Of a DNA stretch of 64,000 bases, positions 1 through 64,000 are shown one piece after another. The stretch's first letter is position 1, and each line of letters starts with the position of its first letter. This DNA is from Cylindrotheca closterium. Its lineage: Eukaryota > Bacillariophyta > Bacillariophyceae > Bacillariales > Bacillariaceae. The position numbers were made by a program, and so were the translations under genes. The stretch lies in contig CAKOGP040001870.1 in the NCBI GenBank assembly GCA_933822405.4, forward strand, positions 186,001 through 250,000, given 5' to 3'. The notes beneath the pieces were generated by a model. The model had not been told where the DNA came from and did no database searches. It worked only from the letters and a program-made list of their open reading frames with translations.

Positions 1-526
1 CGTGGGACTTCAGGTCCCATACACACAACCTCATCGACGGAACCTAGGCTCAACTCTGGATTATAATGTTTTCAGATGCATCAAAAGGTTTCCTGTATGT
101 ACACTAGATTTTATCTTCCCGCACAAGCTTGAATGCTTTTCGTTCGGACAATGACTGGTTGGTGGACCCTTTGACATTTTCATCTCTGTAATATAGATAT
201 ATAGAATACAAAACAAAATTCACAGCAGCACAGCTTTCCTGCTAAGTAGGAACTGATATTGATTGAAAGGTATGTATTATTATCATTGTCTTTGGCAAGA
301 TATTGTTGTTAGGATACGCGTGTGGTACCGGTACCTGGTAGGCAGTATAATGATAAAGAGTTCAAAACAATGAAGTCGTCGTAGTCAATTTTCGTCCGTT
401 AGTCCGCTCCGCTTGTCCGTTCGATTTCATCATCCACGATCGTCGCACCCTTATCATCAATCATCACACAACAGTATAGTCTCGCTCAACTTTTCTACCT
501 ATAATTCGGATGATCATCAAACGACG
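1..526. other. upstream spacer of the sulfotransferase-like gene
   Basis: No gene is visible. It contains one copy of the palindrome TACCGGTA at 326-333, inside a longer GTAC-rich stretch. A weak six-base-arm hairpin (TGGGAC/GTCCCA) sits at the very start. The last 100 bases probably hold the promoter and 5' UTR of the gene starting at 527. Confidence 0.5.
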
Positions 527-2011
527 ATGGAAGAGGGGCCGGAAACTGCAATCCAAAATGACGAGGAAACCAAAAGTCTAATCAGCACACGAGATGTGTC
601 ACAGTCTGATACTCCACTTCCGTCATCCTCATCATCACAGAAACCGCTTCTGAATTCTTCCAAAACGTCTCAACGGTGGCTTTTATTGTTCTTCGTGTTG
701 TTACTCCTCCTGGCCATTCTCTTTGTCACGGATAGAATGGAACTATTTCGAAGAGACGGCAACACGGGCACATCATTAGCCCAATCTCCTTCCATTCCAC
801 AAGACTCCCAAACAAAGCTAACGAACGACGAGATTCGAACACAGCGCTTACAGCTAATGAAATCGTACAACTTCTCAAATCCATCAGCAATCAACTACAC
901 ATCATTGGTCCAATATTTGGGTTTGGCAAGAGTCTTTCAACCAAACTTTAAAAGCTCAGAATCAGCAATTCCACCGTGGTGTACGTACGATGAAGCACAT
1001 CATCCTTCGAATGAGACAGGAACACCTAGTTTCAACCGAAGTGTATACGCAAGTGGGATCCTATACAACAAGATGCCAAAGGCGGCATCTAGCACATTGT
1101 CTGGTATTGTGTTACGAATAGCCCACAATGTGGCCAAGCGATTTGGAGCTCAGCATCCCTGCACTTCATTTCAGCATCACATTGAGGCGGAAGGAAATGC
1201 CAAGAGGCTATTTGAGGATCGTGACGTCCACAAGTCGTTTCTCTTTAGTTCGATTCGAGATCCGGCTGCCCAAGCCATTAGTCATATTTATTTCAGGCAT
1301 ATTTCCAGAAGAAACCAAACTCCTTCCGATGAAAATATGATGAAGTTCTTGATGAACAGCAATCATCAGAACGGCGTCATTTCGAAAGGAGTGGGAGGCT
1401 TCCAGATTGAATATTTGGCATTCGAAAGACTGCCACAATTCTACGCCTGGAACAGACGTGCGCCAACGAGGGTGATACAGCCCATACATGTGCACCAAGT
1501 GATCCAGGAAATCTTGGCGAATTACGACTATTTCATTTCCGTCGAGCGCTTTGACGAATCCTTGGTGGCGTTGCAGCTGTTACTTGGTCTCGAAACGAGT
1601 GAAATACTCTATATTTCTTCTAAAAAAGCCGGAGGTTCCTACTCGTACAGCAAAGGAAAGGGATGCTTCTTCCTACAAAAGCCCAAAGCTTCGGATGCCG
1701 TTGCTGCCTATCTTGCCAGTGACGAATGGTATGCCAAACAGTATGGTGACTATGTCCTGATGGAGGTGGTAAAACAAAGTTTGGACCTGACGATAGAATA
1801 TTTAGGAGAAAGCCGCTTTGATCGAGCGCTAAAGGAGTTTCGAGCCATGAAACGGGATGGGGAAGGGGAATGTGCGGACAAGGCAACATTCCCATGCAGT
1901 GACGACGGAGAAGAGCAGCTCGAAGCCGCAGAAAAAAGCTGCTACTCGACGGATTGGGGCTGTGGCTATGCTTGTCTGGATAGTTTATCATCCGATGATA
2001 CTCGTACATGA
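527..2011 (+). CDS. type II membrane sulfotransferase-like protein
   Basis: 494 aa from the ATG at 527; the frame stays open upstream only to a TTG at 413. A Ser/Glu-rich cytosolic tail is followed by one hydrophobic anchor at about residues 50-68 and then a lumenal domain with several N-glycosylation sequons. KMPKAASST at about 182-190 resembles the 5'-phosphosulfate-binding loop of PAPS-dependent sulfotransferases, and SIRDPAAQAIS at about 242-252 resembles the 3'-phosphate-binding segment with its Arg and Ser. This layout is the one known for Golgi carbohydrate sulfotransferases. I infer sulfation of a glycan or extracellular polysaccharide; the acceptor cannot be read from sequence. The last 40-odd residues carry five cysteines, suggesting a disulfide-stabilised C-terminal extension. 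No intron is needed. The family call is good at superfamily level only. Confidence 0.7.
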   Translation: MEEGPETAIQNDEETKSLISTRDVSQSDTPLPSSSSSQKPLLNSSKTSQRWLLLFFVLLLLLAILFVTDRMELFRRDGNTGTSLAQSPSIPQDSQTKLTNDEIRTQRLQLMKSYNFSNPSAINYTSLVQYLGLARVFQPNFKSSESAIPPWCTYDEAHHPSNETGTPSFNRSVYASGILYNKMPKAASSTLSGIVLRIAHNVAKRFGAQHPCTSFQHHIEAEGNAKRLFEDRDVHKSFLFSSIRDPAAQAISHIYFRHISRRNQTPSDENMMKFLMNSNHQNGVISKGVGGFQIEYLAFERLPQFYAWNRRAPTRVIQPIHVHQVIQEILANYDYFISVERFDESLVALQLLLGLETSEILYISSKKAGGSYSYSKGKGCFFLQKPKASDAVAAYLASDEWYAKQYGDYVLMEVVKQSLDLTIEYLGESRFDRALKEFRAMKRDGEGECADKATFPCSDDGEEQLEAAEKSCYSTDWGCGYACLDSLSSDDTRT

Positions 2012-2279
2012 AGAATAATACCACTCGAGAGGGAAGGAAGAGTGAAATCAAAAGTGAACTCAAATGGGTAAAGCAATAACTCGGGAATAAATAATGCTTG
2101 AATAAATCAATCATGAATCAATCACCAAGCACTAAAGTAGCTCCAATATCCTGAGTCATTTTTTTTCTGACACGACGGAATCAATCATTCTCATATCTCT
2201 TATTTGCATGTTCTGAATGAATCCTATAGTACGCAGTATTGTCGATTGCAATGAGATAATCATACTATACGAATACACC

Positions 2280-3656
2280 ATGCCCGAAATGTTATATACA
2301 CCAACGAGCGTCCTCTCGGCGAAGTGGAATCTCGGCATTGTGCTGATCTCATTCATCTTGCTGTGGAATCCATTATTGGTCAATGGTTTGACGGAACCGG
2401 CTTCTTTGGATCGACGTAATGCCTTGACTGCGATATCATCTGGCGCTGCTGGCTTGGCCATTTCAACGCTTCCTGGAAATGCTAAAGCTGCGAACCCTGG
2501 AGGAAACGACCAACTTCCGACATTTTCTGCATACAACATCCTTCCCGACAGTGTCAATATGGATCCAAAGTTACAAGCTGTGGAACCGATCAAATTCTTG
2601 CAATCCATAGCACGCAAGGGCGGTTCCGTATGGCTTGGAGAGCATCACAACTCGCAGAAAGATCATCAATTCCAAGCAGAACTGGTGCAACGCCTGCATC
2701 AATCACGCACCAAGGCAAACGTGAAAGCACCCATGGCGATTGGCTTGGAACAAGTCCAACGACAGTTTCAGCCCATCTTGGACGACTATACTAGCGGCAA
2801 AATTTCATTGGAGGAGATGAAACAAGGTGTCGAGTGGGAAAAGCGATGGATGTGGGACTTTGAAAACTACCGACCCATCTTTGAGGCGGCCGAGCGCTTG
2901 AACATTCGACTAGTTGCTCTGAATGTGGATTCGGAAGATTTGTCCGAAGTGGAGAAAGGAGGATATGCCCGGCTTCCTTTGAATCGACTGCGCAAATACA
3001 TCAAAGATCCGTACGTATTCAATCTGTACATGTAAAGCTTGCTGTGTTCATTCATAATATGTATATTTGGACTCAGCTAAAAATCTCATACACTTCCCAT
3101 TTCAAATTCCAGCGTCGGTTTTGGTGAGTTTGCCAAATCACGCCAATTCAATACCTATTCCAGCTACGTCATCAGCCCCAGTTACAAGATTCACCAAAAA
3201 CTAGGTCTTCTTTCCTACACTATGAATGGTGAAAAGCTGGATGACGAAATGACCTTTTCCAGATTCTTGTCCGGTCGGATCTTGTGGGACGAAGGCATGG
3301 CTTCCGCAGCATCGACCTGGTGTGCCGACAACCCAGGAGGCTTGATGCTTGGTTTGGTCGGTGCCGATCACGTCAAGTTTGCCAATGGCATTCCTGCTCG
3401 ATTCATGCGAATGACCAAAGATGATGATGACATGGCATGTACCACTGTGATCATCAATCCCACCTTGATCGATTCCAGGCCATCCGGGTCCGTCGCAGGA
3501 GTTCCAGGCGCCGAGTCAGTGAGTGCTGACTCCATCACTCTGCAACTGCGATACTTGAAGGATGATGTAGATCCGACCAATGATGAGTTGCGGAAACTTC
3601 CAGAGAGTACAGGGGGTGTGCTCAAGTTTTCCGATTACATCATCGTGACTGCTTAG
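2280..3656 (+). CDS. ChaN/DUF399-family protein with predicted thylakoid-lumen targeting
   Basis: Two exons, 2280-3010 and 3113-3656, joined across a 102-bp intron (GTACGT..CAG, phase 2), give about 424 aa. The ATG at 2280 has an A at -3 and is preferred over an in-frame ATG at 2217. The mature part carries the ChaN-like features: VWLGEHHNSQKDH near the start, IGLEQVQRQFQPIL, and the late GLVGADHVKFANGIPARF. ChaN proteins are iron-regulated, haem-binding lipoproteins in bacteria; plant and algal homologues are poorly characterised. The N-terminus is layered: a hydrophobic signal segment (NLGIVLISFILLW), then DRRNALTAISSGAAGLAIS ending in NAKA, which looks like a twin-arginine lumen signal with an AxA cleavage site. 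I infer import through the plastid membranes and Tat transport into the thylakoid lumen. Confidence 0.8.
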
Positions 3657-5067
3657 TTGTTGTACAACAGCATATGGCTGCGCAGGGTGGAGTCAATCTT
3701 TTGAAAGGGTGGGTTTTGAATGAGAATTTTGGTGATGCAAGCGGAGCAGGATGGATGGAACATATCTACCAGCCAGGTATAGAAAGAAAGAAAGATGTGT
3801 AAACATGAACAGAAGCCCCAGTGTCTTTCGGGTTCATTGGAACGAGGACTTGGGGTTCAACAGCAGATTGAATAGAGAGGCACGTTATTGTGAAATACAG
3901 ACTTAGTCATGTTCGTGTTCCATGGAGCTATTTTATATGATTATTACGGTTGTCCATAAATGTAATAAGAGACCAGTCAATACAAGAATAACGAATGGAA
4001 CCAAACTGAAGAAAATAGACTTCTAGTAGAATAATTGTCGACTACAGTAACCACAGCCCCAAATGATATCCAAAAGGTATTCATCACAAAACAAAACCGG
4101 TGTCATTTGTCAAACTAAAAGGAATTGAATCTTCTGGATATTCTGGAATATTGTCCAGCTCGGCAGTATGGTCCCGTTTCACATCTGCTCTAGTTTTGTG
4201 CTGCAAGGAATGTGAAATGCGCTTCCAGTTCGTTTTGGTGAGCAATCTCTTGGTTTGTCTTGTTGTCGTTCTAGCTGTTCTCTTGCCTTCCTTTCTTTCT
4301 GCGATTTCCTGTTTTCTGCTCACTTTCTGGCAAAATGATTTATTTTTTGGCTCTTCCATAGCCTGTTAGATCAGTCTTGTTCACTTATATTGAATCAATC
4401 ACTTTGTCCTGGGTATGTACCGTCGTGTTCATGCTTCCATCTTCTTTTCGTCAAGCTTCTTGTCGTCTTCTGTGCTTCTGTTTTCGGTGTTGCTTGTGTC
4501 GTCGACGATTTGGCTGGGGTGCTAGCAAGACATTTTGGAAAGCTTTTCGGTTGCAACTCTTGAAAGTGAACGCAGCGTTCGTTGTTGTATATCCTGTAAT
4601 TTGAAATTGTTGACACTGCGTTGATCTTCAATGAATAATACTGTACATACCGGTATATATCGGATGTGCGAACAAACATGAAAGAATGCGAAAGAAACTC
4701 ATTCTGTACTGTAATATTTTGTAAATGAATGTGTTCCGATTTTGAGCAAATTATTACGTTATTTGGAGAAACAGACGGCTCGCATAGATTTAATGGGGAC
4801 CTTCTGTTGGGTATTTTGTTGTTAGGACAGTTTGAAAATACCGTTGATAAAGTGACTTCAGCATATGTCCCATCGTCCGTGACTTCTCACTTCTCATCAC
4901 TTCTACTGTACCTGTCAATATTGAAGCTTATTTGATATCAGTCATACTGTAATAGGCTTCATCGTTCGCCCGCATACGGTAATATAGAACAGCAACAACA
5001 ACAATAAGAAAAACAAGCAACAAGCAACAAGAACAAGCACAATAAAAGAACAAGCACAGGACTTCCA
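3657..5067. other. 1.4-kb spacer, no supported gene
   Basis: Two short Lys/Thr-rich reading frames on the minus strand (about 4084-4359 and 4395-4679) do not join in frame across any GT..AG pair I tried, so they are not called. One TACCGGTA palindrome lies at 4648-4655. The last 100 bases are A-rich with CAA/ACAAG repeats and look like the 5' UTR of the receptor gene at 5068. Confidence 0.5.
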
Positions 5068-6934
5068 ATGCCTCTCTCATACCAACAGGAAGTCGCGCTG
5101 GCGGTGGTACCAAAAGTTTCCAGCGTGTTCTCTTTGTTTGGGAGTATTTGGATCATTGTGGAAGTGGCAACCGAAAAGACCAAACGGGGAGTCCCTTATC
5201 ATCGATTGTTACTAGCCATGAGCGTATATGATGTTTTAGAGAGTGTGTGGAATTTCTTGAGCACCTGGCCCATTCCAAAGGGAAGCCCTGATGTGATTTG
5301 GAACTTTGGAAATACTGGAACTTGCACTGCACAGGGCTTCTTTTTGACACTCAGTTCGGCAGTTCCTTTGTACAACGCAATGCTGAGTTGGTATTACGTA
5401 TTGGTGATCAACTACAACTACTCGGACACCAGGTTGCGAGGGTTTGTGGAGCCAGCTATGCACACATTTTGCTTTGTTTGGGCATTCGGAACTGCTCTGT
5501 ACTCTGCTTTGGCCGGTCTTCTCAATAATGCTGACTTGTGGTGTTGGATTGCGCCTCTGCCAGCGGATTGCAAAGACTCTTGGACCCATGGGAGTGGCCC
5601 AGAGAATGACAACCCTTGTATACGGGGGGACAATGTATGGATCTATCGCTTTGGGTTTTACTTTATTCCATTATGGATGAGTATTGCTGTCGCAAGTAAG
5701 TGCATATACTGCTGATAATTTGCGTCCTACTGTGCTGCAGGGACAACCTATTCTCATGTCACTTCGTCCTTGTAAAACAATCTTAGCGGTTAGTACTTAT
5801 ATGGTATGGAAGTATGTCTTTCATCAAGACAAGAAAACATTACGATACCGACGTCCACAACGGACAATGAGTCTTTGGAAGAATGGGATGAAATCCTTCC
5901 GAAATGATGTGAAAAAGAGGTTTTCCCCTGCTGTTCCTGTATCCGGTGGTTCCAATCTAGGTCAAATAGTGGAATCAGATGCAGAAGAAGAGGAAGTTGG
6001 AGATGAACATGAAAAAGGGAAAGAGAGTCACCCGTCTGTCCAAAAAAAGGAATTGTTAGATGCCAATAAGAAAGCAACAAGTCCCGACAGGAGCTTGGGC
6101 GCACTGTCAAAAACTAAGGAATTGGATGCGGTGGGCGATATTCCCGGTGCCTACGGTGTGTCATCTGCTCCCCCGGATCGAAATTCCGGGGGCAGCCATT
6201 TGCTCGCCAAGGACCGAAAGGATCCATCAAGTCTGGGATTGCGGTCCGTACCAGAAAGTTCCGAAGGCGTGTATCATCATTCCGACGACATGTCAAAGCA
6301 GCGGTCATCCCTCGAGGATAACACTCCACACAATTTGAAACACAGCATGAGGGAGCTTTCGGAAGACCGTCAACCAACGGGTGCTTGGTCCCTATCCATG
6401 AAGCGGTTGGAGAGGAGCCAGTCCAGCAGTGTCCGATCGATAGAGTCCTGCGACATTTCCGCAGCCCAGGACGAATTGGCCAAGCGCAAGCAAAAGGCGG
6501 AGTCGGAAGCCAATGAACGAATTGAACGACGGGAAGCCAAGAAGGCAAATGGCCTCTTGGCGCGATGGAAAGAATGGAAGGAAAAACGAGAGCAATATGC
6601 CCAGGATATGCCACACACGGTCGAAGTCTTTCATCAAGCTTGTTTTTATTTGGGAGCCTTTTACTGCACACATGTCTGGTCCACTACCAATCGGATCGTC
6701 CAAACTATAACCGGTGGCGACTCGGTCTTTTTTCTATTGGTCATGCATGCCTTCTTCGATCCCTTTCAAGGATTTCTAAACTATTTGGTGTACCAACGAC
6801 CGCGATACATTCAAATGCGAAAAAAGTTTCCCGACTTGAGCGTTTGGAAAATTTGTTTGGTGATTCTTCGATTCTCGTACATGGGCGAGTATGTGATACC
6901 GCCAATTCAATCATCGACAGAGGCATCGGAGTAG
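5068..6934 (+). CDS. seven-transmembrane receptor with long third cytoplasmic loop
   Basis: Exons 5068-5695 and 5787-6934, separated by a 91-bp intron (GTAAGT..TTAG, phase 1), give about 591 aa. Five hydrophobic helices lie in the first 215 residues, then a charged region of roughly 260 residues, then two more helices (about 488-540), followed by a short tail. This is the plan of a GPCR with a giant third intracellular loop. Cys86 (GTCTAQG) and Cys159 (LWCWIAP) would form the usual TM3-ECL2 disulfide. The TM7 end reads NYLVYQRPRY, very close to the matching site of the receptor at 51640 (NFTIYVRPRY). Both resemble the cAMP-receptor/Git3-like GPCR group known from slime moulds and fungi. The loop is rich in Ser, Lys and Glu with many RxxS sites, so phosphorylation control is likely. 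The ligand is unknown. Confidence 0.8.
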
Positions 6935-7849
6935 TAGTACCACTATGGTGGTAAATTCGTTCAGGTGAAAAGAGAAGTTCGAACAACAACAACTACGACA
7001 TCATGGGCAATAGGGAGAAGAAATATGCACATTAGGGATCGCAAAAAAGCCTCCGGTTGGTCGATTGTCGTCATTCAATGACGTCCCTCGCTACATTATT
7101 GCTTATGACAGGTCACACGCCAAGATATAGTCAAGAAGGTTGGCATTGGGACGGGAGCCATCCTTCTTCTTGTTACGACCTGCAGTAATCTTGGTAGCCG
7201 TGTAGTACCGTTATCTTATTTCAGACCAGTATTGCAATAGGTACTGTATGGAGAATGTATAGATTTTCCAAGTGGGAGTGGTGTTGTCTTGCAATACAGT
7301 AGGTACCAAACACGACAACTGCGCAGTACCTACAGTATTTACTCCTCTCATTTTCTGCCTGCATACGATGGAGCTAGAGACTAAACGAGTACTCTCTTAT
7401 CCGAACTCGAATATTTTTTCCAATTAACGGTCCTCCAAAAGCAGTACCAGCCACCACACAAACTCTACGTTTGTTCCGCAGCAGCAACGTTTTATTGCAG
7501 ACGGGACCTCTCAGCATCAATCATCAACCAAACTGTACTGTAGTAAATTCAGGACGTGAGGTTAGGTAAACTTCTGCTACCACAACAGCATTTGAGAACT
7601 CACACACAAGTGCCAAAGCGACAACAATACTGTACATTCCATAAGGCTTTCTACGATAGTTACTCTTTGCTATCCAAACTAAGCTTTCAGTCAGAAACCT
7701 GCACATCACAAACAACCTGCTTGGTGTCTGATTTGAAATAATTGCATACAGTCATTCAATCATTCACTCATTCACAGTCGTGCACACGCTACAATCACAA
7801 GAAGTCACACGCTACTCAAAATTCATAATACACATCTGCAACTGAAGCT
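6935..7849. other. spacer with a 14-bp-arm hairpin
   Basis: No coding signal. It holds the inverted repeat described at 7293-7339 and several TACAGTA/TACTGTA words. The 3' part, with CATTCA-type repeats just before 7850, is the likely promoter and 5' UTR of the DUF4116 gene. Confidence 0.5.
7293..7339. repeat. inverted repeat, 14-base arms
   Basis: AATACAGTAGGTAC at 7293-7306 and GTACCTACAGTATT at 7326-7339 are inverted copies with 13 of 14 bases matching and a 19-base spacer. A similar hairpin made of the same GTACAGTA-type words lies at 34727-34779. Confidence 0.75.
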
Positions 7850-10177
7850 ATGAACGGAGCTCCAATGATTGTTTTCCCAATGAGTGAAGACGATGCTTCT
7901 ACTTCCACTTCGAGAGCCTCATCTTCAGTCTCGGCAGCATCCGAATCTTCAGATTCTTCCTTGAAACAAAAATACTCGCAATCCAATGATTGTTCTTCCA
8001 CAGCCACAAGCGCAATCAGTCGAAAAAGACAATCCATGATGCTTATTTCGAAAGATGCTCGAGCCCATTGGAAGTCTCTACCTTCGGAATGGCAACTCGA
8101 AAAGGAATTTGTTTTGGTTGCCTTGAGACAATCCCCAACCTTGCCCGAGAAGGCAGACTTTGAGCGACAGTTGCCTCAGCGCCTACGTTTCGACAAGGAC
8201 ATTGTACTAGCCTTTTGCCACCGTCCCGACTTTCTTCAGCTATATGACGAACGTCACCTGTTTGTCCCAGGTTGCTGGACCCACGATCGAGAAATCATGT
8301 TGGCCTATTGCCAAAAGATTCCTCGTTCCCTCCAAGAATGTTCGGAAGACTTGTGCGATTCCGAAGAAATTGTACATGCTGCCGTCAAGGTTGCGGGCAT
8401 GGAGCTACAGTATGCCTCCATGCGACTACAAGAAGATAAGGAAACCATCAAGCTTGCCTGCAAATCTCATGGAGGAGCCTTGGGATTTTGTCCACCAGGC
8501 CCAACCCGATCAGAACTTGTGCAAGACCGCCATTTCATGCTTCACACAGTACTAGCCAATCCGGGAGGAGGCGCCATGTGGAAACTACTTCCAAACTCGA
8601 TGGAAGAAGATGCCGAGTTGCTCTTGATGGCACTCAGACATGGACTTCACTTTCGGGACATTCCGAAAGCCCTAATGAATCTGGAGTTCTTGACAATGGC
8701 CATTCGGGCCAACTCGAAACTATATTTGGAATTGACCAAGCCTTGGAGGGAACAAGAATGTTTGTCCAGGGAGGCTCTCATATCGGAAGCAAGTGATGCG
8801 GAAATCCATGCCAAGGCTCTCGAAGAATGTCCCCAACTGCGAAGGAACCGAGTTGTGATTCTACAAATAGCACGGAACGGATCCAGAGACCTATTGCACG
8901 AAATTGTCAGCGCCAATGATTTCCAATACCAAGATGATTTGGAAGTTATGAAGATTGCCATTCAACAAAATTCCAAGTTCTTTGACTATGCTTCTGCTCG
9001 TTTGCAGCAAATGCCAGAGATTATTCTCGTTAGCATTACACCACACACTGCCTGGAATACCATCAAGAACGTCTCTTGGACCATTCAGCGGATGCATCCA
9101 GAAATTCCGGTCCGAGCGGTCGAGCTATCCGTGGCTCGTAATCTCAGGTACATGCCCAGTCATATTCCAGAAGATCTATGGAGTTCGAGTCGAGATTTGG
9201 GGATTGCATGGATCCGTCGAGGAGGCCAAATCATCGATGCAATTGAGCAGCAATTACGTCGGGACAAGCCGATGGGACTCGAAGTTGCCAAGCACAATTG
9301 GGCCGAATTCTACAAGGTCGGGAAGGTTCTCTTGAAGGACCGAAAATTCATGCTCCAAGCTCTGAAAGAAGACGGTCGCGTTATTCGATTTGCCGACGAG
9401 GAACTGATACAAGATATGGACATATTGATGAGTGCTGTGGCTTACCATCCAATACCCTCGACTCTTTCCACAACCTTTCACGGAATTTACAACTTGGATG
9501 AGTTGAAGCGACATGTCGAGACCAAGCTTCAGCTTCACTCTACTTTTCTCCTCGACTTTTTACGAGGCATTGCCATTTCGCCCCAACCGAATATGGCGCC
9601 GAACCTCAGAAGCCAGCTTCCCATGCTGGATCGAGGTGTAGAAACCTCGGAAGCCTTTAAGCGATTGATTTGTGACTATTTGGGCGTGCCAATCGGACAA
9701 CAACTTCGTCTCTTGCGACAAGCCTTTGCCAACATGAAGCGCCAAAACCAAGACGGACCCGTGGTATCTGTTGCTGCCAATGATGAACCCATTATTCGTC
9801 CTGCAATGAACAACGACAGACTGCTCCTTCGGCACGACCGATTGATGATTGAACAACGAGAGCTTCGACACCGCCGTCGTCTTCAAGAATTCCATCGTCT
9901 TCAAGAATTCCGTGATGATTACCAAATACAACGAGACCGTCGCCTGGTACACTTGCGACGCTTGCATTTCCCTCGCGTCATGGCCATGGCTGCCTATGAA
10001 CGTGACCGTTCACGTGAACGTGAACATCACGTGGGCGGCAGAGGCCGAAGGGACAATAACAACGACGTAGAAGCCGCAGCTGTCCATCCGCTTCCAGACG
10101 AACTCGATTTTGGAAGCGATGACGATTCTGTCATTTTGGATCTTCAGCGAGAAGACGGCAGCGACAGCGATTTCTAA
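7850..10177 (+). CDS. DUF4116-repeat protein
   Basis: 775 aa in one exon, starting at the ATG at 7850. After a Ser-rich head of about 60 residues, the protein is built from loosely repeated units of about 45-50 residues of the type 'D.E.VL.A...P..L.....L..D.E.....', for example FDKDIVLAFCHRPDFLQLYD and HDREIMLAYCQKIPRSLQ, matching the DUF4116 pattern seen in many protist proteins. The repeats are helical and probably form a scaffold; no enzyme motif is seen. The C-terminal 120 residues switch to an Arg-rich stretch (RHDRLMIEQRELRHRRR, then RDRSREREHH) and end in an acidic tail (DFGSDDDSVILDL). This basic-then-acidic tail suggests nucleic-acid or protein binding, but the function is unknown. 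Confidence 0.75.
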   Translation: MNGAPMIVFPMSEDDASTSTSRASSSVSAASESSDSSLKQKYSQSNDCSSTATSAISRKRQSMMLISKDARAHWKSLPSEWQLEKEFVLVALRQSPTLPEKADFERQLPQRLRFDKDIVLAFCHRPDFLQLYDERHLFVPGCWTHDREIMLAYCQKIPRSLQECSEDLCDSEEIVHAAVKVAGMELQYASMRLQEDKETIKLACKSHGGALGFCPPGPTRSELVQDRHFMLHTVLANPGGGAMWKLLPNSMEEDAELLLMALRHGLHFRDIPKALMNLEFLTMAIRANSKLYLELTKPWREQECLSREALISEASDAEIHAKALEECPQLRRNRVVILQIARNGSRDLLHEIVSANDFQYQDDLEVMKIAIQQNSKFFDYASARLQQMPEIILVSITPHTAWNTIKNVSWTIQRMHPEIPVRAVELSVARNLRYMPSHIPEDLWSSSRDLGIAWIRRGGQIIDAIEQQLRRDKPMGLEVAKHNWAEFYKVGKVLLKDRKFMLQALKEDGRVIRFADEELIQDMDILMSAVAYHPIPSTLSTTFHGIYNLDELKRHVETKLQLHSTFLLDFLRGIAISPQPNMAPNLRSQLPMLDRGVETSEAFKRLICDYLGVPIGQQLRLLRQAFANMKRQNQDGPVVSVAANDEPIIRPAMNNDRLLLRHDRLMIEQRELRHRRRLQEFHRLQEFRDDYQIQRDRRLVHLRRLHFPRVMAMAAYERDRSREREHHVGGRGRRDNNNDVEAAAVHPLPDELDFGSDDDSVILDLQREDGSDSDF

Positions 10178-10774
10178 GAGGCGGAACGAAAAGGGGAGGG
10201 ATACTCATATATATAATCATCAATCATGACTGCATTTCTCAATTACGAATGGCGTGAGCACAGCCAAGAGCTCAAGACAGTCTTTTCTCACTGCCATTGC
10301 ATCCACATGACCCATTCTCTCTGAACGTTATCATTTTACTATATTATATTATTACCGGTATAACACTACTAATAGAACTCAATATACAATGCTGGGGCCG
10401 AAACTGGCAAGTAATAAAATTGGAATTTCCATCAACTGCACTATTGAAGTTCGGGCAAAAAAATCCATGACAGATTGCCTGGTCTCGAACTGGGCTGGAA
10501 CAACTGCGTCTTTGCTTCAAACATCACTGCAAAGATTTATGGTTGATCGACTTGTCTCTTGGGGTGCTACATCCAGCGCGAAAGTCATGTAGAGTAAGGT
10601 GCAACCTGCTGAAGGGGACAAGCACCAGATGAGAACTTTGTACACTGAAGCGCAGTCTGCGTTTGCACATTCCGAATGTAGCAAAATGATTGTGGTAGGT
10701 CCTAGTCCTATCCATCGCGTAATGATGATAAACTAATAAATTTTGGATTAGCGATCGATTTTACTTTGGTTACA
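10178..10774. other. tail-to-tail spacer
   Basis: A 597-base convergent spacer between the DUF4116 gene and the minus-strand repeat protein. It contains TACCGGTA at 10353-10360. No gene seen. Confidence 0.5.
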
Positions 10775-13126
10775 TTACATTTCCATTACGGCAATGCCCT
10801 TTTTCGATGGCGCAAGAGTTGCTGATCTCCTGTTTCTTTGGATGGATCCAGAATGAGAATTTCCACCGCTTGAACGCTGGGTCTTGCCCTTTATCATGGA
10901 TCTCGTGCTTTTGTGCTTACTATCGTCACCAAGAATCTGGAAGCTGTCTTCTCCATTCAAGATTTCGACACCTGGCGCTGATGGTTCTTTATTCATATCT
11001 TCCTCTTCGAAATCAAAGTCCACGCTACCCTCAAAGTCTGAGCCAATGGATACATCATCTTGATCATCACTAAGAGACACAGACATGCTGGATCTGGAAG
11101 CATCCATATTGCTTTGTTTGATGGACATGGATTTTCGAACGCTTCGTTTCGTCGTGCTGCCTCGGCTGCAAAACGAGAAATCGCAGCTTCGATTCATCGA
11201 ACGATTGAAACTTTGGTTCTTCGAACAGTTGAAATGGTCCTCTAATGAAACTCGGACGGGTCCACGCCTGCTTCCGTCCAAGTCCTCCTTTTCCGCAACA
11301 TTGCGCTTGCTGCCTTCTTTCATGGATCCTCGGTTATTCCGTCTCGTAGCACTGGTTTGGCTGTGAGAGGAGGCCTCGGGAATTCTTTTCGTAGAACGGA
11401 TGGAATGGTCCCCTGGTGAATCTTGGATTGGTCGACTCACAATACCTTCCAAGACCGCATCTTTGGTTTCCGCATCTGCTTTGGCAGTTCGATTATGCTC
11501 AACACCTTCCTTTGCTGACTTGCGGCGCTTGCTTTTCTTTGAGCGATGTTCCTTGCTCTTTTTGACCGAGGAACCGGAACAGCTGCTGGACTCCGTGGTA
11601 CAAGTTCCACTGGACAGTTGTTTGTCCAGCCTCTTCATCCTGGGGATAGATGGAAGTGGTGACACTAAATCTTCATCTATCGGGGCTTTTTGGGTGGTGG
11701 GGCTTAGCAATTCACCGCTTGAATCGGCCTGCCAAGATCCGCTCTCGGCATCGGTCGTTTGGGTGAGAGCGGAATCCATCGAATCAAAAGAGGACTTTGT
11801 TCTCAGAGATTTCTTCTGACCAGTAGACCTTCGTCCGGCCTTTTTGGATTGCTTTGGAGTGGACATTGGGTTAATGCTGCTAGACTTCTTTGGTTTCTCT
11901 TCTTCTGCCATGATTGACGATCGTCTTGAAGGAGGAACCACTTGAGGTGGTAGATCATCATCATCTTCGTCTACCTCCAAATCTCCCAGATCACTGCTGC
12001 TGGGAAGGTTCCACCAGGAGAATCGACGACCATAGCCAGGCCGAGGCTGTACACCGTCATCCAGTTCCAACTTGACTGGATCTGAACTTCTCTTTACAGG
12101 TTCTTGGGTTGCTTCCTTTGGCTTGTCCAATCCAGGCTCTGTATTTCGCTTTGAAACAGCATTTTGAGCGCTAGTTTCACCCAACGGAATTTTGGATGAC
12201 CCGATTCCGTTAGATGTAGCTGGATTCAGCGAACGACTGCTTTCCGAAATATCCGATTGGTGCTCCAAGGATTGCTTCTGCTGACAATGAAGGCCACGCT
12301 CCAACGTCTGAAATACATTCACTTGAGCTGTCCCAAGATCGCAAGCGGCACTGGCTCGTAGCACAGTCTGTTTGTTCTTTTTTCGCCGACCAGTGCGATC
12401 TCTAGTCTGACTAGCTCCGCTGCCGTTCCTTGCCAGCAACAAGTCTTTCTTCGAAAAAGTGGACTTGTTGTTGCTTCTGCGGTGTGAGCTGTTGGAGCCA
12501 TTGGAAATATCCAACTGCCTTCCAAACGAATGATTCCGTTTCATCTGCGGTGTACTCTCAATCTCACCCGTTCTGTGGTGGGAGCTCAATTGTCTTCCAA
12601 ACGAATGGTTGCGTCTCATGTGTGGTGAGTGGTGGGAGCTACTATTGGGCGTATTCAGTTGTCTTCCAAAGGAATGATTGCGTCTCATCTGTGGGGTGCT
12701 CGCAAGTTCACCCCTTCTGCGATGGGAGCTATTGGAAGTATGCAATTGTCCTCCCAAAGAATGAATGCGTTTCATCTGTGGAGTGCTGTCTTGTTCGCCC
12801 AGTCTGCGGTGGGAGCTGTTGGAAAGGTTCAACTGCCTTCCAAGGGAATGATTGCGTTTCATCTGTGATGTACTCTCTTGTTCGCCCTCCAAGGGAGTAT
12901 TCCTTCGATGGTGCGAACTGCTGTCTCGTTGGCGGAAACTTCGACTTTTGGCAAGAGATTTTCCTGGACTCTTGCGGCTTCCACTAGAGATTCGTCTTCT
13001 TCCTGCAACAGGCGATGATGCTCCTCCAGCACGAACTTGTTCTTGAACCATTGGGCCCTTCTTGTGCTCCTGTCGTTCATCTGATTCTCCACCGTCCTGG
13101 CAACGGGTTCTAGATTGCGAGGGCAT
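10775..13126 (-). CDS. Ser/Arg-rich protein with repeated RNHS(F/L)GRQL motifs
   Basis: 783 aa from the ATG at 13126, one exon. No known domain was recognised. Residues about 81-217 hold five imperfect copies of a 19-31-residue unit centred on MKRNHSLGRQL or MRRNHSFGRQL, separated by SNSSHRR and GE.STPQ linkers. The core has a hydrophobic residue at -5 and Arg at -3 relative to Ser, the preference known for several CAMK-group kinases, so these may be tandem phosphorylation or 14-3-3 sites (inference). The rest is low-complexity: many SS, RS and KKSKEHRSKKSKRRKS-type basic runs, and two acidic patches (DLEVDEDDDDLPP, DFDFEEEDMN). Basic clusters suggest a nuclear or chromatin/RNA-associated protein. 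No membrane segment or signal peptide. Confidence 0.65.
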   Translation of the reverse strand: MPSQSRTRCQDGGESDERQEHKKGPMVQEQVRAGGASSPVAGRRRISSGSRKSPGKSLAKSRSFRQRDSSSHHRRNTPLEGEQESTSQMKRNHSLGRQLNLSNSSHRRLGEQDSTPQMKRIHSLGGQLHTSNSSHRRRGELASTPQMRRNHSFGRQLNTPNSSSHHSPHMRRNHSFGRQLSSHHRTGEIESTPQMKRNHSFGRQLDISNGSNSSHRRSNNKSTFSKKDLLLARNGSGASQTRDRTGRRKKNKQTVLRASAACDLGTAQVNVFQTLERGLHCQQKQSLEHQSDISESSRSLNPATSNGIGSSKIPLGETSAQNAVSKRNTEPGLDKPKEATQEPVKRSSDPVKLELDDGVQPRPGYGRRFSWWNLPSSSDLGDLEVDEDDDDLPPQVVPPSRRSSIMAEEEKPKKSSSINPMSTPKQSKKAGRRSTGQKKSLRTKSSFDSMDSALTQTTDAESGSWQADSSGELLSPTTQKAPIDEDLVSPLPSIPRMKRLDKQLSSGTCTTESSSCSGSSVKKSKEHRSKKSKRRKSAKEGVEHNRTAKADAETKDAVLEGIVSRPIQDSPGDHSIRSTKRIPEASSHSQTSATRRNNRGSMKEGSKRNVAEKEDLDGSRRGPVRVSLEDHFNCSKNQSFNRSMNRSCDFSFCSRGSTTKRSVRKSMSIKQSNMDASRSSMSVSLSDDQDDVSIGSDFEGSVDFDFEEEDMNKEPSAPGVEILNGEDSFQILGDDSKHKSTRSMIKGKTQRSSGGNSHSGSIQRNRRSATLAPSKKGIAVMEM
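12476..12886 (-). repeat. five in-frame coding repeats of the RNHSFGRQL unit
   Basis: Five imperfect copies on the minus strand, recognised by the recurring HSLGRQL/HSFGRQL core followed by SSHRR or SSHH. Four of the units carry the GE.STPQ-type lead; the fourth copy lacks it and is shorter. The third, fourth and fifth copies are closest to each other (RNHSFGRQL identical), suggesting the most recent expansion. Confidence 0.85.
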
Positions 13127-13935
13127 TCCTCCAATACTTCAGATGTTACCTTTGGGCATACAATTCTGTTGCACAACTTGTGTCAGTTTTTCTGAAAAAA
13201 AATACGTGAGCAATACCTGCTGTCGTACCGGTAGACGTACAGATTCAGGTCCACAACTTGTTTGGATCGGATGAAGAAACACTTCACAAGTGCGGTATTT
13301 CTCAGTCATTGGAAATATTAATTAAATGTTTTGCCGGGAAGTTAAGTGCTTCCATAACCAGAATGCAGTCCATCAGTTAAGTAAAACTATTTCCAATAAT
13401 AAGATTTGACGACTAGAAAAGTTGACGATCATTTCGCTTAGAAAAGGGGGAACCATAGAAGGGTCAGCAAAACAAAAGGGGAAGGAATATCAAAACGAGA
13501 TCCTGCGCATGTCGAACTAACAATGAACAATGTATGATTTGCAACCTCACTCTGTTGACATGGAATCTCACATATGGACCATTCTACTTTCTCATTCCAT
13601 ATGCACTATACTCTGCGATGCACGGGTGATACCGTATCACACATCACTTTGACCACGTAACGAATAAAAGGCAATCATCGAATTTGGCAACTCCACGAAT
13701 GAGTCTGGTGTCGTAGGGGTATCCAAAACGACACTCTCATCCAATCAAATTGTGTTTGAGTTGGACAACCAAGCGATGAACCACAACACGAAACATCAAC
13801 CATCGACATCATCGCACTATCATTTGACATCATCATCGTTCAGAAACTGTTCTGTGGATGGCAAGAGACTCTTAACAACGTAAACACAAGTCTAGCAGTA
13901 TTGCGCAGCATACATTGTCAACGCTTTTAAAAAAG
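13127..13935. other. divergent promoter region
   Basis: An 809-base spacer between the minus-strand repeat protein and the plus-strand DGAT2 gene. It contains TACCGGTA at 13226-13233. The stretch at 13760-13860, rich in CATC/ATCATC, looks like 5' leader sequence. No gene is supported. Confidence 0.5.
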
Positions 13936-15149
13936 ATGCCACAGAGCACCACTGAACAAAACCAAGGCAAATCCAAGAAGGAACAAACGACGAAACAAGA
14001 AGCCAACGACGAAAGAACACAGAAAACGTCATCAACCCAAGAATCAGCGCCAAAAGCAGCACTTCACCATGATTGTATTACGACATTGGTAGCTACGCTG
14101 AATATGCCTCCCTACAGTATACTGATCTGCATGCTCATCTATGGTTGCTTGCTGTATGCGAGTATCCAATGGTCGTGGATTTATCTACGCACTTTGCTAC
14201 TATTGTACATGCTTCACGCGGTTCTGTTGGATCGTACCGCGCAAGCCACCACCAAGCCAAAGTGGGTACAAAGACTACAACCAAAATGCAACAAGAATGT
14301 CTTTTTCCGTCTGACGGCCAAGTACTTTTCATGCAAACTTCATCCGACCAGCCAAAAATTGGATCCGGATCAGTCCTACCTCTTTGCCTATCATCCGCAC
14401 GGTATTATTGGAATGGGAGCTAGTCTTGCACTAGCTACAGATGCCTCTGGATTTTCTACGACCTTTCCGGGGGTAAGAAGACATATATTTATTCTCGGTA
14501 CATACATCGTTCCTCACACTGTCCTCGTTTCCTTCAAATGCATTTAATTTGTCAGATTCGGCGATCGGGAGTAACTTTGAATGTGGCCTTTCGTGTTCCT
14601 TTCTTCAAAGATTGGCTGCTCATGAATGGATTCTGTAGCGCCAGCAAACCTACCTTGCTGTCGCGACTACTGTCTTCTGAATCCATCGTCTTGGTCCCAG
14701 GTGGGGCTGCCGAAGCCTTGCATTGCAAGCCCAAAACGATGCGACTTACCATACGGAATCGTAAAGGGTTTATCAAGCTGGCATTGGAAACCAAGGCTGC
14801 AATAGTTCCATGCATTGGTTTCGGAGAGAATGACATTTTCGACACAATCTACTTGGGAGACGAAAAGAGTGGTGCCGAGAAGTCTTGGCTGAATCCTCGA
14901 AATTTTTTGTGGAAACTGCAGAGGACCCTATACAAAACATTTTCGTTCTCGACGCCACTGTGGACACATCCGATACCGATTCCGCATCCCATTGATGTCG
15001 TTGTTGGGGAGCCCATTCATTTTTCAGGCAAGATGGATCAACACTCGATCGACGAATGCCACGCACAGTACTTGAAAGCACTACAAGATTTGTACGATGA
15101 ACACAAGGCGAAATATGGATATGAGCATGTACCACTAGAGCTTCTGTAG
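13936..15149 (+). CDS. DGAT2: DGAT2-type acyl-CoA acyltransferase
   Basis: Exons 13936-14472 and 14556-15149, with an 83-bp phase-0 intron (GTAAGA..CAG), give 376 aa. The first ATG is at 13936. A Lys/Gln-rich cytosolic head is followed by hydrophobic segments at about residues 55-95, then the catalytic domain. The DGAT2 signature HPHG is at 153-156 (AYHPHGIIGMG), and the later VPGGAAEALHCKP and RKGFIKLALETKAAIVPCIGFGEND segments match the glycerol-phospholipid part of the family. DGAT2 enzymes add the third fatty acid to diacylglycerol at the ER, the last step of triacylglycerol synthesis. Diatoms carry several DGAT2 copies with different acyl preferences; which one this is, or whether it acts on mono- or diacylglycerol, cannot be told here. 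Confidence 0.9.
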
Positions 15150-15300
15150 AACAAAGAGATTAATCAATTTTAGTGCTTGAGATCAAAATCGCTTGATACG
15201 CCCCCGTTGACGTGAAATGCCAAGGTGGCAAGAGTTTGGGTTCTAGGATACCAGTTTATACTCGACGATAAGATTCTTTCTCTATATGTATCTTATACTT

Positions 15301-16152
15301 TTATCGCTGGGCCAGCTCTTCCATCTCAGAAAATCTCTGGACACCAACAATTCCTTCATCTTCAATGCCGGCAACAATGGCATCGGCCAAAGTCTCGACA
15401 CGGACAGTCTTATCAACAAATGGAACGCCCAATGCATTAGCAGCATTGAAGACTGGGATAATGGGCAAGACGTCCAACTTGTCCCAGGACCAGATCAAGG
15501 ATGGACGAACAATCACCGGTCGAACAGCCGAGGAACTGGTCAAGCGTTTTTCGACGGCACGCTTGGCAATCAAGTACTTTTGCAACCATTCAGGAGCCAA
15601 TTTCTCTTCAACAAAGTCACCAAACTGAACATCAGGCCAACCAGCTTCAGCACAAGACACAAATGCCAAGGGAGTCTTTTGGTTTTTCAACATGTTGATG
15701 GGATTTCGGGCCTTCTTTTCGATAGCATCCAAAACATTGAACATTGTCTTGCGAGTAATGTTGTCGTAGGTAGACTTTTCAGGATCAGGCAGAGACTTGG
15801 ATCCAGAGACAATGGTGTTGAATCCTTGCAATCCAGATTCAACATCAAACAAGAGTCCGACGGCATGAACGATGGCATCAGCATCATTGACAATCTTTTG
15901 CACGTCAGCAGGGTTGGTAGCATCTCCTGAAACCCAGCAGACTTGTTCCAATGCCTCATTGTTGGGACGAGGGTTGGTACCCCGACGTGAAACCCCAGTC
16001 ACTGCGTATCCCTTCTTGACGAGACGTTCGCAAACTTGGGACCCAACGTAACCAGTACCTCCGAACACGGCAACCTTTTGCGGTGGTGCCAAGGCGGAAG
16101 TTGTTGCGAAGAGGCCTGCCGCACTTAATGCTGCAATCAATAAGAGCTTCAT
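15301..16152 (-). CDS. atypical short-chain dehydrogenase/reductase, probably plastid-targeted
   Basis: 283 aa, one exon. Residues 1-20 are a hydrophobic signal-like leader ending TTSALAPP, loosely like the ASAFAP junction with Leu in place of Phe. A Rossmann fold follows at once: KVAVFGGTGYVGSQVC at 26-41 with the GGxGxxG dinucleotide loop, then a strand ending VSRRG that suggests NADP. The segment FVSCAEAGWP takes the place of the usual active-site strand, and no YxxxK motif is evident, which is typical of atypical SDRs such as the 39-kDa complex I subunit and plastid NAD(P)-binding proteins. The substrate is unknown; it may be a non-catalytic or reductase-like plastid protein. It lies tail-to-tail with the DGAT2 gene, about 150 bases apart. 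Confidence 0.75.
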   Translation of the reverse strand: MKLLLIAALSAAGLFATTSALAPPQKVAVFGGTGYVGSQVCERLVKKGYAVTGVSRRGTNPRPNNEALEQVCWVSGDATNPADVQKIVNDADAIVHAVGLLFDVESGLQGFNTIVSGSKSLPDPEKSTYDNITRKTMFNVLDAIEKKARNPINMLKNQKTPLAFVSCAEAGWPDVQFGDFVEEKLAPEWLQKYLIAKRAVEKRLTSSSAVRPVIVRPSLIWSWDKLDVLPIIPVFNAANALGVPFVDKTVRVETLADAIVAGIEDEGIVGVQRFSEMEELAQR

Positions 16153-16892
16153 GTTTCTACCTGGATGACGAGTTTATTCTGTGATGAAGGCTGGAGGAAT
16201 GAATGCTGATGAACAATCGTCATGTTGACGATGACGATTGATGTTCATCATTCGAAAGTTGATATATATCTGTCATCCGATACTGAGTCAGTCAGACCTT
16301 AGACCGTCTTGCCTTCCTCCGTGTCCAAGGAATCAATCCAAAACCCAATATATATAAAAGGCATCTGACTACTGGAAATTTGAAACAGACTATAAAACGA
16401 AATACTGTAAGATGCAGGAAAATGATCAAACAAGGCATAGGCCGTCACAGCCCTTTAAATGAAATCGAACTTCTTGTCAGTAGCAAATGCTACCCATTTT
16501 TCCATGAACAATGGCTATCATATCACCACCCCATGGGTTTGGAAGATACAATGAGATGCTGATTGTCTTTCCAGCAAGAAGAAGGCTCTTATTTTTAAAA
16601 CAGGAGCAATTGGCATGATCCTTCAGGTCCATCACTATTCCATCAATCAAGTTGCGCTCATTGTTACGGTACAAATGCTAAAGTTTGACATGCGCCCCAC
16701 GAAATACTATTCATTTTCGTCAAAGATTTGCAAACATTCATGCATCTCCTTCATATTTCTACACTCCTCCGTCTTGGAGATCAACCCTGTCGTGCATTCT
16801 TGAATGTCTTCAAGACCCGACATTTTACAATTCTTTGTAAAGTTCGGCTTTCGGCGCCAGAGAAAGCCAACCTACCAAACACTGACTGCAGT
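16153..16892. other. 740-base spacer
   Basis: Upstream of the SDR gene and downstream of the transporter gene (both minus strand). The part near 16153-16330 should hold the SDR promoter; it carries the inverted pair CAATCGTCATGTTGAC / CGATGACGATTG around 16213-16241. No further gene seen. Confidence 0.5.
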
Positions 16893-18118
16893 TTAGCATA
16901 CCAACACATCAAGGTTCTTTCCATTATACAACAATACTGCGACAACAACATTGATAATGCCCATGAAATATGCGGTGTTCAACTTAGTTCCAAATAGCAC
17001 CATGCTGAGCACTCCTGTCATGATTACACTGACAGCGGTGGCATATCCCTTTAGGATGGAGTCTGCATGCTTTAGTACAGACGCAACAATCAATCCTCCA
17101 ATCGCAGAGTTGAGTACCGCCAAGAAGGCTCCAAAATTGAAATTGTGGAATAAGCCATACTGAAAAATTTCTCTGAAGTCATGCAGAATGGCATAAATTC
17201 CGATTGTTACCAAAGACATCACTGCAAGCTGCACTTGGGTGTACGCTAAATCATGAAGCAAAATCAGAAAGTGAGACTTGGCTGTCAAAACGATGGGATT
17301 CGACTGGAATACTTTCAGCTTACCCAAAGAATATGCCCCAGACACGGGTGATGTGGCCCTGTGAGCCTTGATGACTTTCTCTGTATATACGCTAGCAAAA
17401 CCAGAGCTAATGGCGATCCCAAGTGTTGCGCAGATTCCTGTGAATGTATCCTTCTCGTCTTCGATGCCTCTAGCATTAAATTTCATATTACAAAGCATGA
17501 CCCCGACTGTGAGCAAAACCAAAGATATGACCTGAATATATTTCAATTTTCTCCCCAAAACAATATAAGAAAAAGTTGCTGTGAATAGAAGTTTTGTTTG
17601 GACTAGAACGGAGAACATTGCCGCATCGAGGTTGGCTAGGGCAACGAATTCCAACGATGTCTGCAAGTTGTAGGCGCTAGCCGGCACTGCAACAAGCATT
17701 GTGTTTTTCAAATCATCTCGGAAATATTGAACAATCGACTCAGGCGGTCTCTTCTCGATAAATAGTATGTAGAGCAGGCTGAGTGTCAGCTTCGTGCACT
17801 CTGTTTGAAATTTGAAGTGAGCACGGGGGCAGCAATGTCGACGACGCAAAGTATGTACGTACCAGAACCAATGACTGCCGCAGATGTTAGGAATTTGGGT
17901 CTCTCTTTCATCACGAACCGTAACAATAGATTCTTTGAAGAGTTTTGGACTGCAAGTAGTACCAACACTCGCAAACCCATGGAAGTAATCGCTGACACCT
18001 TTTCCTTTGAATGTGGCATTGGAGGTTGGCCTATGGATGCGGCAATTCTCTCATTTTCTACTCGCATCATCTGAACGCGATTCGGGGATGGTGCTTCCAG
18101 ATCTAGGCGACTTGTCAT
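16893..18118 (-). CDS. nucleotide-sugar transporter (SLC35A/UDP-galactose transporter type)
   Basis: First exon 17863-18118, then a 62-bp intron (GTACGT..CAG, phase 1), then 16893-17800, giving 387 aa. A second phase-1 GT..AG pair, 17246-17323 (GTAAGC..TTTAG, 78 bp, no stop), probably removes 26 residues to give 361 aa. The start VLVLLAVQNSSKNLLLRF and the later SECTKLTLSLLYI, SLEFVALANLDAAMFSVLVQTKLLFTA (read in pieces) and LKGYATAVSVIMTGVLS segments match the SLC35A group of Golgi antiporters, which exchange a nucleotide sugar for UMP or CMP. Ten hydrophobic segments are visible. Substrate (UDP-Gal, UDP-GlcNAc or CMP-sugar) is not decided by sequence. It would feed Golgi glycosyltransferases such as the one at 25333. 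Confidence 0.85.
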
Positions 18119-18804
18119 TGTGCACTATACGTCACGTTGTTGCCTGTGTTGAGAAGAGTCATCCTGATCACCCGTCCTCATCCACTATGATATCTCCCCG
18201 CCTGTCTGTCCTTCCCCACAGTACTCATGACTGACTCGGATGACTCATAGTACTGATACAGTCGGACATCAAAAAACTTGGAAGCTGATTCAGCTCTCAC
18301 ACCATGACTGTGTTTTTTCCGGAGCAATTACATGTACAGTATGCTCCAGGCAGAACTATTGACCTCTCCTTTTACTATGGCCTTTTTGTCTAACGCTTTC
18401 CTTCTGATCGAGTTATTAGTTCCGAACAGAAAGTCTGCTCGGAAACAAACGGTTGACGACTTCAGGTGTGACATGTCTGTTTTAAACACCTACTTAAAGA
18501 TCGCTGTACCAATTATCCGAATTGACCATAAAGCTTTTTTGCAGAGATTTTTGCAAACAAAATATGATGTTTTGTGTACTTTTACATAAGGACCTTGCCG
18601 AGCCGATTTCTCATTTCCCCGCAACAAAGGATCGAAAGGCACCGCCACATCGATCTTGCCATCACATTGTTACTCGTGTTCAAAAATCCCATCAGATTTA
18701 TCGGCGTTTATCCCACAATTCAGCCCAATCTTTCTTTTGAAACAAACACTTATTATATATATCATCCACAATTTGCAAGAAAGCAAATCATCGCCATCAT
18801 TACC
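18119..18804. other. divergent spacer
   Basis: Between the divergently oriented transporter and the gene at 18805. The frame of the latter is open upstream to 18574, but the only good ATG context is at 18805. Nothing else is supported. Confidence 0.45.
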
Positions 18805-19446
18805 ATGCCTATCTCCATACTGAAGTCACCATCGACCTCTTCTGCTTCGCCAAGAAAACGAAGAATTTCCTTCAACAAGCGAGTCAAAGTTTTGGAAATT
18901 GATCATCACCAAGACTTTTCCGCCCAAGAGCTTGAAAGCTACTGGAACACACCTGAAGATTACGCAGCCATCCGAGATGAAACCGATTCTACTGTCGACT
19001 ACTACAATCGACTGGAAAGTAAGGCGGCTTCTGTATCCTCAGTTGATTCCTCTTCGTTGACAAAGGCTTTAGACGAAGCTTCCTTGTGTTTGCGAGGTTT
19101 GGAACACCGTACCAATTCCTCCAAAGGTCTGAAGGCTCATCTCCGCAGACAAGCCTGGAAATTTGTTTTGGACGAGCAAGACATTCAATTTGACTTGGGA
19201 TCGCAAGACGATTCTGTCATCCTACGTGAGGTTTACAGAATCTATTCCCTTCCAGCGTCAAGGATTGCTCAGCAGAAGGGATGGAAGGACGCCGTCCAAG
19301 CCGGGATTACTCCGACGGAAGCCCAGCCACCAATGGAAGTAATTATCAAATCCTCGCCATCTCAAAGGGATACTGCATTGTCTCCACCAACCATGCGACC
19401 ACGGGGAGGAGCTCAAAAGAACTCCATCGTCTCGCAAGCTGCCTAA
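18805..19446 (+). CDS. diatom-type VxFxxxVxVxEI / RGLE family protein
   Basis: 213 aa from the ATG at 18805 (taccATGc), one exon. The order of features matches a protein type I recognise as frequent in diatom genomes but without known function: a short basic head (SPRKRR), the strand-like ISFNKRVKVLEIDH at 21-34, DFSAQELESYWNTPEDYAAI at 37-56, and CLRGLEHRT at 95-103, followed by a Lys/Gln helix with VLDEQ and a final VYRIYSLPASR segment. No signal peptide or membrane span. It may be a regulatory or stress-response protein; that is a guess from its abundance in diatoms, not from a motif. Confidence 0.7.
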   Translation: MPISILKSPSTSSASPRKRRISFNKRVKVLEIDHHQDFSAQELESYWNTPEDYAAIRDETDSTVDYYNRLESKAASVSSVDSSSLTKALDEASLCLRGLEHRTNSSKGLKAHLRRQAWKFVLDEQDIQFDLGSQDDSVILREVYRIYSLPASRIAQQKGWKDAVQAGITPTEAQPPMEVIIKSSPSQRDTALSPPTMRPRGGAQKNSIVSQAA

Positions 19447-20111
19447 GGAGCGAGGGGAAGGATATGCACCATCATGCATGCCATTCTCAGGACTACTCGT
19501 ACCAATTTTTGACACGAGATTTGTTTACGTACAATACAATAGAAAGATACTTATTATTATAATACTCTACCTAGAAACCGACCAATTTACAAAGTTCTTG
19601 AAGGTTGCATCATTGTGAGAAGGGACAAGGTCAAGAAGCAGGAGGAACAAAACTATCGCGGCCTGATACTATTGACCGATGAGCTATAGTAGTACAATTC
19701 TGAAAGTTAGTATCATTTATTATTCCATATCGCTACCTCCATCTGCGGCGTGATGTAGGATTCCGTCCCTCCTACTTCAATCGATCAAATTCAAATAGCA
19801 TGGGGAGAACCAGGAATGGTAATGTCCAAGAACTGCACCACTTTCGGAAGTACAACATCAGCTCCACGCATAGGGTACCGGTAGGCAACAATTGTTCGGA
19901 ATGTCGATGTATGATGCATGTAATAAGGACGAACAAAACATGAATCAATAAATAAATATATATACGATATGTAGTCCTATTTACAACCAAGTTTTAGAAA
20001 ACTGTCTTCCATATAATATATATTATGCAAGAAACTTGCCCCGTTTCGGCAACTCACAATTCAGTACCACAATCATCGGACACGATAATTCACTTCTCCC
20101 TCTTAAGAATT
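19447..20111. other. tail-to-tail spacer
   Basis: Contains TACCGGTA at 19876-19883 and AT-rich sequence (ATATAT near 19960 and 20020). No gene seen. Confidence 0.5.
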
Positions 20112-21269
20112 TCATGCCTTTTGTTGTTGTGCCCCCTGTTTTTTGGGAGGCATAAACATGGGCAACCACGGAAAATATAGCGCTTGCGCAAACTTGACGG
20201 CTTTGTGCCTTCTTGAGCCAGCGGGGGGGACAAACATGGGTAACCATGGGAAATACAAGGACTGCAAAACACGTAATGCCTTTTGGACCTTGGTTGGTTC
20301 CTCATCGACTGGAGTGGCCGCAATAGTAGTTGTTGGGACAGCAACAATCACTGGCTCTGCTTTATTGACCGTAGCAGCAGCCGCAGTGGTGATTGCAACC
20401 TTATCATCTCTCATGACAGCGGCCGATGCAGTTGACCCCACGGCGAGCGTTCCTGAAGTAGCCACCACAGGAGTAGATCCCACCGCAAGTGTCCCAGAAG
20501 TTGCCACAGGATTACTGGGAGTAATACTAGTACTAGTGGCACTAGTACTAGTACTAGTACTACTCCTGGTAGTTGATGTTGCACTCACTTCCCTTTGCAC
20601 AACCTTGGTATGCCATAATTCGACGAATGCTTCCAATTTCTTGACGGCAAAATCAGGGTCTTTATCCATTTCATACGACACATAGGCAGTGGCCAAAGCG
20701 AAGGAAATGGGCACTGCAATGGTGGGTATGGCGATTGTAGCTCCTCCGGTAGCAGCTGCTGCGGCAACAGCGGTCGTCTTGGTGGCAGCCGCAACCTTGG
20801 CAGTTGTGACAGCCTTGGTGGCAGTTGTAGTCTTGGCAAGGGCGGCAGTGCCAGCAGCAGTACCAGCAGCAGTAGTAGTGGCGACCTTTCCAGCCGTTGC
20901 CATGGTATGTAGAGCCGCAAAGGGCGGAATCGTCACCAAACCAAAGCTTGCTACCATGGTAATTTGTTCGACGGCAGTCTTTGGATTTTGTCTTGCTTCT
21001 TTCACCCATTCGACCATGAATTGAGGATCCTGATCAATTTTATATGACAAAGCAGCAAAGGCAGCTCCCAAATAAGTAGGCAATAACACTTGAGAAAAAG
21101 AAACCATGCTGTTGCCGCCTAGTTCGCTTAATGATGACAAGCCAGTCGTGCTAGGTTTCGCAACAGGATTCGAGTTCGTCACAAAGGCCACCGTAACGCC
21201 ATTGGAATTCAGTAGAAGCACAAGAAAACTACCCAAGAATAACCTTGCGATTGCTGTCAACTTGAACAT
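20112..21269 (-). CDS. Ala/Thr-rich protein with plastid-type leader and doubled YFPWLPMF motif
   Basis: 385 aa from the ATG at 21269; the frame continues to a TTG at 21338. The leader MFKLTAIARLFLGSFLVLL plus NGVTVAFVTN gives a signal peptide with Phe at the +1 site, the diatom plastid pattern. Two related modules follow, ALSYKIDQDPQFMVEWVKEA and VSYEMDKDPDFAVKKLEAF, each next to a hydrophobic Ala/Gly-rich stretch, so the protein looks internally duplicated. A Ser/Thr region contains TSTSTS and two copies of VATSGTLAVGST. The end carries two copies of a Trp/Pro motif, SLYFPWLPMFVPP and ALYFPWLPMFMPP, about 24 residues apart. No family was recognised. It may associate with a plastid membrane. 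Confidence 0.6.
   Translation of the reverse strand: MFKLTAIARLFLGSFLVLLLNSNGVTVAFVTNSNPVAKPSTTGLSSLSELGGNSMVSFSQVLLPTYLGAAFAALSYKIDQDPQFMVEWVKEARQNPKTAVEQITMVASFGLVTIPPFAALHTMATAGKVATTTAAGTAAGTAALAKTTTATKAVTTAKVAAATKTTAVAAAAATGGATIAIPTIAVPISFALATAYVSYEMDKDPDFAVKKLEAFVELWHTKVVQREVSATSTTRSSTSTSTSATSTSITPSNPVATSGTLAVGSTPVVATSGTLAVGSTASAAVMRDDKVAITTAAAATVNKAEPVIVAVPTTTIAATPVDEEPTKVQKALRVLQSLYFPWLPMFVPPAGSRRHKAVKFAQALYFPWLPMFMPPKKQGAQQQKA
20522..20564. repeat. ACTAGT microsatellite inside the Ala/Thr-rich gene
   Basis: A run of ACTAGT hexamers with one interruption, read on the minus strand as alternating Ser and Thr codons. Length polymorphism here would change the Ser/Thr linker without shifting frame only if whole hexamers change. 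Confidence 0.8.
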
Positions 21270-21682
21270 CTTTCGTTTGGCTACTATTTTGATCAGACAA
21301 TACTGAATACAGTCAGTATGAGAAAGACCAAACAACAACAGAACGGAATGTTTTGAGGTTCAAACTATGTCGCATTCGTGTCGTTCCCATAAGTGGACCC
21401 TCTTGGTTCAAACGACCCGGAGATTGGTATCCTTCCTTGACCATCTACAGCACATCCTCCACACATCACTTTTGCCACACTATTGACAAATATTCCACAG
21501 TTGTTTGATTTCCTATTATTTTTATTAAAATTATATATTATATAGTATCTCGGTAGTGCATATTTAAAAATGGATTCATTCATTCCGTCCAAAGCATGTA
21601 AGTCGTCTTTCTCTCGCATGATCACATCCTCCTCCGATCAATAATGATACAGTAGGAGCAGCGAGCTGGTGCCAGCCACCTA
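21270..21682. other. spacer between two minus-strand genes
   Basis: AT-rich (TATTTTTATTAAAATTATAT near 21517). It is the promoter region of the gene ending at 21269. No gene seen. Confidence 0.45.
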
Positions 21683-22387
21683 CTACCAGGATCCCAAAAA
21701 GGTGTGGTACATAGAATAAATGAGACCGTCGATACTGTATCGTGGTGGCTCCATTTCTTCCAACAATGATTGATAATAGTCACTGATAGCACCACCGCCA
21801 GAACCAGCGCCGGAAGATTCCGAAAAGACATTCTTGGTAGTAGTAGTGGTGGTGGTTGCTGCTGTAGTAGTCTCATTTTGTGGGCAAGACGATGATCGCC
21901 ATGCGGAGGGATCAGCCACAGAAGACGAAACATGGTCGGATCGCTGGCAGAACTCCTCGTTGAATGGTTGACTTGGTGATGGTTGGGGCATGATTGGCTT
22001 GTGAAGGTACAAGGAGGAGGAGGAGGATGATGATGATGATTCAGCAGCAGCATGACTCATTTTCATGGCCAAAATGAAGCCAAAAACGACTCCTGCCATG
22101 AGACCAAAGATGGCAACATGAAAGTCCAAGGTAGTATTATCGGAAGAGGATGAGGATTCGACAGGATCGACGGGAAGGTTGTATCTTTTCTTGTCGTCGC
22201 TAAGCATCTTTGACGCATCCTCCAGTGTGAGATGACTGGCTTCCTCTTCTGCGGCGACAAAAGGAGATTGTCCTTGATGGTTATTCTTGCAGAGCATAGT
22301 AGTCATGGTGTCTTTGAATTGCAATACTCTGTGTTGTGTGATTGTGTGTTTGTTTGCTTCTGCTTCGCGTGATACAGGCTTCTTCAT
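21683..22387 (-). CDS. single-pass membrane protein, Ser/Thr-rich, unknown
   Basis: 234 aa from the ATG at 22387; the frame is open to a GTG at 22426, which I do not use. One hydrophobic helix, FHVAIFGLMAGVVFGFILAM, lies near residues 89-108 and has a Gly-zipper look. The head is charged (EEEASHLTLEDASKMLSDDKK). After the helix come poly-Ser (SSSSSSSSS) and poly-Thr stretches, and a conserved-looking end with DYYQSLLEEMEPPRYSIDG. No signal peptide was recognised, no catalytic motif is present and no family is recognised. It could be an organelle or ER membrane adaptor. Confidence 0.5.
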   Translation of the reverse strand: MKKPVSREAEANKHTITQHRVLQFKDTMTTMLCKNNHQGQSPFVAAEEEASHLTLEDASKMLSDDKKRYNLPVDPVESSSSSDNTTLDFHVAIFGLMAGVVFGFILAMKMSHAAAESSSSSSSSSLYLHKPIMPQPSPSQPFNEEFCQRSDHVSSSVADPSAWRSSSCPQNETTTAATTTTTTTKNVFSESSGAGSGGGAISDYYQSLLEEMEPPRYSIDGLIYSMYHTFLGSW

Positions 22388-22993
22388 ACTCCTGAATGCG
22401 AATGCTCTTGTGGACGGAAGGTACACAAGTACGGTACACGTACGTAGCTATCTGGTATCATTGGTACATTTGTACCCAGTACTGTATCTTTTGGAGAATC
22501 CTTTTCGGCCAATCTTGAAAAATGCGAACGCTTTTTCTTTTTTTTTTAGTTAGAGGATGAGCTATTTGATAGCATCTTGATAAGTTCACCGAGCAAAGAA
22601 CAAGAATTTTCGAACCCAAAGAACAGAATGATCATGTGGCTGGAACCATGTGGTCGCGGCAATGATTCCTTTGGAAGTTTGATACGAAGCACATCTCCAA
22701 TATATCTTCAATAATATCCTTCCACATTGGCGACATCATCATCATCCCACACCGCAAACGGATGTCATCCTCCCCTCCGCCTCTCAATTTCAATTCACTA
22801 CAAACACTTCAAGAGACTCTCCAGTGCCCAGTGCAAAATATTGATTGATCCACACCCTGGGTGGTTCTGCAGTACATACAGATATAGATGCTGATACAGA
22901 CTACTACCACTATGTTACAGGAAACGATGCGATTACGAATTGCAAGACCAGATCATGATCATATATATATATATCACGACAATGCGTCGTTTT
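22388..22993. other. spacer between two minus-strand genes
   Basis: Near 22430-22490 there is a cluster of GTAC words (GTACGGTACACGTACG, GTACATTTGTACCCAGTACTG). A poly-T run lies at 22530-22550. An ATATATATATAT run lies near 22961. No gene seen. Confidence 0.45.
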
Positions 22994-24160
22994 TTAAGAA
23001 TTATTACTACCGGTATGTTGATCGATCCACCCTCCAGCGCGAATCATCTGCCAGTTCTGGGCTGTAAATGACTTGATCTCATTGTGCTTGATGTGAGAAT
23101 CCAGAAGTTCATGAAGGACTGGCAGGTTGAAAAAGGGGACCATTGGGTACGCATGGTGCTCCGCGTGGAAGTTGGTTTCCCACAGCAGCCATCGGATGAC
23201 GACGTTGGACTCCACGGTTCTTGTATTCTGCAGTTGGTTGGTCACGTGGTCACACTCGGCGTGTTCCGCGTTGCGGAAGAAGTTGATGGGAGCGTAACCA
23301 ATGACGCAAGGGAGAATCCACCAAAAGCACAAGGTCATGATGTTTTCAAGATTGTTGCCGTAGGTTGTAAAGATGGCAACGTAAACTCCCAATTGAAGAA
23401 GCGAGAAGAATTGAAGCTCGGCCACGACAGAGTGAGAAAAGTCCTCACGGGCTGGGCTCTTCATGCTCCAACCAATGCCTGTGTAGTCGGTTAGAATTCC
23501 CATGGAAGAACTCACAAGACGACACACGCGATGATGGAAGTAGCTGAAGACATCCCAGAAGGACTTGAAGTAGCTGTATCGAGAACTTGGAACACTGCTA
23601 AACTCTAAGCTCTCAAGCTCCTCGCGAGAGTAAAAGCTTGTAAGTTCGGGATCCCGATCAATGTCGAGGGTGTAGATGTGATGCTGCTTGTGGTTGATCT
23701 TTTCATGCCAAAGGACCTCAAAGAAGGCAGTACTGACGAAGAAGGTCACGGCAGTATTGACCCACTTTGTCTTGAAGGCATTTCCATGCAGCAACTCGTG
23801 TCCTCCTCCAAATCCCATGCATTGCATTTGGAATCCATAGAAGAAGTAGAGTGGAGCAAAGATGAACATTTTTGGCGAGGAGAGTACCGACCAAAGTTGT
23901 CGCAAATTCTCCGACTCCGCAAAGTCGGAATGGATGCTGGTGCGATAGATGGCATATGCAGTCAATGCCATGAAAGACATGTTGGAAAGGAAACGCTTGG
24001 CTCCAAACCAGTCGGATCGTTTCATCAATTTCAGGACAACGCCATTCGGCAAGATGCGATCGCGAGTCTTTCGCTCGGAAGGCTTCATGTCTTTGTCAGT
24101 CCAATCCTTGTCGACGGACGAGACATCTTGTTGAACTCGGTTGTTATTATTCTTGCACAT
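22994..24160 (-). CDS. membrane fatty-acid/lipid desaturase (three His boxes)
   Basis: 388 aa, one exon, ATG at 24160. The three histidine boxes of the membrane desaturase superfamily are intact: HELLH at 121-125, HKQHH at 157-161 and HAEHH at 332-336, with long hydrophobic pairs between them. These bind the di-iron centre. The final box sits in NFHAEHHAYPMVPFFNLP, close to the arrangement in acyl-lipid and sphingolipid desaturases. No cytochrome b5 domain is fused, and the His-box III begins with His rather than Gln, so it is not a typical front-end desaturase. There is no signal peptide, so the ER is more likely than the plastid. Regiospecificity cannot be read; hydroxylase activity is possible. 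Confidence 0.85.
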   Translation of the reverse strand: MCKNNNNRVQQDVSSVDKDWTDKDMKPSERKTRDRILPNGVVLKLMKRSDWFGAKRFLSNMSFMALTAYAIYRTSIHSDFAESENLRQLWSVLSSPKMFIFAPLYFFYGFQMQCMGFGGGHELLHGNAFKTKWVNTAVTFFVSTAFFEVLWHEKINHKQHHIYTLDIDRDPELTSFYSREELESLEFSSVPSSRYSYFKSFWDVFSYFHHRVCRLVSSSMGILTDYTGIGWSMKSPAREDFSHSVVAELQFFSLLQLGVYVAIFTTYGNNLENIMTLCFWWILPCVIGYAPINFFRNAEHAECDHVTNQLQNTRTVESNVVIRWLLWETNFHAEHHAYPMVPFFNLPVLHELLDSHIKHNEIKSFTAQNWQMIRAGGWIDQHTGSNNS

Positions 24161-25332
24161 TGGATTGTTTGTTTTGTGATTGTGTCTGCCTTTTTAAGAA
24201 TGTCCAAGTCTGATTTTGTGAGATTGTCAATGAATGATCCAAGAGACGACATGATCACGTTGAGATCCATTTTGTGATCGGCGTTGCCACGTGATGTTAG
24301 TCCAGTTGCAAACAGTTATCACCATCCCAAGACAATGCAGATATCTAGCATCGTTATGTATCATATATGACTTTAAATTGTAGGTCGGACTTTTTGCTGC
24401 CTAGTCACTTCCTCTCATATATGGCACCACAGCCGAGCTGCCTTGAAGCTCGCTCTAACATAAGAAACAAAAAATCTGCTCAACCTGTGGTATTTTACTC
24501 GTCACCTTCCAATATTTATTCGTTCTTGCTCACTTTTGCATGCAATGAAAATGAGGCGCTCGGTTCTGATCAACGAACATTGTGTATCTACGTGGCATGA
24601 AACTAAGAATTATACACGTGACCGCGAGGTTAGTCCAGTAATTTAGCATTTATTGCATCACAAGAATCCAAGTCTTGCGTAACTTTGGATGCATGTACAG
24701 TAGCAGCATGTACCCTGTACAGTACTGTAGTGGGAAAATGAGGCATTGGCATTCATCCAATGATAATGATCAAAATGTTTGTCCTCGAAACATTACGGAT
24801 GTAGCTTTCTAGTAACAAAGAAACAACTACGGAAGTACCTCAAAACATGATCAATATCAAATAACAGCTCAAGCGCTGCAGCTGAAGCGGTATTCTACCC
24901 TACCACTGTCATCCAGAAAGGCTAAATTTATCGAGCAGCTTCAGCTAGTAGTCCTTTAGTTCTGTCAGATGAGAGAAATGGAATGGGTCAGCCGTACCAT
25001 ACCGGATACTGACTCGAGGCTGAATGAATGAATCAAGAAAATCGACTGAGGTACTTCACTAGTGCTATTGACCCAACATCGATACTGTGTGTTTAAAAAA
25101 AGTTGCAGCACATACCGGTACCTGTATACTTGCCTACAGTTGCCTGCACTTCACAATAAGTCGAATATGATGAATGGGTTGACAGTTGCGTTTGGGTGAA
25201 GATAATCTTGAGGATTATTTCTGCATTCGGCGACAAGCATATAGTGAGCAAAACAGAGTGCGAGTAGGATTATCGTTTCAATTATCATCGTCTCCTCAAG
25301 TCAGTCAAATCAGCACAGCAAAGCACTGAATC
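24161..25332. other. divergent spacer, 1.2 kb
   Basis: Between the desaturase and the fucosyltransferase-like gene, which point away from each other. TACCGGTA lies at 25113-25120, and GTACCCTGTACAGTACTGTA near 24711-24730 is rich in the same words. No gene is supported. Confidence 0.5.
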
Positions 25333-26976
25333 ATGACATTGTGGCATCGTTCCAAGTCAAAGTCTTTTACTTCTCGTCCTCCACCGAAACGAAACCTCCG
25401 TAGCCGTGACACGCTTTCACAAATTCTACTTTGCCGGTGGTGTTCCAGGAGGGTTTCAAAGGTCATGTTCCTTGGCCTATTGATGGTTGCCTTTCTCCTG
25501 TTGCATTGGAGTTTTTTGTCGGATCCTTTTGCACACTCAATATCCGAGTCCTCGTTCCCTTCCTTTTATCAAGACCCGCAAAACGGCGATTCCTCATCCC
25601 ATTCATCGTACTGGAAGGAGCATGTAGGCCAAAATGAGAGAGCCTGCACCTACACGGCACAGCATTTGCAAAATGGAGGCAGAGTCTTACTCTACAACTT
25701 CACCAGCGCAAGCAATGGACCAGGAATGGCTAGTCTTACATTGAACTTACTGCAAATTGCCCTCTTTATGGAAGAACGATGGAACCGGACGCATCTGGTG
25801 ATTGATGAAAGACTCTTGAACAACTATCGGTGGGATTCCAACCATGGTCTGTTTGGAGGATATCTATACTTACATGAAAGAACTTGTATACTCTCTGCCC
25901 CAATGGTTTCTACATATGCATCGCTACAATCGCCATCGTCACCTGAAGTGGTATTTTTCAGAGCAACGATGTGCAATTTCTGGGATGTAAAATGTCCCGT
26001 CTTGGAGATTGACGCCGATCCACAAGGATTCATGTTTGAAAAGGCACGACGAGTTACCAACCGGTACTTTTTGCAAAAAAAGACAGATGAACAGCAAGCA
26101 GAAAGAACAGCATTACAAGAGGAGCCTGAATTGAAAAGGAAGATTCGTTTGACGCGATTCTTTCATGACCTATCTCGCTTCTCGTGCTCGAAATTGCCAG
26201 GACTTCGACTACATCCACACGTCCACCGTCTAGTCCAACAGCATAAAATGTTTCTTGCTCCCGAAGACGAGACCAAAGGTCCTTCTGAAATTCCTGCATT
26301 ATTCACCGTCGGCTCGAGTACTGGTCAAATTGATTTGGCCTTTCACATTCGCCGCGGAGACAAGGTGGCGGGGGCTCGCAAGGAAACCAGAGCCTTTAAT
26401 GCGCAAGAATACTGGGATCGATTCGTCAATCAGTCTCAGCAGCAGATATCGTCGCTACCGTTGGAACAAACTGTTACCAGCAATACTGCTTCGATGACAA
26501 CAACATCAGCAACAACAACACATGACAACGAGCACAACAAGAACCGTCATCAATTTCAGCATTGCTTTGTCGCCACGGATGACTACGAGGTGGTTTCCGA
26601 ACTGCAAGCTATCTTGCAGCGACCACAGTCCTCCTCTTTACTACAAACTATCCAGAACCAGGGACCCATTATTCCCTGTCGCCATCTCTGGACTCTTACG
26701 CCTCCGAATTATACTTCAACATGGCAAGATCGAGATGAGATTCTTGGCTTTTTGGCCCAGATGCGCGTGTTGATTCATGCAAAGTATTTTGTAGGATCCT
26801 TTTCAAGCAACGTAGGAGGGTTGGTGGCCCTCTTGAGAGGCTGCCATTATCATGAGGGCAAGAGTCCCGACCAGCGAAGCACTAGTATCAATAAGGAAGC
26901 ATGGAGCGAAGCGAACCGATATCGACATTTCTTCGATTCTTATGCCGTTGATTGGGATGAGTGGGGTTTCCTTTGA
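25333..26976 (+). CDS. GT23-like (alpha-1,6-fucosyltransferase-type) Golgi glycosyltransferase
   Basis: 547 aa, one exon, ATG at 25333. A basic Ser/Arg head (about 40 residues) and one anchor at about 43-61 (VMFLGLLMVAFLLLHWSF) give the type II topology of Golgi glycosyltransferases. The catalytic part contains AFHIRRGDKVAGARKE at about 336-351; the HxRRxDK element is the GDP-fucose-binding motif I of the alpha-1,6/O-fucosyltransferase superfamily. Further on are CFVATDDYEVVSEL and FVGSFSSNVGGLVALLRG, which correspond to the later conserved motifs of FUT8/NodZ-type enzymes. I infer fucosylation of N-glycans or another Golgi glycan. A low-complexity TTTSATTT insertion lies between motif I and the next motif. 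Confidence 0.75.
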   Translation: MTLWHRSKSKSFTSRPPPKRNLRSRDTLSQILLCRWCSRRVSKVMFLGLLMVAFLLLHWSFLSDPFAHSISESSFPSFYQDPQNGDSSSHSSYWKEHVGQNERACTYTAQHLQNGGRVLLYNFTSASNGPGMASLTLNLLQIALFMEERWNRTHLVIDERLLNNYRWDSNHGLFGGYLYLHERTCILSAPMVSTYASLQSPSSPEVVFFRATMCNFWDVKCPVLEIDADPQGFMFEKARRVTNRYFLQKKTDEQQAERTALQEEPELKRKIRLTRFFHDLSRFSCSKLPGLRLHPHVHRLVQQHKMFLAPEDETKGPSEIPALFTVGSSTGQIDLAFHIRRGDKVAGARKETRAFNAQEYWDRFVNQSQQQISSLPLEQTVTSNTASMTTTSATTTHDNEHNKNRHQFQHCFVATDDYEVVSELQAILQRPQSSSLLQTIQNQGPIIPCRHLWTLTPPNYTSTWQDRDEILGFLAQMRVLIHAKYFVGSFSSNVGGLVALLRGCHYHEGKSPDQRSTSINKEAWSEANRYRHFFDSYAVDWDEWGFL

Positions 26977-27132
26977 ATGCACAAAGGTCACTAGTACAAT
27001 TCTTGGTGGTAAAGTCTACTGGGACAACAGTATTGATTGGAATAAAAGAGAATAGTGTATTCTAAGATGGCTTATATGTTGTTTTCTTTTCCTCTATACA
27101 TTGGTAGTCAATGTTGTTTTTGTGTGTTTGTT

Positions 27133-27753
27133 CTATTGTTGAAATAGCGATTTTCGTTGCGCCAAAAAGTCGCACCACTTGGCCCAGTCTCCGGAACGGG
27201 TGTATTCAAAGGGTGTGTGGCCTCTGTGATCGGGCATGAGTGCAAGATCAGGTGCAGCCTTGAGCAATAGCTCAACAATTTCAAAGTTGGGACTGGATGT
27301 CCAGCAAGCATCATGAAGGGCAATGCGACCAGTATCGTCTTTCATGTACACTTCGACCTTGACCTCTTCGAGCAGGAATTTGACGATTTGTGTGTGCGAT
27401 CGTCGGCAAGCAATGTTCAGCAGTGAATCGCCGAATTTGTTACAGCAGTTCAAGGGAGCGCCAGAAGCGTGGAGTTCACGAAGCTTCTCAATATTATTGT
27501 CTCGGACAGCCTTGGAGGCATCCATGGTGTAGGCAGCGATCATTTCTGTGGTGGGTGTGATGAACTTGTGTTGCGCTTGAGCAACGATTTGTTCTTTGCA
27601 AGCACCGCAGTCTTGAAACATTTCACGGACTAGTTGGGAAGGTCTAGATTCTGGTGCGAGGCTTCGCTTGGCCTTCTTGGCGGCAGGGAGCACAACATCA
27701 TTGTTGGAGACAATGCGCTTGAGAGTACTGATGGTTCTAGTTGATGTCATCAT
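27133..27753 (-). CDS. ankyrin-repeat protein
   Basis: 206 aa from the ATG at 27753 (a second ATG follows at 27750). The frame is open further upstream to 27960, with an ATG at 27801 that would add 16 residues. A basic helix (AAKKAKRS) and a conserved linker (REMFQDCGACKEQIVAQAQ) precede about three ankyrin repeats: AVRDNNIEKLRELHASGAP, CCNKFGDSLLNIACRRSHT plus QIVKFLLEE, and DDTGRIALHDACWTSS plus IVELLLKAAPDL. It ends RGHTPFEYTRSGDWAKWCDFL. Ankyrin repeats bind other proteins. Similar short proteins are common in diatoms. It is tail-to-tail with the fucosyltransferase-like gene, with only 156 bases between. Confidence 0.8.
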   Translation of the reverse strand: MMTSTRTISTLKRIVSNNDVVLPAAKKAKRSLAPESRPSQLVREMFQDCGACKEQIVAQAQHKFITPTTEMIAAYTMDASKAVRDNNIEKLRELHASGAPLNCCNKFGDSLLNIACRRSHTQIVKFLLEEVKVEVYMKDDTGRIALHDACWTSSPNFEIVELLLKAAPDLALMPDHRGHTPFEYTRSGDWAKWCDFLAQRKSLFQQ

Positions 27754-28552
27754 TTTTGGGATGGATAAGATTGTGAGCTGATGGGTTGCAATAGAAGGCA
27801 TCAAGAAAAAGTGACCAACACATCGAAAGTTCCGAGGTGGTGGATAGTCGTGTTTTGGAGGGCTTTCACATCGAAAATTTTCCGTGTTTTTTGTCACCAC
27901 GTATTTCTTTTTCGGAATAAGTTGGGTACGTGGACGAGGTTGCGAGTAATTCAATTTCAAGCTGTTCCTAAAGCAATATAAGTAAAACTGGCACTTTCGG
28001 GTACTTTCCGGTCACTTCAAGATGTTTGTGTTTTGTGCCACGTACATAGCAAAAAATTAGACTCAACTTCTGCCGATAGAAAAATAAAATCCGAACTCGT
28101 GTCACACTCTGACGATTGCAAAGAAAAAGCCTCCGCCACGAATGGGGCGTTTCCTGTAGACTTTTACTTGACTCTCTTGATGGATGATGGCATTGGTCTG
28201 ATCAGAATACCAAGCACTTCAATGATGATGTTCAAAGAGAACAGTTGAGTTGGCACTGCATGGCAAAACTGCGTCGGCATTTGACTGATCAGAAGCAAAA
28301 CCAAATGCCGAACATTGATTGACTGAGTTTTGAACCAACGGGAAGGTGTCATGCGTCATGGGTATCTTTCAAGTCAATCATCCAAGCGAACTAGGAAATG
28401 TAGATTCGATTCATTCATCCGGGGATGCCCATGTTTTCCCTCGTCCCGTACCCAAGAAGTCACTGCTCAATTTTGTTTGTGGTATCAGCAAGGCAACAAT
28501 CTACAGTACTGTCAACGACTACTAGCTGAAGAAACGTCAGTTTTTCTATTCA
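27754..28552. other. spacer, no gene
   Basis: About 800 bases upstream of the ankyrin gene and downstream of PRPF6. Only short frames without codon structure are seen. The region just above 27753 should hold the ankyrin-gene promoter. Confidence 0.45.
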
Positions 28553-31420
28553 TCATTCTTTCGATGATGTCGCTACGGCTTGTTGCTCCTTCAGTTTCTC
28601 AACCGTCAACTCGAGGGCCTTCAGATCGCTTATTCGTTTGTTCTTCATATCCTTTCGAACAGATTGCCAGAGTTCACCATGCTTTGGCTCGGCCTTAGCG
28701 CATCGTTTCCGAATATTCTCTTTTTGCTCTTCCGTTCCAGCCTGCATCTCGAACTGATAATATCGAGCCCACGAATCGCCTTGGTCCGGGTCTAGTAGCA
28801 CTGCCCGTTCCAACCACTTGCGAGCCTTGTCATTCTTTCGTTCCGAGGCAAACAGAGAGGCAACTGCGCAAATTACCAAAGGAGACTCTGGACATCGTTT
28901 GATAGCCAAGGCAGACTTGGACTTTTTCTCTACCCGCGACGCAGTCAAAATTGTTTCCGCCAATAGTATGCCAGAATTTGGACAATCTTGTAAGGCTCTT
29001 GCCATGAGAGTCTCGGCCATTTTGATATTTCCAGCGCGAGACTCTAGTCGTACTGCTTCCAACCACAAGTGCTCTGATTTAGGATTCTTCAATCGACCAA
29101 GTTCCAAGAGGGATCTCGCTTTTGTGACACCCACATTGGCAGAAGGAGCAGGTTTGCTCGAGTCGCCATTGGAAGCATAAGTATGCGCTTTCTCTTCCAG
29201 CCGGCTCGCCAAGATCCAAAGAATCACATTGTTTGGACATTTCGTCAGTCCCTTTTGCAACCACTTTCGTGCCTTTCCAAGATTAGTATGGTCATGTGGC
29301 ATCAAGTCATTTGCGCAGATCTGACCAGCCATCATGTACAATTTCGCAAACTCAGGATGCTCCTTGACTCCTTGGTCAATCAATGCCAGAGCTTCCTCCC
29401 AACATGCTTCTTCTCGTTCCAATAACGCTGACTTCATGTACACTCTAGGCGACGGGGCTCTTTCTCGGGCTCGTTGCAGTAAGACTCTAGCACGTTCAAT
29501 TTCACCAGTTTCCCATTCGAGCTTGGCAGCTGCCAGCCAAACTTCTTCACTGTCTGGGTTCACAGCAAATGCTTGCGTCAAAATGTCTCGGGCCATATCG
29601 ATATCCTTGGCAAGCCATCTTTCTTTGGCCCGTAGTAGCCAGAACAGTTCCACACGAGGTAGGCGTTCGCTTGCAGCTTTCAATATTTCGTCAAGTGATT
29701 CTGCCGTACCATGTTGCTTTTCCAACTCTACTGCTTGCATCCAGAGGCTGCGCTTTGAAGGAAAGGCTTGTAGGGCGTGGGCCAGTATGGCTCGTGCAGT
29801 AGATATGGATCCTCTTGCGATGGTGACCTTGGCATCTTCTGCCCACGTTCTTTGCCGATCCTCTTCTTCCACGCCTTGTCCAATGGAATGACGGACAATT
29901 GCAGCACTAGTCAATGGCGCACCGGATGCTTCTGCCTGTTCGGCCTCCACCAACCATTGCGCTCGCGTTACAATCACATCATCACTGTATTTGGAAAGAC
30001 TCTTAAAGGCTCGATCAATAATCTTGTCGACAAGATCGGCGTGGTGTTGGGACTCTTCAAGTTTGGCTGCGGCTATCCAAACACTTCGATCACTGGGCAA
30101 GGCTCGTCGAGCCTTGTTCAAGACACGACGGGCGTTATCATAGGTCTCCAAACGTGCCAAGGCCAACCACAAGTCGACTGCTTGGGGGACTCGTTCGACA
30201 GCAACACTGAGTAATACCTTAGCATCGTCAGCTTCTTCCAATTCAATCGCATGTTTCCATAAAGTAATAGAAGTTGGATTGGCTTCAATGGCTTTTCGCA
30301 ATACTGCCTTTTTGGCATCTGTGGAATCCTCAGCATCCGCCGCGCGCAAGAACAACTTGACTGAATTGGGAATTCGTCGTACCGCGGTCGCCAGAATGGA
30401 TTTGCCAACGGCTGGTGGATGCAATCGGGCGGCTTCCAGCCAAACGTCCTCTTGGTCGGGACAAATCTCACATCCCTCTTGAATCAGTTTGCGTGCCTTA
30501 TTTATTTTGTTGGCGGCTTCTTCGACTCGTGCAGAAGCAATCCATCCAGGTCCATGCTTTGGATTCGTATCTCGGACACTCTTCAGAAGCAAACGAGCCT
30601 TGTTGGTGTCTCCCACTTGAGCAGAACTCGCAATTTGTGTATTTCCTAAGCTCGTCAAGTACCCCTTTGGATCCACCACAGTTTGTCCACCGACATTGTC
30701 TGACATTTTGTCCAGACTCATACCCAATACAGTACCTCGAGCGGCACCCAATCCACGAATGTTGGAGCTGGTAGCCGTTCCGTCTGCTGCCATGTTCGCA
30801 GCTCCTGCCTTGGTTTGTTCTAAATTATGTTTGGATCGGCTCTCCAATAGACTGTCCGTCAAAGGTATGAATGTGTCGTCTTGACGGCGGCGGTGTTGCT
30901 CTCGCTTGTATTTCAACGAATAATCACCGACTTCAGGTACCTTGAGCCAATCTTCTTCACTGACAGTTGCTAATTGTTCTTTTAAATCTCGAAATTGAGC
31001 ACCAATTTTGACTCTTGCAGTCGGTGGCTCAGCCCCTTGATGAGGTTTGCTGCGCTTTTTCCGTTTGGCATTCATGCGATCATCAATGGCCTGCCAAATT
31101 CGATCTGCTTCATCATCTTCATTTTCGTTGTCATCGAACTGCCCCTCGATTGGCGGTCTTGCTCCATTTTCACCATAACCACTCTGACCCTGCTGTTGAG
31201 AAGGACCTCCTCCTTGCTTTTTCTGGGCTGCAAGCTTTGCAGCTCTTGCTTCTGCGGAACGGCTTCCTCCCACTTCAGGCGTATCCCCTTCTTCTGATTT
31301 AGCCATATTTCCAATATCGCTTCGAGTCGTAAATCCAGCAGCGCCACGACCTAATCCAGGAACATACCCAGCTGGAGGCTCGCCAAATGGAGACTTGCGT
31401 TTGTGTGGCAAGACGGACAT
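28553..31420 (-). CDS. PRPF6: pre-mRNA-processing factor 6 (U5 snRNP, HAT repeats)
   Basis: 955 aa, one exon, ATG at 31420, close to the 940-odd residues known for animal and fungal homologues. The start carries the PRP1 N-terminal domain (GYVPGLGRGAAGFTTRSDIG at 18-37), then a Lys-rich linker with a short DDNENEDDEAD run. From about residue 290 to the end come many half-TPR (HAT) repeats of the form 'LW..A..LE....A..ll..A....P', for example SVWIAAAKLEESQHHADLV and EVWLAAAKLEWETGEIERA. PRPF6 bridges U5 and U4/U6 in the tri-snRNP, so it acts in the nucleus in spliceosome activation. It is the clearest housekeeping gene of the window and anchors the interpretation as nuclear DNA. Confidence 0.95.
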   Translation of the reverse strand: MSVLPHKRKSPFGEPPAGYVPGLGRGAAGFTTRSDIGNMAKSEEGDTPEVGGSRSAEARAAKLAAQKKQGGGPSQQQGQSGYGENGARPPIEGQFDDNENEDDEADRIWQAIDDRMNAKRKKRSKPHQGAEPPTARVKIGAQFRDLKEQLATVSEEDWLKVPEVGDYSLKYKREQHRRRQDDTFIPLTDSLLESRSKHNLEQTKAGAANMAADGTATSSNIRGLGAARGTVLGMSLDKMSDNVGGQTVVDPKGYLTSLGNTQIASSAQVGDTNKARLLLKSVRDTNPKHGPGWIASARVEEAANKINKARKLIQEGCEICPDQEDVWLEAARLHPPAVGKSILATAVRRIPNSVKLFLRAADAEDSTDAKKAVLRKAIEANPTSITLWKHAIELEEADDAKVLLSVAVERVPQAVDLWLALARLETYDNARRVLNKARRALPSDRSVWIAAAKLEESQHHADLVDKIIDRAFKSLSKYSDDVIVTRAQWLVEAEQAEASGAPLTSAAIVRHSIGQGVEEEDRQRTWAEDAKVTIARGSISTARAILAHALQAFPSKRSLWMQAVELEKQHGTAESLDEILKAASERLPRVELFWLLRAKERWLAKDIDMARDILTQAFAVNPDSEEVWLAAAKLEWETGEIERARVLLQRARERAPSPRVYMKSALLEREEACWEEALALIDQGVKEHPEFAKLYMMAGQICANDLMPHDHTNLGKARKWLQKGLTKCPNNVILWILASRLEEKAHTYASNGDSSKPAPSANVGVTKARSLLELGRLKNPKSEHLWLEAVRLESRAGNIKMAETLMARALQDCPNSGILLAETILTASRVEKKSKSALAIKRCPESPLVICAVASLFASERKNDKARKWLERAVLLDPDQGDSWARYYQFEMQAGTEEQKENIRKRCAKAEPKHGELWQSVRKDMKNKRISDLKALELTVEKLKEQQAVATSSKE

Positions 31421-32906
31421 GGCTGCTTGGGTGCTCTTAGCTCGAAGCTCTCCTTATCAATTAAAAGATAGAGTTTTCCGACGCGGGAATTTCTCTCGAA
31501 GATCGATAGCTGGGTCAGAAAGATGATGCTTGGTGCGACTGTATGTTACTTGTGATTTTATGTTTGTTGATCATTCAGTATCATACAGTAGATGTTTCCA
31601 TTGTGATCTATCTCCCGGTACCTGCCGGTACCAGGAAGGAAAATCGGTCGAACCCCAGACTGCACGTGTGATTGGGTCAAAGTTGTCGGCTAGTTAAGTC
31701 GGATGAATCGTATAGCAATGTGGGTAGGAACTGTACCAATGTAAATACTGTACCAACTGCAACTACAAGCTACAACCACTCTTGCTAAAACCTTGCCTAC
31801 CGACCATAACCTTGCTGATCCTGATCATTCATTCATAGTCGTACCAATATCACCATGTGCGCCGTCAATTCAGACAAAAAGAACACGCAACAGCAAACTT
31901 CATTATCTTCCAATACCGGTACGGAAGTGACGGAAAATGAATACAAATTTGTTTGGTGTCACTGGAGGACACTGATGACGCTGATGACGCTCATGATATT
32001 GCTTATCGTTTCGCCTTCGATATGAAGTAACAGCGTACTCGAAATTTCCAATGACACATGGTGAAGTGCCGGAAGTTCTAATTTTCGGGCTTAATTCTTT
32101 TGAGGTCGCATAGAGAGAAAATTCAAGTTTACAAACTTCGCATCTGATCATGGAAGCGGTCATTCAATACATAGAATATCAATAATCAGTTGCGCTCATT
32201 TTAAAAATGTGGTGTTGAGTGAAGCATATAATATGATGATATCATCGCGGTTCCCTCTCTCAAGACGGAACGCTTTTGAACTAGAGCCTCAATTCAGAAG
32301 GCTCAGCTAGTGAGCTTCAGATTTGTGTACCATGTCCACTTTCAACTTGAGATTGCGCCATACTTATAATTGTTGTCCTTCATTGAAAGAAAATAAGAAG
32401 GGTAATAAAGGAGCAACTCACCACATTTCAAGTCTATACCGGTACTTTGCAGCAAGAAGGTTCGGTGTGGATCACAAAGACAAAAGCGTTAATTTTTTAA
32501 AATAACTTCCCATGTCGAAATCGTGGTCATAGTAGTTTCCTCATGTAGTCAACGAATAAGCGAAATTGTCTAACACTTTCACAATCCACAAGCGCTGCGG
32601 TAATATATTTATATTGGTCTGGATTTTATGGCGGTACTCTTTTCTTCTTCCCTTCACTAGGTACCATGGTACTGGTATCTCTCAAGTCCTCTACATTTTG
32701 CAGTGTGAAGGTTCAATAGGTAGGTAATCATAATAAAGAAGAAGGATTATTTTTTTAAGTCTTCTTTCTACAACTGCTGTCCTTCGCTTGACACTTTCAG
32801 AATGCACAGCCGCTGCCAGTGGATTTTCTGGTGGTACTCTTTTCTGCTTCCCTAACCGTTATACCGGTACCATACTAGTAGGTCGAAGATCGGAACGCAG
32901 TTGTAA
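31421..32906. other. 1.5-kb spacer rich in TACCGGTA
   Basis: TACCGGTA occurs three times (31914-31921, 32437-32444, 32862-32869). The related CCCGGTACCTGCCGGTACC is near 31615-31633, and GGTACCATGGTACTGGTA is near 32660. An imperfect repeat with CTGCTGTCCTTCGCTTGACACTTTC and TTTTCTGGTGGTACTCTTTT-type words recurs around 32570-32660 and 32770-32850. No gene is seen. Confidence 0.5.
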
Positions 32907-33245
32907 TCAAGCGCTATCAGGCCGATATTCGCACTTGTCTCCAAATAGTGAAGCCCATTTCGCCTCATCCGCGTTGTAGCAATAATCATTCCCCTTCTTG
33001 TCTTCACAGAAGCGACAAGGTCGAAAAAAGTGATCCTTTGTATTCAGACATGCCTCCTTCGTTGTCGTTTTATGATACGCATTTGAACACGTAGTGTCAG
33101 GATCAGCGCCAACGCGGAGGAAGCTGGCATTGGTGTTCATGTGTAGTTCTTTTCCCTCTTGCTTTGCAGCGATGTCTTTCGCGCATACCAATGAAATATC
33201 GAAAAAAATTAAGGACAGAAGAAGTAGTAGAACAAGGCTTTTCAT
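32907..33245 (-). CDS. small secreted Cys-rich protein
   Basis: 112 aa from the ATG at 33245; the frame stays open upstream to 33332, but the leader MKSLVLLLLLSLIFFDISLV starts cleanly here. After the probable cleavage near VCAKD, the mature part of about 90 residues has six cysteines (TTCS, EACL, RPCRFC, DYCY, DKCE), enough for three disulfides, and no membrane span. I infer an extracellular or cell-wall-associated peptide. No family was recognised; short Cys-rich secreted proteins of this sort are usually clade-specific. It is transcribed divergently from the gene at 33613, about 370 bases apart. Confidence 0.65.
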   Translation of the reverse strand: MKSLVLLLLLSLIFFDISLVCAKDIAAKQEGKELHMNTNASFLRVGADPDTTCSNAYHKTTTKEACLNTKDHFFRPCRFCEDKKGNDYCYNADEAKWASLFGDKCEYRPDSA

Positions 33246-33612
33246 GTTGTGAAGTGTTGATGGGTTTAATGTCGATATGCCACCACGAATTTTTGCCCTC
33301 TCGCTGTTGCTCCCGATTTGATGTGGCTCCAAATCCGAATTCTAAAGAAGCCGCGTATCGTTCAGCTTCAAACTGGCATTTCGCAAATTCTGGACATATA
33401 TGGACTATTTTTACCCACATGTGTTCGCCCCTGGTGCCGGAGTAGCACCAACTTAACAGCTTCGAAAGCGGTTGAGAATTGACTGCCGTAAATGCATAAT
33501 TGAAGATTACCTGGCACCGCCTCCAATTCTGAGCTTGAACCGCATGCACTCTCCGCGCCAATGGTGCTTACTTTTTGTTTTTCACGAGCTCACAAAAAAA
33601 ATTGCGATTAGA

Positions 33613-34599
33613 ATGAATCATCATCGTACCGCATCTCATCCCATCGAAGTTTGCAGAGCACTTCTCTTGGGGCACCACCAAGGGCAGCAACAGTTTGAAA
33701 CAACAGCACCAGAGCTGATACAGACGACTAGTTGTGGCCCGACACACCTAGCTGATTTACGTCTAGGCATGCTGACACCCTTGCCTTTGGACTTCTCCTC
33801 CGCAAACCTCTTTGGCCAGTCCCTGGCCCCCACTCTTGGTGACGCTTTCGAGCCCACTCCATTTCGTGCTAACCACAAACACGACTCCTCCTCCAAGCAG
33901 AGCTGGGACTCTGAAACCTCCATTGTTGGACAGCAAGAATCAACATGCAGCCCAGACTATCTTTGCAGCAAAGGGAAACACATTTTGTCTTCACCTCTTG
34001 CAACACCTTCCACTGTTTCAGTACAGTCGAGTTCTGAAAGCTGTCAATTTGAGGATCATTATTCAAATGACGAGCATCATCAACAAGACAGTGAGTCTGA
34101 ATCCACGGATCAGTTCAGTCGATACCAGCAGAGTCATTGGGAGGGACAGTATCGAGCACTTGTACAGTTCAGACGTGAAACTGGACATTGCCGCGTACCT
34201 CACAAGTACAAGGCCAATCTTGGTCTAGCGCGGTGGGTAAAACGCCAACGCTATCAGTATCGGCTTCGCCAAGAAGGTGATCTAACTTCCACCATGACAG
34301 ACTACCGGCTCCAAAAGCTTGAGAAGGTTGGTTTTATATGGTTCTCTCATGCTTCCACATGGGAACAACGGCTTATGGAGCTAAAGGCCTTTCGGGATGA
34401 GAATGGACATTGCAATGTTTCTTCCAGCTACCCAGCCAATCCAAAGCTAGCAGTGTGGGTAAAGTGCCAGAGAAGGCAGCACAAATTGTTCAAGCTTTCA
34501 AAATCTTCGCATATGACACCTGAAAGGATCGAGGCACTAGAAGAAATTGGCTTTAAATGGGAGCTTCGGCAGGGCGTCAAACCAAACTTGCAAAGGTAA
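33613..34599 (+). CDS. helicase-associated (HA) domain protein
   Basis: 328 aa from the ATG at 33613; an earlier in-frame ATG at 33544 would give 351 aa. The first 170 residues are Ser/Gln-rich and disordered. Two HA domains follow. The first has HWEGQYRALVQFRRETGHC, then VPHKYKANLGLARWVKRQR. The second has WEQRLMELKAFRDENGHCNV, then YPANPKLAVWVKCQRRQHK, and closes with RIEALEEIGFKW. HA domains are three-helix modules named from bacterial helicases and greatly expanded as helicase-free proteins in diatoms; nucleic-acid binding is presumed. No helicase motifs are present here. Confidence 0.8.
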   Translation: MNHHRTASHPIEVCRALLLGHHQGQQQFETTAPELIQTTSCGPTHLADLRLGMLTPLPLDFSSANLFGQSLAPTLGDAFEPTPFRANHKHDSSSKQSWDSETSIVGQQESTCSPDYLCSKGKHILSSPLATPSTVSVQSSSESCQFEDHYSNDEHHQQDSESESTDQFSRYQQSHWEGQYRALVQFRRETGHCRVPHKYKANLGLARWVKRQRYQYRLRQEGDLTSTMTDYRLQKLEKVGFIWFSHASTWEQRLMELKAFRDENGHCNVSSSYPANPKLAVWVKCQRRQHKLFKLSKSSHMTPERIEALEEIGFKWELRQGVKPNLQR

Positions 34600-34982
34600 A
34601 AAGTAAAACAAAAATTACGAAACACCTGAACTAGGTACCTAGTTATGATTAGAGAGCGATTTATAGGCGATGGTGCTCGACTAAGAAGCTTTGCCATTGG
34701 AGAAAAAAAATACAGTAAAAGGTACAGTACAGTACCGTGAGCCAGAATTTTATCATAGTTCCGGTACACGGCACTGTACCAAAAGGATGGTCACTACTCG
34801 TAGCGTGTAGGCACACTGAGTTAGACTGACGTGTTGATGAGTGTGTTCGAGCTGGTCGAATCGTCGACCTGATCGACCGCAATGCGAGGCTTCTCATATT
34901 GAATATCTTGTTCTCGAACCATCATGACACCTCCGACACAACACTTCTGTAACCATCAGAATTGCAATTCTGGAGCAGACTA
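34600..34982. other. spacer with GTAC-type hairpin and short upstream ORF
   Basis: Holds the inverted repeat at 34727-34779. A 19-codon open frame starts at the ATG at 34924 and stops at 34981-34983, where its TAA overlaps the ATG of the LRR gene (TAATG). No other gene. Confidence 0.5.
34727..34779. repeat. inverted repeat, 13-base arms
   Basis: GTACAGTACCGTG at 34727-34739 and CACGGCACTGTAC at 34767-34779 are inverted copies with 12 of 13 bases matching and a 27-base spacer. Same word family as the hairpin at 7293-7339. Confidence 0.75.
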
Positions 34983-35906
34983 ATGAATTCATACATCAGC
35001 GAAAGCATTGAAAACCTCACAGTCGACATATCATGTCGATTCCACCATCCTTTGCTTGAAGATTTGCATTGCGAACTGGTGTCGCAGAATTTGAATTTGA
35101 AGAACGAACATTTGAATCGGCTGTCTTTCTATCGTTGCCCTCAACTGCACATCCAGGGCATCAAATGCATTTTGAAAAGGATATTCCAACTGAACAAGGA
35201 AAAACAGCTGGAGCTTGAAATATCCTCTGTTGAGTTGCGTGATGATGGACTCAATGTTCTTGTTGATGTCTTGTTTCAGCAAGATGAAGGAGAACTGAAA
35301 CGAGAACGCCAACTCACGATATCTTCCCTGGAGCTGGAGGATATTGGATACGTGCTTCCAAATACATGGCAAAGATTTCTTCCGATGGCTCTTGATAATG
35401 CTTCGACGCTGGTGACTCTGGATCTGACCCATAACAATTTAAAGTTTGACTCGGTGCAAACAATCGCAAGGCTTTTGGAAACCAACACGTCTCTGAAGAA
35501 CCTGATCCTTTCCGAGAACCCCTTGATCGGCGATCGAGGTTCATCAGCACTATCCACATCATTGCGAAAAAATGCATCCCTCAAAGTTCTCTCCCTAGCT
35601 GTTTGCAATGTAACGAACCAAGGAATGGATGCTCTCTATAACTGCGTCCATTCTTTCAACACAAGGCTATCCCGAGTTTATCTCTTTGGCAACCCGTACA
35701 ATGATGGCTCGGAACATAGAAAGCGACTAGACTACTGGCTTGAATTAAATGCTGCTGGACGTGGTACAATGAGATCAAGTGAAACTTGCGCGGCCGTGAT
35801 ACCACACTTTTTGTCGAGAGCATCCTCGTCAAACCAGGAGCGCCCCGACATGGTCTACGGTCTATTGCGACAGCTGCCTCATTCATGGATTCCAGACTCG
35901 AGATAG
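34983..35906 (+). CDS. leucine-rich-repeat protein (ribonuclease-inhibitor type)
   Basis: 307 aa from the ATG at 34983. Helix/strand repeats of about 28 residues are visible: NLKNEHLNRLSFYRCPQL, ASTLVTLDLTHNNLKFDSV, NTSLKNLILSENPLIGDRG, and NASLKVLSLAVCNVTNQGM. This long 'LxxLxLxxN.I.d.G...' form is that of ribonuclease-inhibitor-like LRRs, which act as protein-binding scaffolds inside cells. No signal peptide, membrane span or NB-ARC-like partner is present. A stop lies in frame at 34950, so any upstream coding would need an intron; the sequence CATCAG before 34961 could be a splice acceptor. The N-terminus is therefore uncertain. Confidence 0.7.
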   Translation: MNSYISESIENLTVDISCRFHHPLLEDLHCELVSQNLNLKNEHLNRLSFYRCPQLHIQGIKCILKRIFQLNKEKQLELEISSVELRDDGLNVLVDVLFQQDEGELKRERQLTISSLELEDIGYVLPNTWQRFLPMALDNASTLVTLDLTHNNLKFDSVQTIARLLETNTSLKNLILSENPLIGDRGSSALSTSLRKNASLKVLSLAVCNVTNQGMDALYNCVHSFNTRLSRVYLFGNPYNDGSEHRKRLDYWLELNAAGRGTMRSSETCAAVIPHFLSRASSSNQERPDMVYGLLRQLPHSWIPDSR

Positions 35907-37717
35907 ATATACAAAAAGAACCAGGTACAAAGCGATCAGAATAGCTAAAAATATGAACCAACTGAACCTGAACATGAACATGAACAACAACGCGAAGAAA
36001 TATAAGGCAAAATGAATGAATCACAAAGATACGAATGCAATGATGGCCTCCTCTACTACCGCCAACATGATATAAGTTTGTGATGACTATGATATGACTG
36101 CTGCAGAGTCGGCATGCAATGCAATGCACGCCTTTCAAGTGGCACACTTCGAATACTAATTGGAATGGACTGTTCGCTCTGTTCATCAACCATTCGTTAT
36201 TCGTGCACCAATCCCAAAACAAATAAAAATAAGCCTCTTCAAAACGTATCATTAGCTAACGTGCACTTGCTATTACATACTTTATTTGGCAACTCCAATA
36301 CCGTAGGACTACAAAGGGCGCTCGTCGATCAATATGACAAGAAGTCTGTGGCCACTTGTGATCTGATGTATGGTAGTGGAGTCTGTATTCAATGCACCAA
36401 AGGCCCTCCAAATGGCATCAACTCGAATGCGATATGCGATGCTGGTACCGGTATATTCGCTCAGTCCATCGACTGACGTTGTTATTCAATCCATGAATCT
36501 AAAAAATTGTTGAAACCGCGTCAATCTAGTTCTATAATTTCGCTTCTCTTCGGACACCCTACAAAGGGTGCTCGAACGGTCCACATGTAGGTATTCGATG
36601 GCACTTTGTTCGTATCATCTAAAATTCAACGATCGCATTTATTTTCTTGCTTTTTGCATGCTTTGTTGCCTGAAGGATCGAGAACCATCTTCTCCACGAG
36701 CGAGTCGATTAGCTGATTGTTGGTTCCAAAGATGATACCATTGCGTCGTGTCTGTTCAGTAGATTGGTTCACTTGGTAGAATACGATATGAGTGCTGCTG
36801 ATCCATGTGATCGACTAAGGAGTTTCAGGATGCCCCGCTGCCAGCTTCGGAAGGTGCTCAATTCGTAGACGTGCATATTGGCTTCAGTTTGCTGCCAAGA
36901 AGTCTTCCGTTCATTCTCCATTGTACACAGTACCACTTTTCAAACCTGGAGTGGACCTTCACGAATGAGACGGCGCCTACTTGATGACTGTCATTCTGTC
37001 TGACTCAGCATACGATAAACCTCAATGATAGAAGACTCGTTGCTGACGATTCCATGTTTCCACGTGACTCTACACTTCGTCCCCTAAAGAATCCTAAAGA
37101 ATCCCGACAAACTCTGTCAACTGTAAGGGAAACTAAAGTCAATGGAAAACAAAGTCGTGACCATTCGTCAACTGCTGAAAGTCAAACGCTTCGGTGAGAC
37201 CATGGTTGAAAGTACATCCTTGGAAGTTTACTGATGAGTCAGTCATCTCGTTGCAACTACGTTTTGTGCAGACTCGGTTTTTTTTTGTGGTTGCAAAAGC
37301 GTCTGTTCCTTTGTGGTCACACCCACGATGGTTTCTTCTACCAAGCAAACAGAACCTACGACAGAACAATGGATTTTGGTGGCAGGGATTGAATCTTCTC
37401 CCCAACGCACGCGGAGTGACTCATCGCTCAATAAGTAATTGTCAATTCTTCCACAAATGTGGAGGAGTTTTGGTCATGTACCACAAATCTACTTACTGAT
37501 TTTCCGCCGTTTCTGCAAACGTGCTCCCGGCCATGCCAGTATGTTTTGCGTGGGAAAATACAGCGATGACTCCGGTTACTATTCACTGTGTAGAAAATTG
37601 AATTTTCGAATGCTTCGATGTGTGTCAGTTTTCTTTGATCTCCAGGTCACTTTTTGTGTTTCGAGTACTCGCCGCATTTTTTTTCCTTCCGTTGGTTGCA
37701 GTTACTACGCAAATACA
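35907..37717. other. 1.8-kb spacer without a supported gene
   Basis: TACCGGTA lies at 36446-36453. A short plus-strand frame at 37141-37233 (MENKVVTIRQLLKVKRFGE) stops quickly and has no neighbour exon I could join. The near end should hold the promoter of the Mpv17-like gene. Confidence 0.45.
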
Positions 37718-38671
37718 ATGAAGGAAATACTCAACACTCTCTTCTTTGTAGCTGCTGCTACATCCCCTTTAGCAGCTGCCTTTCAGCCAGTGAGAGTGGC
37801 ATCATCAAGACCACTCGGAAAGGCACAGGCAGTCTACTCAAGCGTTCCTTCCGACATGGACTCATTGGAAACAACGATCGTGTCCCAAGATGTACTCGCA
37901 CTTGAGCCTCAACAAGACATGTTCTTCATGGATCTAGAGATGGAACAACCAAGTGCGAATTCCAAGAAGATTGTAGGAGTGGCTGCCGCTTCTGCCATTG
38001 TTGGGGGTCTGATTTTGACACACTCGGATTGGGCTGCCTACCAAGGTACCGTTCATACGCTCGAGCATGCCGCACAAGCGTGGGGGTCACAAGCATGGAA
38101 GTCATACGAAGCCGTTCTTTCTACCAATCCTATTTCCACCAAGGCCGCAACTTCGGCCACTGTCTACTCCATTGGCGATTTCATTGCTCAAAAGACCGAA
38201 GGCTGTGATGATAAGGATGGCTTGGATTTCCTACGAATTGCTCGAAGTGGACTAGCCGGGGGTATTGGTCATGGTCCACTCAGTCATTTCTGGTACAACT
38301 TGTCGGAAGACTTTTTCAATAATGTTGCCCACTTGACAGCTTGGTGGAGCTTCCTTCCAAAGATTGCCGTGGATCAGACAGTTTGGGGTCCCATCTGGAA
38401 CACTTCTTACATCTTCTTGCTAGGTCTCATGCGACGAGAGACAGCGGGAAAGATGTTTGATGATGCCAAGTCCAGCACCATTCCACTCTTCCTTGATGGT
38501 CTCAAGTTGTGGCCACTTGCTCACTGTGTCACCTATGGCTTGATTCCAGTTGAGAACCGTCTCTTGTGGGTGGATCTCGTGGAGATCTTGTGGGTCTCGA
38601 TCTTGGCCACCAAGGCTTCGTCTCTCAACTCCCCAATAGAGGAACAAAAGGAAAGCGTAGAAATTTCATGA
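37718..38671 (+). CDS. Mpv17/PMP22-family membrane protein with plastid-type leader
   Basis: 317 aa from the ATG at 37718; the frame runs upstream to 37439 without a stop, but the leader starts here. MKEILNTLFFVAAATSPLAA is followed by AAAFQP, a clear ASAFAP-type junction, and then a Ser/Arg-rich transit-like stretch. The Mpv17 domain covers about residues 130-305: STNPISTKAATSATVYSIGD, FLRIARSGLAGGIGHGPLSHFWY (read in parts), WGPIWNTSYIFLLG, and WPLAHCVTYGLIPVENRLLW. Mpv17-family proteins form channels or pores in mitochondrial inner or peroxisomal membranes; here the leader points to the plastid. The usual four membrane segments can be picked out. Confidence 0.85.
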   Translation: MKEILNTLFFVAAATSPLAAAFQPVRVASSRPLGKAQAVYSSVPSDMDSLETTIVSQDVLALEPQQDMFFMDLEMEQPSANSKKIVGVAAASAIVGGLILTHSDWAAYQGTVHTLEHAAQAWGSQAWKSYEAVLSTNPISTKAATSATVYSIGDFIAQKTEGCDDKDGLDFLRIARSGLAGGIGHGPLSHFWYNLSEDFFNNVAHLTAWWSFLPKIAVDQTVWGPIWNTSYIFLLGLMRRETAGKMFDDAKSSTIPLFLDGLKLWPLAHCVTYGLIPVENRLLWVDLVEILWVSILATKASSLNSPIEEQKESVEIS

Positions 38672-39200
38672 CTTGCTTGAATGAATCAATCAGAACAACC
38701 TCTGTTCACTAAATGGGCATTTGTACAATACAATAAGATATAAAATATGAAATAATTTAGATTATTAATACATATGAGTACTGGCACTGTACGGTAGTAT
38801 ATTATTCATCTCCATTCGTAGCAGACTCCAAAAGTATTCCTAGTTCATAGTACTAGTGAGTTTACCTCCTTTGATGAGACCGAGCGAGGGCAGGTTGCAT
38901 TCTCGTTGTCCCACATAAAGTTTTTAAAAATAATAATACTGCTTAGCTTGGTTATCAAAATTCGCCCACAATGAAAAAAAGTTACAAGTGAACATTCCTC
39001 CGAGTCTTTCGTATCGGAAGCACTACGGTTAGTAGCTGCTACCTTCAAGTCACACTCAATGTAGCCAACCAACATTCTAGTCTAATCGGCCTAGCAAGAG
39101 TCTCGCAATGTACTCTTCCCCGACATCCCCACCATATCCATTGTTCAATTGCGTGACTAACACTGCACCACAACCGTCCAAACCCACAATAAGAACGAAA
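38672..39200. other. tail-to-tail spacer
   Basis: AT-rich and without a coding signal; no gene seen between the Mpv17-like and DUF3110 genes. Confidence 0.45.
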
Positions 39201-39707
39201 TCATCCCAATTGGCTCGTGTCTGGTACAATCTTGATTGGAAGTCCCATCCCTTGACAGGCAATCTCGACTTGATCCAATGGTGTAGGCGTTGGAACGGGT
39301 TCTTGTTGCCAGTTCGGATCCTGTCGCAGCGAATTGGAAAATCCAACACAGTCTTCAATTGATTCAAATGCCAATAGTAGATCGGTTTCCGATCCTCGAG
39401 GGAATTCCATCGTGTGAATGCCTTCTTGTTCCGTTCCTGGGTTGTACATGATGACATAGACGACATCAGGACGCCGTTCATATTGCATAGCGAGTTGTAA
39501 ATAATTGTCTTCTTGCTCTTGAATGGCATTTGGCGTTTGAAACAACAAGGTGGTACTACTACCAGTAGTCTTGGCACCAGGCGACGACGAGGACGACCTC
39601 ATTCGATTTGGATTGTGCTTGGCATTCTTCTTCTGAGGCACGACCAGGAGGAAACCCTGCACCACGGAAGTCAAGAATAGCGTAAATATCAACGATATAG
39701 CCTTCAT
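39201..39707 (-). CDS. DUF3110-type plastid protein
   Basis: 168 aa, one exon, ATG at 39707. MKAISLIFTLFLTSVVQG is a signal peptide with Phe following (GFLLVVP), then a Ser/Lys-rich transit-like region to about residue 60. The remaining 100 residues resemble the short cyanobacterial/plastid DUF3110 domain: VVYVIMYNPGTEQEGIHTME, then LLAFESIEDCVGFSNSLRQD, then VEIACQGMGLPIKIVP. This domain is found in cyanobacteria and plastid-bearing eukaryotes and has no known activity. The likely location is the plastid stroma. Confidence 0.75.
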   Translation of the reverse strand: MKAISLIFTLFLTSVVQGFLLVVPQKKNAKHNPNRMRSSSSSPGAKTTGSSTTLLFQTPNAIQEQEDNYLQLAMQYERRPDVVYVIMYNPGTEQEGIHTMEFPRGSETDLLLAFESIEDCVGFSNSLRQDPNWQQEPVPTPTPLDQVEIACQGMGLPIKIVPDTSQLG

Positions 39708-41507
39708 GTTCTAAAACGTAGCACTCACAAGAAGACACTAGCTAGTCACTTCGATGCACACACAAAAACAGTATAGTAGTACTATACTAAAATTGTGGAT
39801 TGAAAGATGAGGACAGCATGCATGTTGATGACTCGGCGTTGCAAAGATCCGCATCGGATTTTCATTCAATTGGATCGATCCACGTGGAGCGGATGCATGC
39901 CAGACGATGGCACAGAATCATCAAATATAAGAATACTCACTATCTTTGTAGATAGTAATTTCGGAAGACCCCATGACTAAGGAGATGCAGAAGTTTGAAG
40001 GCTTGAAACGGCTTTACTATGGACGAGAAGACAACGCAGTTTGTTAAGAAGTTGGAGTCTCTTTAGACTACCAGATTTGCTACCTCTGAGCAACTTTCCG
40101 CCAAACGATGACGTCAAAGACCATTACCACACTCGAACCACGAAAATTTCAACTGACGATGCCACAGAGGATACCACGAATGTCATGGACTTCTCAGGAC
40201 AACAATGGGCAGGAAACTTCTGATGGATCTTCAGAAAGAAAGATCCAACTTTCGCCCAACGAAGTCATCCTAGTTAACGGATCCATGCAAGTCAAGAAAT
40301 CTCACCACGTATAGCCATTTCAGGTCGAAACGCTGAATGGAGAGCTTTCGTGGGTGATGACAACGGGAATGTTATAAATACTATTATTTGGCAAGACATT
40401 TGACGACTTGCCTTCGAAGGTGAATCGTTCGCGGTCGATTGTCAATCAGAGGAGTGCTGAGTCAAGAAGGACGTTTGAAAGAACAACATTTAGGCTGCGC
40501 AAATGGGAACTGCGATATCGAAAGCAAGTCTTGAGACACCTTGATCAAACCACGCTGGAGCGCGAGAAAGCAACTCCAGTGCTCCTTGCGTATCCTTTTG
40601 TCATACCAATTTGCAACAGATTTTGCAAAGCGGCAGGTCCTGGAGAAGACTAGCAATTGTGATCGCCTTTTGTCCAAGGTACAAACAGAATATTTACCTG
40701 GAACCGAGCGAAAAAGAACAGACTGCTATGGTCTCGCAGTGATGGCATATCATTTCTGGTTACGAAGCCCATCAATCCATGCAGAATTATTCAACATGGC
40801 TCGCGCAAATTGCTACGAAAGGGCTTCTTTGCTTGTCAACAAAGACTTCATCCTTTTGTCGAGGCATCCGCAAGGGCCTGAGGATGGATTTGTCAAATAA
40901 GGATGAAATCAAGTCTGATGTACAAAGATGTACAACGTGATTGTCAGTTTGAAGCGACGTACCGAGCAAAGGAGCTCGCATTCGACTGGGAGTTGAGTCT
41001 GAGCTATTGCTTTAAACAAGCCGTATACAGCCATTTGGAGAGCAGGAATTTTTTATGGACAGTCGATAGGCGACTGACTTGCACTCGTTATAAGAATCCA
41101 GTTTGAGGATCAGTAGAATGCTCGGGGCAAACTATAGTCCAAGCACGGAAAGCTGAAGAGGAAATGTCATTTTGCAGTCAAATTGAGTGCCGAGATTGAT
41201 CGGAAGGCAAAGTTTCGCACCCGTGTTATTAGTTGGGCCGTGGAGTCTTCATCGGGTTATTGCGACTTGGACAAATCGCAACGTTACTGGCGTCGGCGTA
41301 TGCTTCCAAGTCGAACGACGCAGCTTTTCAGCCTTAGAAATAAGAAGTAGAGGGTACTACCTATGCAGAAACTTCATTAGGAAACCAGTAAATTATAGGT
41401 AGGTAAATTATAGGTAAATTGTAACTTCTTCGATGTGCTCTCTTCCTCTTGAATCGTCAAAATCACCGGGACAATCTTAACTTTCCCTATTCTTGATAAT
41501 GAATGTG
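39708..41507. other. 1.8-kb anonymous region
   Basis: Several plus-strand frames of 60-120 codons follow one another in different frames between 40041 and 41402, for example about 40408-40653 and 40541-40900. They have a protein-like mix of residues but no motif I recognise and no consistent splice sites. It could be a decayed gene or mobile element, or chance. A short direct repeat (GTAAATTATAGGTA) occurs near 41388-41418. Confidence 0.3.
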
Positions 41508-42566
41508 TCATTCTCTTCTCGACCATTCAAATTGGTAGAGGTATATCCCTTCCTCCTGATCATTCTCACAATTTGTTGTTTTGTCATCATCCTCTGGATG
41601 CAATTGGGTATATTGCAATCCTACCTTGCGGGCCTGGTCGAATACGACGTCCAAATCCACTTCATTGCCTTCGCGTCGGGCACAATGGGCCATGAGAAAG
41701 ATTCCATGCTTGGGATGGAGCAAGGTTTGAACCGTCTCAAAGAGTGGTTGAATGACTTGGGTGACATAGATGAGATCCGATCCAATAATGACATCGAAAT
41801 GGTAGGAAGCATTGGGGTCATTTGTATTGTTATGATGGTTCATCGAATGGTGGAAGCACGGTCTGTTGACAAAAGCCTTGGCGTGATCCTTGCCCCAAAT
41901 CAGTTGATGACACGACAAATCACTTGCGTTGTTATTTTGCACTAACTTGGCATTCAATTCCAAATTGTGCTGAACGTTCGATCTCAGTTGGGCCAAGACA
42001 TCGGTATCCCCATCCGTCAAGACGACTTGCTGCCGAAAGACGCGAGAATCATCATTTTTCTGCTCTTGTTGTTCTTGTTCTTGGTAGGAAGAAGCATTCG
42101 CTAGCAAATGCATCAAAATTCCCGAACGTCCCAATCCAGAACCCACTTCTAAAATACGACAGGGCTTATCAGTATCATTGTCGTCATCATCACCATGACG
42201 CAATCGACCAATCTCTCCATAGTGTTCCACCAAATAGTCGCAGAGAAATTCGGAAGATTGCCAGAGCGTAAGGCCCGTCGAGGTCCAAATGGCTTCGGAT
42301 TCGGAGGGAAAGCCCATTAATTCCAAATTGATAATGGGAGTAGCGTCATCATTTTGGGAGGGAACTTGGTAGGAAGAATGATAGGTATCGGTGGGAATCA
42401 GTGGAGGCTCCTCGTCTTCTTCCTCGTCTTCGTCGTCATCATCATAGTTTTCTTTGGAACCCTTCTCCCATCGAATCCAAGCATCGTACCACTTTGTTTC
42501 CTTATGATGCTGTGATAGAGTTGGCGGTTTGTCGTCTCGCGAGTCGGACTGCTCTTGCTTGGACAT
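41508..42566 (-). CDS. METTL21-type (PF10294) protein lysine methyltransferase-like
   Basis: 352 aa, one exon, ATG at 42566. After an acidic run (DDDDEDEEEDEEPP), the seven-beta-strand methyltransferase core starts with the family's WTSTGLTLWQSSEFLCDYL, then SAM motif I ILEVGSGLGRSGI, an acidic motif II region (VVLTDGDTDVL), and VIIGSDLIYV, which fits the D/N-x-x-Y post-motif used by METTL21-group enzymes. The close IFLMAHCARREGNEVDL also matches. These enzymes trimethylate lysines of chaperones, elongation factors and other non-histone proteins in the cytosol. The target here is unknown. A Gln/Glu insertion (QEQEQQEQK) lies between motifs I and II. Confidence 0.85.
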   Translation of the reverse strand: MSKQEQSDSRDDKPPTLSQHHKETKWYDAWIRWEKGSKENYDDDDEDEEEDEEPPLIPTDTYHSSYQVPSQNDDATPIINLELMGFPSESEAIWTSTGLTLWQSSEFLCDYLVEHYGEIGRLRHGDDDDNDTDKPCRILEVGSGLGRSGILMHLLANASSYQEQEQQEQKNDDSRVFRQQVVLTDGDTDVLAQLRSNVQHNLELNAKLVQNNNASDLSCHQLIWGKDHAKAFVNRPCFHHSMNHHNNTNDPNASYHFDVIIGSDLIYVTQVIQPLFETVQTLLHPKHGIFLMAHCARREGNEVDLDVVFDQARKVGLQYTQLHPEDDDKTTNCENDQEEGIYLYQFEWSRRE

Positions 42567-43231
42567 TACTTGTAGACCTTGTGCAGATTGTAGATCTTAG
42601 TTCTTTGGTTCCTGGCCGAGTGAATGACGTAGGTTGCGATGTTCGAATTTGATGAAAAAATGAGGGTTTTGAATGTGATACGTCTGGTGTGCGTCCGTCA
42701 GGATAGGTTTTCTGAGAGCCGTTATTATACAAGGCGGGAAAACATAGAACGGCAATATCTACCGCGATTTACCGTAGCAAAACAATCACACACAGCATGT
42801 ATCCGTTACACCAGTCAGTCAGACAATATATAATAACTCCCTCCGCAGGCCAGCTTACACGCACCGTCACTGAAAATGCATGGCTATGAGAAAAAAGTGA
42901 AGTTCAACCACCACACAGACCCTAACGTTTGTGAGAAAGTCAGGATACAAAGAAATACGCTACTTATAGCAGCAACAGCACCAACGCCAACAACAGAACA
43001 AGCTACCTCGAAATACAGACATTGAGACCTTCACCTCAATCGTATTCCTACCCAAACTGTATCCTCCTTCCTGAAATTGAGATTCACATCTAGTCTCTCT
43101 TATCAGGCCAACTCTCCTTCCGAGTACCTCACTAGCAGCTACTCTATTTCTATTTGAGCCATCCATCCATATCATTGTCATCTTCTACAGCTAACTTGTT
43201 ATCAAATCCTACACTCATCGTCATCAACATC
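42567..43231. other. divergent promoter region
   Basis: Between the methyltransferase and the coiled-coil protein gene. CA-rich and CT-rich leader sequence precedes 43232. No gene seen. Confidence 0.45.
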
Positions 43232-44434
43232 ATGTCTGAAGCTGCTGATGCCAGAGCCGCCGCCGCGGAATCTCGGAAGTCGAGATTGCAAATTTTGCGA
43301 GAACGTCAAAAGAAACTTCGTGAAAGCTACAAGGTTCAAATCGACATGTCTCGTCGTAACTTAGATGGTGATGAAAGTGGTGGGAGATTATCACCGATGC
43401 CGGCTGTTTCCGAAGCAAAGGACTCTGCAGCAACAGAACCAGCAAAGACAGCAGACCCAGGAGCCAAACCGGAAGGCGCAGTAGATTCGACAGCGGCCCC
43501 TGTCACTCCTAGTACAGCCGTGAGACCTACAATACCTACAACGCCCAATACGGCTCGATTGGTTCAAACACAGACCGAAAATGAGGAATTGAAACGTCAA
43601 ATTGTGGCTCTCAAGGCGGACCGTGAACTCTTATTGGAACGACAAATGGAACGTTTTGCATCCGCTTCGGAACAGCTCAACGAAATGGAGATTCTGCTAG
43701 AAGATTATCGTTCCATTGCCGAAGAGGCCGAAGAGAACAATGCCGTTCTCAAGGCACAACTTTCTCTCATGACATCCGAACAGGCCAATTGGAAAAAGGC
43801 AGAATCTGAATTGAAAGATCGGGTCCAACAGCAACAAGACCGTTTGGATTCCTCAGTGCAAGCCATGAACGACTTGGAAAAGGCCCTCAACAAGGCCCAA
43901 GATGATTTGCAAATGTCGGATCAACATAAGATGAATTTGGAACATCAGTTGCGCAGTGTGGCGTCCACCAATGCACAAATATTTCAAGGACAAGTTCATG
44001 GTGGAGCCACCTATTTTCCACCACCACAACAGACGGTATATTATCCAGTGCCTGGGGATGGTGGCGCCGGCAGGGGCAGCAACCGACTCCCCAAAAAGCC
44101 GTTTGTGGGTGGTGGTGGACCAGGCATGCCGCCCCAACGTCGCGGCAGTCACAATACTGGTCCTGGCGGTGGTGGACCACCTCAACGCCGGGGATCCTAC
44201 AACAAGCAGGGTGGCAACAATCCAGGCGGCGGCCCCCACTTTGCAGGCAATGTTGCTGGTGGCCCTCCCAGTAGCTTTCATCCCAATGCTGGTATTGGAG
44301 CTGCTGGCGGTGGTCTTCCCAACTTTAATCCCAGTGCTCCCAACTTTAATCCAAATGCCGCCAACTTTACGCCTCAGAGCCCCAATCCGGGCGGCGATTA
44401 CAACAATCAGGGCAGCAAGAAAAAGAGGCGTTAG
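43232..44434 (+). CDS. coiled-coil protein with Gly/Pro/Asn-rich low-complexity tail
   Basis: 400 aa from the ATG at 43232 (the frame is open to a non-ATG start at 43154). The head is basic and helical (SRKSRLQILRERQKKLRESY), then a Pro/Thr/Ala linker. About residues 120-245 form a long coiled coil rich in Glu, Gln, Leu and Lys. The last 150 residues are disordered: two PQRRGS boxes within poly-Gly (PPQRRGSHNTGPGGGGPPQR) and the repeat NFNPSAP / NFNPNAA / NFTPQSP, ending in SKKKRR, a possible nuclear signal. RGG-like and Asn-rich tails occur in RNA-binding and condensate-forming proteins. No RNA-binding fold is present. Function unknown. Confidence 0.6.
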   Translation: MSEAADARAAAAESRKSRLQILRERQKKLRESYKVQIDMSRRNLDGDESGGRLSPMPAVSEAKDSAATEPAKTADPGAKPEGAVDSTAAPVTPSTAVRPTIPTTPNTARLVQTQTENEELKRQIVALKADRELLLERQMERFASASEQLNEMEILLEDYRSIAEEAEENNAVLKAQLSLMTSEQANWKKAESELKDRVQQQQDRLDSSVQAMNDLEKALNKAQDDLQMSDQHKMNLEHQLRSVASTNAQIFQGQVHGGATYFPPPQQTVYYPVPGDGGAGRGSNRLPKKPFVGGGGPGMPPQRRGSHNTGPGGGGPPQRRGSYNKQGGNNPGGGPHFAGNVAGGPPSSFHPNAGIGAAGGGLPNFNPSAPNFNPNAANFTPQSPNPGGDYNNQGSKKKRR

Positions 44435-45180
44435 GCATATATCTCCATTCACACACTTTTCCAGCGCCATTTCAAAAGAGAAGTGCAACAACATTCTCAT
44501 TGTTTCATTGCTTGAGCAAAAGAAGAAAAAAACGTGCATATCGCTTCTGGTGCTACTTGTGCACAAGGTCAAAGGCCCTTTTTTGAATGATGATTCAACA
44601 ATTTACGTCAACAGAATCACTCACTCACTTACTCACTTATCGCTGTTGTTGGAAGTAACAAAATTATTTTGTTGACGATGACGACGACGACGGAATAAGT
44701 GTTGAATGGCGGTGGACCAGCCAAACGAAGGTTGCATCGGCAGAAGCAGCTAACGAACTAATAATAAGAAGAGAACCTCGAAAGAGTATGTATCATAATA
44801 TCCACAAAAGACAGTCTACTACCTAGTGCACTTTTGTGACGAGGACACTCGGACGTATGGATTCACTCATTCGTTCAACCATTCCACTAGAAAATCCGAG
44901 AAGGAATCTATGGTATTATTTTAATGATGCTTGAGAAAAAGTTTGGGTGGGACCGGAGGACTTCATTTGCTCCCATACCCACACGGCTACCATCTAGCAA
45001 CGTTACGATGCCAATATCTGTCATGGTGAGAGGCAACGATGAGAGAAGAATAGGCTTTGAAGAAATCCACCTTTTTCAACCCAATTTTATTAAGAAGATT
45101 TTGGGCCTAAGTCAGTCCCAAAAATAGTCAGAATCCAAAATCAAAGGAGCAGACATTTTCACTCATCGCATCTTTAGATC
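44435..45180. other. spacer holding a truncated gene copy
   Basis: 3' UTR of the coiled-coil gene, then the MYND-gene fragment described at 44925-45023 together with about 80 bases of its former upstream region, then the GH2 start. No intact gene otherwise. Confidence 0.5.
44925..45023 (-). pseudogene. truncated copy of the 5' end of the MYND gene
   Basis: On the minus strand this stretch reads about 33 codons that match the start of the MYND-finger gene at 48818-50071: its start MTDIGIVTLLDGSRV corresponds to MTHICIVTLPDGSRV, and its end EVLRSHPNFFSS to EVLRSHPNFLSS. At the DNA level GAAAAAGTTTGGGTGGGACC / GAGAAAGTTTGGGTGGGACC and following bases agree well, and similarity continues upstream of the ATG (CATGGTGAGAGG, then CAACCCAATTTTATT against CAACGCAATTTTATG). 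The copy stops after about 33 codons with no relation to the rest of the gene, and part of the middle is altered. It is a broken segmental duplicate, with no function expected as a protein. Confidence 0.8.
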
Positions 45181-48100
45181 ATGATGGTAAAGTCTCTTCC
45201 ATTTGCTGGGACATTCCTTGCAGCATTCCTCCTACTTCCAATTCTAGTGCTTGGAGCTGAAGTGAATGTCCAATGCGATCCTCCCACAACATCAAGAGAT
45301 CGTGTCTCTTTCAACTACGGCTGGAAATTCAGGACGGGCCTCACCGACTGGGCTCCACCTTACGAACCAGCTCCTACCAATGTCGATCCTGGCCTGACTC
45401 CTCCCGAATCCAAGATTGATTTTGATGCTGCACAAAATTGGAAGGCGGTCCAGTTGCCGCACGATGGTCTCATTGCCAATGCTCCCAGTCGTGAGGCCTG
45501 TCCCAATGGATGTTCGGGACGATCCTTCTTGCCAAGACATGTCTTGTGGTACCGCAAGACCTTCGATTTGCCCTGTGGTTGGACTGATTCTGATTCATCC
45601 TATAAAATTTGGTTGGAGTTTGAAGGTTCCTTTCGCAATACGACCGTCTGGATCAATGAAAAACCAGTAGTGATTGGACATGAAGCGGGATACACTCCCT
45701 TTACCATTGAACTGGATCCCTTCTTGGCCAAGAACAAGAACCATAAGAATGCCGCTGCCGCTGCTCCTACTGATGCTCCTCAATTTACAGTGGCAGTCTT
45801 TGTGGATCCCGACAATGGTGACGAAGGAGGTCCTGGGCGTGGATCTGGATGGTGGTACGAAGGCGGTGGCCTCTACCGTCATGTGTGGTTGCATCGGGCC
45901 CCGAAGCAACATCGGATTGATGACCTCTTTGTCTACACCAATGACATTCAATTGGAAACTTCGGAAAAGGCACTCTGGGCTACTTTACATGGAAACATGA
46001 CCTTGGTCTTGGAGGACAATGATGATGACAACGTCATGGACCAAGACAACCAAGTGTTAAAGCTCCAAGAAGACTATTGCGTCGACATTTCCATTGCCAA
46101 CAATGAGGGAGTTCCACTGGACAAGTATGAAGCAGAAGCTTCCGTACAACTACACTCGGATGGACCGACCAAAAAAACGTCTTCTTCTTCTTCCTCCTAC
46201 TCCTATCAATATCAAGTCAAGCTAATCTTTCCTCAACTCTGGACGACTGCTCGGCCTTATTTGTATCATGTGCAAGTATTTTTGCGGGATTGTGGTACTG
46301 GAGCCGAATTGGATTCCGTCTCGACCTATCACGGAATTCGGACCATTGCCTACACCGCTAATCAAGGTTTCTACTTGAACAATCAGGCATTCAAGATTCG
46401 TGGATTCTGTGACCACAATACCTTTGGAGTGGTTGGTACGTGGTATATTTTTGCCTTGCTTTTGTGTTTGACGCTGCCTTGGTCTTGTGATTGATGGCTT
46501 TATTCTTACACCATTGTGCTCTATCATTTCTCTACCTAGGCATGGCGGTACCCGATCGTATCAACCTCTTTCGAGCCCAAGCTTCTCGGAGTATCGGTGG
46601 CAACGCCCGACGTACTTCTCACAACCCACCCGATCCGACTCTGTTGGACTTGTACGATCGATTGGGCATGGTGGTTTTGAATGAGAATCGGCTCTTTGCG
46701 AATAAAACGAAATATGTCGAAAACATGAAGGCACTCGTCAAGAGGGATCGGAACCATCCGAGTGTCATTCTGTGGAGTTTCTGCAATGAACTTGGCTGTC
46801 AAGGACAACACGAGGTGGCTGGTCCAGCCTTTCAGGAGGTGGTGGATACCTATGATGGAACTCGGCCTACTTTGGCCAATATGATGAAATATGGAGGCAT
46901 CTTATCCGACACGGTCGATGTCCAAGGATTCTCTCATAGGCCTCGGGAAACTTTGGACGACTGTCATGCCAACCTGCCAGAGAAACCCATTATGCAGTCT
47001 GAATGCTGCTCATGCAATACTATGCGCGGAGAAGATGCTGGATGCGAAACGACCTATGATAATCCGGTACGTGGTGCAGTGCTTCGACTATGACTAGCTG
47101 GGTGTTGTTATCATTGATTCATTCATTCCTCTAACACAATTTTCTTCACTCCCTCCTATTTAGCATTATGCCTGTGATCAAGGAGCTTTCAATGCCCGCT
47201 GCTTGGAACAAACCGTCAATGCTTCAGACGGGGTGGCATATGCGGCGGGAACCTTTGTCTGGACACTTTTTGACTATTATGGTGAACCCCCTTCGGCCGG
47301 AAAGACAGTGTCGAGTACCTATGGCCAATTCGATTTGATGGGATTTGAAAAGCCAGCCGCATTTTGGTTCCGCAGTCAATGGCTTTTGAATGTGACGGAT
47401 GGTCGTCCCGACAAGACTTTTGAAACCATGGGCAAGTACGAAGTCAAGCTGGTGGAATCGTGGGAGTCTCCCGACAGTTGGGACCGCACCAAGGGCAATA
47501 CGACGAGAACCATTCATGCCTACTCGAATGCGCCATTCATCGAGTTGTTTGTCAACAATGCTTCCCAAGGAATACTGCCCGTTGCGACCATGGTTCGAGG
47601 TGAAGGATCGTATGCGGAATTCGAAGACGTGGAATGGAAGGCTGGTTCTCTTGCAGCCGTTGCTCGGATGGAAGAAGATGGCGACGCTGTCGCTTCCACA
47701 GAAGTCATGACTTGTGGCCCGCCAGTCGCTCTGAAACTGAGTATCGATTGCCCTTCGCCTCACACTGGAACAGGAAGCGCTCTCTTTTTGGATGGCCAAG
47801 ATGCGGCACTGATCCGGGCCTCCATCGTCGATGCAACTGGCCAGGTGGTACACATGGCCAATAGTCAAAATGTTTCCTTCGCCATTGTGAGCGGACCAGG
47901 AGAGATCCAAGGAAGTGGAAGCGGCAATCCAAAATCATACGAGGCCAACAATGCTCCGTGGCACATTGCATACCATGGATTGGTCCGGGCGGTGGTCCGC
48001 GTGACATCTGGTGCTGGTCTGTCGGAATATGAAAAGGCCATGCTGCAAGCCATTGATGGTCCATCGGGATTGACCTTGGATGGTACTGCTGAGGATATTG

Positions 48101-48294
48101 TATTGGAGGCTAGTTCACCTGGGCTGGAAACGGTCCGCTTGACCATTCCTACCAGCACTAGTCCAAAGGACTCGGTGTTACAAGTTGCCCAAGCTGGAGC
48201 TGGAAAGGCGGTAGACTTTTTTCGATCCGAGGAGGAGGAGGAGTATGGTATTATTGAGGACGATGGCGGTGAGGTTGGATTTGAAATTGCTTAG
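45181..48294 (+). CDS. secreted GH2 glycoside hydrolase (beta-galactosidase/glucuronidase type)
   Basis: Exons 45181-46435, 46540-47066 and 47164-48294 (introns of 104 and 97 bp, both with GTACGT donors; phases 1 and 0) give 970 aa. The start ATGATG has a signal peptide: MMVKSLPFAGTFLAAFLLLP, ending VLGAE. The family order is visible: sugar-binding jelly roll (VSFNYGWKFRTG, QLPHDGLIANA, VLWYRKTFDLP, LEFEGSFRNTTVWIN), an immunoglobulin-like part ending STYHGIRTI, and the TIM barrel (AFKIRGFCDHNTFGVVG, MAVPDRINLFRAQA, NRNHPSV-like). The catalytic acid/base is expected at Glu502 (LWSFCNELG) and the nucleophile at Glu573 (IMQSECCSC). The C-terminus carries further Ig-like segments. The sugar cleaved is not certain. 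Secretion suggests use of external or cell-wall polysaccharides. Confidence 0.9.
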
Positions 48295-48817
48295 TAAAAC
48301 AACGAAGAAAGTTGCGTTGCTGTCGTAGCTGGGAAGGCAAACTATAGATTCATTCTTGAAGAAATCAAAATGATTTTAGAAGGCAAGCAATAGCTGTTGT
48401 AATCCTAGAACAGTATGACTAGGCTGTTGCTATCGGTACAGTGATTGATGGATGGAAAGAATGGAAATACACTTCTACTTCTCTATTAGTTGGTTACAGT
48501 AAACGGTTCTATGCTATATACAGTCGAATGTCGCACATTAGCCGAGCGGCTAAAATATAGTACAGCACGACTTGGATCATGAGGTCGAATGTGTTCAGTA
48601 TGAGGCTTTGCTTTTGGAGGTGTGTCTATTCAGCATGAATGGCGGCATTGGCCCATAATTCCTTGGGCATTGGTACCTCGACACACTCAATAAGTTCGCA
48701 ATTAGCGAAAATTACCAAGAACAAGCAGGTGTTGCCACTCTTTGACGACGCCGAGGCTCTCAAAATATTGAGGCATTTCTCGCGTACTTCCTCTTGCTTT
48801 TCGTCATCATCGTACCA
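48295..48817. other. tail-to-tail spacer with a palindrome
   Basis: Contains TTAGCCGAGCGGCTAA at 48538-48553, two perfect 7-base arms around AG. No gene is seen; a short plus-strand frame at 48639-48821 has no support. Confidence 0.5.
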
Positions 48818-50071
48818 TTAAATGAGAAACCGAGGTCTCTCAGTGCCATCGATGTAGGCTTGACGACTTGCAATCTTGAAAAGAGGCGGATCATGTAGTA
48901 TCCCAGGAATCGACTCGTCCTCACGAGCTACGAAATCCACCTCGACTACCATTTCATTTGCTGTTACAGATTCAGTGATACATGCTTCTTTCATCTGGAT
49001 CAAAATGGTATCTCGGTGAGCATTGAAATAGTTATTGACAAGTCGTTCCACGGCATTTGCCTCCCTTATTGCTGATGGTGCTTCGATTGAGACACAGATT
49101 TTCTTGTGATGCGGCCGCCAATCGGCTTTTTGACACATTCTTGAACAATAGAGAGCTTTCTCGCAGCAACTACACTCTTGGAGAAGGCATTGCAAAGAGT
49201 CAGCCGAAGCCCCACAGTTGTAGCAGACATCTATTGTTAAATCTGCAATTTTGACAATGGCACTTAGTCTGTTGGATACAATTATGTCAAGGTGTTCATC
49301 AGGCCCTTCTAGAATTGCCCGCAAAGTATCGCCACAAGGTGTACCAGTCTTGAGATGCATGTGAAAATGAGGACAGGACTGGAGCTCATCAAGGAGCTTT
49401 TCAAGAGTTGGCTCGGTGGTTCTTTTATCACGAGCTGTCACTCGTGTTGAGCATCGAAGGACTTGCTCGAGAATACCCGTCTTATGTAGCTTCCGAAAAG
49501 CCGGTTTTTTGGACCAGGACAATGTCGTTGTGCCTGTATGAAAAGCGCAGGATACCATGGAAATGATGAAGTTACAAACATGATCGGATGGCACTGCGTT
49601 GGTAGTTCTTCCTTTCCGGGCAATCAAGAGAAGAGTGAAAGCTTGGAATAATTGGCTTTCAAAAGCTAGATTGACAGGCACTTGGTGCAAGAACATGCTA
49701 TCACAAGACCACAGGGCATAATTGCCAACCAAGTCCAACGTTCCTCGTTCCTCAATCCATTCTGGCTTGTCGGTGATATCTTTGATTTCGTCAATGACAA
49801 ATTCCAACCAACGCTTGATTTCAGCCTCTGGCATTTTCTCCCGAAAAAGCAATGGATCTGCCCTGAGAAAGAAGACTGTGACTGATAAAAGCTCCCTTTG
49901 TAAATATTGACGAGAATTTCTGTGCGGATTCGAACGAAGACTTGCAATTTGATCCAGGAGTGTGCTTGAGAGAAAGTTTGGGTGGGACCGGAGGACTTCA
50001 TTTACTTCTTCTTCCGTTTGTATATTCACACGGCTACCATCTGGCAAAGTTACGATGCAAATATGTGTCAT
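48818..50071 (-). CDS. MYND zinc-finger protein
   Basis: 417 aa from the ATG at 50071; a TTG at 50086 is in frame but not needed. The main body is helical with no recognised domain. Near residue 290 lies a MYND-type cysteine cluster: CYNCGASADSLQCLLQ, then ECSCCEKALYCSRMCQKADW, then RPHHKKIC, with the usual C-x2-C, C-x3-C and His/Cys end that bind two zinc ions. MYND fingers bind proline-rich peptides and are often attached to uncharacterised helical proteins in diatoms. No SET domain is seen. A broken copy of the first 33 codons and of the 5' flank lies at 44925-45023, on the other side of the GH2 gene. Confidence 0.8.
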   Translation of the reverse strand: MTHICIVTLPDGSRVNIQTEEEVNEVLRSHPNFLSSTLLDQIASLRSNPHRNSRQYLQRELLSVTVFFLRADPLLFREKMPEAEIKRWLEFVIDEIKDITDKPEWIEERGTLDLVGNYALWSCDSMFLHQVPVNLAFESQLFQAFTLLLIARKGRTTNAVPSDHVCNFIISMVSCAFHTGTTTLSWSKKPAFRKLHKTGILEQVLRCSTRVTARDKRTTEPTLEKLLDELQSCPHFHMHLKTGTPCGDTLRAILEGPDEHLDIIVSNRLSAIVKIADLTIDVCYNCGASADSLQCLLQECSCCEKALYCSRMCQKADWRPHHKKICVSIEAPSAIREANAVERLVNNYFNAHRDTILIQMKEACITESVTANEMVVEVDFVAREDESIPGILHDPPLFKIASRQAYIDGTERPRFLI

Positions 50072-50435
50072 GGTGAGAGGAAACAATACTGGCTATAGTA
50101 AGCGAAGAATATATAGGCTCGAACCTCGCAATTGCAACTTTTTCAACGCAATTTTATGTTCAATTTTGAAAAAGTGATAACACCAAATAAGCGTCTTTAG
50201 TCGGCGTAGTCAAAACCCTTTGGACTCCATCTAATCCATTTTCCCTCCAAAACGAACCAATCATGATGGTCGATTTGATTTTTCAAATCTTGCATCTCGA
50301 TCAAGTGCAAGGTGGGTGGTGTCATCTGGTCATTGGCAATACTGTACTGTATTTTGTAGTTGCACTGTTACGCTCCATTGAGAATCATTCATACTGTATA
50401 GATCCCTTTCATTTCACTAGCAATCAGTCTTCACC
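50072..50435. other. divergent promoter region
   Basis: Between the MYND gene and the gene at 50436. The part next to 50071 is the segment that also occurs, in altered form, upstream of the fragment at 44925-45023. No gene seen. Confidence 0.5.
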
Positions 50436-51176
50436 ATGATGAGAACAACATCTTCGTTACTTGGCTTGCTAAGCATTCTTATTCTCAGTTTCAGCACGAC
50501 AACCACTGCCACGCTGTCACATTCTGATAGTAGCAGTGGTTTGGTAAGCAGCCCAAAAGCAACCATTGCTGTTTCCCAAAGCCTAGTAGTACCCTCTACA
50601 GTCTTGGAGATTCCTCGAGGAGGAAACAAGCGTGTTGTTCCAAGGAGAAAACGCAGCAGCGTCAAATCCTTCTTGGGATGGAGGGAACGGGTCCAAGAGA
50701 TAGGAGACTCTCTCACCGAGTTTACCGAGCGCAAGACCTTTTTTTCCACACAACTCATGCCGAAAAGTGAAGCGGATGCCGAATGGGCAGCCTTTCTAAA
50801 GGGATGGTTGTTGGTAGCCCTTCCCATTCCACTTCCGCTCATGTTTGTGGCCCTCATTGCGTATTCCACCCTCATGTCCTTTTCACTTTGGGAAGATCCC
50901 ATCAAACGCAAGTTTATTATTGGACTGTATCATGGTGTTTTGGTATTCGCTGTCGTCTTGAGGGAAATGGAAGAAAAGATTGAAGAGATTACACATCCAA
51001 GGCAAGTGATGATTCTTCTCAATGTGGCTACCAATCTATTCTTGGGAAAGACGGGACGCTTCAAGGCAACCAAGTTTTTGATGGATAGCTCGACGTTTAG
51101 CACTCTCTTTTACATTCTGTATCAGTATTTTGATACCTCTTCGACAGGTACCTCGGTTGGGGGTTGGTACAGGTAA
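50436..51176 (+). CDS. secretory-pathway membrane protein with EIPRGG motif
   Basis: 246 aa, one exon; ATGATG at 50436. MMRTTSSLLGLLSILILSFS is a signal peptide. Residues about 55-75 hold VLEIPRGGNKRVVPRRKR; IPRGG after a signal peptide is a motif I have seen in diatom proteins, often in plastid or secretory precursors, but its meaning is not known. A hydrophobic segment at about 122-147 (KGWLLVALPIPLPLMFVALIAYSTLMSF, read in parts) and two weaker ones near 160-175 and 190-205 suggest a small polytopic membrane protein. No catalytic motif. Function unknown. Confidence 0.6.
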   Translation: MMRTTSSLLGLLSILILSFSTTTTATLSHSDSSSGLVSSPKATIAVSQSLVVPSTVLEIPRGGNKRVVPRRKRSSVKSFLGWRERVQEIGDSLTEFTERKTFFSTQLMPKSEADAEWAAFLKGWLLVALPIPLPLMFVALIAYSTLMSFSLWEDPIKRKFIIGLYHGVLVFAVVLREMEEKIEEITHPRQVMILLNVATNLFLGKTGRFKATKFLMDSSTFSTLFYILYQYFDTSSTGTSVGGWYR

Positions 51177-51639
51177 TTGACTTAATTGAAAATGTATTGA
51201 CTAAAAATGATGAGTACTATCTCGTGCCTCGTACCATGAAATGAAATGAATATTGGGTCGATTTATTTACTGCTTGAAAGCCAATAGCGCATGATAGCAT
51301 CAACCACTGGGATAATCTATGACATAGGATGGAGCTCTTTGTATTCAAGCAAGCAATATATCATAAAAACTTTTATTAATAATAGCTTCTTCTTTCAATA
51401 AAAGTTGCCTCTGTATATACATATAGAACTTCGGTACAGTATCGGTAGTACAATACAATATACTGTAGTATTTTACATTGACACACCAAAAAAGGTTGCA
51501 GATATCATCCAATGAAACTGAAACAGAAAAAGTGTCCTTCAAAATTGTCCATTTTAAAAAAAAAAGTGTCCATGACTTATTGACTTTGGACGTCATCAAA
51601 AGTCAGTCATCATTCGTCGACTCTCCTCAGCCCATTACA
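51177..51639. other. tail-to-tail spacer
   Basis: Contains AT-rich sequence and a run of A near 51560. No gene seen. Confidence 0.45.
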
Positions 51640-53280
51640 TTACGGCCCATTGTCGTCTCCTTTGAGAGAACCAGACGGAGGATTTTCCAGACCCAGCAAA
51701 CTACTCACGCTTCCCATGAGACTTCGCCGTCTCTTTTTCACTCCCTTGTTGACCTTTTTGACCAACTTGTAAACCTTCTTTCCGCCCTTTTTCGGCAGCG
51801 ACATCATTTTCAATTTCGTGTCCACATTGAACAATCGTTCCAAGGCCAAGGCTGGATCCATCACACCCACATCGTCTTCTTCATAATCCATGACCATAAT
51901 GGAATGACTATTCTGCCGTCGCATACTTCCGCTTGGATGCATATTTATTATTGAGCTAGGAGCATCCGGATCTTCGTATCCATAATCTGGTTCTCCTTCT
52001 TCCGTCTTGCGTTCTTCCTTTTTGTGTTTCAATTCTTCATGGTTTATGCTTTGCTCTCGTATGGACCCTGACATGTCTATACCGTATGCTTTTGTATCAG
52101 GTGTTGGGAGCTGGTTGTTCTTCCTTCCTTTTCTCTTCTTGTTGTTGTTTTCAGTTTCGTTCTCGTCGTTGCCGCAAATGACATCATCATCGTCATCAAT
52201 ACGATTTGTATGGTTCCCGCCGCCAAGGTCATTGTCGTCGTCCTTTCGATTGGTGGGATCAAAATCTTCATTTTCGTCGTCGTCGTCATCGTCAAAGTTG
52301 ACGGATACAATTTCGACCTTCATCTTTCGGGATGGTACCGAATGTTTGATAGCCTTCCACAAGATATACCACCACATTTCCTTTTTGTTGTCTTCCATGT
52401 ACTTGATGTATCGGGGTCGAACGTAAATGGTAAAATTGAAAAAGCCAGCCAAGGGTGTAAAAATAGCATTGGCCAATTGCATCCCAAAGGAAGGTTTGAC
52501 ATTGGCCAATTGCAAGAGGGTCTGTGAGATGGTAGGAATGGTCCACGTCGCATAAAAGGCCAACTCGTAATGCATGGCTTGCCAGAACACTCGACTCGTC
52601 ATTTTCTTGAGTTTCTTTTCTCCCAATTTGCTCGTATCGACAATGCTGTTCCGCCACCTGCGGGAGACGGTTTCTTCGGCCTTGACGTGCACGCACATTT
52701 GGTACATGACGACGGAGGAGGCCAGAATGATGAACCAAAGTGGACCAAAGAAAAAGAACCATTGATAATATCCATTGCCTTCCACGTTGGTAATCCAGCA
52801 CCAGACAAAGAATTCTCCATACACGCCCAGCGGCAGCAGTATAATCGACGTCGCCAAGGCAAACACCAAGGCAAATCCGTGGAGATACTTTTCGTATCCT
52901 CGGAATTTCCGTTCGGGCCATCGATATTTGAGAATCAACAGGTAATACCATGCCAAATAAAAGTGATAGATCGGAGAGGCAATTTCCATCTGAATCAAAA
53001 AGGCTTGGGTGGAACACGTGGCATGATTCCCCAAGGCATAGACTCCATAGGGTGCTTCGTCTCGTTCCATGGGCAACGTCGAAAAGGCGTACATGAGGGA
53101 CGTGAGGAAATCAATGGCGGCCATTCCAAAGACGAGTCGGCAATAGGTCCGCGTTCGTTTCTTGGGGTCTCGGAGAATGTCCTGGAGCACATAACAAGAC
53201 GCAATCGTTGAGATGATTCCGGTAATGTGTGGAATGATGGCCAACGTGCGGAGTTGGGTGTCGTTGAAGGCATCCGCCAT
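51640..53280 (-). CDS. seven-transmembrane receptor with long acidic/basic tail
   Basis: 546 aa, one exon, ATG at 53280. Seven hydrophobic helices lie within the first 300 residues, with a short third loop (VSRRWRNSIVDTSKLGEKK). Cys89 (GNHATCSTQAF) and Cys161 (FFVWCWITN) form the expected TM3-ECL2 pair, and TM7 ends NFTIYVRPRYIKY, as in the receptor at 5068. It belongs to the same cAMP-receptor/Git3-like group. The 230-residue cytoplasmic tail is poorly conserved in look: an Asp-rich block (DDDDDDENEDFD), NKKRKGRKN, a charged KHKKEERKTEEGE stretch, RRQNSHS and a final Lys/Arg-rich segment. Several RxxS sites suggest phosphorylation. The ligand is unknown. Confidence 0.8.
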   Translation of the reverse strand: MADAFNDTQLRTLAIIPHITGIISTIASCYVLQDILRDPKKRTRTYCRLVFGMAAIDFLTSLMYAFSTLPMERDEAPYGVYALGNHATCSTQAFLIQMEIASPIYHFYLAWYYLLILKYRWPERKFRGYEKYLHGFALVFALATSIILLPLGVYGEFFVWCWITNVEGNGYYQWFFFFGPLWFIILASSVVMYQMCVHVKAEETVSRRWRNSIVDTSKLGEKKLKKMTSRVFWQAMHYELAFYATWTIPTISQTLLQLANVKPSFGMQLANAIFTPLAGFFNFTIYVRPRYIKYMEDNKKEMWWYILWKAIKHSVPSRKMKVEIVSVNFDDDDDDENEDFDPTNRKDDDNDLGGGNHTNRIDDDDDVICGNDENETENNNKKRKGRKNNQLPTPDTKAYGIDMSGSIREQSINHEELKHKKEERKTEEGEPDYGYEDPDAPSSIINMHPSGSMRRQNSHSIMVMDYEEDDVGVMDPALALERLFNVDTKLKMMSLPKKGGKKVYKLVKKVNKGVKKRRRSLMGSVSSLLGLENPPSGSLKGDDNGP

Positions 53281-53911
53281 CTTGCTATTGTTGTTTTTGT
53301 TGTTTTTGTTGTTGTTGTTCTTCTTCTTCTTATGATTGTTGTTGTTGTTGTTGTTGCTCTTGTTCTTGTTGCTGCGTCATGCTCTGTTTGTTAGAAGCTG
53401 TATTATTGATGCGAGTGTTGTGTCCTTTTTCAAATTACTGTAGTCTTCCAAGCAAGCTACTATGTACCGGTATTATCAACGCTTTTTGCCGGGTATATTG
53501 AATATTTTGGGAAAGTCATTCGATTCGACGAAAGCGCATCACGCCACCATGGAAAAAGGGTCTCGAACTATTGTAACATACCGGTAAAACAAAGGAACGC
53601 TCTCCGTCTCGACCAACTTCCGATTTCGGACTCGCTCGAGCCGTCCAATTCTTTCAAATGCCGTCGCAGACATGTCACGTCTTTTTATAAAATATTATAT
53701 TAGGGGCAGTCTGCCGCGACTAACTTCACTGGAGATGCACCTTCCAGCCTACCGGAACAGTACTGTAGGTAGGTATCGGACCAAGAAGAAAACCGGATTA
53801 TAATGTTATGTATAACATTATAACATTACTATTATCATATGACTAGATTCCATGATCACCAGCACCATTAGCACCATTAGCACCATTAGCAGCACCTCCC
53901 ATCATGCATTA
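53281..53911. other. promoter of receptor gene and microsatellites
   Basis: The 5' leader of the receptor gene (53285-53380) is mostly GTT/CTT triplet repeats. TACCGGTA occurs at 53465-53472 and 53579-53586. A nine-base unit CACCATTAG is repeated about three times near 53861-53890. No gene seen. Confidence 0.55.
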
Positions 53912-54967
53912 TTATCGTTGCTGTTGTTGTTGTTGTTGTTGTTGTTGTTGCAACAATTCCAAATAATCGTTCTGATCTTGTTCCAATCGTTCCGCCACTC
54001 GTTGCAGCAATCGTTGTTCTTTGAGGATTCGATATTCGGCCCGTGCCCTTTGTTCGGCCAGAGATGGTGCTGTTGTTGTTGCTGTTGTGCTGCTGCTGCT
54101 GCTGGAGGAAGAAGAAGAAGAAGAAGAAGAAGGTCTTGATCTTATTGGTGGCGTCATCATTGTAGTAGTAGTAGCTGGAATAGTAGTAGAATGAGGAGGA
54201 AGAGGAGGATGATCATCGGCAATAATGGACAATCCAGCCCCATATCCAATGCAGGCCGATAAGACGGTACAGGCCAAAAACGCAGAGACAGATGCGGTGA
54301 CGGGAGGAAGCAACCAATCCAAAGACTCTCCTTGTTTGGTTAGCAGGTCTAGTTCTGTTGTCATTTGACCTGCTTTCCTCCTTGCATCCATTGCTTCCAG
54401 CATGCCGAAATACGAAGAAGAAGAAGACGGATGATGGTCTTCCATGAATGATGATGATGTTGCTGTTGCTGTTGTTGTACGACTGGTCGGTAATACGGCT
54501 GCTGTTGGTTGTTGTTCTCGAACTTCTCCCAATTCGTAAATACGACCACCAACTGCCTCCAAATATCCACCGGATACCAGTTGAAAGACTGACGGAGAGC
54601 TAGTAGTAGCATCCGACAACAATGGATCACCATCGAGACGTCCAATGCAATGATAGTGCATCCAAATGGTTCTTGCACCATTGTTTGAATCATCCACCAA
54701 TTGACCTACCACCTTGCTGCTGCCTTGTTGTTTGCGATGATGATGATGATGATGATGCTGCTGATTCCAATCAAGAATGCTCCATTGGGAAAGTACTGGT
54801 GGAGATGGACCAAAGACAATTGGGCGACGGAGGCCGCTGATGGTAGTAGTAGCAGTAGTGGTAGTGGTAGAGTGATCATTGATAGCTGCTGGATTCGTTG
54901 ATGTTGTTGTTGTTGCTGTTGTTGCGTCATTGCCATCATCATCTTCTTGTTCTTCTTGTTGTTCTTC

Positions 54968-55005
<38 letters not shown>

Positions 55006-55483
55006 GCTGCTGCAAGAAGAGGTATTGACATCGTGCCAACAATTCGTCTGGACTCTTGGTTGCCAACAATGGTGTAGAAGCTGCCATTTGCGTCCAAAAA
55101 GTACGACAATGCTCTCCTTCACCTACCGTAAACTTGGGAAGTTGATCGATCAATTCCCAATCTTGTGCCATGGTCCAACAAGATGAAGGATCATGAGCAT
55201 GATCATAATTCTTTGTTTGTTGATCTTCTTCTTCTTCTTCTTCTCCTTGTTGCTGCATCTCCGAAGAAGGAACAAATTGTAATTGTGTGGTAGTAGTGGT
55301 GGAAGAAGAAGACCAAGAAGAAGAAGCATGATGTGGACGAGACGTCCAAGACGATGACAAATGACCACCACCACCAACAGCTGTGCTGAATGCAAGGCTA
55401 TTTTTGGGCAGAAGAAGAAGAAGAAGAAGATACATCGACAGACATGACAAGAAAAGGTGGTGCAAGGAGGGTTGGCGAGTCAT
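53912..55483 (-). CDS. plastid-type precursor with polyQ and poly-Ser tracts
   Basis: 523 aa from the ATG at 55483 (frame open to a TTG at 55522). The leader MTRQPSLHHLFLSCLSMYLL plus poly-Leu ends KNSLAFSTAV, a good ASAFAP-like junction. Low-complexity tracts are strong: poly-Gln of 14 or more in the middle with EEQQEEQE after it, His/Gln runs, poly-Ser near the C-terminus, and a final run of glutamines. Between them a conserved-looking block reads ARTIWMHYHCIGRLDGDPLL, then VFQLVSGGYLEAVGGRIYELG, and a hydrophobic segment (VTASVSAFLACTVLSACIGYGAG) follows near residue 420. The C-terminal part (EQRARAEYRILKEQRLLQRV) is a coiled coil. No family recognised. The tracts come from expanded CAA/CAG microsatellites. 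Confidence 0.55.
53917..53953. repeat. TTG microsatellite (C-terminal polyQ codons)
   Basis: About twelve TTG triplets, read as CAA on the minus strand, encoding the final poly-Gln run of the polyQ protein. Confidence 0.85.
54940..55014. repeat. TTG/TTC microsatellite (internal polyQ)
   Basis: A run of CTTCTTGTT units passing into about fifteen TTG/CTG triplets, read as CAA/CAG on the minus strand, encoding the internal poly-Gln and the neighbouring Glu/Gln stretch. Confidence 0.85.
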
Positions 55484-55955
55484 GGTTGGAAAAGTGGTTG
55501 TATTGTGGTAAGCGGATAGCAAGTATTTTATACAAGAGGTGCGCTACCGGTACAGTATTATAATAGAGTACAACGATGACGAAGAGAAGAGAATTTTGGA
55601 TGCGAACAGGATCATAGATACTTCTGTCATGTCTGTCTGTCTACCGTGAGACATCAGTCATCAGTCCTGCGTTCTTCGTGACTGAAGAAGGTTCTGCTCA
55701 AAAAAAGCCTCCGTGCTGCGATGCGATTATTTTTATTAATGGTTTCTGAGATGAGAGGAGGTTCTGCGTCCGAGCGATCTTTTTGTCACCATGCACACGC
55801 AATAAAAGCACACCACTTGGACACACATCACATCTCTTGCTGTCAGTTGACAATAAGAATATCTACAGTACTGCATCTCGTTATAACAGTACCAGCACCA
55901 GTACCAGTACCAGTACCAGTACCGTTCCAACAAACATACACTCTTTCTTCCCATC
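55484..55955. other. divergent promoter region
   Basis: Between the polyQ gene and the LRR receptor-like gene. TACCGGTA lies at 55545-55552. An ACCAGT hexamer repeat lies at 55887-55923, about 30 bases before the LRR gene start. No gene seen. Confidence 0.5.
55887..55923. repeat. ACCAGT hexamer repeat in a 5' leader
   Basis: About six units of ACCAGT (one ACCAGC) directly upstream of the LRR gene; the theme continues into the coding start, where TACCGGTACCGGTACC encodes part of TGTGTS. Confidence 0.8.
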
Positions 55956-58011
55956 ATGGCAGACGAACAACAAGAGGCTACCGGTACCGGTACCAGTAGG
56001 GCCGTTGACGATACCAACACAACTTTAAAAGACGTCGCTGCTGAATCATCATCATCATCATCAGTAGTAGTCACTGCCCCATCTTCTTCTTCTTCCTCCT
56101 CCTCCTTGGCGCCATCTCGCGTCTCGGCCCGTGCTTCCGGTCGTTCCCAAGCGGCCTTGGAGGAAAAGAGGTCCTTGGCGAATCCCCGTACCACTCCACG
56201 CACCTCTGTGGAAACTCGATTGTTGTCCACCAATCATGGCAACCACCACCATACCAATCATCGAGTCCGAGCGAAACTGGAACAGGCAGCCGCAACGTCC
56301 GACACGACCAAGAAGGAAACAACGGCAACAAACACCACAAACACCACAACCGCCGAAGATGCTTCCACCACCACCGCAGCAACCAAAACAACAACAACAT
56401 CATCATCACCATCCTCCACGTCTCGAGTCTCGGCCCGTGCTTCGGTTCGTTCTCAAGCCGCCTTGGACGAAAAGATGTCATTGATGAGTCCTAGAACTGC
56501 TCCTCGCACGTCGGTCGAAAGTCGATTGTCGAATGGTAACAACAACAACAACAACAACAACAGCAACAATATTCATCAGAATCATCATGGTCGAGTCCGG
56601 GACAAAACGATTCTTGGTACTAATAGTCCCACAGTACGACAATTGGAACCCTCGGCCAATCGACCAAGTACGTCTCGACAGGCATTGGAAGAGAAAATGA
56701 GAGAATTGGAGGCACGCCAGGCAACGGAAGATCATAATGATAATGATAATGATGAAGATAATGATAATGATGCTATTCAGGAGGAAGACGACGAACGACC
56801 GGGAGCTGTACGAGTGTCGTATCAAACTCCAAATGAGGATGCAACTACGACGACGACGACCATACAACAACAACAACAACAACAATCTCCAACGAATGAT
56901 ACCCCCAATAACACCATGGAAGTGACGGCGACCAGTGTCGAGGAAGATGAAGAATTGCAAGAATTACGACAACGTGTTTTGGATTTGGAACAACAAAATA
57001 CAAATGATCGAGAACAATCCAAGGATGCTGCTAGAACAACAACAGCAACAACAACAACAACAGCAACAGCAACAACAACGTCATCGCCACCCAGTGATAT
57101 TCCAGTGGCCATGGTTGCCAACGATTATGATAACAAGTGTTGTTCGCAAAAACGTATTTTGATGTATTCCATCATTGCCATTGTCTTGCTCGTCGGAATC
57201 ATTTTGGGTGTCACCCTTATTGGTGGTAAACGTGACGGCAATACTACTGTCGTGATGGTGGCACCCACGGCGTCTCCCACCACGTTGGCGGCGCCCACAA
57301 TGTCGCAGCAACCCAGTTTGGAGCCGTCCCACACTCCCTCGATCGTACCCACCAGCGCCAGACGGATCGATTTGGAGGCCATGCTCACAAATGATTTTTT
57401 TGCACCGCTTCATCCACGGGCCATGGAATGGTTGGCGGAAGAAGATACCTGGGAACCACCTCTGTCTCTCGACCCGGATTTGGCACTGCAAGTGTGGAAG
57501 GAACGGTATGTCATGACGGTCTTCTTTTATGATACCAACGGCGATACGGACTGGGCCTGGGCGGAAGAATGGTTGTTGTCGGATCGTGCCGCTTGTGGAT
57601 GGTGGGGTGGAGTTTGCAATGACTGGTTGACGGCAGATTTATGGATTGCCAACAATGACATTTCGGGAACCATCCCGACCTTGATTGGGCAATTGACCAA
57701 AATTCGGAGACTGAATCTACGTAAGTACGGTATAGCTATATATTTTTTATATAGCTGCCTTGTGGTGGTCCAATGGAGCTGCTATACTGCTGCTACTGCT
57801 ATCATGATTGCCATACTACTGTATACTGTACAACAAACGCATCTCTCACACTCACACACACACGATGGTGATCCAAATTGTTGTTGTTATTATTATTATT
57901 ATTCTGATCCTACCATACTTACTGCAGGCATCAATGGATTCAAAAGTACCATCCCTACCGAACTTGGTCTTCTCACGGAGCTTACCAGCCTGAACCTTTG
58001 TACGTATATAT

Positions 58012-58043
<32 letters not shown>

Positions 58044-59356
58044 CCACCATGAAAAATGATTGGAGGATATGCGTTTCCAATACGTATACTATTCATGTAT
58101 TCTCCTAACTCTTTTTTTCTCATGTCTGATACCCCACACAAAAAAAATCCGTCTCACAGTTGATTGCGTGGTCTCTGGGACCATTCCATCCACACTTGGA
58201 AATTTGAGTGATCTACGTGAGCTCTATCTCGATAACAATCGATTGGTGGGGAGTTTGCCAACGGAATTTGGGAATCTTACGAGCTTGGAGAAGTTGTATC
58301 TGGGTACGTTTTTTTTCTTTTCTCCCTTTCTTCCTTCTTATCCCTTTTTGGTGGGAACAAGCTCGGATTGGATTGTGGATTGGATTAGAATAATTCGATG
58401 AATGAATCAATGCTCGGAATCTAACTGTCCTTCTGTTTTCTTTCCTATTGGGAATACAGCCGGCAATGGTCTAACTGGACCTATTCCGACCTCCATCGGA
58501 AGGTTGACAAATCTTGAAAACCTTAATTTTGGTACGTTTTCTCTTGTTGTTTTTGCGACCTACCGCCAATAACTCTAGCATTCCCTTCCATCTCACCACG
58601 TTTTGGTTTGGTCCTTTCGGCATACGGTACTACTATGCAGATATCAACAAATTCACAAGCATCCCAACGGAAATTGGTGCTCTCACCGCTGTCAGGGAGC
58701 TTGCCATTTCCGAAAACGAACTCCAAGGTTTCATACCCTCCGAGATTGGTTTGATGTCTTCCCTCACGTCCTTGGACTTGTGTAAGTTTCATTTCATGTG
58801 GCACGCACGCCTTGACGACATTTTCCTTTTGGTTGGCGACTTTGGTCCAGCTCACTTTTTTGCATCGATAATCGTATACACGGTATGTATATATTATACA
58901 TATTGAATATAATATATATTCAGATAATAACGCTTTGGAAGGATCGATTCCTGTCGAAGTCGGCAACTTGACGACCCTCAGAAGCATCGGATTGTGTAAG
59001 TCATATACATATATATATCCATCCGTGGTGTCATTGTTTTATAATATCCACAAGATTTTTGCGACATTCTGCATACTGACACTTTTCTCTCTTTTTCTTT
59101 TGGGCTTCAAGACGGAAACTTGTTGACTGGGGACGTGCCTTTCTTTGCAGGAAATGCCAGCATTTGGTTTTGTGAATTGTGTAAGTGACAAATAGGGTGG
59201 CGGTTGTCCAATGCTTATTATTTGAAAGAAACAAAAAGAAATCTGATGGCTCACTCGACGACGTTTGCGTTATAACTTCCATCAGGGGACAATGCATTCA
59301 ACGACACGTCGAAAGGAGAACTGGTGGGATGCAATTTCAACACTCCCGAACCATGA
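55956..59356 (+). CDS. single-pass LRR receptor-like protein, eight exons
   Basis: Exons 55956-57720, 57928-57999, 58160-58303, 58460-58531, 58641-58781, 58924-58995, 59112-59180 and 59286-59356; all seven introns are phase 1 and 105-207 bp long. The protein has 801 aa. The N-terminal 400 residues are cytosolic and low-complexity, with a duplicated block starting SRVSARAS and containing RSQAAL.EK and RT.PRTSVE.RL. One helix (LMYSIIAIVLLVGIILGVTL) lies near 403-422. Outside come a Pro/Ser/Thr stalk, an LRR cap (WLLSDRAACGWWGGVCN) and plant-type extracellular LRRs: DISGTIPTLIGQLTKIRRLN, NGFKSTIPTELGLLTELTSL, NRLVGSLPTEFGNLTSLEKL, NELQGFIPSEIGLMSSLTSL and others. No kinase domain is present. This is the layout of a diatom LRR membrane protein; ligand and partner are unknown. 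Confidence 0.85.
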
Positions 59357-60088
59357 AGAATTTATAAAAAAAGGGCGACTGCAGAGATTCCGCGTGATGC
59401 TCTGGTGGAAGGCAGCAAGTTGTGTTTGTAGAAATAGCACAATATTCGAAAAGGGTTACAGTGTACAATACAATATTATGTAACCGTAATCTCAAGCACT
59501 TCAGTCGTACCAAATCTCGCAAAATTCCGACGGAAAGATAGCCACAGAACTATACTGTAGGTACACTATAGAGACATTTGCGACTCGCTTGTTTTGACGT
59601 TCTCGGGAAGCTTTCAAGCAACAATCGTTATGGTCGTGATATTTTGTAATGAGAAACGCATGATTCGCCTCCACAGAAACAGCATTTACAGGGTATCGAT
59701 TGTGTCAGTGGCGTAATTATCACAACAGATTCCTGCATTCCCATAAGTGACATTCTGACCGAGCGAACCTGCGCAAATTGATACAAATGTCTTCTCCTTT
59801 TTTTCGCTCTTGCGACTGGTGTAATCGTCTTTTCCCGCTGATAAAAGAGAAAAAGCTGGCTTGTTTGCCATAAGGCTGCACTTCCCTTAAAACAATGGGA
59901 TTTCGCCACGGGGAAAAGAACATCGAAAAGACCACACAAATAAAGGACCAGTCAGTGGTGATGTGTCCCAATAACTTTCGAAACCGACCACAGACGGCAT
60001 TTCATTTGAAAAAAGACCAACACCAAACTTCTATCTACCGTACAGCATATCAGCATAAAACACTCATCGCCAATTCCTTCTTTCTACC
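59357..60088. other. spacer before the cyclase-phosphodiesterase gene
   Basis: 730 bases; 3' UTR of the LRR gene and promoter of the next. A short frame on the minus strand (59628-59939) has no support. No gene seen. Confidence 0.5.
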
Positions 60089-63000
60089 ATGTACGGATTG
60101 GCCTTTGAAGCTCTTGAAGCCTGGGTGCTTGATGAACATGGTGTCGACACTTGGCATGCTACTAAAAAGAAAGCTCGATGCAATGCAGAAGACAAAGGAT
60201 TTGTATCCCGGACTTCCTATGAATACAAGCTGTTTGTGCGGCTTTTAAAATCACTCTCCTTGTACCTCGAGAAGCCAGCCGATAAAATCCTCAGAAATTT
60301 TGGCAACTACATTGTCGGCTACCTCTTTGCCAGTGAATACGGTTCAATTTTGAGGAGTCAAGGGTCGACAATGCAACAATGGCTGGCAAATATCAACACT
60401 TCTATAGACCACTTCCAGCGAAGTTTTCCGAAAGAAAAAGACCAGAGCAGCAGTCCCGTTTTCTGGTGTGAAGAACGCAAGGAAGAAGAGGGTTCAATAT
60501 TACTCCATCACTACAACCCACGAGGCAATGCTTTTGTCCCATTCGTGGTCGGGTTTTTGGAAGAGTTGGCGACTTTTCACTTTGATATTGACATCAAGAT
60601 GGAACTGCTAAACCTTCAGAACAGCGGTGATGCCAAATATTCCACTTGGATGATCAAGGCTGCTGATCCAACGCATAATTGGAAGATCACGCCCAGTGTA
60701 CCAAAAGAAACGAGCAACATGGATAGGCTATTAGGCTTGACCGACAACGATCTTCCCGTCGTGGGGTGCCCATTCGTCGAAAATGACGGAAACCACGCTG
60801 TGACAACTCGCCCTACAACCGAACCTAGATCAAATATCGGAAGCAATGAAGCACTCACAGTAAACAGACTTAGGCAGGTCTTTCCTTTTCACGTGGTGGT
60901 GGATCGAGACTTTACCGTTGTTCAAGTTGGATCCAAGCTGCCAGTTGTTTTAAAGACAAGTCCTTCAGAACTTTGCGGCACGCACATTAGAGAACTTTTT
61001 GAAGTATTGCGACCAAAAATGGCATTTGGTTGGGACTGGAATGTTTTGGATAAGTTATGGGATCAAACCTTCCTCATGAAGCCAATTACCGATGGGTTAC
61101 AATCAGTGCACGAGGACACAGATATACTCTTCAATTCATCTTTGCTGACTCTGTCAACGCAACTCGTCATGTTCTCCTTGCGACCCAATATGAGGGAGAT
61201 TGATAATCTAAAACGAAGGGGATTGACACTTTCAGACATGTCGAATGTTACATCCGAACGAGATGCTGTGTTCTTGGGAGAATATGTATCGAGGGAGGCG
61301 GGGAAAACACTCGCACTAGAGAGGTTAAGCAGAGACCTTAGAGCAGAACAGGTACGTTTCATTGATGAATTGCATGCCGTTGCCTTATCCTTCTTGGATG
61401 CTCACCGTTGCTTGCGCACACTATAGAAACTGTCGGAAACACTACTGTATAACTTGCTTCCCAAAAACGTTGCCAGAGACCTTCGAAATGGGAAGACGGT
61501 GGAACCGAGGTACTACGAACATGTCACGCTTTTCTTCTCTGATGTAGAAGGCTTTACGTCGCTCTGTGATCAAATTCAACCTTGGGATGTCATTGATATG
61601 ATGAACCAGCTCTATTCTGTCATGGATTTCCTTGCCAAGCACTTCAAATTGTATAAAGTTGAAACAGTCGGTGATGCATATGTCTGTGCGTCTGGACTGC
61701 CGGAAGAGGACGAATCTCATGGGGAAAGAATTGCCAACTTCGCGTTGGCTGTCTTGGAATGCACCAAACATGTCAAGTCACCGCTGACAGGAGAAGCAGT
61801 CAAACTTAGAATTGGTATCCACACAGGAAGTTGTACGGCTGGAGTTGTCGGAACATTGACGCCTCACTACTGTCTCTTTGGAGATATGGTGAATTTCACA
61901 GCTCGACATGAAACAAGCGGTACGCCAGGCAGAATTCATTGTTCCAATGATCTGCATGAACTCTTGAAGTCGCGGTCGCCGGCTGGTGCACAACAGTATC
62001 GCTTCAAACCACGAGGACTGGTCGACATGAAGGGGAAAGGAGAATATCTTACTCATTGGCTTGAGCGTGGTACAGAGAATAACTATGCTGCAAATCCCGG
62101 TTCCTTGCTGACACTCTCCAACAAAGTAAGGAAAAGAATATCGTCCAAAAAGTGGAAGATGAGGAAATACTTCCAAAAACAGCAGCCACAAAAAAGCAGC
62201 AGATCGCTTGATTTATCCATTCACTCTGGTGATCCTTCGTGCATGAGTAGTGTGGCGAGTGAAGGGACAAATTCCATCACACTGAATAGTCGGACTAGTT
62301 TCAATGACAATGATAATCAAGAGCAAAAGGGGGCTGAAATACAGCACGAAAACATCCTGAATTATTCCGAGGAGCTGCCAAAGGATGCCCAAGAATGGAG
62401 AGAGCTCCACTTTGATATCTTCCTCCCAGAAGATGATTTGGTCTCTGAGATTTTTGGTATACTTTTTTCGAAACTGAACAAATGCATCGAAAAGGGCGGG
62501 AGACGACTCAAGATTATCAAGGATCAGCTTAGGTCATATGTACAAGCCATTGTCGACCTCTACAACAGTGACAGCGTTTACCACAGCTTGCGCTACGCCG
62601 CTGAAGCAATGAACCGGGCGGCATTTTTGATGGACCGCCGATCGGAAGTCGAGAAGAAGGATCCATGGGATGTTTTTATGATGGTATTCGCCATCTTTGT
62701 GCGTGACATCCACCACTTAGATATTTCAGATGACCAATTGGAGCATGAACGCCACTATCTCGTCTCACATTACAGAGGCAAAGGTGCCTATCAGCAAAGG
62801 AGGTCTTTGGATGCGGCACTTGAAATTCTTGAGGACGACTTTCAGCAGCTCTACGACGAAATCTTTCTAGGATGCCCAACTTTCCGCCGAGGAGTGAAGA
62901 AGTTGGCTGTGGCTTCCGCAGAGATTGAAAGCGAAAGCAGGCTCAAGGGAATGCTATCAAGATTTGATTCCCATCAAGACAAACCAAGTGCTCGAGTCCG

Positions 63001-64000
63001 AACAGTTCAACATGAAAGTGACGACGTTCTAGCGATGTTTCTTGCACTTGCTACGATGGGCCACTACTGCCAATCTCATGATTTGTTCCTGCATTGGAAT
63101 CAATTGCAACTGATGTCGCAGCTACATTGCTTCGAAAATGATAAACGATCAACAGATCCTTGCAAAAGCTGGCACAAGGAACAAACCTTGATCTTCAAAA
63201 ATACCATCGAACCGATAGTCGCCCGTGTTGAGAAGCTTCTACCACAAAATTCCTGGCTTCGATTTGGTTTCACGAATAATTTGTCTTTGTGGGAGAGAGA
63301 CGGAAGAGAGTGGGTCTCGTCCAGTTTGATTCCTGAAGCCAGGGTCACTGCAGCTCCGTGGGCACACAATTCTGACATGATATCTTCAAATCTGTCGATT
63401 TTGGAGACTCTTTTGGCCGAAATTGCTGCCAGTCGTGGAGAAGATGGCACTGTAGGGGAAGTTGATTGGGAGAGCCTGAAGAAAACTCGCACTCCGTACG
63501 AAGAGATGCGTCTATCACTTGACGTCGGCAGAGTCGACAATCGAGTGAGAATCGACCCATTAAATCATGATGACCTTCCTGCTAGGGTTCAAGAAGAGCT
63601 GCGGGACTTTATGCTGGCGATTTCAAATGGTCATGGTCGAAATGAATTCCATAACTTCCACCATGCAAGCCATGCTGCCCACATTGCTGATCTACTCCTC
63701 CAAAGTCTGGAGACAGAGTCGGATGAAAATCGAAAGATTACGTTCGATCCACTTGTTCGGTTTGCAGTTGTGCTATCCGCATTAGTTCATGATGTTGGAC
63801 ACACTGGCGTGCCAAACAGTCGTCTTAAAGTGGAAAATCCCGAACTCGCAGCCAAGTATAGCAACAAAAGCATTGCCGAACAGAATGCCATTGATATGAC
63901 CTGGAGAATTTTCATGTCCGACGATTTCCAGAATCTTCGAGAGTTCATGTTTGGATCTTCTGTCGCAGATTGCAAGAAGCTTCGCGACTTGATGGTCAAC
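60089..64000 (+). CDS. HNOB-HNOBA-guanylate cyclase-tandem PDE fusion protein (3' end outside window)
   Basis: Exon 1 60089-61351, intron 61352-61426 (75 bp, GTACGT..TATAG, phase 0), exon 2 from 61427 running open off the window; 1279 aa visible. Order: H-NOX/HNOB domain (1 to about 200, starts MYGLAFEALEAWVLDEHG); HNOBA (about 256-405, VFPFHVVVDRDFTVVQVGS); signalling helix; class III guanylate cyclase (about 442-635) with metal Asp460 (FFSDVEGFT) and Asp504 (VGDAYV), GTP-selecting Glu500 and Cys570 (HYCLFGD), and Asn577/Arg581; a degenerate PDE domain (about 740-970; the HDxxHxxxxN site reads RDIHHLDISD at 847-856); and a canonical PDE domain with FHNFHHASH and HDVGHTGVPN (1209-1218). No membrane segment is seen, so it should be soluble. 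The residue aligned to the haem-ligand His of soluble cyclases is Ile106. It would make and hydrolyse cGMP in one chain. Confidence 0.9.

What the first reader, a model, noticed from the sequence alone, without database searches (positions are those of the whole stretch)
60089..64000. One polypeptide joins a soluble-guanylate-cyclase sensor (HNOB-HNOBA) to a cyclase and a phosphodiesterase
The reading frame runs without a break from an H-NOX/HNOB domain through HNOBA, a complete guanylate cyclase domain and on to a PDE domain with an intact metal-binding signature. Membrane-bound cyclase-PDE fusions are known in diatoms and other protists, and soluble HNOB cyclases are known in animals and green algae. 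I do not know of a described protein combining the HNOB module with cyclase and PDE. Such a protein could set a cGMP level by opposing activities under one sensor. This is my best candidate for an undescribed system in the window.
Basis: partly seen in the sequence, partly recalled or inferred. Interest (0 to 1): 0.92.

Follow-up and report, generated by a model that had tools for sequence, protein, structure and literature searches.

The report
Diatom gas-sensor cyclase fused to phosphodiesterases
A diatom carries a family of large soluble proteins that join a nitric-oxide-type sensor, an enzyme that makes the messenger cGMP and enzymes that could destroy it; the copy in this window appears to have lost the gas-sensing and the destroying parts and kept the making part.

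Summary
The frame is not unbroken: a TAG at 61424-61426 ends a 75-nt intron (61352-61426), and a transcript-derived relative (P0002) reads across that junction. The gene runs 759 nt past the window (1531 aa). It is one of 14 such genes found in this genome (13 with the second PDE); 32 of 130 proteins from two searches list all four domains, and the 19 of them that name an organism name diatoms. There are two PDE domains: PDE1, degenerate in all 14 gene models, and PDE2, most similar to PDEs of membrane-type GC/PDE genes. Here the heme-ligating His (sGC beta1 His105) is Ile, YxSxR is HxNxR and a PDE2 metal-ligand Asp is Thr, while all six cyclase residues checked are kept. A tandem sibling and three relatives share the loss of His and Asp; the His loss maps to one branch. 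Best reading: a heme-independent guanylate cyclase with non-catalytic PDE modules in a little-described diatom family. All function is inferred from sequence.

The parts
60089..61351 (+). Exon 1 (421 codons): HNOB, linker, HNOBA; ATG at 60089
60092..60604 (+). HNOB (H-NOX) domain, residues 2-172
   Evidence: Pfam PF07700 2.3e-24; phmmer to sGC beta1 6pas_B 2e-17; AlphaFold2 model, mean pLDDT 90.4
60404..60406 (+). ATA (Ile106) at the position of sGC beta1 His105, the heme ligand
   Evidence: alignment to 6pas_B; family alignment; letters
60857..61351 (+). HNOBA (PAS-like) domain, from residue 257 on
   Evidence: Pfam PF07701 8.7e-20, two stretches
61352..61426 (+). 75-nt GT-AG intron, phase 0, holding the only in-frame stop (TAG 61424-61426)
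   Evidence: same place and phase in models C330b, C556, C190b, C371; joined in transcript-derived P0002
61427..64000 (+). Exon 2, in-window part; goes on for 756 nt plus stop beyond the window (to C330:250759)
61505..62065 (+). Guanylate cyclase domain; D460, E500, D504, C570, N577, R581 all present (their roles are recalled)
   Evidence: Pfam PF00211 2.9e-56; alignments
62522..63142 (+). PDE1: degenerate class I PDE domain (VYHSLRYA in place of HNxxHA, VRDIHH in place of HDxxH)
   Evidence: phmmer to PDE7A 6.9e-8 and 1.9e-7; aligned with the intact single PDE of Ditylum P0033
63647..64000 (+). PDE2, first part: HNxxH (63650) and HDxxH (63788) intact; the fourth metal-ligand position lies outside the window (Thr1322, C330:250127-250129)
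   Evidence: Pfam PF00233; family alignment; alignment to PDE1B

Best explanation
A soluble (no membrane helix found) guanylate cyclase of a diatom gene family with the layout HNOB-HNOBA-cyclase-PDE1(degenerate)-PDE2-conserved tail. In the family at large a heme-bound gas, most likely NO, would act through HNOB and HNOBA on a cyclase homodimer, and the attached PDE would hydrolyse cGMP on the spot. The window copy and its tandem sibling are a derived branch in which the heme ligand and one PDE metal ligand are gone. This copy most likely makes cGMP independently of heme and NO (constitutively, or gated by another ligand in the empty pocket or by a partner), while PDE1 and PDE2 serve as structural, binding or regulatory modules. 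Shown: gene structure, domains, residue states, one origin of the His loss. Inferred: dimer state, absence of heme, cyclase activity, PDE inactivity, NO as the family's ligand.
For: Gene structure and domains. 14 such genes in this genome. Proximal His: 12 of 14 models keep it, C330a has Ile and C330b Phe. Of 144 inputs (130 database proteins, 14 models, some the same gene), 110 align to HNOB: 100 His, 6 Ile/Phe (5 distinct proteins), 4 without an aligned residue. On a 44-row tree with the motif's columns left out, the loss is one change, on a branch with 100/100 support. The PDE2 Asp is Thr or Ser in the same five proteins and Asp in the 11 other models that have PDE2; further PDE2 changes differ among them (C330b HN to RN, P0003 HD to HN). 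The six cyclase residues are kept in all five, and between C330a and C330b the cyclase is 88% identical, against 59-72% in HNOB, HNOBA, PDE1 and PDE2 and 77% in the tail. In mice the His105-to-Phe change in sGC beta1 gives heme-free, NO-unresponsive enzyme, with higher basal cGMP production in reporter cells (PMC4699393, abstract and passages). The genome has NO synthase matches, a possible NO source for intact members.
Against: No biochemistry. Another residue could ligate heme: the second His of the LHDH motif (His108) is kept, though sGC beta1 has it too, beside His105. A PDE lacking one metal ligand might keep some activity; PDE2 of this copy keeps both H-motifs and has Gln where the 11 other models with PDE2 have Glu (that this is the PDE Gln is my alignment by eye). 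The losses rest on alignment, and the C-terminal half of PDE2 aligns only weakly to solved PDEs. The cyclase's best PDB matches are receptor cyclases (guanylyl cyclase C 3.4e-48), ahead of sGC beta1 (3.3e-41).
Confidence: 0.55

Rival explanations
1. One reading: a heme sensor sets the balance of an active cyclase and an active PDE in one chain.
For: All four domains present in order; HNxxH and HDxxH of PDE2 intact; relatives such as Ditylum P0033 and C190a keep the heme His, the cyclase residues and the metal motifs of one PDE.
Against: Heme ligand replaced by Ile, YxSxR by HxNxR, PDE2 metal-ligand Asp by Thr, PDE1 degenerate; the His and Asp losses are shared by all five proteins of the branch.
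Confidence: 0.12
2. Alpha-like partner: the heme-less C330 proteins pair with a heme-bearing paralogue, as the heme-less alpha subunit does with beta in animal sGC, and tune its response.
For: 12 of 14 models in this genome keep the heme His; animal sGC is a heterodimer with NO binding in the beta subunit (PMC3212528, start of abstract in the listing; that alpha is heme-less is recalled); HNOB predicted as a folded domain.
Against: The cyclase domain keeps both halves of the catalytic residue set, so no partner is needed; no interaction or co-expression data were available.
Confidence: 0.25
3. Decaying duplicate on the way to a pseudogene.
For: Loss of the heme ligand and a PDE metal ligand, and further PDE2 changes in the sibling and a relative.
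Against: 1531-codon coding sequence with a canonical intron; 85% identical full-length relative P0001 with the same losses, cyclase 93% identical; on the tree the losses predate the split of the tandem pair.
Confidence: 0.05

Closest known systems
Animal soluble guanylate cyclase (HNOB-HNOBA-cyclase; alpha/beta heterodimer)
   Same: Same first modules in the same order; HNOB matches sGC beta1 at 2e-17, the cyclase at 3.3e-41.
   Different: Two PDE domains and a conserved tail follow; the full catalytic residue set is in one chain; heme ligand lost in this copy; the cyclase scores better against receptor cyclases (guanylyl cyclase C 3.4e-48).
Diatom membrane GC/PDE proteins (Seminavis robusta; PMC4726125 and PMC8027222, passages)
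   Same: Cyclase followed by a class I PDE. PDE2 is most similar to PDEs of other GC/PDE-type loci in this genome: 38-46% identity for this copy and 40-57% for two paralogues, against 23-37% to PDE1s.
   Different: Those are predicted to have membrane helices; here none is found and an HNOB-HNOBA sensor leads.
Chlamydomonas CYG56 (PMC4620153, passages)
   Same: Algal soluble guanylate cyclase placed in an NO-cGMP pathway.
   Different: No PDE domain is mentioned in the passages I saw; its sequence was not compared.
Heme-free sGC beta1 H105F mutant (PMC4699393, abstract and passages)
   Same: Same residue lost; C330b, P0002 and P0003 carry the very Phe.
   Different: Natural and shared by proteins from several datasets, with further pocket changes.

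Membership tests
Soluble guanylate cyclase (HNOB-HNOBA-cyclase) | HNOB, HNOBA and class III cyclase domain in order | tested here: met
Soluble guanylate cyclase (HNOB-HNOBA-cyclase) | No membrane helix | tested here: met
   hydropathy scan: none in the 4 of 14 models scanned, this copy among them
Soluble guanylate cyclase (HNOB-HNOBA-cyclase) | Guanylate-type catalytic residues (E, C, two D, N, R; roles recalled) | tested here: met
Heme-binding H-NOX gas sensor | Proximal His (His105 of sGC beta1) | tested here: not met
   Ile106
Heme-binding H-NOX gas sensor | YxSxR motif (recalled) | tested here: not met
   HxNxR
Heme-binding H-NOX gas sensor | Binds heme and NO | not testable with these tools
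   needs protein
Active class I PDE (PDE2 of this copy) | HNxxH and HDxxH | tested here: met
Active class I PDE (PDE2 of this copy) | Fourth metal-ligand Asp (role recalled) | tested here: not met
   Thr1322; aligned to the Asp of PDE1B AADISH
Active class I PDE (PDE1) | HDxxH | tested here: not met
   altered in 14 of 14 models
Diatom membrane GC/PDE | Membrane helices before the cyclase | tested here: not met
Diatom membrane GC/PDE | Cyclase followed by class I PDE | tested here: met

The most novel reading that the evidence does not exclude
The C330 branch is a natural apo-cyclase: its heme pocket has been emptied and now binds a non-gas ligand (for example a lipid or a mating signal), and its two PDE domains, no longer hydrolytic, read cGMP as allosteric sensors. 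A diatom would then have turned a gas receptor into a receptor for another ligand, beside a dozen siblings that keep the heme ligand and, in most, a PDE with its metal motifs.
Probability: 0.2. Interest if true: 0.85.

Novelty: new variant of a known kind. Interest (0 to 1): 0.6.

Why it matters
Diatom cGMP signalling is implicated in mating (PMC8027222, PMC5485032, PMC4726125; passages), but the Seminavis GC/PDE proteins described there are predicted membrane proteins. A soluble, multi-copy family joining an NO-type sensor, a cyclase and a PDE gives that field candidate NO receptors with built-in signal removal, in a genome that also has NO synthase matches. The branch in this window is a natural test of what an sGC-like cyclase does without its heme ligand, a state that PMC4699393 studies with a knock-in mutant, and of whether dead PDE domains become cGMP sensors.

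Tried and rejected
One unbroken frame: rejected (TAG 61424-61426 in an intron). Two separate genes: not supported, since transcript-derived P0002 (69% identical) is labelled complete and spans all domains. Assembly or frameshift artefact: unlikely (canonical intron, shared position, full-length relative P0001 at 85%).

Origin of PDE2 is open. By identity it is closer to PDEs of the other GC/PDE-type loci (38-57%) than to PDE1s (23-37%). In the 95-row tree PDE2 groups with those PDEs (97/94) and in an 88-row tree PDE1 is one side of a branch (100/100), but both are unrooted. Holding PDE1 and PDE2 together was not rejected there (p-AU 0.335) nor with three PDB outgroup fragments (p-AU 0.086); holding PDE2 with the membrane-type rows was not rejected either and was not the best tree (p-AU 0.22). 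So capture from the membrane-type family is a favoured guess. The label 'membrane-type' was checked at 5 loci: in 2 (C392, C535) a helix lies in the same open frame as cyclase and PDE, in 2 (C539, C537) in a separate open frame upstream, in 1 (C1) no clear helix.

Rows dropped: ten database rows believed to be the genome's own genes; rows with under 120 HNOB residues; seven rows for long branches or non-PDE tails; I used 29 of the 95 rows plus three outgroup fragments.

In one search a hit was scored for C330a at ATDLEN, which is another conserved stretch and not the metal-ligand position, so I count 11 of 14 models as intact. Two models (C556, C568b) have Ala in place of the cyclase Cys. The window's own protein is not among the 59 rows. 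P0017 (C. closterium, 7,398-base contig) equals none of the 14 models, so 14 may be low. The model was not compared with known structures.

Full report
What is there. The stretch 60089-64000 lies on contig C330 of a 47.6-Mb, 572-contig genome. The frame is interrupted once, by TAG at 61424-61426. This is the end of a 75-nt GT-AG intron in phase 0. Of 12 other models looked at, four (C330b, C556, C190b, C371) have an intron at the same place and phase, and P0002, from a transcript set and labelled complete, reads across it. The gene ends 759 nt past the window and encodes 1531 aa.

Domains. HNOB, HNOBA, guanylate cyclase and class I PDE all exceed Pfam's cut-offs. No membrane helix was found. 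The cyclase's best PDB match is guanylyl cyclase C (3.4e-48); sGC beta1 follows at 3.3e-41.

A family. The genome has 15 HNOB matches. Fourteen are followed by HNOBA and a cyclase, and 13 of these have PDE2 (C540b lacks it). The fifteenth (C340) stands apart, head to head with an HNOBA-histidine kinase gene. Two protein searches, with the window protein (59 rows) and with Ditylum P0033 (110 rows, 71 of them new, only the best 7992 candidates scored), give 130 proteins. By their listed Pfam domains 32 of 130 carry all four (29 of the 59, 3 of the 71 new; counted by eye). In 20 of the 32 one PDE keeps HNxxH or HSxxH, HDxxH and the Asp; so do 11 of the 14 models. Ditylum P0033 and unnamed P0038, P0040, P0041 and P0060 have such a PDE as their only one detected; Seminavis P0036 and P0042 have a single degenerate one. 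Many other hits list no PDE domain, and a few carry a histidine kinase instead.

This copy. Against sGC beta1 the heme ligand His105 is Ile106; 12 of 14 models keep His. Of 144 inputs, 110 align to HNOB: 100 have His, 6 have Ile or Phe (P0004 and C330b being one protein, so five proteins) and 4 have no aligned residue. The loss maps to one branch with 100/100 support in a 44-row tree built without the motif's columns. The same five proteins have Thr or Ser for the PDE2 metal-ligand Asp, which the 11 other models with PDE2 keep. All five keep the six cyclase residues, and between C330a and C330b the cyclase is the best conserved part (88%; other parts 59-77%); between C330a and P0001 the cyclase (93%) and the tail (94%) are about equal. 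HNOB alone is predicted as a folded domain (mean pLDDT 90.4). The roles of the catalytic residues, of YxSxR and of the PDE metal ligands are recalled.

Reading. In mice the His105-to-Phe change in sGC beta1 makes the enzyme heme-free and NO-unresponsive, with higher basal cGMP production in reporter cells (PMC4699393, abstract and passages). By analogy the C330 branch should make cGMP independently of NO, and PDE2 is probably non-catalytic. PDE2 resembles PDEs of membrane-type GC/PDE loci more than PDE1, but trees do not settle where it came from.

Literature. Searches of the open-licence library for HNOBA, HNOB, H-NOX or soluble guanylate cyclase together with diatom or phosphodiesterase terms listed no paper that, by title and start of abstract, is about this combination. 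The lists were capped (20 of 21; 20 of 1,797; 30 of 76; 15 of 31), and subscription papers are not held. Diatom mating papers report predicted membrane GC/PDEs in Seminavis and, in Pseudo-nitzschia multistriata, a strongly induced 'soluble guanylate cyclase 88E' (PMC8027222, PMC5485032, PMC4726125; passages). I did not identify that gene's sequence.

Noticed in passing
G000:C340:214141-214641 (-) and open frame from C340:215063 (+); L039: A stand-alone HNOB gene (heme His kept) lies head to head with an HNOBA-HisKA-HATPase open frame that runs off the fetched stretch; HNOB-HNOBA-kinase-receiver proteins are among the database hits (P0052, P0113).
   Followed up: partly
G000:C478:44611-52040: NO synthase (PF02898) matches in two divergent places, one in three pieces: a possible endogenous NO source.
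   Followed up: partly
G000:C540:701500-707500 (L022); P0028: One family member (C540b) lacks PDE2 but keeps a C-terminal tail like the others'.
   Followed up: partly
G000:C101:457000-471000 (L016, L017): Two nearly identical family members (C101b, C101c) about 7.7 kb apart: probably a recent duplication.
   Followed up: no
L021 (C556), L013 (C568b): Two family members have Ala in place of the cyclase Cys that goes with GTP specificity (role recalled).
   Followed up: no
window 51643-53280 (-): Open frame with a weak Dictyostelium cAMP-receptor (Dicty_CAR) match, 5.9e-5, just over the cut-off.
   Followed up: no
window 55956-58013 (+): Open frame with low-complexity repeats and, by eye, leucine-rich-repeat-like stretches upstream of the gene; no Pfam match at 0.001.
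   Followed up: no
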